From positions 1-36,261 of the IMG/VR virus record IMGVR_UViG_3300045125_000016: DNA of 36,261 nucleotides. The stretch is one strand, 5' to 3'. Every line of letters starts with the position of its first letter. Position 1 is the first letter of the stretch. The notes beneath the pieces are model-generated. The model saw nothing but the letters and a program-made list of their open reading frames with translations. It did no database searches and was not told the origin of the DNA. Source of the DNA: a virus. A program made the translations under genes and the position numbers. Below are positions 1 through 36,261 of the stretch, piece after piece.

Positions 1-354
1 TTGTACTTCGTTGATTTCAATTTGGGTGTTTAACCGTTTCCGCATTTATCGTGAAACGCTTGCGTTTTCGTGCGCCGACTTCAGCTATCTACTGTAGATG
101 CTGCATCTTTTTTAACCATGTCTAGGTCTTTAGGCGTATTGATGTATGTCAATGTCGCCTTGTCTAGTTAGTTGACACCCAATAGTATTTATCAGATTTT
201 GGTGAGTTAGTTGCAACTGCTTACTCTAATCCAATAGCTAATTTCTGTTCGCTTGTAGCTTGGTTAAGCCATTGTGCAGGATCAGTAATGCCATCAATGG
301 TAAATTGCTGACCTTCTTGGATATATTGTCCGTCTGTGGGTGAATCACTTTCAT
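1..354 (-). CDS. Tail-associated protein, possibly fibre-assembly/DUF4376-like (partial, runs off left edge)
   Basis: Reading leftward from the endonuclease VII stop, the sequence gives TDGQYIQEGQQFTIDGITD, then AQWLNQATSEQKLAIGLE, then SDKYYWVST and TPKDLDMVKKDA, switching frame several times. This wording resembles small phage tail proteins of the DUF4376/fibre-assembly kind that follow tail fibres, but I recognise the type and not a specific member. The start is the ATG at 354, which overlaps the endonuclease VII stop as ATGA. One base appears to be missing straight after it. The C-terminus lies outside the window. Its position after the fibre genes fits a role in fibre maturation, which is inference. 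Confidence 0.5.
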
Positions 355-885
355 AATTGCCTCGCTAAAGCGTTAATAGGGGAATTGTTTAAATACTCAA
401 TGGCTTTTAACATACCTTCCACGTTATCGCCAAAAGAGCCTATTCCGTTGTTACAGTTGTTGCAGAGTATTCCTCTAACTTCATCAGTATCTATGAGTTC
501 ATGTGGTCTATAGCTAAACGCCTGCCATCTGGTTCTTCTTTTTCTTCCGCAGATAGCACAACCATTCCCTTGAGATTCCAATAATTTATAATACTGCTGC
601 TCGGTAATACCATGTTTGCGTCTAATTAAAGCAGCTGTCGTTTTTGAAAGTCCAGTATAATTTGGTGGTCTGTAATATTTACATTCCCCTAGCTTTCATT
701 CCTTGCTTTAAATGTTTTGCATTTCTTAAATGGAGTCTACTCCACAATCAGCGCATTTAACTTCATACAGCAAAGCACCATTCTTTTCTCTTTTATCAGA
801 GTGACCTACCACGATACCAAAGGAATACCATTGTATTCATTGTATGCTTGTCTATATGGTCTAGGGCAGACTGTCTTTTACTCAT
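351..885 (-). CDS. Recombination endonuclease VII (HNH-type), frameshifted by sequencing indels
   Basis: Endonuclease VII family members resolve branched DNA such as Holliday junctions. Fragments in order are EVKCADCGVDS, KHLKQGMKARG, RPPNYTGLSKTTAALIRRKH, GITEQQYYKLLESQGNG, CAICGR, DGRRLAIDH, then DEVRGILCNNCNNGIGSFGD. This matches the family layout: a zinc-binding CxxC pair on each side, the IDH catalytic stretch, and the VRG-LC-NCN signature. Two compensating indels lie within about 45 bases, around CAICGR and around IDH. Repairing the second by one base joins IDH to HELIDTDEVRG. The ATG at 885 overlaps the preceding fibre stop (ATGA). A fused or solitary HNH is less likely because the N-terminal zinc-ribbon half is also present. 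Confidence 0.85.
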
Positions 886-3834
886 CCGGGCTAAACTGAC
901 CTTGAAAGGTGATTCGGCAAATGCCATAAATATCATTGTATTTCCGTTACCATTTACATAAGCATCTGTTGTTCTTAATTTAAATCCATTAGATAAAATA
1001 TCCATACTTGCAAAACCGCTAGTGGATTCTCGCTTGGACTGCTTGGAGATAAATCTGCATTTGCAAGGTTAATCATGGAGAGCGTGATGTATCCGTTACA
1101 TTCCAATCACTTAACAGCATCTGGATTTAATCATTATGTATTGTAGGTCTAAACCCTGTACACAAACGGACCATCTGCACTACCATTACCTGTGTAACTT
1201 CCAAACTTTAGAAGAAACCTGCAATTTCAGCGAAGCAGTAGGCAACGTAAGTACCACTAGTAGCATTTGTATCTGTTACCTGTACCAACGCTAAATACTA
1301 GTTGACGTTGGGTTACAATGCAGTAGTAAATGTTGCTGGTAAGTTTTAGTTGTGCAGCAGTAGTCTTGCAATTCCAGCCATAACCAGCAGCTAGATTAGC
1401 ATCGTATGTTTTCCATCCAGCCACTGAATCTCTACGACTTAACAATAATCATCTTTGGCGCAACACCCAAGCCATGACCTACAGTAGCATTAGCACCTGT
1501 ACCTGTATAAGTAACCACACTCACGCCAGCAGTAGGATTAGCTCTTACTTGAGATGAGATAAGTACCGCTAGTGTTGGTTACTGTAGATGCTACCAGCGT
1601 CCCATTGCCAAGCTACATAAGTCACACCATTGCTAAATGTTCCATTGCTGAACCCATTTGAATTAATGATGTATATCCACTCTCCTGATTGTTCTGCATT
1701 GGTAGCATTTGACCATAAGAAATTATCAATACCTCTTATCTGCGTCAACTAATACGTTATTGATACTGGCTGGAGCCTTTACTCCAAATAAAATCAGGGC
1801 TTAATCCACCAGCATTAGTGATTGTTTGTGCGCCACCTGTGCCAGTTACAAGCGTAGCATCCATGTACTGATTGCCCTTAACAATAGTGCTGTCAGGTAA
1901 GTTAGATGTACATAGTGCTTTGAAGCCAGTAGGCGGTGTGTAAGCAAATGGGCGTTGACCGAAGTTAAAATTACCAGCAATTGTTCTAGATGCGGATGGT
2001 GGTATAAAGCTATAATCAGGATGTATGTTCCTGTGATTCCAGTAAATGCGGTGCCTTGGCTTACACCGTTTTTGTAAAATGTCAAAGTGCCAGCAGATGA
2101 ATCAAACGCGACACCAATTACATCATTTACAGTCCATGTTGCTCCATAGGCAGTATTTGTACTTCCAGTAACTTTTTCACCACTTACATAATAGGCGTAC
2201 CCAGATGTAACAGATTGTCCGCTAACAGATGTTGATGAAAGTTTGCATCTTGAATGCCAAATAAGGTATTTCCTACAGCATCTGTGGTTAGGAATACATT
2301 CCCAATACCATTTTCCACTTGATACACCAATAGTACCTTTTGCATAAGTTGTGTATTTGTACTTTAGTTCCTGAATAATTCAGATTAGCAGAAGCTAATG
2401 GCAATGTAAGATCAGAGCCAATAGGATTAAGTGTTGCATAATTTCCAACAGGGCTGCGTAGCCACTAGCACCCATCAGTAGGACTATCAATCATGGCATC
2501 ATAAGTAACGCCAGCAGTTGTGCTGATATTATTAGCAGTCCAGTTGTTACCGTTACCACTCTTATCGTAAGCTAGTGTAGTTAGCTGATGTAGTAGTCAG
2601 AGAAATGGCAAGTAAGAAGCCATTAGTGCCATATGTGCCTGTGTATTTATTTAGGTTGCCATACGCCTGTTAGAAGCGTCTGTAGCGCCAAATGATGATG
2701 GTGTTAATGCTTGACCATCAATGAAGTTTACTTCTGCTAGGTATAGCCATCTAAAAATAGCTAGTTGCGTTGATGATACTACCAATAGTATGTGTGCAGT
2801 ATACATTATCTAAGTATTGTATTTTGTGGATAGTTGCAGCTGTGATGCAGTGCACATTACCTGAGAGCCATTAATATACACTTTAACTCTATTTGATGCA
2901 GTAGCTTGCGTTGTATCTACCGCAACAGCAATATGATACCAAGCTGATGGGTCACGGAGATACTTGTAGATGTAGTTCAAATGCTGCAGTATAGTATGCA
3001 AGCACACACTGCAACGTTGATTGCTAAAATATCACGATCACAATAATATTGAGATCTATGTCATTTCCATAGAACCAAAATAATGACCACCTCCAACTCC
3101 TAGTGCACCGCGTTTAACACCAAACACTCTAATGTTAATGTTTTTTGATTGCCAGTACTTGCTGGAGGTGCGACTTAAATAAGCAGAGAGCAGACTTACA
3201 AAGCGCAAGCTGTTATTGATGGTATAATCACCAGCCTCAATAGCATTACTGTTTCATAGTAAAGACATTAGCTAACCGCCTGTGATGAAGTGATAACAAC
3301 GTCTGTGCCATCTGTAGAGATATGACCAGCAGATATTTACCAGCGGTTGAGCAAATTGTAGTGTTGAGTAATGACGCGCTGCCTTTTGACTGCACTATCC
3401 TTTGTGATTGCATAACCACCAGTATTGATTAAATACACATATCCGCTTTGACCACTAGCGATATTGGTAAATGTGAGTGTAAATGTGCCTGTTGGTGTGC
3501 ATTTAAAGTTGTTTCCTGCGTTCATATCAGATAGACCGTCATTGTCTGTAACAACCGTTCCGCGCCTGAGAGCTGACCATGTTTGGTCATCTGTAAGTGC
3601 TGCAAGCCCCCAATTAACGTCAGCAATTGTGCCTTTGTTAATCCATGCGCTATTTGCAGCATTACGTTGTTTTAAAATACCTGTAGTTGTATCTGCCCAT
3701 AGCATATAGGCATAAGTCGTTGCTGGTGCAGTTGCACCTGAGCTTAATGATGCTAACGCTTGTAGTGATTGATTGACCTCTGCGCGAGATAGTGACCGCG
3801 ATATATTGTCTATATTTAAATCAGCTTGTGACAT
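882..3834 (-). CDS. Tail fibre / receptor-binding-type protein with LamG-like and SPRY-like domains
   Basis: One gene of roughly 980 residues, broken into many frames. The N-terminal piece (3834-3337) starts MSQADLNIDNISRSLSRAEV and contains NNFKCTPTGT and SGYVYLINTGGYAITK. A LamG-like concanavalin fold follows near 2940 (AWYHIAVAVDTTQA, VKVYINGSQV). A SPRY-like segment near 2085 reads TFYKNGVSQGTAFTGITGTY, then QRPFAYTPPTGFKALCTSNL near 1950. The C-terminal part contains GHGLGVAPKMIIV, SRRDSVAGWKTYDA and, near 930, MIFMAFAESPFKVSLAR. The last motif is a typical end for this fibre family. The ATG at 3834 lies 1 base after the J stop. The probable stop TGA (884-882) overlaps the endonuclease VII start. 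Its job is inferred to be host-surface binding from lectin-like domains and its place after J. Confidence 0.85.
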
Positions 3835-3835
3835 A

Positions 3836-6800
3836 TTAGTAAGCCTTTGCTATGTAATCGAATGTTCTGCTAACACGCGTTGCCAGAGCATTGTAGAAGC
3901 GATTGTAGAACCAGTATTAGATCTTTGAGAACAATAGGATAATAATCGCCAGTATTCATATTTTCAATGCTAATGCCTATTTGCTGGATCGACCATAAAT
4001 GGTTTTGCGTAAGTCACAAGAATAATCTGTAGTGCCTGGAGAACCAAGTTATCGCCTGACTCTACACGGTCAGGCATATCAATCGACACCTCTGCCTGTA
4101 GTCACAAGAATCGTTATGATAAAGCTCTGATGTTGTTAATCTTAACTCAAAATCTAATGCGCGACAATTTATGTCAGCTAGAGTACAGATTTGCCAATCA
4201 GACCATGTTGGAGTACCAGCAGGGTCGTCATTTGTAGTGCGATACCACATAACGGCTTTAGATGTTAGTGATGTTGCGCTATCAACAAGCTCTGTCGAGT
4301 CCATAAGCTCGTCAGAGTCCCACAAATTCTGAGTGTCTACGCCATAAGCCTCAATCAATGATGAGAACGCGTGATGTCTGCACCTCGCCTAAATCCAAAT
4401 AGCCCATGCTATATGAGCCACTAGATGCCATGCCGCCACCAAAGTCGACTAAATCATCACCATCAATTAAATCTGCGCTATCCCAAAGCTCGCTACTAGA
4501 AAGCACTAATCCAGTATCGCCAAACCCTGAATAAACCTGTGTATTTGTCTTTGTACCTGTCCATGACGGCTGTGCGACAATATTTTCAATAAAGTTAATT
4601 TTGAGCAGATTGTAAGCGTCTGTTGCAATAGCCGTAGCAGTTGTTGAAAAGTTGCCGCTAGAGTCCATGAATTTAGCAGAATATACGCCTGATTGTAGTG
4701 GAAGCGTGATTGATGTCGCATTACCAGCAGCTTCGTTAGCAAATCGCTTGATGTTTCCCATGATGCAAGTGGATTAGGTGAGAAACCTGAATTTAACCTT
4801 ACCACCTACTGATACGTCTAAATCTGTCGCAGCATCCCATGTGGAATAGACCAATCGCACCAAGATTTGTGATTGCAAAGTTGCTCACATTTGTTGGTGG
4901 CAGCGTCTTACCAAGAATATCAACTGTGATTGATGTTGTTGTCGAACGCGTAATGTCATTTAACGCAACGATGCTAAATGTGTATCTACCTTCTAAAATA
5001 GGATAGATTTCAACGCTGTTATTTGTTGTTTGGATTGTCTGCAGATTAGTTTTGTCTGATTTGTAAGTCAGCACATATCCACTAGCAGAAGGCGTAGCAT
5101 CCCAGCTTACTGTCGCTTTTAACTCCAACAACACCAAGACCAGCTTGATAAAGTGTTTCCGTCACTTTAAAGTTAGTTGGTGCTGGCGGCGCACTTACTC
5201 TCGTAATTGAAGTTGGTAATGGCTGTAATACCAAATTCTGCTCAACAGCATTGTATTTATCAGGTCTATACGCAAGCGCAGTAATCTCAATCTCATTTGG
5301 AAGCGTTTTCAGAGATAGATACGACACGCCACTGTTCAGGCACTAAATCGCTTGCAGACAATAGCCACATTGAATATTTTTCAGGTGCGCTAGTAAATGC
5401 AGTTGCCACAGTCACTATATTTGTAGTGCCAGCAGCATTTGTGACTACTTTTGTTCTCAACCGTCCCATCAGCAAGGCGACATGAAAGTTCGTAAGTCTT
5501 TCCTGTTTCGGAATACAATGTCAGCGTCTAGTGTGATTGATGTTGTCGTTAAGCTGCCTCTACGCGACCACCATATCGCTTACCTGCGCGGATTGCATCA
5601 TTCGTTTCAATAATATCGCCAGCTTGAATGAAACAGAGTCCATCCCAGCCTTGAATGAAATAGTTTCTGTTTCGTTAAGCTCGCTGCTAAATCATCCAGC
5701 GACCTAATCTAGCAGCTTGACCGCGTGAAGTACATCCAATCGCTGTTAAATCAGCTTGCACAATGCCATAGCGGTCAATTCCGTCTTGGTCTGACACATA
5801 TTCAATTTTTGGTTTGTATCCATCCTCAGGGTCGTTCCATGATACTAAAACAACTGTGTGGCGTACTTTTCCGCTTGAACCTGAATAGTTGAACAGCACC
5901 ATCAATGACGTTTTGCAGCACTGAATATCTGCGAGAACGTCTTTTGGTGAGTCTTGAGAAACTATAGATTGAGCCGCTAGACCAATATGTCATTGCTCTG
6001 AATACAGATGCTAGATTAGTGACAACTTGAAAGCCTGCTCGCGTGTTTGCAAATACATATTGCAAGTGAAGCGCGGCTCTAAACCACCAAATCCGTTGTC
6101 TACAAGCTCGTCACAATATTTGGCGATTTCATATAATCCCCATTTGTCGACCATAGACTCAGAAATAACCTCACCAAGACCATATCTATCGTTTGTCACT
6201 AAATCATAGAATATCCACGCAGGATTGTCTGACCACGCAACTGTAAACGTACCATCCCAAGTGCCAGTGTAAACCCTAGTTAACGGATTATAGTTGCTTG
6301 GTATTTTTACTTTTACGCCTTTGATTCTCATATCCGCGCACTGGAATACGATTAAATTGTTCAGCATCAATCTGAACGCCGATTAAAGCAGAATTTGGAT
6401 AGGTAAGTTTAGCGTCAACGATTGTTGTGTAGCTATCCCAATATGTCTTATTGATAAGTGCAGATGATGTGCTGTCATCAGTAAGGCGTTTTAGCTTAAT
6501 GTCCCAAGTGCTGCCTGCTGGCAATGGCACATAATATGAACGCTGATACTTAGATGTTGTTTTTCCTGAAATAACATCTATTGCATCAGGAAAGTATCCC
6601 CTCGCCATAAGTAATCGCAACTGAACCATCACCGCTTGTTTTAAGCACTCTAAATTCATATTTAGCGCTTAGAAGTGTGACTGCAAATGTTCGAGTTTGT
6701 GGTGATGGTGCGTTATAGCTAATTGAGTTATACCAACTATAACCACTCCATCCAATAGCAGGTGCAAATGGGTCATTTTGTCTAGTTGTTGTGAATGGAT

Positions 6801-7502
6801 TTCCACTAAAGTTAGTTGCTTCTGTAGTCTAACCATGTACCACTTCCAACTAAACGATATTGGAATTTATAATAAATTGTTTGTGGTCGATAGTCGCTTG
6901 TCGGAGTCCAAGTAACTGTAATGTTGAAATTTTTCTGCATCAACAGTGTTATGATGATGGATTCCCAAGTGCGAAATATTCGGTTTTATATAGTTTACGA
7001 AGCGGATATGAAGAACATAACCACCACCATCTGTTTGAATATCAAGAGCCATTCTCAACAGTCGAACCGTTAATGTCGCCATTTGTGGTATTTTGTTGAG
7101 TAAGCTGTGGAATTGATAAAGTAATTCTTTACTGCTGTTAGATTTGAACCTAGAAATAGTACGAACGACAGGTGAACCTTTAGTAACTTCTACACCAACT
7201 GGTGACTCAGCCTCAGCACCAGCGAAACCATCCATGTATGATTGATTTTGTGTGCCAGTACGACCAACAATTGTTACGCCAGTGAAGTTATAAGAATTAT
7301 CAGCATTTTGTAATGGTGTATCGTCAAGATAGATAGATTTAAGACCATCTACAAGACCTTCTGATTTCACCTTCTGCTAATTAAGTCGACAACATTCGCA
7401 TATTGAATTGAACGTAGTGAGTCTGGTGCTTCTTTGAGCAACACGGCTAGAGCCGCCCTTACCCTTACCACCACCTTTTGCGCCGCTAATAAGTTTGCTC
7501 AT
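3836..7502 (-). CDS. J: Tail tip attachment protein J (central tail fibre/tip), frameshifted
   Basis: About 1220 residues, the usual size for lambda J-like tip proteins, which form the distal tail tip and contact the host receptor. The start ATG at 7502 overlaps the tail assembly I stop (ATGA) and begins MSKLISGAKGGGKGKGGSSR, a Gly/Ser-rich N-terminus typical of J. Next come SIQYANVVDLISEGEIEGLV (after removing two extra A bases near 7365-7378) and SIYLDDTPLQNADNSYNFTG. Later pieces include QTDGGGYVLHIRF, a fibronectin type III segment at 5137-4799 (VSWDATPSASGYVLTY), repeats of the LWDSDELMDS kind near 4300 and 4480, and a C-terminal FYNALATRVSRTFDYIAKAY. The stop TAA (3838-3836) is followed almost directly by the fibre ATG. 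Confidence 0.9.
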
Positions 7503-8087
7503 AATTGTGTGACACTCAATCCAGTAGAGATTACTTGACTGCCAACACGCAAGCGACCATAACAAATAGGCACTGGATTACCCTGACCAGTTGTATTGAC
7601 TGCCCCACTAAATGCGTATGACGGTAGATTTTCAGGTCTTTCACCTGAGTCTCATTTTCACTTTAGGCGGGGAAAATAACATCTGCAGAAACCCCACCAA
7701 GCACTAAAGACCACCCAATAGAGCTTGCGATAGATGATAGATTTGTCGCTGCGAATAGCCCTTGTGTGGTGAAATAAGTTGGCATATAAAACGATGCAAC
7801 AATCAATGCTGCGCCAAGCACTACTTTACCTAGACCACCAGCACCAGCAACAACTGGCACAATTTTAATTACTTTTGACGCGCCTAAATGAATTTGCTCT
7901 GTATCTGAACGGTTTCTTTACCGACAAAGATTTTATAAAGAGCCTTACCATCTTGCACAATTGCTTTTTTGAAGTCTTTATAGTTAGCACAAAACGCACG
8001 AATAACCTCAGCAGGATTATTTGCGTTGATTTTATGTGTATCACCAAATTGTGTGGCTAGATGCCCATATAATTTAACGGTCAGCAT
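7499..8087 (-). CDS. I: Tail assembly protein I
   Basis: Lambda I-type protein needed for tail tip assembly. The ATG at 8087 opens MLTVKLYGHLATQFGDTHKI, followed by NNPAEVIRAFCANYKDFKKA. The middle is a glycine- and alanine-rich hydrophobic stretch (VVAGAGGLGKVVLGAALIVA, 7860-7780), common in this family. After one or two frame changes the C-terminus reads LPSYAFSGAVNTTGQGNPVP, ICYGRLRVGSQVISTGLSVTQ and L, the signature end of the family. The stop TGA (7501-7499) overlaps the J start. Length about 196 residues, against 223 in lambda. Confidence 0.87.
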
Positions 8088-8100
8088 AGTGATTTGTGTC

Positions 8101-8798
8101 CTAACAATAAGCATAAGTAATCTTTTTCCAATAACCGCCGTAAACATCACGGCTTGGAAACCTTGCCCATAACATGATGCAGAATGATATTGTCGCCCAA
8201 ATAGATAGCACAATGATTAGGCACTTGGCTACCGACCTGCATCAATATAATATCATGTTTCTTCGCAAATCATCTACTTTAACAAAGCCAGCTTTTTCTG
8301 TAGTTTTCAAGATAAAGATTGTCGCCTTTAGCCCACCACTCTGAACGATCTATCAAAGTCAATGATGTCTAGTTTTAGTCTCTTGTTTATAGTAATCAAT
8401 AAGCAGCGCATAGCAGTCTGTAATTGCATGAACGAATGGTCTGCCGACTAATGGTGCTTTATATCCACTTGGCTCGGTATAAGTCCAAGTATTTAGCGGA
8501 TAATTCACTATCAAGAAAGGTATTTTGTGGCGTTCTATTGAGATTAAATCTGCTTGTGATGGGTTAGGGTTAACATTCGCATGAGAATGAGACACAGCGA
8601 CCACAGTGCCATTATCCTCTGCGTTTGCATAGTCCATTCGGGTCAATAATAAACTCGTTTGAGTTATCCGCAATATTTGTGCATGGAATATATCGGTATT
8701 TGCGTTTTCGCGCTAATAATTAGACCGCAAACCTCTTTCGTTGGCGAGCTATTCACATGGGCGTTAATTTCGCCAAGCAGTTTTTCTATGTGTTTCAT
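8101..8798 (-). CDS. K: Tail assembly protein K: JAMM/Mov34 plus NlpC/P60 peptidase
   Basis: Two peptidase-like domains are visible. The N-terminal JAMM domain has the helix glutamate in TKEVCGLIISAKTQ and the metal-binding HSH plus SxxD in AVSHSHANVNPNPSQAD. The C-terminal NlpC/P60 domain has the likely nucleophile cysteine in VHAITDCYALLIDYY and the downstream histidine in NHCAIYLGDNIILHHVMGK, followed by GGYWKKITYAYC. Lambda K-type proteins sit at the tail tip and are thought to process tail proteins or peptidoglycan. The ATG at 8798 overlaps the L stop. The end at TAG 8101 follows TYAYC and is the natural stop in that frame. At least two indels disrupt the middle. Confidence 0.9.
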
Positions 8799-9489
8799 CG
8801 GATTAGCGTAATTGCTGGGAAGCCACCAAAAGGCAACGGCTGGTTAGGAAAGCGAAGCTGGCATGATGTAAGTCACGCTTCCACAGTCATCCTCACTCAA
8901 TACTGACGTAATAACATCGTTCTTTATTAGCCACTGCGCCACCTGTATAGCTACATTCTGCGCTGCGATACTTCCAAGTGCATACGTTTTGAACGCATTG
9001 GCGTTTTGCAGGTAACTATTCTCAAGGTCAAGACCGCTTACAAGTTCTTATTCTACATATATTTTATTTTCGCCAGTCTTGCGGTCAATGTACCAAATCT
9101 CGTCATCAAGCGCAGCATTAGGGTCTGCTGTTGGATTGTGCCGCCAGTAAAGTTAACAGCATCAAGATATTTTACAAAAGTCCTACGTCTAATTACCTTG
9201 ACTTTAACCAAGTCGTCATTAGCGCGTGAAAGCGTGCCGATTACTCCATCAGCATTAGCGATTTTGATAGTTGGGCGTGGCTGCTTTCGTTCCTGTTGCT
9301 GTTCCAACCACTAGCCTCTGATTGGATAGCGGATATAGGCAATGCCATTAAATATCACATTATCGCCTAGTTCTGTTCACGCCATTGTGAAAGTAATAAT
9401 GCTCGTTAACGCCAATAGGATTTAAGTCGAACCTCAAATAGCTCGACAAGTTCCTCTGCGTAAGCTTGCTGGATGTCGCTTGTAATCAC
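8795..9489 (-). CDS. L: Minor tail protein L (tail tip, iron-sulfur type)
   Basis: A GTG start at 9489 gives MITSDIQQAYAEELVELFEV, the usual L N-terminus. Internal pieces include DDEIWYIDRKTGENKIYVEY. The C-terminal half carries the four-cysteine region: CVQNVCTWKYRSAECSYTG, then DDCGK and, after a frame change, CQLRFPNQPLPFGGFPAITL, ending IR. LPFGGFP is the family's terminal signature. In lambda L these cysteines hold a Fe-S cluster; by homology the same is expected here. The stop TGA (8797-8795) overlaps the K ATG, and the start overlaps the M stop. Confidence 0.87.
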
Positions 9490-9812
9490 TCAAACACCTC
9501 GACAAATTGTAATGTTACTTGGTCAAAAGCATCATTGACTGCTCTATCCTATTCACGGCACACCCATAATCCAGCACCCCGCGTGGCGGTGTCCAGTTAA
9601 ACGATGTAACTCCACCTCGTTTTCCAAGAATGAAATTACAGCAGCCATATCTGCACTGGCTTTAGAAAATGATAAATCCTAAACGCGGCGGAATATGGTT
9701 AATCCTATCCACCACGCGCTGCTCATATCCGTCACCAAATGTCGTGACCAATACTCGGCTTTGTCGCCTCAGTCGCGCCATAGGTAGGATTAAAAGTAAA
9801 TGTATTAGGCAT
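9486..9812 (-). CDS. M: Minor tail protein M
   Basis: The span is 327 bases, 109 codons, the same length class as lambda M. It begins MPNTFTFNPTYGATEATKPS. After frame changes it reads FGDGYEQRVVDRINHIPPR, the FGDGYEQR motif that defines this family. It then reads ISFLEKRGGVTSFNWTPPRG, also characteristic. It ends VEVFE with a TGA (9488-9486) overlapping the GTG of L. M works at the tail tip between the tape measure and L. The ATG at 9812 overlaps the tape measure stop. Confidence 0.87.
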
Positions 9813-12323
9813 AGACACCACCTTGACGTTTTTGGTCGATTAGCACTTTAACAACAGCAGCCTCAATCTGTTTTGCAATTTGCGTTGTATTGCCTTGCTC
9901 TTGGCGTAAGTCCCATTATCGTTAATTGTAATAGATACATTGTTCACCTGATTGCCTAGCTTGTTATTTGGAATGATTGTCCCTGATGTGCTTGGCACAA
10001 ACATCTCTGCACCTTGCTCACCGACAACGTAAGGTCCCTGCTGATACAGAGCCACCTGCTGCACGGAAACCACCAAATCCACTGAGTAAGTTATCAAACA
10101 CACCTGACATCGCACCCATTAGCGGCTCTGTCACCATTTTACGAGCCATTAGCTTGATAATGTCTTGTGCAATGCCTTTCAATACGTCTGACAATCCTTT
10201 TACCAGCTACGATTGCATCCTCAAATGCGCTAGTAAACGTCAAGCCAAGCTCTTTCACCAAGTCTTTAGTGCCATTGATGCCTTGTTTAGCCACTCTGTA
10301 GCGTTTATCTTCTGCTCTGATAGCAAGGTCAATTTCTCTTGAGTCCAATCTTTATTAAGCGCATATTGCTCATACGCGGCGATTGTGCTCAATCTCTAAT
10401 TGTTTTGCAGCACGAACCTTGTCATTTGTGATAATTGACGTATTCAAGTTCTCTGTATCTCGCATAATGCGATTGTATCTCATCCTCAAATGTTTTACTG
10501 CGAGCTGCGGCGGCATCGTCATATTCTTGCGTTGCAGCCATAACATCGTTAGTTTGTTTGATTGAGTCGTTAATTCTTGTGTTGCGCGTGCAAGGTCTAT
10601 TTGGTCTTGCGCCATTTGTCGCATCGCTGGTGATAATTGCACCATCAAATCTAGCTTAGATTGCATGATGCTTACGTTATCGCGTTCACTTTGGTTTAGT
10701 TCAAAGATAGCAGATAGGTCAGATGTGTAAGATGCCAATTCTTTACGCAAAGATATTAATCGTCTCTTGCGCTTGAATTTGTGATAGCGTTGAACGCACT
10801 ACAGCGAGTTGTGCGCCGTCAAATCTTAATAGTGATGCCTCATATCTCAAGTGTTGATGATTTGGAATCGTCAAATGTTCTCAGCTTGTTTTTTGATTTT
10901 CAATGAAGTTCTTCGGCTGCTTTAGCATCCTCAGGTGAAATAATTGCCTTTGCTGTTAGTTTATTGCCAGCAGTTGCAATTTTGCTTACTTTATCTTTAT
11001 ATTCGCCAAGTTTTCCAGTCGCACCAACAATAATCTGACGTTGCTCTGTAATCTTGCTCGTTAATATCCTGCATTGCGCTTGCAAATGCTGGATGGTCTG
11101 AAATAGCTTTGCGCTTACCTTCTAGGCGTTCAAGTCTTTTATATGCGCCAGCCAATACCTTAGTCTGCTCTACAATCTTGGCGTTAATATCATCGTATTG
11201 TGCAGAGATGCTTGTTTTCTTTTACTTCCTTCTGTCATTCTTTGTATTCTCGCAAGTGCATCGTCTACACCTTTAGTTGCATCTTTACCAAAAGACAAGA
11301 AAGCTAAGCCAGCAGCAGCCAAAGCAGCAACTAGACCAACTGGTCCAGAAAGCACAGTAATAATTGAGCCAATGCCAGTTGCGACAGATGCAATGCCGCG
11401 CAATATAGATGCGGAATAGATGCCAGCCAATGCCACAGCTAATCCACCTAGCAATGGGATAACAATGTTCAAATTGTCTGAAATTAGTTTAAGACCGCCA
11501 GCAACAGCCTTTGACACGCCAGTTGCTTTATCAAATTCACCAATAACAATCGCTGATCTGTTTTTAAGGTTTTGGTATTCACCTGATATTCGTATTGTAC
11601 TTGTTTTGCTTGCTCGCGTAATGAGTTAACCAACGCTGGGTTTTTGAACGCATTAGCCATTGCATCTGATGTCAACTTACCATCTGCTGCCATTTGTTTA
11701 AGCTGACCGATAGGCACCCCATGCTGTCAGCCAAAGCATCGCATCAATACAGGTGTGTTCTTCAGCCATTGACCTAAATTCGTCACCTGATAATTTACCT
11801 GCGCTAAACGCTTGTGATAGTTGAAGCATCGCGTTAGATGCCTCAGTAGCAGATGCGCCAGATACTTTAAGCGCAAGTGCGACTGTTTTTGTCACATTAG
11901 AGATTTGTGTTTGGGTCGCACCTAAGTCGCCTAAGTGAACGAGCCAATCGCGCATAAGTGTTACCAACTGCACCAATGTCGGCTTGAGCAGTTTTAGCAA
12001 TAGCGATTGAGTTCGTATGCTGCAGAAAACTCTTGCCTGGTTCTTTTGTGGCTAGTTTTAGCTGTGCTGAAACTTGGTATATCTGTCAATCGTATTGCCA
12101 AGCGCACCAATGCCAGCGATACCAATGTATGCGCCAGCAAGTGATTTTAGTTGTGTTGTAAGACTTGATGTTGATTTAGATAACGTATCGTTTTACCTGC
12201 CGATTTATCAATATCATCAGCCATTTTATTAGCAGATTTGCCAACATCATTAAATAACTTTGCTAAGCCTTTCAGTGGCGAAGTGTCAATGCTAATGCCT
12301 AGCCCTAGAATATCAATCGCCAT
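9805..12323 (-). CDS. H: Tape measure protein (lambda H-like)
   Basis: About 840 residues, and the longest gene of the tail module after J and the fibre. It sets tail length and is ejected with the DNA. The ATG at 12323 starts MAIDILGLGISIDTSPLKGL and has an AGAAAGGA ribosome site 10 bases upstream, so I prefer it over the TTG at 12329. A tape-measure core domain lies at about 12000-11480: ASATEASNAMLQLSQAFSAG, SGDEFRSMAE, MGVPIGQLKQMAADGKLTSD. A long hydrophobic stretch follows (11480-11290, LAVALAGIYSASILRGIASV). Coiled-coil-rich regions fill 11100-10370. The C-terminus reads VGEQGAEMFVPSTSGTIIPN, again typical, and ends KRQGGVYA overlapping the M start. Confidence 0.94.
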
Positions 12324-12325
12324 AA

Positions 12326-12540
12326 TCAATCATCCTTTCTGTTAATCACTGTTCTGTCGAGTAATTTTATCAAATCTACTTCCCATTGTCGCATTTTAAT
12401 ATCGTATAAAACGCAAAATGCCAAAATCTCTTGGTGCGTAATGGGTGAAAACGAAACGCCTGACTGCCGTGTGTTATTTAGTTTTACAAACCAATCCAAA
12501 TATAAATAAGACTCTTTCGGTATTCTTCAGGAATCTCCAT
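12326..12540 (-). CDS. Tail assembly chaperone, lambda T-like
   Basis: From ATG 12540 (GAGAGGTGA ribosome site just upstream) the sequence reads MEIPEEYRKS and, after one indel, YLYLDWFVKLNNTR, FSPITHQEILAFCVLYDIKM and RQWEVDLIKLLDRTVINRKD. The PIT-x-EI-AF and W-x-x-x-x-I-x-x-LD pattern is that of T-type tail chaperones that help load tube protein on the tape measure. The stop TGA (12328-12326) lies 2 bases before the tape measure start. In lambda this domain is made by a -1 frameshift from gene G. Here it has its own credible ribosome site, so separate initiation is possible. Indels prevent a firm test of programmed slippage. Confidence 0.7.
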
Positions 12541-12547
12541 TCACCTC

Positions 12548-13058
12548 TCAGGTATCCTGCCGATATGTAATGCTCGGATTGTGTGCTTCTTTATCTTTGG
12601 GATAGCTTGTTTAATGCAAATTCTGCCTTGCAATACTCTATAAGCTCGTTTACAAGGCTTCTGTGAAATTTGCAGCGTTATCACTTCTTGGGTCAATAAT
12701 CGCATCGACCTAATGCGGGTTATTTTTCAATACTTGCTTCAATAAATCATGCGAAAACTCTTGTTTGACGCTTTTCCAGCCAATCACGCGCACAATTGCG
12801 CCTTCTGGTATTTTGCTCACGCAACTGGTCAATGCTCTTTCTAGGTGGCTCTTTGCCTTTACGCTTGGCAGCGTTAACTTTTGCTGATATTCAGCAAACA
12901 CCTTTTTAGACCATTTTTGAACGGGAGTCGGAATAGCGACCAATGATTGTGAAAATAACGCCTGTGTCAGTCCGATCTGTTGCTTTCATCATCAAGTCGA
13001 AGCCTTGTTCAGACTCAGCTACAGCGTTAAATGCGTTAATATCTAAAGATTTACTCAT
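12548..13058 (-). CDS. Tail assembly chaperone, lambda G-like
   Basis: ATG 13058 opens MSKSLDINAFNAVAESEQGF, then DLMMKATDRTDTGVIFTIIG. After frame changes it reads VQKWSKKVFAEYQQKLTLP, KGKEPPRKSIDQLREQNT, GAIVRVIGWKSVKQEFSHDL, FHRSLVNELIEYCKAEF. The position between the tail tube and the T-like gene and tape measure is the lambda G position, and the length (about 165 residues) fits. One reading frame ends at TAA 12593-12591. Another gives KDKEAHNPSITYRQDT and a TGA at 12550-12548, which I prefer because it leaves 7 bases to the next ATG. The function is inferred mainly from synteny. Confidence 0.65.
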
Positions 13059-13076
13059 AATTTAGCCCTTTGTTAT

Positions 13077-13105
13077 GCCTGTTGCCGTGGCAGGCCGAGG
13101 GCGGC
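13077..13105 (-). other. GC-rich hairpins after the tail tube gene
   Basis: The 72-base gap between the tube stop and the G-like ATG holds two short stems: GCCTG/CAGGC at 13077-13081 and 13091-13095, and GCCG/CGGC at 13094-13105 with a 4-base loop. They share bases, so they cannot form together. No T run follows, so an intrinsic terminator is not supported. A role in trimming expression or protecting the tube mRNA is only a guess. Confidence 0.3.
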
Positions 13106-13130
13106 GACCTTTGCATTACACTAGCCACAG

Positions 13131-14327
13131 CTATTCTTTTACACCAAAGTGGTCCTGAATTTGATTGTTGTTGCTTCAACACCAGTTGTTGAGCCTGTGT
13201 ATCCAAGAGCAGTGCCATTGAATGACAAGATAACAACTTTCACCATCATCAGTCGATGCGCTACCAACTTTAACGCGTGGTAAGTGAATTGAAAACGTGT
13301 TTGTATTGTCAGCACTCATTAAAACATAAGTGATGCTGATTCTGGTTCCTGCATCAAAGTAGTTCAATACAGTGGTATCCTCAAAGATAGCAGAGCCGTC
13401 AATCGTCACTGAAACCTCATCTCCACGTGACTTAGCACCAGATAGAGTTAGAGCCAATCACAGCTCTTTGAGCAATGTTATTAGCCAAATTGAGTTAAGA
13501 CCAGTTACCACGCCATTTGACACGCCATTGATGAATAAGAAACCATCAGGTGCAGAATAAATGCCGTTACCAGTAATTGCAGTTGGGCTGGTGAAGTATT
13601 GAGAGCTAGTAGCTCCTTCGCATCTTTACTCCATAAAGCCGAAATCAATCGTTGCTAATGAGTTAGGCTGCAACGCCAAAGACATTGTATCAACTTGCTC
13701 ACCCAAGAATGTGCGGCTGATTGATGTATCTGCGTACCATCCTCAAATGTGAAACTGTCATCTGTATGACCGCTTGTTGGCACATAAGTCTTTTTGCCTT
13801 TAACAGCAACAGTCACAGATGCACCAGCAGACTCGATTGAACGAGATTGACCTGCCAAAGCAGCAACAGTTAATGTCAATGCAGCAACAGTTTTTACCTA
13901 GGAATAACCGTTATTGCCTGCTGCAACGAAGCCAGTGATATTTACAACGTCACCAACCTTGAAACCGTCAGTTACGAATGAGCCACTTGCGCGAGTAACA
14001 GCAGTTGCCGTTGATGCCAAGCCAGTAGATGAACCTGTTGTACCGCCAGCAGCGAAGTCTTTACGAACCGCAGCAGCGATAAAGTCAGCATAAGCCGCGC
14101 CTGAAAGTTCCTCCACCTCAATGCACCACTTGAACGGCGTGTGCCGTGACGCATATCACGCACTTGTTGAGTCGTCAAAATTTATTTGATGAATATGTAT
14201 CTTTTCTTAATTGGAATGAGCCAGTCACACGGCGCACATGCTTGACCGCCAGTAGAGCTAGGCTTAGTCCCTCATGTGACCTCTTCTTGTAGGTCACGAC
14301 CTTGTTAATGCCTTGAGATGATGCCAT
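13131..14327 (-). CDS. Major tail tube protein (Phage_tube_2-like)
   Basis: About 395 residues. ATG 14327 has an AAAGGGA ribosome site and starts MASSQGINKVVTYKKE. Recognisable parts are LTTQQVRDMRHGTRRSSGAL, VEELSGAAYADFIAAAVRKD, GSFVTDGFKVGDVVNITGFV, then KTYVPTSGHTDDSFTFE, LGEQVDTMSLALQPNSLATI and DFGFMGKDAKG. A second part reads YSAPDGFLFINGVSNG, MALTLSGAKSRG, FEDTTVLNYFDAGTRISITY and LPRVKVGSASTDDGE. The first half matches phage tail tube proteins of the Phage_tube_2 kind, and the order is the expected one before the chaperones. TAG 13133-13131 ends one frame (FGVKE) and TAA 13141-13139 another; I used the former. Confidence 0.88.
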
Positions 14328-14350
14328 TTTTGTGTCCCTTTAAAAATCCG

Positions 14351-14754
14351 TTAAGGGATAATCTCTGAGTAATATTCTATCGTGATTGGCACAATGTATC
14401 TATCATCCAGTTGCGTAGCCAACCCAATGGTAGGAGTACGTGGAATAACAACCGTTTGACCTGACTCTATCATGCTCAAACCTCTAGGGAATAAGTCTTT
14501 AATAGCTCTTGCGCGAGTCTGCGCTCTTTGCCCCGCCGTTATTAAGTGGGAAAACAGCACGACTTCAAAATATCCTACTTCTATAATATCCATCACCAGA
14601 GTTGATTTTCAGGCGATGCTGGCAACAATCTTACACGCTGGTAAGCTGTCCCCGTCACTGGCGTAAAAGGCACAAGCTTTTGTAAGCAGTGGAAAGTGGA
14701 CTTGCAATCGTGGCTAACTTTTTCTAAAAGCTGCGCTAATTTCAAGATACTCAT
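14351..14754 (-). CDS. Tail terminator-like protein (DUF4128-like)
   Basis: ATG 14754 (ATG directly after the previous TAA) begins MSILKLAQLLEKVSHDCKST. Then PFTPVTGTAYQRVRLLPASP, DIIEVGYFEVVLFSHLITAG, QRAQTRARAIKDLFPRGLSM, VIPRTPTIGLATQLDDRYIV and PITIEYYSEIIP follow. This is the DUF4128-type small protein that caps tail tubes in many siphoviruses. The size (about 134 residues) and position just before the tube gene agree. One indel near 14590 shifts the N-terminal third. Confidence 0.75.
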
Positions 14755-15209
14755 TTAACTGCCTTCGCCAATGTCTTCAAGATTACTCGAAATCTCTTGT
14801 AAGTAATCCCTGACAAATCCATGTGGTGCTTGGCTTGAAAATCCGTTAACCGTCTTTTTGCCTTCCACCGTAAAGCCCATATCCTAACTTGTGAACGTAG
14901 GGCAAATTATCTGTAATAAGTATCTTGTCGCCTAGTTTAAACTCAGACAACGCACTCAAAGCCTTTGCTGGACTTGGCACGCTACCGAATTTACCATTGT
15001 CTGCTGGCTGTTCTGGTCAAATCCTCATTATTTATGCCAACATCCCAAATTCGCCGCGCAATTTCCTCACTATCAACAGGACTTTCTTGCACAATCTTTG
15101 TATATGTTCTAAGTGCCACTTTACGCGCTACTGCACCAGCGTTTCTGCCAGCTTTCGCCAATAATTTGTTTAAATCGAGTTTAAACGTCTTGGTTTGTGT
15201 CTTAATCAT
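14755..15209 (-). CDS. HK97 gp10-like neck/tail completion protein
   Basis: ATG 15209 begins MIKTQTKTFKLDLNKLLAKA, then GRNAGAVARKVALRTYTKIV, QESPVDSG and RRIWDVGINNEDLTRTA. This is the basic N-terminal helix plus TPVDTG/W-V pattern of HK97 gp10 proteins, with SPVDSG here. The C-terminal piece reads GDKILITDNLPYVHKL, FSSQAPHGFVRDYLQEIS and EDIGEGS, also typical (LPYA..lE.G, P.GFvr). The stop TAA (14757-14755) abuts the next ATG. The protein joins head and tail in the gp10 family. Confidence 0.8.
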
Positions 15210-15502
15210 TTACGAATTTGGTAGTTCATAAAGCACATTGATACCAGCAGGCTCAAGTGGCTTTATCAGCAATGATATTGTAAGTCACGCCTGCAATCGT
15301 CATTTTGATCCGTTGTTTTTGCTCTGTACTCATTTGAATGAATACTTGTCTGTCGCCTTGCTGAATAAGACTGTCAGCAACGCTTGAGCTGCCTTCACCA
15401 TAAGGCAAAACCACGCCATAGTCAGTATATGTTTGCGTGGTGTTGGTAATTGAGCCTGTTGTTGGGTCGTAAGTGCCAGCAACATTCGCGTGTCAGTGTC
15501 AT
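15210..15502 (-). CDS. Small head-completion / adaptor-like protein
   Basis: From ATG 15502, which overlaps the previous stop as ATGA, the sequence reads MTLTRE, then AGTYDPTTGSITNTTQTYTD, YGVVLPYGEGSSSVADSLIQ, GDRQVFIQMSTEQKQRIKMT and YNIIADKATEPAGINVLYEL, ending PNS. The fold-type repeats (GD-x-x-v, Y-I-x-x) and place between the connector and the gp10-like gene fit a head-closure or stopper protein. I recognise the type from order more than from sequence. About 97 residues, with one or two indels. It ends 1 base before the next ATG. Confidence 0.6.
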
Positions 15503-16079
15503 TGACTGACCGAAGTCTTGCAATAGCTTTTTGCAGTGGCTTTTAGATTGACGTAGTTCATACTGGCTTACTGGTCGTTGAACGCCGTCACCACTCAAAA
15601 ATGGTGCAAGCATATTGTCGATGCTACGATATTCTTTGTAAGGTTGGCTGTTTGTGTCGTATTCTGACCTCAAGCACACCAACTTTTCTTCACGTTTAGT
15701 TACGCGTCCTAAATCAGGCGCAAGTGTTCTTGCGTTTGACTTTAAAGCCAATTCTTGCACAAGCGTTTTTAACCTCATTCGGCACTTCTGTCATTTGGAT
15801 AGAAGCTAAATTGATTGAGATATGTAAAATCACGGCGTGGCACTTCATCACGTGGGAAGCTCAACGATTGAGCCTCCGTGTGGCGATAACCAATCCAGCG
15901 CATACGATAGACCTGTCTTAAGTAATCTGTCGCCTTGCGTAGGCATTGTCTTTTAACGGTAGTCGTTAAAGATGCCCAAGCAGTATTGCCACGATTGCTG
16001 TGATATGTGTCGGCATCAGCAACGCTAATAAAGCTCTCTGCATCTGCCAAGCCTGTCCCATTTTTACAATTAGCGTCAT
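15499..16079 (-). CDS. Head-tail connector-like protein with DnaT-like domain
   Basis: ATG 16079 opens MTLIV and, after one indel, GTGLADAESFISVADADTYH and SNRGNTAWASLTTTVK. It then reads LRKATDYLRQVYRMRWIGYR, SLSFPRDEVPRRDFTYLN, LALKSNARTLAPDLGRVTK, YKEYRSIDNMLAPFLSGDG. The opening GTGLxDAxSYxSVaxAxxY and the W-G...LxxPR region are those of phage proteins annotated as DnaT-like single-strand DNA-binding. In this gene order they are taken as head-tail connectors. Several frame changes occur, and the C-terminus is uncertain. The stop used (TGA 15501-15499) overlaps the next ATG. Confidence 0.75.
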
Positions 16080-16104
16080 ATTATCCCCCAATGCACTCAG
16101 CAGA

Positions 16105-16123
16105 AAGCCCCGCTAAGGGACTT
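16105..16123 (-). terminator. Hairpin between small orf and connector, terminator-like
   Basis: On the minus strand AAGTCCC, a 5-base loop and GGGGCTT form a 7-bp stem with one G-U pair, followed by only a short T run (TTTCTG). It lies in the 59-base gap upstream of the connector gene. It resembles a weak intrinsic terminator or attenuator. Confidence 0.45.
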
Positions 16124-16138
16124 CTTTTACTCTTTACA

Positions 16139-16415
16139 CTAAGCCTCAGTCCAGCCGTAGGTTTTGTAGTGAATCCAACTTCGCTTGCAGCAACATCAGC
16201 TCTGTGTGGCTCAGATATCCTGAAGCGTCACGAACCATCTTTACTACTACCTTCACGTTGAACCTCTACAGCTCCTGCAGATTGCTCGTGTTCCGCTCTT
16301 TGAGCCGTTCTTACTTGCTCAACTTCTGTTGTTCCTGGGCAGTTCCACCGCTTCTACAGTTCTGTGCTCTGTTAGTTCTCTACTTGCTCAACTTTAATGC
16401 TTTATCTTTTGCCAT
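16139..16415 (-). CDS. Small head-module protein of unknown function
   Basis: About 90 residues between coat and connector genes. ATG 16415 has an AAAGGA ribosome site and starts MAKDKALKLSK. The middle is rich in Glu, Gln and Arg, probably helical, but broken by frameshifts. The C-terminal part reads RADVAASEVGFTTK and, after a shift, KTYGWTEA before TAG 16141-16139. I do not recognise it. A charged small protein in this slot is common in phages with P22-type coats, and its role is unknown. Confidence 0.55.
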
Positions 16416-16433
16416 TTTATTCATCCTTTAAAT

Positions 16434-16453
16434 GGCGGGGAATTACCCCCGCC
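16434..16453 (-). terminator. Hairpin directly after the coat gene
   Basis: A perfect 7-bp stem GGCGGGG/CCCCGCC with a 6-base loop lies 8 bases after the coat stop. The minus-strand 3' side runs ATTTAAAGG, so the T run is poor. It may act as a partial terminator or as a 3' stabiliser that keeps coat mRNA more abundant than the genes downstream. Confidence 0.6.
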
Positions 16454-16460
16454 TGTTTGA

Positions 16461-17609
16461 TTAGCCTAACAATACTGCTGCAAACTCTGGTTCCTAAAGT
16501 TTAGTACCCCATGCTGCTGATACGTTAAACATTGCTTTTTGGAAGCCTTTGTAAGCACGCACTTTCCAAATACAAGACCTGAATATGGGTCTTGGATTGT
16601 CATAGCGTCTACTGCTGCATCGCCGCCTGCTGGCATCGCTGGTGCGCGGATAGCCAATTCAAGAGCTGCTTTGTGGAATACCACGTTACGAGTAGAAGCT
16701 GCAATCAACTGTGATTGCTGTGTTATCAGCAACAGCTTGGCGTAAGCCATTAGCTGCCAATGTTACAACGCCACCAGCCAATGCAGATAGCAACTACATA
16801 CTTGTTAGTGTCACCAGTTGAAAGTGATGATGTCACCAGCCAAGATAGTGCCTGAACCAGTGTCAACAGCGATTGATGTAGCACCAACAGCGTAGCCTGA
16901 CGCATTGTTTACCAAGTAGCCTGAACCAGTACCAACGCTAGGTGTTTGGATACCAGCAGACTCTTTCTAACATGATGCCTTGCAAGTCTAACAATACGCC
17001 GTTACGCAACAATTGGTCAGAGCCATTTTCGTTAGCTTTTTGCAATTGTGCAAGGTTACGCAATTTAGTACCAGCAGCAGTGTTCAACACCATTGTTACG
17101 TCTGTCATTGGTGCGCCATTGTCTACCAAGATTTTACGCAATTCAGCTACTTCATTGAAGTTTGAACCGAATGGAGTAGTGCCAGCAGTACCGTAAGCGC
17201 GTGAAGCACCTAGATAAGCAGCAGTAGCCAAGTCAACCTCGATTTCGTTAGCCAATGTACGCATAGCTTGGCGGATTTGGTCGCCGTAGATTGTTCTCAA
17301 AGCCAGCACCGTTGTTAACGTGACGGATATCCTCACCAGTCCATGGGATTTGAACGCCACGAGATTTAGTAATAGACAATGTTTTGCTATCAACAGTTTG
17401 GTCTGTACCTTCAGGATAGTCATTGAAGGTGCATTGTCAACAGCAGAAGCAGCACGAGTGAAGTGTGAACGCACTACGTCATTCAAAGCTACACGCTCGC
17501 TACCATTACCGTTGATTGTTGCGCTAGATGCAACGCCTGTAAGTTCACGACCTACAATGTCGGCTGCCTTGTATAAGTCAGCAGCTAAATTGGTTAATAC
17601 GTTTGCCAT
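16461..17609 (-). CDS. Major capsid protein, P22 coat-like
   Basis: 383 codons. ATG 17609 has a TTAAGGAAAA ribosome site and begins MANVLTNLAADLYKAADIVG. The next parts read RELTGVASSATINGNGSERV, IRQAMRTLANEIEVDLATAA, YLGASRAYGTAGTTPFGSNF and TDVTMVLNTAAGTKLRNLAQ. An Ig-like insertion or mid domain follows (TILAGDIITF, GATSIAVDTGSG). The C-terminal half reads STRNVVFHKAALELAIRAPA, AMTIQDPYSGLVFG and EPEFAAVLLG. The N-terminus, the NEIE-DL helix and the RN-xFHK-A...R.P segment are those of P22-type coat proteins. At least five indels are needed to join the pieces. The stop is TAA 16463-16461. Confidence 0.92.
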
Positions 17610-17626
17610 TTTAGTTTTCCTTAAAG

Positions 17627-18243
17627 TTAATCAGTTACTTTAAAGCCCTCTTTCGCTAAATTAGCATCGTTCAGCATGAGATTTAGTGTCCCAATCTGTG
17701 CGTGAGATAGTTTTGCCTTGAGAGCCTTTATCACCACCGTTTGCGCCACCGCCTGCATTAGAGTCAGGTGCTACGAAGTGCTTCCACTTTCACTTGAAGC
17801 CCATTCCTTAATGTATTCGCCTAACGCTTTGTCGCCAATAACAGCCTCATATTTGCCGTCATTGTTTTTAATCATCGCCTGTTTTCCAAGTAATGCTTTT
17901 GCGGCATCAATTAGTTCAGGTTTAACTTTAGATTTAACGAGTGCATCTGTTAATCCAGCGTCAAGTAAATGTGTAGTCAAAGCACCGTCTTTTTCTTTTA
18001 ATAAGATTAGACAGGCGTTCAATCTCTTTTTTACCTGCTTTGCCTTCTGTTTCCAACTTGCTAGTCAATTCTGCGACTTGAGCTTGCAGGTTCGCGTGTT
18101 CCTCAGGGTCTATATCAGCACCTTTAGCTTTAGCTTTTTAGCTTCACTAAATCGGCTTTCAGCCCATTTACACTCGCTTCCAAAGACTCATTCTTGCCAA
18201 CAATCTCGTCTAGCTTATCTTGCGTTAAATCCTCTAACTTCAT
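17627..18243 (-). CDS. Capsid scaffolding protein
   Basis: About 205 residues, directly before the coat gene. ATG 18243 has a GAGGGGGCAAAA ribosome site and starts MKLEDLTQDKLDEIVGKNES, then LEASVNGLKADLVKLKAKAK and, by frame change, ADIDPEEHANLQAQVAELTS and KAGKKEIERLSNLIKEKDGA. These are long coiled-coil helices rich in Glu, Lys and Leu. A further segment reads DAGLTDALVKSKVKPELIDA, AKALLGKQAMIKNNDGKYEA. The end, after glycine-rich NAGGGANGGDKGSQGK, reads ISRTDWDT and EGFKVTD. Layout and position fit a scaffold that directs procapsid assembly and leaves before DNA packaging. Confidence 0.8.
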
Positions 18244-18255
18244 TTTTGCCCCCTC

Positions 18256-18337
18256 TCGGCACTGCCGATAAGTTTTAGGTCACAGACCTCACTACTATGT
18301 GGCACAGCCACGAAAACAGAATACACGGCACAGCCGT
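18256..18337 (-). repeat. Array of four 5-bp hairpins with 3-base loops upstream of the scaffold gene
   Basis: Four perfect stem-loops occur in the 124-base gap between the minor head gene and the scaffold. On the transcribed strand they are ACGGC-TGT-GCCGT (18325-18337), GTGGC-TGT-GCCAC (18299-18311), AGGTC-TGT-GACCT (18277-18289) and TCGGC-AGT-GCCGA (18256-18268). Stem sequences differ while pairing is kept. Loops are TGT three times and AGT once. Centres are about 21-26 bases apart. The last stem ends 12 bases before the scaffold ATG, just upstream of its ribosome site. This looks like a selected RNA structure, possibly a leader controlling scaffold translation or an RNA-binding site. The function is unknown. 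Confidence 0.75.
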
Positions 18338-18367
18338 AAATTCCACTAAAACTATTATATGCCAACT

Positions 18368-19433
18368 TTACTCATTGTTCAAAGTTAAGTCGTTGAGTTT
18401 ACTTAATTCATCGAGAGTATAAACGTGTCCAGTTGGCGAAACAAATTTGTCTAATGTTAACTGCCCTGTTCTGAATAGTTCAGCCTTTTGTTTTCCTAGC
18501 ACTTTGTCTTGTCGCGCAGCAGATTGGGTAGATAGCCATTCTTGATATGTGACCTTTTCAGGCACTTGACCATCCATGCTGGCGCGTGTGCTGGCGTTAA
18601 ACTCCTCAACATCTAGCCCAAGCTCTTTAAATGACTTCATCACAGGCGCATAACGGCTGCGACAACGATAGTGCGCTGGGATTGCTGGTTTAGCCTGCCC
18701 AATGCGATAAAAGTTCCCATCACGGCTTGCACATAGCTCTGTTGTTCTGCGTGTCTAGCGTTGCTGTGTAGCGATAACCTTTGATGATGTCACTGTTAGC
18801 TTCATATAATGACTCTTGTGCTACATTTTGGAATGACCGACTGCCGTTAGCACGACTGCCTCTGCATTGCGCCTTGTGATTGCAAGCATCCCGTCTTTAT
18901 AGGCTAACTCTTTTGAGCCGCGTATTGCTTTCACAATATCGTTAGTCGTTTTACCCTCGATAACGCCCATCCGCACAGCATCGTTAATCATTGTTTGCTT
19001 TTGCTGGCTTAGTTTTGAGAAAATTCACTCAATATCTGACCTTGAAACGGCTGCGCTACTGCTGCACTATATACTTGCTCAGGCGAGATAGTTTTCACTT
19101 GCACTGGCGCGACTTTCTCAATCATGTTGGCTTGATAGCCTAGTTCCTTGCTTGGTGAAGTCCTTGAGTTCTTGTTCTCAATTGTGTTTTGAGCAGTATT
19201 GTAAGCAGCACTGTTAACTTTAAACACCGCTTGCATCAACTTATCCAGCTTTTTGACGTTGAGTTCTGCTTGCTGGTAGTTCATCTATGATGCGTCTTAG
19301 CTTATCAAATATCGACACATCGCTTTTATTAAGGATATTGATTACTTTTTTAGATAAAGCGTTACCATAGCTCCAAGACATCAATTTCATGTGCTACCAG
19401 TTTGTTTAGAAGTTGCTCATTGACGGATGCCAA
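18368..19433 (-). CDS. Minor head protein, Mu gpF-like
   Basis: About 355 residues. A TTG start at 19433 directly follows the upstream TAA and gives MASVNEQLLNKLVAHEIDVL. Then KKVINILNKSDVSIFDKLRR, MNYQQAELNVKKLDKLMQAV, QELGYQANMIEKVAPVQVK, GVIEGKTTNDIVKAIRGSK and ITRRNAEAVVLTAV follow. The signature region near 18750-18640 reads IIKGYRYTATLDTRTTELC, ASRDGNFYRIGQ, PAIPAHYRCRSRYAPV: the T-LD-RT-x-C, SRDG and P-H-x-CRS pattern of the MuF minor head family. The C-terminal tail reads ASMDGQVPEKVTYQEWLSTQ and LGKQKAELFRTGQLTLDKFV. MuF proteins attach to the portal and act in head assembly or are ejected with the DNA. Confidence 0.9.
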
Positions 19434-21913
19434 TTAAGTCATTGCCCCTGCTGTCGTGACGTAGGTGTTAGTGCCGTTATCATAATAACTGATTAGATAT
19501 GTTCCAGCAGCAGAGATTGTGCTTAGGAATGTCGCGCTTGATTTAGTTGTTGCTGCTTTCGTAATGGCATATCCACCGCTATTTACCAGCAGCACATAGC
19601 CTGATTGACCGCGCGTGTGGTTTGTAAAAGTAAGCGCACCAGTGCCAGTTGGAGTACATTCAAAGTTATTAGAAGCAGACAAATCAAAAGACAAGTCATT
19701 ATCAGTCGTGACTTCTGCCTTGCACAGCCGCGATTGGTATCGCCTGATTGCAATTCTTGAACGCTTGTGCCATTTAATACTAATGGATAACGCTTTGTCA
19801 TTTCAAATCCTTAAACGATAGACACGTTTATTGTTGAGACCGCCTCTATTCAATATCGCTAAATAACCTAATGCCACGTTAATAGATGCGACAGTCAGTA
19901 TCTCCTTATTGTGATTGGCAGTGTTTTTGCAACTGATGTGATAAATCCACTATCGTTTGTCAGTTCACTGGTTTTTGTCGGAATAGTTGGCTTTCCTGAC
20001 AGGTCGCTATATGCGCCAGTAGTCGCCACAGTTGCAAATGTTGGCTTGCCTGTGATTATACTCCATGAGAACGCTTGTTAAGTATCCTGAGCTGGCGTGG
20101 TTTCCCCTATCCGTATGCAGTATTCCAGTTTGTGATATTCGTGCCAGTAATGCCTGCTGCCGCGCTTGCAGTAAATACTGGGTCTGTTTCAGATGTCAAA
20201 TATCCAGCGAGTGCGTGATTTCCCCAACCATAAGGCAGCATCCCAATTGCCGATTTTTATTGTTGTCACCCCATAAGCAGCATGAGCAACGAATACTGGG
20301 TCGGTTTCCAGTGTATCCAGTAATGAACCCGCTATCGTTCGTTAAATCGCTTGTTTTTGATGGAATTGATGGTTTACCACTCAAATCAGAATACGCACCG
20401 CTTGTCGCTACTGTGGCAAATGTAGGCTTACCAGTGATGATTGACCATGATACTGACGTTAGATAGCCTGCTGTCGCATGATTGCCCCAACTATAAGCCG
20501 TGTCCCAGTTGCCAATCTTAGTTGTAGTTACGCCATAAGCTGCGTGTGCCGTGAATATTGGGTCTGTTTCTGTGCTGATATAGCCTGCTGGGTTTGTTGC
20601 GTTATAAGGCGTAAATCCTAATGCACCAGTGACCATTGCGCCATTGATGCTAGTAAGATAGCCAGCAGATGCGTGATTACCCCATGAATATGCGGTATCC
20701 CATTGCGCCTGCTTTGTATTGGTCGGAAGTGAATAGCCAGCAGCAAAGTTAATTGCAAGCGTGCCAGCAGTCGTGATAGGACTTCCGCTAACTTCTAGTC
20801 CTAGTGGCACTGACATCGCCACACTTGTTACTGTGCCTGAACCACCACCGCCACCTGATTGTGGCTTGTTTTTCCTACAGTCCACTTGCTGCTTCCATAG
20901 ACTAGCGCATCATTATTTGCTGGTGTTGTGATGCTGACGTTATGCAGTTCCTCAAGTTCGTATCCGTTTTGGATATTGGTTTCGATAGAGCCTTGATTTT
21001 TGTGACTGCGCGTTACGATACCAACATAAACTAGATGCGCTGGTGCGTATTGTTTAACGCTAGTAAATGCGCCTGCAACAGTAGAGCTAAGATAAAGTTG
21101 TGCGCCATTTGCATACATGCTGGTGTCAATACCAGCGATAGAGCCAAAGACAGTCACATAGCCGTTTTGATTAGTAATGATATCATTCGTAATAACGCCA
21201 AGAGTTTGCGCAGGAGTTGCATCTCCAGTTGCGATTGCTTTTGATACAGTTGCCTTGTTTCCTGACGCACCTGAGATATAAACGGCTGTGCCTTTGACTA
21301 GCGTGCTGCCAGTTTCATTACGCACTTGTTTAACGATATTTGATGCTGGCGACTCTTGCGATACCGTGATGTCTACATCTTGACCTACTTGAGTGACAAC
21401 AATAGAGCTGTCGCTTGAACGAGATTGTTTGCCAGACCACTTGCGCCACCAAAAAGCGCATCGCGCCGTCTTTACCAATCAGGTCGACAAACTTACCCCA
21501 TTTTCCGTCAGGCAATTCAAAGCGGACTTTAGTACCTTGCCACTCATGAAGCTGGCATATCGCCTTTATCGCCTTTGATAGATAGACCGTCAATACCATC
21601 ACGCCCATCTTTTCCATCCTTGCCGTCTTTACCGTCTAGCCCGTTCTTGCCGTCTTTCCCTTTTTCCCCATCTTGCCATTTTTGCCAGCCGCTCTTTTCG
21701 CCGCGTTCGCCTTTTTCGCCTCGCTGTCAGCAATCCGTCTTTTCCAGCATCGCCCTTATCGCCCTTATCACCTTTATCCCCTTTTTCGCCCTTATCGCCT
21801 TTTTCACCACGTTCGCCAGTATCGCCCTTTTGCGGCGTAATAGCCTCAATACCGTCAATGCGGTCTTTGAGTTTAGCTAACGCTTCTGTAAGTAAAGCGA
21901 TTAACTCGTTCAT
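19434..21913 (-). CDS. Collagen-like fibre protein in the head module (probable head fibre)
   Basis: About 825 residues. ATG 21913 begins MNELIALLTEALAKLKDRID, a coiled-coil start, then a collagen-like Gly-X-Y run (GDTGERGEKGDKGEKGDKGD onward, to about 21600). The middle has VRNETGSTLVKGTAVYISGA and SGNKATVSKAIATGDATPAQ, then GGGGGSGTVTSVAMSVPLGL. Repeats of the WDTAYSWGNHASAGYLTS kind lie at about 20700, 20500 and 20240. The C-terminal module (19694-19434) reads NNFECTPTGTGALTFTN and SGYVLLVNSGGYAITK, ending TTAGAMT. Such repeats normally occur in phage fibres. Because it sits between portal and minor head genes, a capsid-surface fibre is more likely than a tail fibre; that is inference. Confidence 0.8.
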
Positions 21914-21924
21914 AAGCCCAAACG

Positions 21925-23383
21925 CTATTTAATCTGTGAAAGCACCCCAACAGTAGGTTCTGCATCACCCTCAGGATTAACAACACCGCTAATAGATGTT
22001 TCGTTATCCATCTCAATGCCGCCTAAGTATTCATCATAGGTAGTTTGATTGCAGAATAACCTCGCCACGTTTCAATGCGTGAAATAGTTCCTCTTGCGGG
22101 ATGCCGCCAGCTTGCCACGCTTTCATCAATGCGTCTAATTGTTGTGCATCCATAGGCACTGGCAAGAAGTCTTTGTTGAAGTCCACCTCTACGTCACCGT
22201 CTACACCAAACCATGAACCCATAAACATCAGGGACTGCAGCAAAAGTTCTCGGATGCAAGTTCGACAATAGCTGAAAGCACACTACTTTCGCCTGCGTGA
22301 CGGACCGGCATCGCGCCCTCTGACTCCCACGCCTGTTTTTTCAGGTGCTAGGATGCAGGAAGCGCTAATGCTGCCATTTGTGCTTGTTTCTCTTTGAGAT
22401 TGTCTTTGAGTGAAGTCAATCCTTGACCGAGTAAACTCTAAAGAACCCCATTTTGCTGTAGCGTCAGGCGTTACTGGCGGCACAGTCGTTGAGCCTAGTG
22501 AGATTTTTGCGCCTTCATCAGCACGGAAGACCAGCTTGGATCGGCGTTGGCAAGCCAGCGAAGTGACATCCGCGTTCGTAGTCAGCACTGATGCGATAAT
22601 GCGCCAAGTTCATATCTGCCAAATCTAGCAATGGCGGGTCTTGCAGTGTAAGTGAGTTTCTTTTCTTCACAAAAGCCCAAAATGGAATGAACGGAATTGG
22701 TGAGCCTTTCATAATAGGCACAATGTCATTTACCAATCTGAACCCAATCGCCTTTATCATTTTTACGATAGATGCGTTGGATATAGCCAATCTCCGTTAG
22801 CAATAAAGCGCGGATTTGCTGTTTAGTATCCAAACTCAAATTCATTCTTGCGGATTTCGTATGTTTCAGCCAATTTAATCATCACTGGCTGCATTACATT
22901 ATTCACGCGTTCAACTCTCCAGTCTAAGATGCTTTCTGCTGGATAATATGTCGTGTAAGGGCGCAAGTTCATACGCGCCACATCTGCTTGGCTTGTCGGG
23001 GCTTCCGTCACTTGTGGATATTCGACAAGGATGCCAGCGCGACCAACTTGGATTACATCGCCGATTGTTCGCATCGCAAGCATATCAATAGAGTTGCCAG
23101 CTAAGTCGATGTCCTCTACCAATGGCTCAAGCGCATCGGGATATTCGGAGCTTCATCTCTTTGCGGAATACCATGCCAACAAGACCATCAAGCGTGCGAC
23201 CTGTGGCGTTGAAATATGTGGCGCGGGTTTATAGCCGTTGTAATCGTTATCTGTTTGGTCTGTCAGGCGTGGCAGGAATTTCTCACCAGCTCTATGAACG
23301 GCAGTCTGACCTTCAACTGCGCAGCGTGTTTTAAACCATTTTTCGGCAAAGGCTTCATAGCCACCATGTTTATTGTCGTTCAT
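21925..23383 (-). CDS. Portal protein, DUF4055-type
   Basis: About 486 residues. ATG 23383 overlaps the terminase stop and has a GGTGACAGGT upstream. It starts MNDNKHGGYEAFAEKWFKTR, then CAVEGQTAVHRAGEKFLPRL, NDYNGYKARATYFNATGRTL and DGLVGMVFRKEMKL. Later parts are DIDLAGNSIDMLAMRTIGDV, QVGRAGILVEYPQVTEAPTS, MNLRPYTTYYPAESILDWRV and YEIRKNEFEFGY. The V-G-AGxLVDYP and Y-AESI-DWR motifs mark DUF4055 proteins, which occupy the portal slot in many phages. The C-terminus reads GVVNPEGDAEPTVGVLSQIK before TAG 21927-21925. The portal forms the DNA channel at one capsid vertex. Confidence 0.9.
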
Positions 23384-24606
23384 ATACCTGTCACCTTAAC
23401 GTGTTGAATATTTCGGCTTCTAATAGGGTAACGATACGCTATACAGTAGCCTGTTGCATCTAAAACGTGGTCAAATCCGCTAGTCTTATCGGTTCGCCAT
23501 TCTTATCGTATGCTTGGCGTTCCAATGACTCTACAAGTTCAGGGCAAGTGTCAGGATTAACTCTGTACTTTCTCTCACCTATTAGCTTGTTCATAGCTAA
23601 AACCCTATCCTTGACGGCTGAGTTCAGCGGATTAACCATAATCATAAATCCTGCCTGCTTGAGTAGCACAATATCGCTTTCGCTTGCATTTTGCGACTTG
23701 CGATTGTTTCCGCTTGCATCAGGATAAATGAAAATCTTTTGCCCTGTGTATCTTGATTTAAGTAATTGTATCATAGCTGGAGTATCAAATACTCCTGTCA
23801 ATTCATCAACTGCGTGTGGCTCGTCATTCCTCAATACGTGAACGACAGCAGCCATTTTTGTCACGTTAAAGTCTAACCCAATATGCAATCCTTCGCCATT
23901 TTTTATCGTTTCACTTGTTGCGTTTAGATGTCTATCGAATTCAGGATAAACGCTACCAGCCGTCCAAGTTAACAAATTCTACCCTCTAGGTACGCTTGCA
24001 GCAGATTACTTGGGTAAGTAGCTCTAATGACTCTACATAGCCAGCAGGAAGGAGATGGATTGTCCTAGTTTTTGCCTTATAGATGATATAGTCATCATTT
24101 GGCTTATTCTTGTGCCACGTTTCATACACAAAGCGATAGCCCTCAGGCGTGGTTGTTACTGCCACACTATTACCTAGTGCGGATTGCTTACGATTACGCG
24201 CAATAACCTTATTCCAAACATCGCAGGCTTTTTCCGTTGGCAGCGTGTCAAGTTCGTCTAGTACGCTGTGCGACTGTTCTGTAACCGACAATCCGTTCAG
24301 GGCTTTCCATTGTCCTGAAACGAATAACACCACCATAATCAGGTGTGTATATGACTGCTTCTTGTTTATTTAGGCTGTACTTAATACCGAGATTGCTCTA
24401 GCAACTCAATAAATCGCGGATAGGCAATCGTTCTAATCAAGTCATACGTTGGCAGGTAATAGCCGACATCCTCTTGTATTTGCGACTTTAGGCTTAACGC
24501 ACGCATAATTCCAGCGTGTGTCTTACCTGAGCCGAAACCGCCAACGAAAGCAGGGAAGCGAGCCTTACTCGCTGCGAAGTCTCCGTTGTGCTGTCGTCAG
24601 TTTCAT
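23380..24606 (-). CDS. terL: Terminase large subunit
   Basis: About 410 residues. ATG 24606 gives MKLTTAQ and, after an indel, FAASKARFPAFVGGFGSGKT: a Walker A motif (GGFGSGKT) close to the N-terminus, as expected for the packaging ATPase. EDVGYYLPTYDLIRTIAYP follows. Walker B with the catalytic Glu reads SVLDELDTLPT near 24260. A coupling segment reads NSVAVTTTPEGYRFVYETWH. The nuclease (RNase H-like) half reads GLHIGLDFNVTKMAAVVHV and KIFIYPDASGNNRKS, carrying the metal-binding aspartates, and ends SGFDHVLDATGYCIAYRYP. TGA 23382-23380 overlaps the portal ATG. The enzyme cuts concatemers and drives DNA into the head. Confidence 0.94.
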
Positions 24607-24618
24607 CAGATGTAATCA

Positions 24619-24939
24619 TCATATCGGGCTTTGTAGTGGCTTGCCACCAATTCCACCGATTTCGTGTATTTGTGTTTCACTCCAGCCAGCACGTGTCTTT
24701 AGCCAAAATATCATGGCAGCCACGTTCCCTTTCTTTGCCTGCTGAAATAGCCCCTTGACCGATTGAAGCGTTTGCATCAATACGACCATCCTCTAATTCG
24801 TTCTTATAGTGCTTTCGTAAGTGTCACTAGTTATATCTAGCTTTTGAGCAATATCGACATAACGAATACCGACTGCGCTTAGGCTTTTGACAAGTCTGCG
24901 CGACTCTTCCGTTGGCTTGTGTTCGATACCTTGTGACAT
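24619..24939 (-). CDS. terS: Terminase small subunit
   Basis: About 106 residues. ATG 24939 begins MSQGIEHKPTEESRRLVKSL, then SAVGIRYVDIAQKLDITSDT, a helix-turn-helix, and by frame change LTKHYKNELEDGRIDANASV, AQGLFQQAKKGNVAAMIFWL and KTRAGWSETQIHEIGG. The order HTH, L-x-x-HY-x-x-EL, A-GN-xAAMIFWLKTRAGW is that of small terminase subunits, which recognise the packaging site. The reading used stops at TGA 24621-24619, after PLQSPI. Another frame continues as KPDMMITSDETDDSTTE toward the large subunit start, so the exact end is open. Confidence 0.85.
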
Positions 24940-26118
24940 TTTATAACTCCAGAAAGCAGTTGTGCTTTTTGACCTGTAAAAGTCTTCCCAGCGTTTAACA
25001 ATAACGTCACAGTAATGTGGCTCAAACTCCATCATAAAGCATGATTCTGTCTTTTTTCACAAGCGATTAATGTAGAGCCTGAACCGCCAAATAAATCTAA
25101 TACTGAGTTTACCTCTTCAAAATAATCAAAAGACCATTCAGCCAATGTAACAGGTTTTTGTGTTGGGTGTACTCTTGGCTGCGTTTCTTTCATATCTTTA
25201 TTAAAGCTTTCCAAAGATGTCTAAATATTCTTACGCTTGACCATTTAGATTTAACCCAAGCTATTCACAATCAGATTGAGTATCAGTCATTTTTGTTTTC
25301 TACTCTTTTATCCCAAACAAACCAGTTATTAGATTGTGGCAAAGCGTGACAGTAATAATTAGCACCCCACCAAACTTGTCTAGGAATATTTAATATCCCT
25401 TCTACAATTTGATAAGCCTCTACAGCGTAGTCAATAGTGTCATCTTTAAAATCTTTAAAGTTATGATTTTTAGCTAAACCAGTTTTTCTTGCTGTTCTAT
25501 CGCCCTTTTCATTAATTTCCATAAGGAGGGTCTGTGTAACATAAATCAATCTTTGTGTTATTAACCAACTTTTCTACATCATCAATGCTGGTGCTATCAC
25601 CGCACATTAACCTATGATTGCCCATCACATAAATATCACCAAGCTTTGTTTTTGGATCGTTAGGCACAGCAGGCACTTCATCCTCGTCAGTTAGACCTTC
25701 GATTACTTCAGGTTCGAGTATCGTTGCAAGTTCTTTGTCATCAAATCCCAATAAACTTAAATCAAACTCTAGGTCTTGCAATTCTGTCATCTCTAAGCGC
25801 AGCATCTCGACATCCCAGCCAGCATTTAGTGCGAGTTTATTGTCCCACCGCAATGATATATGCTTTCTTTTGTGCGTCTGATAATCCATCTAGGCGTATC
25901 GTTGGCACTTTGTCTAATTTGAGTAGTTTTGCTGCCTGTAGACGACCATGACCAGCAATAATTCCGTTATCACCGTCTAATAGCACTGGATTGGTAAAGC
26001 CAAATTCTTTAATGCTTGATGCGATTTGTTGCACTTGCTCAGGTGAGTGAGTGCGAGAGTTGTTGATATAAGGGATTAAGTCATTGATTGATTTGTATTT
26101 GATTGATAGTTCCTGCAT
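24879..26118 (-). CDS. ParB-domain / DNA methyltransferase fusion
   Basis: About 400 residues. ATG 26118 starts MQELSIKYKSINDLIPYINN and reads through a ParB/sulfiredoxin-like nuclease-fold domain: SRTHSPEQVQQIASSIKEFG, NPVLLDGDNGIIAGHGRLQA, AKLLKLDKVPTIRLDGLSD. A linker (LGDIYVMGNHRLMCGDSTS) leads to the methylase: DLCYTDPPYG (motif IV), then PRVHPTQKPVTLAEW, VLDLFGGSGSTLIACEK (motif I, SAM-binding) and PHYCDVIVKRWEDF. Motif IV before motif I marks the beta class that methylates adenine N6 or cytosine N4. The C-terminus is uncertain. A one-base repair gives FTGQKAQLLSGVIKC and a stop at 24879, overlapping the small terminase gene. It may protect phage DNA from restriction. Confidence 0.9.
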
Positions 26119-26125
26119 ATTTGCC

Positions 26126-26402
26126 CTATTTTATTTCGCCGTTTAATCGTTTGTCCACCAGCCGAAGCGTATCCCGCTATGTCATGCCATGAGTCAGCAT
26201 AGTTAGCATCGCCATTCACAATGCGACCAATTTTGTGACAAATCATATCGAGTGCTTCGTATTGGTCAGGTGCTAGTTCTTTATTGCGTGTCTTTAGCGC
26301 GTCATAGATAACATCCTTTAGGTCTTGAGTTACTTTTGCGTGTCCTTCAAAGCTACCATATCGACTGCCGCGTTCATCAAGCGTTGAATTAACGTCTGTC
26401 AT
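26126..26402 (-). CDS. DUF6378-like protein
   Basis: ATG 26402 begins MTDVNSTLDERGSRYGSFEG, then HAKVTQDLKDVIYDALKTRN, LAPDQYEALDMICHKIGRIV and NGDANYADSWHDIAGYA. ERGSRYG, EALDM-x-x-KIGRI-NGD and SWHDIAGYA are the hallmarks of DUF6378, found in many phages with unknown function. One indel near 26160 separates GYA from the true end LRLVDKRLNGEIK and TAG 26128-26126. The start overlaps the stop of the tiny upstream peptide. About 92 residues, full length for the family. Confidence 0.82.
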
Positions 26403-26449
26403 TTTTTGCCCTTGCCGCCCTTACCTGTTTTCTTTGTTTTACAAGCCAT
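26399..26449 (-). CDS. Tiny lysine-rich peptide (16 residues)
   Basis: An intact reading frame MACKTKKTGKGGKGKK runs from ATG 26449 to TGA 26401-26399. An AAAGGATAATC ribosome site lies just upstream, and its stop overlaps the next ATG (ATGA). Seven of its 16 residues are lysine. It is the first frame after the 26613 promoter and leader. It may be a leader peptide for coupled translation of the DUF6378 gene, or a small nucleic-acid-binding peptide. I do not know of a named family. Confidence 0.5.
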   Translation of the reverse strand: MACKTKKTGKGGKGKK

Positions 26450-26584
26450 GATTATCCTTTATGAATTTATGTGCTTTTCACATCGCTTAGTAGCACGGAC
26501 TAGCAGTATCTCGTCAGGACTAGCGCGACTGGTCACGCTGATGTGTCATTTAGCAGTTTCGCAAGCTACTGAGATGGGTGATTT
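26450..26584 (-). ncRNA. Untranslated leader with direct repeats and potential structure
   Basis: This gene-free stretch of about 135 bases follows the 26613-26585 promoter. It contains an 8-base direct repeat GGACTAGC (plus strand) at 26497-26504 and 26517-26524, exactly 20 bases apart. An imperfect dyad GAC-cAGTCGCGCTa-GTC overlaps the second copy. Several short stems are possible, for example TAGC/GCTA around 26550-26568, ATCTC/GAGAT, and GTGCT/AGCAC at 26471-26496. No reading frame with a ribosome site crosses it. It could be a regulatory 5' leader, a small RNA, or an operator region. Confidence 0.4.
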
Positions 26585-26613
26585 AATATAACCATTATTC
26601 AATATAGTGTCAA
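26585..26613 (-). promoter_or_regulatory. Strong sigma70-type promoter, leftward
   Basis: Minus strand TTGACA (26613-26608), a 17-base spacer and TATATT (26590-26585). It is a perfect -35 box and a 5/6 match -10 box. It overlaps the end of the NinB gene and reads toward the DUF6378, methyltransferase and terminase genes. Confidence 0.72.
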
Positions 26614-26625
26614 ACATTCAATAAG

Positions 26626-27076
26626 TTAGTGTGGGTTATAGTCATTCGACCATTGAATATCGTTTTCTGCGCCATAATACAAAAGCCACTCGATAAATCC
26701 ACTCATTACATAAATCGGCATATCCCGCGTTTGAGTTCCTAGCGCGACCAGCGCTTTGACCGTCAAGACTAGGCATCAATCTAAATTCGTTGCGCTTCCA
26801 ATAGTCAGCCAGCTTCGGTAAGTCATTCCGTATGCAGTCAGTCCTAAATTGCGCTACGCATAGCCGCTTCCAATCATCTGCGCCTAATACTTGGTTCAAA
26901 TGGCGAGATTGCTTCGCTATATCGCCAAGCATTGCGTGTATTTTGGCATTTTGCTCAAGCGTTCTGCTGTCATACTCCGTTACATTCACATAATAATCTT
27001 TTGTAGAGTCTAGGCTTTGCAGCTTTGCGAATAAATATGGCTTGTTTGACTCAGTAAGGTGGAATTTCAAAACCAT
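26626..27076 (-). CDS. ninB: NinB-like recombination protein
   Basis: ATG 27076 begins MVLKFHLTESNKPYLFAKLQ, then KDYYVNVTEYDSRTLEQNAK, IHAMLGDIAKQSRHLNQVLG and ADDWKRLCVAQFRTDC. It then reads FRLMPSLDGQSA and, after a frame change, TQTRDMPIYVMSEFIEWLLY and YGAENDIQWSNDYNPH. The V-x-x-RS/TLEQNAK-HAML-DIAKQ opening, the WK motif and the MSEFIEWL helix are those of NinB (lambda Orf), which loads recombinase and aids single-strand exchange. About 150 residues, full length. The stop used is TAA 26628-26626. An earlier frame would stop at 26642. Confidence 0.87.
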
Positions 27077-27092
27077 AATAATGTGCTTCCGC

Positions 27093-27538
27093 TTACAAAG
27101 TGTTTGGTCTTTTTATGGACTTTAGGTGTCCAACTTGTGTATTTTTCTCGCGCTTGATGCGATTAAAGTCGTTCTCTGTATAAACTCTGCCGTTTTTTGC
27201 TGGCTCAACATTAGTGTAGCCGAGCATCTTGCATAAAAAATCATTTTCAGGATAGGCATCTTTGTCTGCATATCTCCATATTGCTCGATAAGATTATCTC
27301 TATCACACACAAAATCGTATTCGTTAAATAATGCTTTTCCTCGCGGTCTTTTGTGTACTTGGCGACAAATGACCTGACCTTCATTCGTGAGTGCTATTAA
27401 ATGCCTGTGGACTTCAACGTATTCAATATTGGTTTGTTTATAGATTGCCGATGCTGATTTAATCCCATCTCTAACAGCGATTAGTATCTTTGCCCGTGCT
27501 TTGAGTGATTTTAGCGTTGATTTTTTATGCCTGCCCAT
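27093..27538 (-). CDS. Winged-helix DNA-binding protein of unknown role
   Basis: ATG 27538 starts MGRHKKSTLKSLKARAKILI, then AVRDGIKSASAIYKQTNIEY, VEVHRHLIALTNEGQVICRQ, VHKRPRGKALFNEYDFVCDR: a basic N-terminus followed by a winged-helix fold (helix, recognition helix VHRHLIAL, wing). After indels near 27235 the C-terminus reads LGYTNVEPAKNGRVYTENDF and NRIKREKNTQVGHLK, ending at TAA 27095-27093. It sits between NinB and YbcO-like genes, so a role in replication or early gene control is likely but not shown. About 148 residues. Confidence 0.65.
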
Positions 27539-27541
27539 TGA

Positions 27542-27834
27542 TTAGCCCTTTTTCAATCAATATATTGCGTGTTCGTTCCATGCCTTTCTCAAACATTTCA
27601 TCGACATACGCTTTAGTTATATCCTTCGGGCGCGACTCCAATCCGTCATAAATTGCGTGGCAGCGATAACAAGCATAAGCACCAAACTCGTCTTTTGCTT
27701 TAAGCCCCCATGCCTTTTCCGTGTTTCTGCTTATTTGAATGAGCGAATACCACAGTTTCAGGGTTATGGTAGTTTATCCACCAATAGCGGACTGTGCATT
27801 GCTCGCCTCTTGCGCTATTTCTGATTTTAGACAT
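27542..27834 (-). CDS. YbcO/DUF1364-like nuclease
   Basis: ATG 27834 begins MSKIRNSARGEQCTVRYWW, then HNPETVVFAHSNKQKHGKGM, GAKAKDEFGAYACYRCHAIY and DGLESRPKDITKAYV. It ends RTRNILIEKGLING after a frame change. MSKIR-SARGE-CTVR, NPETVVFAH, GKGMG-KA-D-FGAYAC-CH is the DUF1364 signature. The family includes E. coli YbcO, an HNH-type junction-resolving nuclease carried by lambdoid prophages; the Cys and His residues bind zinc. Indels sit near 27710 and in the C-terminal third. The stop TAA 27544-27542 is 3 bases before the next ATG. Confidence 0.85.
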
Positions 27835-27835
27835 T

Positions 27836-28000
27836 CTATTGCCTCGCCCCTTTTTCTGCAAAGTGACCAAGACACACTGCTTGGTCAAATCTTCCATTCT
27901 TTAAATGCCATAGTGAGTATTTGTATTTAACACTCTCGGCAAACGTCAGCGTGTAATTCTGCCAACGATAGCACCAGTTATTTACTTTTTGCCATTTCAA
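27836..28000 (-). CDS. Small protein of unknown function (54 residues)
   Basis: An uninterrupted frame from TTG 28000 reads MKWQKVNNWCYRWQNYTLTF, AESVKYKYSLWHLKNGRFDQ, AVCLGHFAEKGARQ, ending at TAG 27838-27836 just before the YbcO-like ATG. The start overlaps the end of the proteasome-like gene, which suggests coupled translation. An ATG at 27995 would work only if one A of the AAAAA run at 27987-27991 is a sequencing error. It is rich in aromatic and basic residues. I do not recognise it. Confidence 0.55.
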   Translation of the reverse strand: MKWQKVNNWCYRWQNYTLTFAESVKYKYSLWHLKNGRFDQAVCLGHFAEKGARQ

Positions 28001-28424
28001 CTAAATTGTACTCAGTAATGATACCGCCTGTCATTGTGTCGCGCTTTGCTGCTTGTTCGACTGCTTCTTTTGCAGATACTCCACAATCCATCGCTGAAAG
28101 TGCGTATTGCTCGCCACTTCCGATTGCGTAATTGTTTTCATGTTAAGTTTGCGCTTCCAAAACCCGTGATAGCTACAAATCGCTGCTTTGGAATAGTTTT
28201 CCATCCTCAAAAACAAATGCTGCTGTTTCGTTACCTTTAGTCGGTTTTGCGCCCATCAAGTAACATTCAATGGAAGTTTTCAAAATCGCAAATTGAGCCA
28301 CTTAAAAAAACATCACTCCATCAACGCACATCATCTTTTCATAATTGTCCTCAGTGATTTCATAACCACTTGTTGCTCTACCGTCTGCTGCAATAATTCC
28401 GTCTTTGTAAGCGATTGTTGTCAT
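27978..28424 (-). CDS. Proteasome/HslV-like Ntn hydrolase
   Basis: 149 codons. ATG 28424 gives MTTIAYKDGIIAADGRATSG: a threonine right after Met, then the GIIAADGRAT strand that matches the start of proteasome beta and HslV subunits, where the exposed threonine is the nucleophile. Next are ITEDNYEKMMCVDGVMFF and SGSICDFENF. After indels it reads AIGSGEQYALSAMDCGVSAK and EAVEQAAKRDTMTGGIITEY, matching the GSG-xYALsAM-GvsAkEAVe-A-xrD helix region. It ends NLVEMAKSK. It is shorter than HslV (about 175 residues), as known phage versions are. I infer a peptidase fold; a self-assembled ring and a substrate are unknown. Net frame is preserved but at least two compensating indels lie inside. Confidence 0.82.
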
Positions 28425-28433
28425 CAAAAACCC

Positions 28434-28765
28434 CTAAAATGATTTGCGTAAGCCCAGTTCTTTCATTATATCGTTTAATTTGGCTTTGTTAATCGCTTTT
28501 TCCTCAGGTGTGAATTTTCTACCAAGCGCGACAAAAGATTGTCTGCTTTGCTGCTCTTTGCATAGGTCAATGATGTCAACTGGTGTTGGCTGCCGTCTAT
28601 TAGTTTCAGTCCATTTGCTAAATGCTTTTGATACATGATTAAACTCGTATTTCGACAATTTAGACCACCAAATAGCTACTGCCTCTTTTGACAATGCTGG
28701 GCAACGATACAATTCCATGCAGACGTTGACCATATTCCAAAATGCTTGTTTTCACGTTCAATCAT
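28434..28765 (-). CDS. Replication-associated protein of unknown type
   Basis: The start ATG 28765 overlaps the DUF1376 stop (AATGATTGA). It reads MIEREN, then after one indel MVNVCMELYRCPALSKEAVA, IWWSKLSKYEFNHVSKAFSK, TETNRRQPTPVDIIDLCKEQ, and ends LNDIMKELGLRKSF. The motif A-WW-xLs-Y--V--A---W--x-RR-PTP-DI is seen in phage proteins found beside replication initiators, where they are sometimes thought to be helicase loaders. I cannot assign it to a named family with certainty. About 110 residues. Confidence 0.6.
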
Positions 28766-29501
28766 TTTCCGCACCTAAAATAATCTTTGGCTGTTGAATT
28801 GCTGGCTCTTTACCATTATTTAAAAACCATTGTAAATCACTATCTCTATTTTTTGTCCTTTGGTTTTCAATCCATTCTGATTTAAAACCAACCCACCCAC
28901 GTTCTACACAAATACGAATTGCATCAACAATACTAATCCCTGCTGCCAATGCTTCCCGTTCTATTCCTTCAAAAGCAGTCTTTGTAAACTCACCAGCTTT
29001 TTTAGCTTTACGAATTTTTAAATAATCAGATAGCAAATCCGCAGGTATTTGCGCTATGTATTCATTGGTTATTGGTTTTATGGTTATTGGTTATTGGTTT
29101 ATGGTTAGGTGACGGTTCGTTTACGTTTCGTTCACGTTTCGTGTTCGATTGTTTACGTTTAGCCTCTCTATCAATCGCAATTTGTTTATTTTTATCGGAT
29201 TTTGCATGATATTCGAGTAGCTCTTGCATGATGCGGTCTTGTACATATTCACCATTTTCAGTCTTGTAGAAAAAATCGACTAAGTACAAATTTGACAGCA
29301 TCTACTTCTGCATCAGTTGATGCCCAAAGTCCAGTCAATAGCTTGTTCAAGTGTTGAGGATGACTCTCTATCGTAGCAAGAGTCTATAAGAGGAAGTGTG
29401 TAAGCACCATGTTGTAACATGGTAAGTCGACCCGCTTTTTTAGCATAGTCGCCTAAGTTTCGTTTATAGTAGTGCATATAAACCCCATCTAGTTTATCCA
29501 T
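28758..29501 (-). CDS. DUF1376 replication-type protein
   Basis: About 247 residues. ATG 29501 starts MDKLDGVYMHYYKRNLGDYA, then KKAGRLTMLQHGAYTLPLID, YDRE and EQAIDW, the DUF1376 signature. The remaining domain reads FYKTENGEYVQDRIMQELLE, and a low-complexity linker reads PNHKPITNNHKPITNE. After that comes YIAQIPADLLSDYLKIRKAK, KAGEFTKTAFEGIEREALAA and GISIVDAIRICVERGWVGF, the conserved C-terminal part of these proteins. One extra A in the linker run splits the gene; removing it joins the halves in frame. DUF1376 proteins lie in phage replication modules and are thought to act at initiation. It ends GAEND at TGA 28760-28758. Confidence 0.82.
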
Positions 29502-29575
29502 CACAAGAAAAAGTGGGCAGGTAAGTGATGGTTCTTACTTTTCGGGTTGCATTCCCTATCCCATTGACCAATCAT
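29501..29575 (-). CDS. Possible 24-residue peptide before DUF1376
   Basis: An intact frame MIGQWDRECNPKSKNHHLPA then HFFL lies in the 83-base gap between the VRR-NUC and DUF1376 genes. Its TGA overlaps the DUF1376 ATG. There is no clear ribosome site. It could be a coupled leader peptide, or chance. Confidence 0.3.
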   Translation of the reverse strand: MIGQWDRECNPKSKNHHLPAHFFL

Positions 29576-29584
29576 AATACAAAT

Positions 29585-29929
29585 CTAAACATCTCTCAAG
29601 TATTCAAGTATCACTGTTTGAGCATCGTCAAATCCATAGCAAACATAAGCAGCATATCCATTTGCTATTGCCTGCTCGATAAAATAACGCTGCTGGTCTG
29701 ATACTTTACCGCCACGCGCTTTCATCTCAATAAAAAGACCATAGAAGTGCTTATTTGCTTTCATCAAGAATAAATCGCTGACTCCAGAAAGCAATCCCTC
29801 TTGCTTCATGTAGTTTGCTAATCCAACACTACGTTTAGCAGCATTAAAGGATAAAGAAAAAGCACTAGCTTAGGATAAGCAATACAAGAACCAGCGCACG
29901 ACAGCCACTTGCTCTAAATGTTCACTCAT
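29585..29929 (-). CDS. VRR-NUC domain nuclease
   Basis: 114 residues. ATG 29929 begins MSEHLEQVAVVRWFLY, then, after one or two indels, FNAAKRSVGLANYMKQEGLL, SGVSDLFLMKANKHFYGLFI, EMKARGGKVSDQQRYFIEQA and NGYAAYVCYGFDDAQTVI. The E-x-x-Q opening, NGA-R, G-SDL, E-K and Q-x-F residues are the catalytic and structural residues of the VRR-NUC (PD-(D/E)XK-like) family of branch-specific nucleases. It is complete in length for the phage type. The start overlaps the previous stop. It is a likely partner of the ERF, NinB and YbcO-type recombination genes. Confidence 0.87.
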
Positions 29930-30095
29930 CTTTGTGCATCTCTAACAAAATTAACCGTTCCACCCATTTAGACCCACCAAGCATCTTAAACATATAGTGC
30001 AAATTCACTGGCAAAGTGATTTTTAGCTGCTTCGTCTTATATGGGAGTGATGGTCTACCTGCGTTTTTGCGCTTGCCACCGCGTTTATTTTCCAT
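29922..30095 (-). CDS. Small basic protein (57 residues)
   Basis: An intact frame from ATG 30095 reads MENKRGGKRKNAGRPSLPYK, TKQLKITLPVNLHYMFKMLG and GSKWVERLILLEMHKDE, ending at TGA 29924-29922. A basic N-terminal tail (GGKRKNAGRP, as in several phage DNA-binding proteins) precedes a strand and helix, reminiscent of a ribbon-helix-helix protein. That fold is inference. The stop overlaps the VRR-NUC ATG and the start is joined to the upstream TAA (TAAATG). Confidence 0.7.
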   Translation of the reverse strand: MENKRGGKRKNAGRPSLPYKTKQLKITLPVNLHYMFKMLGGSKWVERLILLEMHKDE

Positions 30096-30209
30096 TTAGT
30101 AAACCAATCCCCAGCCAAACATAAATACTCGCGCTACAAAGCCACAAATCAAACCTAATATGAATGTCCACATTGTTGCTAGTGCTAGTTTTAATACGTA
30201 ATCAGTCAT
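30096..30209 (-). CDS. Single-span membrane peptide (37 residues)
   Basis: An intact frame MTDYVLKLALATMWTFILGL then ICGFVARVFMFGWGLVY, ATG 30209 to TAA 30098-30096. Residues 6-30 are hydrophobic and could span the membrane once. The ATG overlaps the upstream stop, and its own stop abuts the next ATG. This tight packing supports a real gene. Function unknown. Confidence 0.55.
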   Translation of the reverse strand: MTDYVLKLALATMWTFILGLICGFVARVFMFGWGLVY

Positions 30210-30366
30210 TTGCTTTCCATCCTTGCATAACGTGAGTGTTTCCATTGCCATCTTTAACATAAGCATAGCATGGAGTTACTGGGTCTTTGTGTCCAAGTAT
30301 CAATACTAAAATCAAACAAGCGACTAAAGTTCCTGTCCATATTGCTGTGATATTTTTATCAAGCAT
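30202..30366 (-). CDS. Small membrane-anchored protein (54 residues)
   Basis: An intact frame from ATG 30366: MLDKNITAIWTGTLVACLIL, VLILGHKDPVTPCYAYVKDG and NGNTHVMQGWKAND. An N-terminal hydrophobic segment (residues 9-24) is followed by a soluble tail with one cysteine, so it is either an anchored or an exported peptide. The stop TGA overlaps the next ATG. Function unknown. Confidence 0.6.
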   Translation of the reverse strand: MLDKNITAIWTGTLVACLILVLILGHKDPVTPCYAYVKDGNGNTHVMQGWKAND

Positions 30367-30815
30367 CTTTAACTCCTATTCCATGTGCTTGTTCTACATG
30401 CCTTACAAAATCACCAATTGTCATCGTTCCAAAATGGTAATCTTCAATAAGTTCGCCAACTACATTTTCACTTAATGCCTGCGCAGGGTGAATGTAGAGT
30501 GGGATTATTTCTTTAGCATCTTTTAACGCTTCTTTTTGGAATGCTAATGATGATGTGTTGGAATAATTGCCCATCCACGCCACAGGCTCTTGCTCTTGGC
30601 TTTTATTAAGCAAATACATTGCCGCATCTAGTTCTTTTTTAAGATGCTCATTCTCAAACTCAAGCCCACGCTTTTCGTAGTCCTGCTCTTGGCTTTCTAA
30701 TGCTTCTTTGCATATCTTTTTCCGCTTGTGTTTCAGGCAAAATAGTTCCGTCAGGTCTTGTTCGTAACCATTTCATTGCTTCAATTGCCATCTTTAATGC
30801 GGTATCTTTATCCAT
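30359..30815 (-). CDS. Early protein of unknown function with coiled coil
   Basis: About 150 residues. The preferred start is ATG 30815: MDKDTALKMAIEAMKWLRTR, then DGTILPETQAEKDMQ, SQEQDYEKRGLEFENEHLKK (coiled coil, after an indel), ELDAAMYLLNKSQEQEPVAW, SLAFQKEALKDAKEIIPLYI, HPAQALSENVVGELIEDYHF, ending HGIGVKDA. The EPVAW...IPLY-HPA phrase is common in phage early proteins with unknown role. ATG 30833 is in frame upstream, but the HNH gene's stop lies between the two. The end overlaps the next ATG. Confidence 0.7.
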
Positions 30816-31300
30816 GATTTGCAAATTCCCCATGATGTTTATTTCTTTCTTGCGTAATGGCTTGGCTTGCACTATCAATATCATCAAAATAACCAATATG
30901 TTTTATTACGCCATTAACTTTTAATTGTGCATGATATTTTTTATTTGTTTTGTGCCAAGTAACACCTTTAACGCCTGTTTTGCTATCCACCCTTATTTTT
31001 TGATTTAATCCATTTTCTGTTTTAGTGGCTTCTCTTAAATTTTCAATTCTGTTATTTAATTTGTTGCCATCTATGTGGTCAATATATGCAGGCAGATAGC
31101 CATGATGTAATAAAAATATAAGCCTATGTGCAAGATAAACTTTCCCTTTTATTTTAATTATTATGTATCCATTAGCAGATACAGTTCCTGCAACATAGCC
31201 AGCAAGCATACTGCCTTTACGTTCTTTATATATCAACCTTCCATCTGAATAATGAGAATATAGATTTAATATCTAATTCTGCTTCTGTTGTTTTATTCAT
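30808..31300 (-). CDS. HNH endonuclease with AP2 domain (homing type)
   Basis: About 163 residues. ATG 31300 starts MNKTTEAELDIK and, after one indel, YSHYSDGRLIYKERKGSMLA. It then reads GYVAGTVSANGYIIIKIKGK, YLAHRLIFLLHHGYLPAYID, HIDGNKLNNRIENLREATKT: the HR, DHxDGN-x-NNR-xNLR signature of phage HNH nucleases. The C-terminal AP2-type DNA-binding domain reads TGVKGVTWHKTNKKYHAQLK, KHIGYFDDIDSASQAI and RNKHHGEFANHG. HNH-AP2 genes are usually free-standing homing endonucleases that copy themselves between phages. The stop overlaps the next gene's ATG by a few bases, so if it is an insertion it was placed cleanly. Confidence 0.87.
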
Positions 31301-31301
31301 A

Positions 31302-31556
31302 TCACACCATCCGATGCGTGATGATATTGCCACGCTTCGACAAAATACCGCTACCAATCATGCGCGAGTGCTTATCTAATTGCTCGACAGTCACATCACG
31401 GATAAGCTTACGTAATCTCATTGTTTTTGCCATTTGCTTAATTGCGCTATAACTTCTAGCTGGCAGCATAGATGCCATTTCGCTTTGCGTTGCTGTTGGA
31501 TAGTGCCTAGACATCAAATCTAGTTCTGCATCTGTCCAGTGGTTTATTCTTGCCAT
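31302..31556 (-). CDS. SANT/Myb-like helix-turn-helix protein
   Basis: 84 residues with no frame break. ATG 31556 gives MARINHWTDAELDLMSRHYP, TATQSEMASMLPARSYSAIK and QMAKTMRLRK, then RDVTVEQLDKHSRMIGSGIL. The W-T--EL-LM--HYP...LP-RS--AIK-xA pattern is that of phage SANT-like DNA-binding proteins. Regulation of early genes is likely, though targets are unknown. The TGA lies 1 base before the HNH ATG. Confidence 0.75.
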   Translation of the reverse strand: MARINHWTDAELDLMSRHYPTATQSEMASMLPARSYSAIKQMAKTMRLRKLIRDVTVEQLDKHSRMIGSGILSKRGNIITHRMV

Positions 31557-31662
31557 AATTACTCCCTCAAAAATGGTGGGCTACTAACACGCCTAAAGTT
31601 TTATTGTCTTACGATAAAATCGTGCGTTCCGCCCGTGTTTAAAGTGTTATCGCATCACTTAG

Positions 31663-32081
31663 TTAAAAGGGATGATCATCCTCAAACGCATCAGAATCAG
31701 CAGCAGGCGCAGCACTTTCTTTAGGTGATGATTGCTGTTGTTGCTCTTGCGCCCTGTCTAACAAACGTAGTTCGTCTGCAACAATTTGAGGATAAGAACC
31801 TTGTCGACACCTTGTTTGTCCGTGTATTTTTGGCTTTGAATTGCGCCACTAGTATAGACACTCTTGCCTTTTTTGACGTAGCTTTCAACAATTTCAGCTA
31901 ATTTTCGGTAGGCAACGATACGATGCCATTCTGTGCGTTCTTGCTTTTGTCCTTGCTTATCTTTCCATTGGTCTGTTGTCGCAATGCTAAAATTAGCCAC
32001 TGCTTCACCGTTTGGCATATATCTAATCTCAGGGTCACCGCCAGCATTACCAATTAAAATTACTTTATTTACTGATGCCAT
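31663..32081 (-). CDS. ssb: Single-stranded DNA-binding protein
   Basis: 139 residues. ATG 32081 begins [20 protein letters not shown], then [60 protein letters not shown]: the full OB fold of bacterial-type SSB. After indels near 31790 comes the linker [20 protein letters not shown] and the acidic tip DAFEDDHPF, equivalent to the DDIPF tail that binds partner proteins. The tip is intact at TAA 31665-31663. It coats single-stranded DNA during replication and ERF-driven annealing. The start overlaps the Gp157 stop. Confidence 0.93.
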
Positions 32082-32575
32082 TGCTTAATGTCCAATCGTT
32101 CTGCTTGTTCAAGGTGTGCGCCGTTTACTTCATTTCCAGCTTTAATCTGCTCTGCGATAGCCTTTTTATCAGGATATGGCGCAGGTGCTTCGGGATACAC
32201 ATATAAGTTACTGAGATTAACCCAGCGTTATCAATAACAACGGCTGGCGGGTTTTTCTTAATCGTTAGCGCAAAATATGGCGACTCGATTTTAGTGATAC
32301 CACAGCGTTGCATATTGTCTTTTGAGATACTGCTTAAACGCATCTGCTTTCTTTTCCAGTGCTTTGCGTCCAGCAGCCATTTCTGTTTCTGCTTGTTTGA
32401 TAGCATCTGCTGTCACTTCCACTTCGGATAAACATAGCAACATTGACTGCTTTGTTTCCAAGTCGCCAGCTAGACCTTCTAGCGTATCTGCAATTGTTTG
32501 TTCGTCAAAGTCTGACTCTAGCAATTTGATTTGTGCTTCTTGGTATTCGTTACTTAGTTGGTAAAGTGATGTCAT
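32069..32575 (-). CDS. Siphovirus Gp157-like protein
   Basis: 169 codons. ATG 32575 starts [20 protein letters not shown], then [71 protein letters not shown] and ID, ending RLDIKQWHQ. This is the Gp157 family: an N-terminal coiled coil and a C-terminal strand with ESP-F-x-I--NPP-v. The family was linked to phage resistance in Streptococcus thermophilus, and its molecular role is unknown. Two indels near 32440 and 32310 split it. It lies next to SSB, as in many phages. Confidence 0.87.
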
Positions 32576-32693
32576 TTTTAACCTCGATATATCCTAAAAG
32601 TGTCCATGTATCGTGTGCTGCGCCTGCTGCTTTTCCGTATTTAATCTCAATCCTGCCAACAGGACCCAGATATACCCATAAATGTTTAGGCAT
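32550..32693 (-). CDS. Small protein of unknown function (47 residues)
   Basis: ATG 32693 gives [40 protein letters not shown] and DITLPTK, overlapping the Gp157 start. In the same frame a further upstream ATG at 32750 reads METKEQITVNLI, then a TAA (32714-32712), then ASEINV before this ATG. The gene may therefore be longer with an erroneous or real stop. Not recognised. The last residues could differ if an indel lies before the overlap. Confidence 0.45.
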   Translation of the reverse strand: MPKHLWVYLGPVGRIEIKYGKAAGAAHDTWTLLGYIEVKNDITLPTK

Positions 32694-32752
32694 AACATTT
32701 ATTTCACTGGCTTAGATTAAATTTACAGTTATTTGCTCTTTCGTTTCCATAA

Positions 32753-32898
32753 CTACCTCACTTTTGGCATTGGTCTAGCTAGACAATATTTGTGACCCAT
32801 CGCAGCGATTACTTCTTTCACTGCTAATTCTCTGCGTTCCACAACTTCTTTGGTGGTGGTGGCATCTTGTTAAAGTGTTTCATAATGATTGTTGACAT
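32753..32898 (-). CDS. Small protein of unknown function (about 48 residues)
   Basis: ATG 32898 opens MSTIIMKHFNKM and, after one indel in the CCACCACCACC repeat, continues TTKEVVERRELAVKEVIAAM and GHKYCLARPMPKVR to TAG 32755-32753. A short helix rich in Glu and Val is followed by a basic end. Not recognised. Placed between HTH and SSB-region genes. Confidence 0.45.
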
Positions 32899-32900
32899 GA

Positions 32901-33110
32901 TTAGCCCTCTAATCTGTATTCAGCGACAGTGCATATTTCGCCAAATTGGTTAGTAACATTAACTAGGTGAGTAACTATCTTTTTACCGTCTTTGCGTAGT
33001 TTAAAAACGGTATCTGATAGTCTGTAAATCCTAATTTCGATAAAGCCTCAAGAGTGGGTTACTTTCCCATGAGTTTCTAAAAAATCAAGCAGCCGTGTTT
33101 TTTGTGTCAT
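32901..33110 (-). CDS. Small winged-helix protein (HTH_39-like)
   Basis: About 70 residues. ATG 33110 overlaps the upstream stop and reads MTQKTRLLDFLETHGKVTH, then, after an indel, ALSKLGF, RLSDTVFKLRKDGKKIVTHL and VNVTNQFGEICTVAEYRLEG. The pattern is L-xLE-HG-iT--AL--LG--RLSD-vF-LRkdG-kI...Y-L, matching small phage winged-helix proteins of the HTH_39 kind. A DNA-binding regulator or replication accessory is inferred. Confidence 0.65.
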
Positions 33111-33336
33111 TTTCTTTGCCCTTGTTTAATAGAAAGATTTAACTTCTTGATAACACCATCAAACATCTGTAATGGCGTACGCCCAGTGAGTGTAATACCA
33201 CCAAGCGCCTACAAATATTTTCTGCACTTACGCCAGCCGCATCCGCAATATGCTGGATTTGACCAACTTGCTCAGAGACGTAATTCAGTTCGACTGGTTT
33301 GGCTGCTAATTCGTGCGTAGATGCATCACGCATCAT
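33107..33336 (-). CDS. Early protein of unknown function (about 76 residues)
   Basis: ATG 33336 starts MMRDASTHELAAKPVELNYV, SEQVGQIQHIADAAGVSAEN, ICR, and after one indel ALGGITLTGRTPLQMFDGVI, KKLNLSIKQGQRK. The start overlaps the ERF end and the stop overlaps the next ATG. A conserved central region (QIQHIADAAGVSAENICR) looks helical and may bind DNA or protein. Not recognised. Confidence 0.55.
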
Positions 33337-33742
33337 TGTCGCCCTCAGTTGGGATTACCGAGAAGCCTGCAAGCACGCATATTTATATGCTGCTGACATT
33401 GCTTTGTTGGTAGATTTATCCCGCTGCTATCCATTGCTTCACCAAAAGTCTTGACTGTGTGCATTGGAACCATCACTCAGCACATACAAAGTCAAACTCG
33501 ACTTCGACTGACGTGTAACACAGCGCACCGCCTGATTTTGATTGGCGTTCGATACATTCGCGGGTTAAAGCACGCGGCAGGATACACAAACCATGCTCGG
33601 CTAGTAATGGTGACACTACGTTGTAGATGTCATCAATGCCGCAGAAAGTTATATCCACTACCCTGTTGGTTTTTCTGCTTTTGCTAATCCCAGCTTTTGC
33701 TAAGTCTGATTGCACTTTGTTGATTGCTTTATATACACTCAT
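33326..33742 (-). CDS. erf: ERF-type single-strand annealing protein
   Basis: About 138 residues. ATG 33742 begins MSVYKAINKVQSDLAKAGIS, then IDDIYNVVSPLLAEHGLCIL, PRALTRECIERQSKSGGALC, YTSVEVEFDFVCAEDGS, and after indels KTFGEAMDSGDKSTNKAMSA and AYKYACLQAF, with the end IPTEGDNDA. F-x-GIDD-xN---P-L-xHGL, GEA-D-GDK-tnKA-saAyKYal is the ERF signature. ERF forms rings that anneal complementary strands for phage recombination and circularisation. It works with SSB encoded nearby. Confidence 0.93.
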
Positions 33743-33827
33743 TTTTCGCTCCCACTATCTTTTCACCAATAATCATTACTGCTAAAACTACCAATTGCAA
33801 TTTAGGACTCTAAACTAAGTTTTCCAT
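33729..33827 (-). pseudogene. Possible small membrane ORF with an in-frame stop
   Basis: ATG 33827 overlaps the upstream stop and gives MENLV, then TAG (33812-33810), then SPKLQLVVLAVMIIGEKIVG and AKNECI in the same frame. The middle is hydrophobic. If the TAG is a base-call error this would be a 32-residue membrane peptide; otherwise it is not a gene. Confidence 0.22.
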
Positions 33828-34037
33828 TATTCGCCCCTATAAATTAAGGATATGTGTAGCAACTGATTTTCATTGCTGCCCCCATCGTCAAAACTGTCGA
33901 CTTCATCATCAGATTGCACCATTACTTTGTCGCCTTTATTCCAAAGGTCGACAATCTTGCCAGTGTAAATCTTTGCGGATTGTCCTCGTCGCTGATTATC
34001 CAGAAGCATACCAAGTTTAAGGTCTTTAAAACTTCAT
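33827..34037 (-). CDS. Early protein of unknown function (about 69 residues)
   Basis: From ATG 34037, deleting one T gives MKFKDLKLGMLLDNQRRGQS, AKIYTGKIVDLWNKGDKVMV, QSDDEVDSFDDGGSNENQLL and HISLIYRGE. The opening MKFKDLKLGM, a short strand with GKIVDLW-KGDKV, and the acidic loop suggest a small beta-barrel protein. I do not recognise the family. The start overlaps the upstream stop as ATGA. Confidence 0.6.
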
Positions 34038-34231
34038 TTGATGCCGCCAATCTGTCGATAGCTCTCGTCTGTTAGATTTTGTTTGATTGAATTTCGTCAA
34101 GAGATGTCAGCGATGTCTTGTCTCGCTTTGTCTGTTTGCAAATATAAACCTATCAAGGTATTATTTTGTGTGTCGATGCAAACGTCTAAAACGAGTTCAC
34201 CGTGTTTGATAATTGCGTATTTATATCTCAT
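34034..34231 (-). CDS. First gene of the leftward early operon, unknown (about 65 residues)
   Basis: ATG 34231 begins MRYKYAIIKHGELVLDVCID, TQNNTLIGLYLQTDKARQDI, ADIS, then an in-frame TGA (34099-34097). Without a change of frame it continues RNSIKQNLTDESYRQIGGIK to a TGA (34036-34034) that overlaps the next ATG. The first stop may be a sequencing error, since the second gives a coupled junction. The protein follows the 34303 promoter with a 44-base leader. No family recognised. Confidence 0.5.
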
Positions 34232-34274
34232 TTTTTCGTGACTTTCGTAATTAAAAAAATGTACTACAATGCCA

Positions 34275-34303
34275 AGTATAAAACATCTAAGTTTGATTGT
34301 CAA
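34275..34303 (-). promoter_or_regulatory. Strong leftward early promoter
   Basis: Minus strand TTGACA (34303-34298), 17-base spacer, TATACT (34280-34275). A perfect -35 box and a 5/6 match -10 box. It reads into the gene starting at 34231, the head of the long early operon. Confidence 0.75.
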
Positions 34304-34318
34304 GCACTTTTAATCAAA
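34292..34318. promoter_or_regulatory. Inverted repeat over the early promoter -35 box, candidate operator
   Basis: TTTGATT (34292-34298) and AATCAAA (34312-34318) form a perfect 7-bp dyad with a 13-base spacer. The dyad contains the -35 box, so a bound dimeric repressor would block the leftward promoter. No repressor gene is recognised in the window. Confidence 0.4.
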
Positions 34319-34342
34319 TAATCAATAAAAAAGTAAGATGAA

Positions 34343-34517
34343 ATGGAAAATATAAATAAATCGAGAGGCCTTGCAGAAGTGCAGAAAATCCAATTATCTC
34401 GTGGAGAAATAGTGTTTTATGCGAGATTTGTGGTGAGAATTTGCTATCTGTTGCGCGAGTGTAATCGTGTCTATTGCCCAATGTGTCTTAAGTGAGAAAG
34501 CCAAACTGGGATGGTAG
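34343..34517 (+). CDS. Small zinc-ribbon protein, the only plus-strand gene
   Basis: ATG 34343 gives MENINKSRGLAEVQKIQLSR, then after frame repair VLCEICGENLLSVARVNRVY and CPMCLSEKAKLGW, to TAG 34515-34517. Two CxxC pairs (CEIC and CPMC) 18 residues apart suggest a zinc ribbon. At least two indels disturb the middle, and the unrepaired frame would end at 34492. It is divergent from the early operon and followed by a strong terminator at 34573. A regulator role is inferred from position only. A small TraR/DksA-like protein is an alternative. Confidence 0.5.
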
Positions 34518-34572
34518 GGATTTATGACTTGAATGAGTCGGCGCAAGAACGATCTTCGCTTTCTCCAGTTTT

Positions 34573-34605
34573 GAGCCGCATTTTACTAATTTGCGGCTCT
34601 TTTTT
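34573..34605 (+). terminator. Intrinsic terminator of the plus-strand gene
   Basis: GAGCCGCA (34573-34580) pairs with TGCGGCTC (34592-34599), an 8-bp perfect stem, followed by six T (34600-34605). A textbook rho-independent terminator for rightward transcription. Confidence 0.85.
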
Positions 34606-34606
34606 C

Positions 34607-34648
34607 GCCTGTCAAATAGTTTGAATTTAATTCAACAGGCAAACTATT
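34607..34648. repeat. Overlapping inverted repeats, mutually exclusive hairpins
   Basis: Three perfect dyads share bases: GCCTGT/ACAGGC (34607-34612 and 34635-34640), TTGAAT/ATTCAA (34621-34635) and AATAGTTTG/CAAACTATT (34615-34623 and 34640-34648). The first and third cannot form at once. The site lies just beyond the terminator, between convergent transcripts. It could be a terminator for the opposite strand, a protein-binding site or a switch. Confidence 0.5.
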
Positions 34649-34710
34649 AGTTTACTTTTAAGCAAAAATTAAAACTAAATTAACTTATAAGATTAACTTT
34701 TTCAATTTCT

Positions 34711-34728
34711 TCTGACTCATTAGTCAGA
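34711..34728. repeat. Perfect 7-bp dyad TCTGACT-CATT-AGTCAGA
   Basis: A short perfect inverted repeat in the AT-rich gene-free stretch of about 200 bases between 34610 and 34811. No run of T follows on either strand, so an operator or binding site is more likely than a terminator. Nothing else is recognised in this gap. Confidence 0.4.
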
Positions 34729-34811
34729 TATATGTTCATAAATACCGACTTTTTAAACATATTAGTTACCTATTAAAAACGCATTTGCTGGCAATATTGT
34801 TTTATCGCCAC

Positions 34812-35072
34812 CTACCATTGAATAACAATATCGTCATTTTTATGGGTAAAACACCCGAATAGATATTGACCATCAACACGCTTTGCGACAACAGCAAACT
34901 CGTATAATTTATCTAGTTGCTTAATCTTACAAGGCACATTTAGAATAGTAATAGCCACTCTGTCATTAAATTGATATGTCAAATTATCCTCTGCTTTAGC
35001 CTGTTGCCAAGCACAAAAACCAATAGCAGATGCAACAACTAATGCGATTTTCTTAAATCCATGAGTAATCAT
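34812..35072 (-). CDS. Small exported protein of unknown function
   Basis: 86 residues without frame breaks. ATG 35072 has a TAGGGGCC ribosome site. MITHGFKKIALVVASAIGFC then AWQQAKAEDNLTY: a positively charged start, hydrophobic core and AKA-ED cleavage site typical of a signal peptide. The mature part (QFNDRVAITILNVPCKIKQL, DKLYEFAVVAKRVDGQYLFG, CFTHKNDDIVIQW) has two cysteines that may form a disulfide in the periplasm. Similar small exported proteins occur in phages with unknown role, possibly superinfection exclusion, which is speculation. Confidence 0.7.
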   Translation of the reverse strand: MITHGFKKIALVVASAIGFCAWQQAKAEDNLTYQFNDRVAITILNVPCKIKQLDKLYEFAVVAKRVDGQYLFGCFTHKNDDIVIQW

Positions 35073-35098
35073 ATGGCCCCTATTTGAGCATATCAGAG

Positions 35099-36261
35099 TT
35101 AATCGTTAGCCTGCTTTACCTCACCAAACTCGTTGTAATAACCATAATAACTTTAGCATCACGACCTGATAGCCAACCACCGCGTACAAGCATAAGCATC
35201 AGGCGCAGCCAAGTTCGATGCTGTTCTACTATCAAATTGTTTCTTTTACGTCTATTGAGTGCAGATGACCCAAATGTGCGTAAGCGTGTTTCGTTCTGCC
35301 AAACATCTCATAGGTTAGCTGCAAAATACTTCACTCACGCTAGACACATTCTTTTTTATGCCCGTGATGGAAAAAATGGCGCAGTTTTTCCAAACTCATA
35401 AGCATTGTAGGATGGGACTGGTGTCTACAGTGATACGCGGCTCATTCTCATAAAACACAGCAAACCATTCACAGGAAATATATTTGGCAACACAGGGTCG
35501 TGATTAGCATCAATACTTAATCACATGGACTTTTTCATGCTTCGCAAACACGTGACATATCCAATAACTGTACGCAATATGCGGATAGCTGAACAGCACT
35601 AGCTTTGAAGAACAGTATCAACGTCTGGCAAGTGTTTTGATTGCGGAGTAACAGCATCAATACCGTCAAAATGTAGAAATCGATAGTTGCGCAGATATTG
35701 CTGTTTGTGCGTTAGGTGACTGCATAATGGCTTGAGCAAAACCATCTAATAATCATTTGCTCTGCTATTTCAATATCCCAATCTGCGCCAGTTTCAGCTT
35801 TCCAGCTTAACATACCTAGATGGTAGTCAGTGATGACGTAGCAGTTTAGTAGGTGTTCATTGAGTAATTCAGATGCGGATAGCGTTCTGTGCAGAACTCT
35901 AGGTATTTCGTCTTTTAGACCTTCAATTGTTGCAAGCATCATTGCGTGCAGTTTTTGGTCGTCTACTCTAGTTTTTAGCCATTGCCCGCGTAGTTTTCTG
36001 TGTAACCGTGTGTGTGTGCATCTTTGTCGTAATAATTTGAATATCCACGCACAATAAACGGTTCAGGCGCGACTTTATTCAAATGTAATTCGGGTGAATA
36101 TCCTTGTCGAGCTGCGCGACTTTTGAGACCATCAAATGACTTTTGGATTGTTCCTGCACAAATGCCCATGCCGCAGCAGTTTTTCTTAAAGAGCCATGTT
36201 CATTATAGGCATCAATAAATTCTACCTGACGCGCAGTAGCGAATTGCTTTAAGCCTTCATC
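35099..36261 (-). CDS. HTH plus calcineurin-like phosphoesterase (5' end outside window)
   Basis: At the right edge the frame reads RQVEFIDAYNEHGSLRKTAA then SFDGLKSRAARQGYSPELHL, an N-terminal helix-turn-helix region. A linker GYSNYYDKDA and MMLATIEGLKDEIPR leads to the catalytic part: VITDYHLGMLSWKAETGADW (D-x-H metal ligands), NHDP near 35500 (after an indel), then FGKTAPFF, VKYFAANL, LIVEQHRT, GGWLSGRDAK and, at the end, YYNEFGEVKQAND before TAA 35101-35099. This matches the phage metallophosphoesterase type with fused HTH. Many indels sit between 35300 and 35700. The substrate is unknown. The gene starts to the right of the window. Confidence 0.87.

What the first reader, a model, noticed from the sequence alone, without database searches (positions are those of the whole stretch)
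18244..18367. Four tandem mini-hairpins with conserved loops between minor head and scaffold genes
The gap contains four perfect 5-bp stems, each with a 3-base loop (TGT, TGT, TGT, AGT on the transcribed strand), spaced 21-26 bases apart. Stem sequences differ yet every pair is kept, the pattern left by selection on RNA structure (or on protein-binding hairpins). It ends just before the scaffold ribosome site. I know of no named RNA family with this layout. It could tune scaffold-to-coat ratio, protect the 3' end of the minor head mRNA, or bind a phage protein.
Basis: partly seen in the sequence, partly recalled or inferred. Interest (0 to 1): 0.68.

Follow-up and report, generated by a model that had tools for sequence, protein, structure and literature searches.

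The report
Phage scaffold-gene RNA hairpin operators
Many tailed phages carry a row of tiny RNA hairpins at the start of the gene for their capsid scaffolding protein (some also before the coat gene), and the loop letter of these hairpins changes in step with one amino acid in the scaffolding protein, so the scaffold probably binds its own messenger RNA to set how much of itself and of coat is made.

Summary
The four hairpins are real and exact. Shuffling the gap 20,000 times never gave four. In nine related UTRs 92.9% of stem cells stay paired, with changes on both sides in 15 of 20 pairs; slid controls pair at 44% or less. G.U exceeds A.C in stems 32:9 on the mRNA strand, so the structured molecule is RNA.

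The element is far wider than this window. Tandem 4-8 bp stems with a 3-base loop (centre G, sometimes A) sit at the scaffold start, often touching or containing the Shine-Dalgarno site, in three divergent groups of scaffold genes. Cyanophage-type genomes repeat them before the coat gene. Rfam has no match.

In cyanophage-type loci the loop type matches between scaffold and coat genes, about 750 bases apart, in nearly every genome. It tracks a short helix near the scaffold N-terminus, not the rest of the scaffold, the coat or neighbouring proteins. Aspartate or glutamate at one helix position goes with loop centre G, lysine with A. The rule, set on the first samples, held in two later ones.

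Best reading: the scaffold binds these hairpins and represses its own translation. Binding and repression are inferred, not tested.

The parts
18325..18337 (-). Hairpin 1, ACGGC(UGU)GCCGU
   Evidence: all five pairs show double changes in relatives
18299..18311 (-). Hairpin 2, GUGGC(UGU)GCCAC
18277..18289 (-). Hairpin 3, AGGUC(UGU)GACCU
18256..18268 (-). Hairpin 4, UCGGC(AGU)GCCGA, directly before the ribosome-binding site
18249..18255 (-). Shine-Dalgarno region GAGGGGG, abutting hairpin 4
   Evidence: sequence; inferred from position 5-11 bases before the AUG
18241..18243 (-). Scaffold start codon AUG
   Evidence: relative L004/L137 scaffold is phrog_206, head scaffolding protein
18136..18222 (-). 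Codons of the predicted N-terminal scaffold helix (residues 8 to about 36, up to the frameshift in this record); Asp31, the +6 residue, is at 18151-18153
   Evidence: helix 8-41 predicted in L137; covariation of this region with loop type shown in relatives

Best explanation
The array is an RNA operator in the 5' UTR of the scaffold mRNA. Each unit is a 4-8 bp stem with a closing C-G (or U-A, U.G) pair and a triloop whose central base is the read-out letter. A short helix of the scaffolding protein, N-terminal in the window type and cyanophage type, binds these triloop hairpins. An acidic residue at one position recognises a central G; lysine there recognises a central A. Binding of scaffold that is not built into procapsids at tandem sites next to, or enclosing, the Shine-Dalgarno site and start codon blocks ribosomes, so the scaffold represses its own translation. 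In cyanophage-type genomes it also acts on the coat mRNA, coupling scaffold and coat supply to procapsid assembly. Shown: RNA structure under selection, location, loop concordance between two genes, residue/loop-base covariation. Inferred: physical binding, the sign (repression), and the assembly feedback.
For: Covariation and G.U over A.C 32:9 on the mRNA strand, with controls near zero. Tandem hairpins at scaffold starts across groups A, B, C, almost absent from gene bodies and the opposite strand. The last hairpin often contains or touches the SD: GUCC(AGA)GGAC, ACCC(AAG)GGGU. Scaffold and coat UTR loop types agree in 73 of 74 dereplicated cyanophage-type loci in the automated tally (UGU 38, UAC 27, UGC 5, CGU 3); L221 is discordant, and L421, tallied apart, has a tie caused by one extra loop. 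Loop type needs 7 changes on the scaffold tree. Of the six genes with enough data only the scaffold has columns (7, in its N-terminal helix) that track the two UAC clades at >0.8; coat, minor head and three other neighbours have none. Residue rule: Lys A69/G1/T2, acidic G225/A6/other 2. Two later samples, chosen by protein similarity and not by loop: Lys A11/G1, acidic G26/A2 and Lys A13/G1, acidic G22/A1/T1. In cyanophages the residue predicts the scaffold UTR centre in 75 of 75 loci and the coat UTR centre in 77 of 78. AlphaFold puts the residues in an N-terminal helix.
Against: No binding or translation data. Fisher P values ignore relatedness; well-supported independent contrasts number only 3 in each of two families, none in the opposite direction. 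The scaffold hairpins lie next to the codons of the helix, so linkage could add to that part of the correlation (not to the coat part). Exceptions: L439/L440 mixed loops, L221 discordant coat UTR, L464 and L520 with lysine but no hairpin found, one lysine/centre-G locus. In the L083-type group (C) the proposed motif is mid-protein, 29 of 53 loci gave no regex match, and lysine was not seen, so that group does not test the rule. SPP1 and P22 lack the element. The window itself has no coat-UTR array.
Confidence: 0.76

Rival explanations
1. The scaffold binds the hairpins, but as an activator or assembly nucleator: it is recruited to its own and the coat mRNA so that scaffold and coat are made and assembled together, without repression.
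For: Same covariation evidence. Sites on both scaffold and coat mRNA.
Against: Many last hairpins contain or abut the SD or replace it, where bound protein would be expected to hinder ribosomes.
Confidence: 0.1
2. Another phage or host factor (protein or RNA) reads the hairpins; the scaffold helix tracks loop type only because it is inherited in one recombination block with the scaffold hairpins.
For: Helix codons lie next to the scaffold hairpins; phage genomes recombine in blocks. Not every gene of these genomes could be tested for covariation.
Against: The coat UTR hairpins match too, although the scaffold body between them and the helix does not track loop type, nor do coat and other neighbours. 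The same residue rule recurs in a distant scaffold group and in two later samples.
Confidence: 0.1
3. Generic stabilising hairpins that protect the 5' region of abundant head mRNAs or shape ribosome loading, with no specific reader.
For: Scaffold and coat are needed in many copies; the hairpins are upstream of both in some genomes.
Against: Loop size and loop letters are conserved and switch together at two genes in one genome; other loop sizes or stable tetraloops would serve a generic role as well.
Confidence: 0.03
4. DNA-level element (operator palindromes or single-stranded DNA hairpins, e.g. like N4 virion RNA polymerase promoters).
For: Short stems with 3-base loops and a central purine recall N4 promoters (from memory).
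Against: G.U but not A.C is tolerated on the mRNA strand, 32:9; placement follows ribosome-binding sites and enters coding sequence.
Confidence: 0.01

Closest known systems
Translational operator hairpins of RNA phage coat proteins (MS2, Q beta, PP7); from memory
   Same: A structural protein reads a hairpin at a start codon in a phage mRNA through loop bases, giving feedback between assembly and translation.
   Different: dsDNA tailed phages; the presumed ligand is a helical scaffolding protein, not a beta-sheet coat; tandem hairpins with 3-base loops; the protein's own mRNA is the main target, while MS2 coat represses the replicase gene.
Post-transcriptional autoregulation of the P22 scaffolding protein (gene 8); from memory, no held paper found
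   Same: Scaffold not built into procapsids lowers its own synthesis; a mechanism of the same kind is proposed here.
   Different: P22 itself has no such hairpins before genes 8 or 5, so this element cannot be its mechanism in P22.
Start Associated Sequences (SAS/ESAS) of Cluster K mycobacteriophages (PMC3203893)
   Same: Repeated short sequences just upstream of phage start codons, some with inverted repeats; authors propose a role in translation initiation and an unknown ligand.
   Different: A fixed 13-bp sequence (GGGATAGGAGCCC) at many genes; here the stem sequence is free, the loop is conserved, and the arrays found sit at scaffold and coat genes.
CsrA/RsmE GGA hairpins; from memory
   Same: Short hairpins overlapping the SD, often in tandem, read in the loop by a dimeric protein that blocks translation.
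   Different: The GGA motif is absent as a rule; three-base loops with centre G or A; a host protein would not track a phage residue.
Roquin/CDE triloop hairpins of animal mRNAs; from memory
   Same: Short stem with a pyrimidine-purine-pyrimidine triloop read by a protein.
   Different: Animal 3' UTRs, unrelated protein, mRNA decay.

Membership tests
Any Rfam 15 family | score at or above the gathering threshold | tested here: not met
   window, evalue mode: no match near threshold; five loci, gathering: none
Conserved structured RNA element | compensatory base-pair changes beyond controls | tested here: met
   92.9% paired, 43 double-changed cells; slid controls 8 or fewer
Conserved structured RNA element | structure in RNA of one strand (G.U tolerated, A.C not) | tested here: met
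   32 versus 9
Autogenous translational operator of a phage structural protein | hairpin at the ribosome-binding site of the regulated gene | tested here: met
Autogenous translational operator of a phage structural protein | encoded protein coevolves with the operator | tested here: met
   few supported independent contrasts
Autogenous translational operator of a phage structural protein | protein binds the RNA and lowers translation | not testable with these tools
   needs binding and reporter assays
Levivirus coat operator (MS2 type) | ligand is a levivirus-type coat protein | tested here: not met
   downstream protein is a phrog_206 scaffold predicted mainly helical
Mycobacteriophage SAS | 13-bp GGGATAGGAGCCC just before starts | tested here: not met
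   sequence of the gap against PMC3203893
CsrA/Rsm site | GGA in the hairpin loop | tested here: not met
   loops in the window are UGU/AGU; GGA triloops are minority variants in a few loci
Intrinsic terminator | G+C-rich hairpin followed by a U run | tested here: not met
   no U run follows the hairpins
N4 virion RNA polymerase promoter | hairpin acts as single-stranded DNA of the template strand | tested here: inconclusive
   G.U asymmetry favours coding-strand RNA; promoter function itself could not be tested

The most novel reading that the evidence does not exclude
A previously undescribed and widespread regulatory system in tailed phages: scaffolding proteins are specific RNA-binding proteins that read triloop hairpins in their own and the coat mRNA through one helix. 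A one-residue/one-base code (Asp/Glu reads G, Lys reads A) has switched repeatedly while operator and protein stayed matched.
Probability: 0.66. Interest if true: 0.92.

Novelty: new variant of a known kind. Interest (0 to 1): 0.87.

Why it matters
How tailed phages balance scaffold and coat has been open since the observation that the P22 scaffold lowers its own synthesis (from memory). This gives an RNA operator, a candidate reader and a one-residue prediction that can be tested directly, including in cultured cyanophages such as Synechococcus phage S-H1. It would also be a new small RNA-binding module with natural matched pairs (UGU, UGC, UAC, AGA, AAG types), a possible addition to MS2/PP7 tethering tools. 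It adds a regulatory role to scaffolding proteins, known as assembly chaperones.

Tried and rejected
Minor-head relatives were a poor route: only L004 kept the gap. The pattern scan GGCTGTGCC N GGCTGTGCC returned many GC-rich coding repeats; non-coding arrays were separated by stem extension and downstream gene. SPP1 genes 11/13 and P22 genes 8/5: no array. Coat protein as ligand: no columns track loop type. Broad phrog_247 coat relatives outside the cyanophage type mostly lack hairpins. Phage-record searches with the L004, L186 and L173 scaffolds gave nothing, so the window-type group has no cultured member here. Prophages: one hit, a Pseudoxanthomonas MAG; 369 genomes of the class of that MAG gave no other. 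MFE folding of single UTRs is not decisive. Literature: no description found; only open-licence PMC papers were searchable.

Full report
OBSERVATION. The four hairpins are exactly as described. Single 5-bp/3-nt inverted repeats are at chance density in the window (34 seen, about 35 expected), but 20,000 dinucleotide shuffles of the gap never gave four. The array is the only tandem one on the coding strand of the window. The window is an uncultured virus record. The gene downstream begins MKLEDLTQDKLDEIVGKNESLEASVNGLKADL. Its intact relative in L004/L137 hits the head scaffolding family phrog_206, and the gene after it is a P22-type coat.

RNA STRUCTURE. The closest relative L004 keeps all four hairpins with compensatory stem changes and changed loops. 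Nine window-type UTRs keep 92.9% of stem cells paired, with changes on both sides at 15 of 20 pairs (43 cells). Sliding the partners by 1-3 columns drops pairing to 26-44% and double changes to 8 or fewer. This alignment was not fitted to the structure, but the structure came from the window, which favours it somewhat. Across scaffold and coat UTRs, stems with one non-Watson-Crick pair hold G.U 32 times and A.C 9 times, while gene bodies and the opposite strand show almost no hairpins. The structured molecule is therefore most likely RNA in the mRNA sense.

DISTRIBUTION. A DNA pattern scan led to arrays just upstream of scaffold genes (L042, L061, L074, L083; around the start codon in L032, L071, L073, L114) and coat genes (L021, L032, L086, L110, L124). 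Protein-guided retrieval gave three divergent scaffold groups: A window type, B cyanophage type, C the L061/L083 type, and a coat group D. Within -130..+60 of scaffold starts, perfect 5-bp hairpins number 46 in 34 loci, 64 in 45 and 78 in 53, mostly with loops NGU closed by C-G or U-A; equal stretches inside the gene hold 3, 7 and 7, with no such loops. The listings show that most loci counted as 'zero' carry related loops (AGA, UGA, UAC) or 4-bp stems. In many A loci the last hairpin is GUCC(AGA)GGAC, which encloses the Shine-Dalgarno site. In C the last hairpin typically abuts it. In B one hairpin occupies the place of the SD and a second lies within about the first ten codons. Named phages with the element: Synechococcus phage S-H1 (scaffold and coat), KBS-S-2A (coat), Prochlorococcus phage MED4-184/P-HS2 (coat, with G.U pairs), and single hairpins before the scaffold of Pelagibacter phage Kolga and of DSS3_VP1. 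SPP1 and P22 lack it. Rfam has no match.

ONE READER FOR TWO GENES. In cyanophage-type genomes the coat UTR carries one or two more hairpins about 750 bases downstream. Loop type agrees between the two genes in 73 of 74 dereplicated loci in the automated tally: UGU 38, UAC 27, UGC 5, CGU 3. L221 is discordant (UAC versus CGU). L421 was tallied apart because one extra loop tied, although its clear hairpins are all UGC. On the scaffold tree loop type needs 7 changes, with at least two origins of UAC, so the two genes changed together more than once. A trans-acting reader is the simplest explanation.

The two UAC clades share residues in one short scaffold region (about residues 19-45), where UGU/CGU/UGC loci differ: UAC type LKSSIxALEKKNFELIGKLK, UGU type LxAELEAMRRKNAELLDEYKK, UGC type LQRSIENLERKNKELADEKRK. 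Seven scaffold columns track the clades at >0.8; the coat, the minor head and three other neighbouring proteins have none, and one further neighbour (g42) had too few sequences to test. The region is predicted as an N-terminal helix: 15-44 in L073, separated from the body; 8-41 in L137 with modest pLDDT. The scaffold body between helix and coat UTR does not track loop type, so linkage alone does not explain the coat hairpins.

A ONE-RESIDUE CODE. In the motif N-x-E-L-x-x-[residue +6], Asp/Glu at +6 goes with loop centre G and Lys with centre A. The rule was written down after seeing groups A and B. It was then tested on two new samples fetched by protein profile, without use of loops. Sample 1: Lys A11/G1, acidic G26/A2; at locus level Lys 5 of 5 A, acidic 12 G and 2 mixed (L460 after correcting its start). 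Sample 2: Lys A13/G1, acidic G22/A1/T1; there, RDELLxE variants also had AGA/UGA/CGA loops. Fisher P values (4e-7, 5e-8) ignore relatedness. With trees built without the helix, well-supported independent contrasts are 3 in the A-like group and 3 in cyanophages for the coat UTR, none in the opposite direction; counts over all branches are 5 and 8. In cyanophages the residue predicts the scaffold UTR centre in 75 of 75 loci and the coat UTR centre in 77 of 78. A carboxylate reading guanine is chemically ordinary (general knowledge). In group C the matching motif (e.g. RNTELSRD) is mid-protein and acidic where found, with centre-G loops: consistent, but no test.

MECHANISM. Shown: selected RNA hairpins at the start sites, loop concordance, protein-residue covariation. 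Inferred: the scaffold (SPP1 gp11, a scaffold of another phage, is a dimer and a dimer of dimers, PMC6813328) binds tandem hairpins when not engaged in procapsids, and masks the SD and start codon. Fresh coat would draw scaffold off the mRNA and restart synthesis. Tandem sites would suit a dimer. Whether binding represses or activates is not settled by sequence; repression is favoured by SD occlusion.

COMPARISON AND NOVELTY. It works like the coat-protein operators of RNA phages and like the post-transcriptional autoregulation reported for the P22 scaffold (both from memory), but belongs to no tested family: no Rfam match, not SAS (PMC3203893), not CsrA-type, not a terminator. I rate it a new variant of a known kind (autogenous translational operator) with a new RNA element, a new candidate RNA-binding helix and an apparent recognition code.

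LIMITS. Start codons and hairpins were called by script, and hairpin rules were widened after inspection of groups A-C. Most loci are contig pieces. Exceptions are listed under evidence against. Literature was searched only in open-licence PMC papers.

Noticed in passing
window 16938-18245 (-): Scaffold, coat and other structural genes of this window are interrupted by frameshifts relative to L004/L137; probably sequencing or assembly errors.
   Followed up: partly
window 12040-12110 (+): An 8-bp stem with a UGU loop (GTTTTAGC-TGT-GCTGAAAC, one G.U) followed by a shorter CGT-loop hairpin on the + strand; context not examined.
   Followed up: no
L191-L270, coat 5' UTR: The first coat-UTR hairpin often has an internal loop, GGC-AA-AGC(UGU)GCU-GA-GCC; in UAC genomes the same place reads AAAGCUACGCAGAGCC, so the loop switches there too.
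   Followed up: partly
L221: Scaffold UTR and helix are UAC/Lys type but the coat UTR is CGU type: a likely recombinant and a natural test of cross-recognition.
   Followed up: no
L073 and L114, scaffold codons about 6-10: The second hairpin is embedded in coding sequence (APVEQ in UGU type; EITSP in UAC type), so the first residues of the scaffold appear dictated by the RNA.
   Followed up: partly
L439, L440: Glu-type scaffold (KNSELISEV) with one centre-A (UAA) and one centre-G (GGA) hairpin; a possible intermediate or exception to the code.
   Followed up: no
L432 6102-6119 (phage P22): Annotated stem-loop AGGGGC-TGCG-GCCCCT downstream of the P22 coat gene, noted in the record as similar in place to HK97 and lambda; a 4-base loop, not the element described here.
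   Followed up: no
L516 (Pseudoxanthomonas MAG contig): A scaffold gene of the lysine type with AAA and AAG hairpins in a bacterial assembly: the only prophage-like member found.
   Followed up: partly
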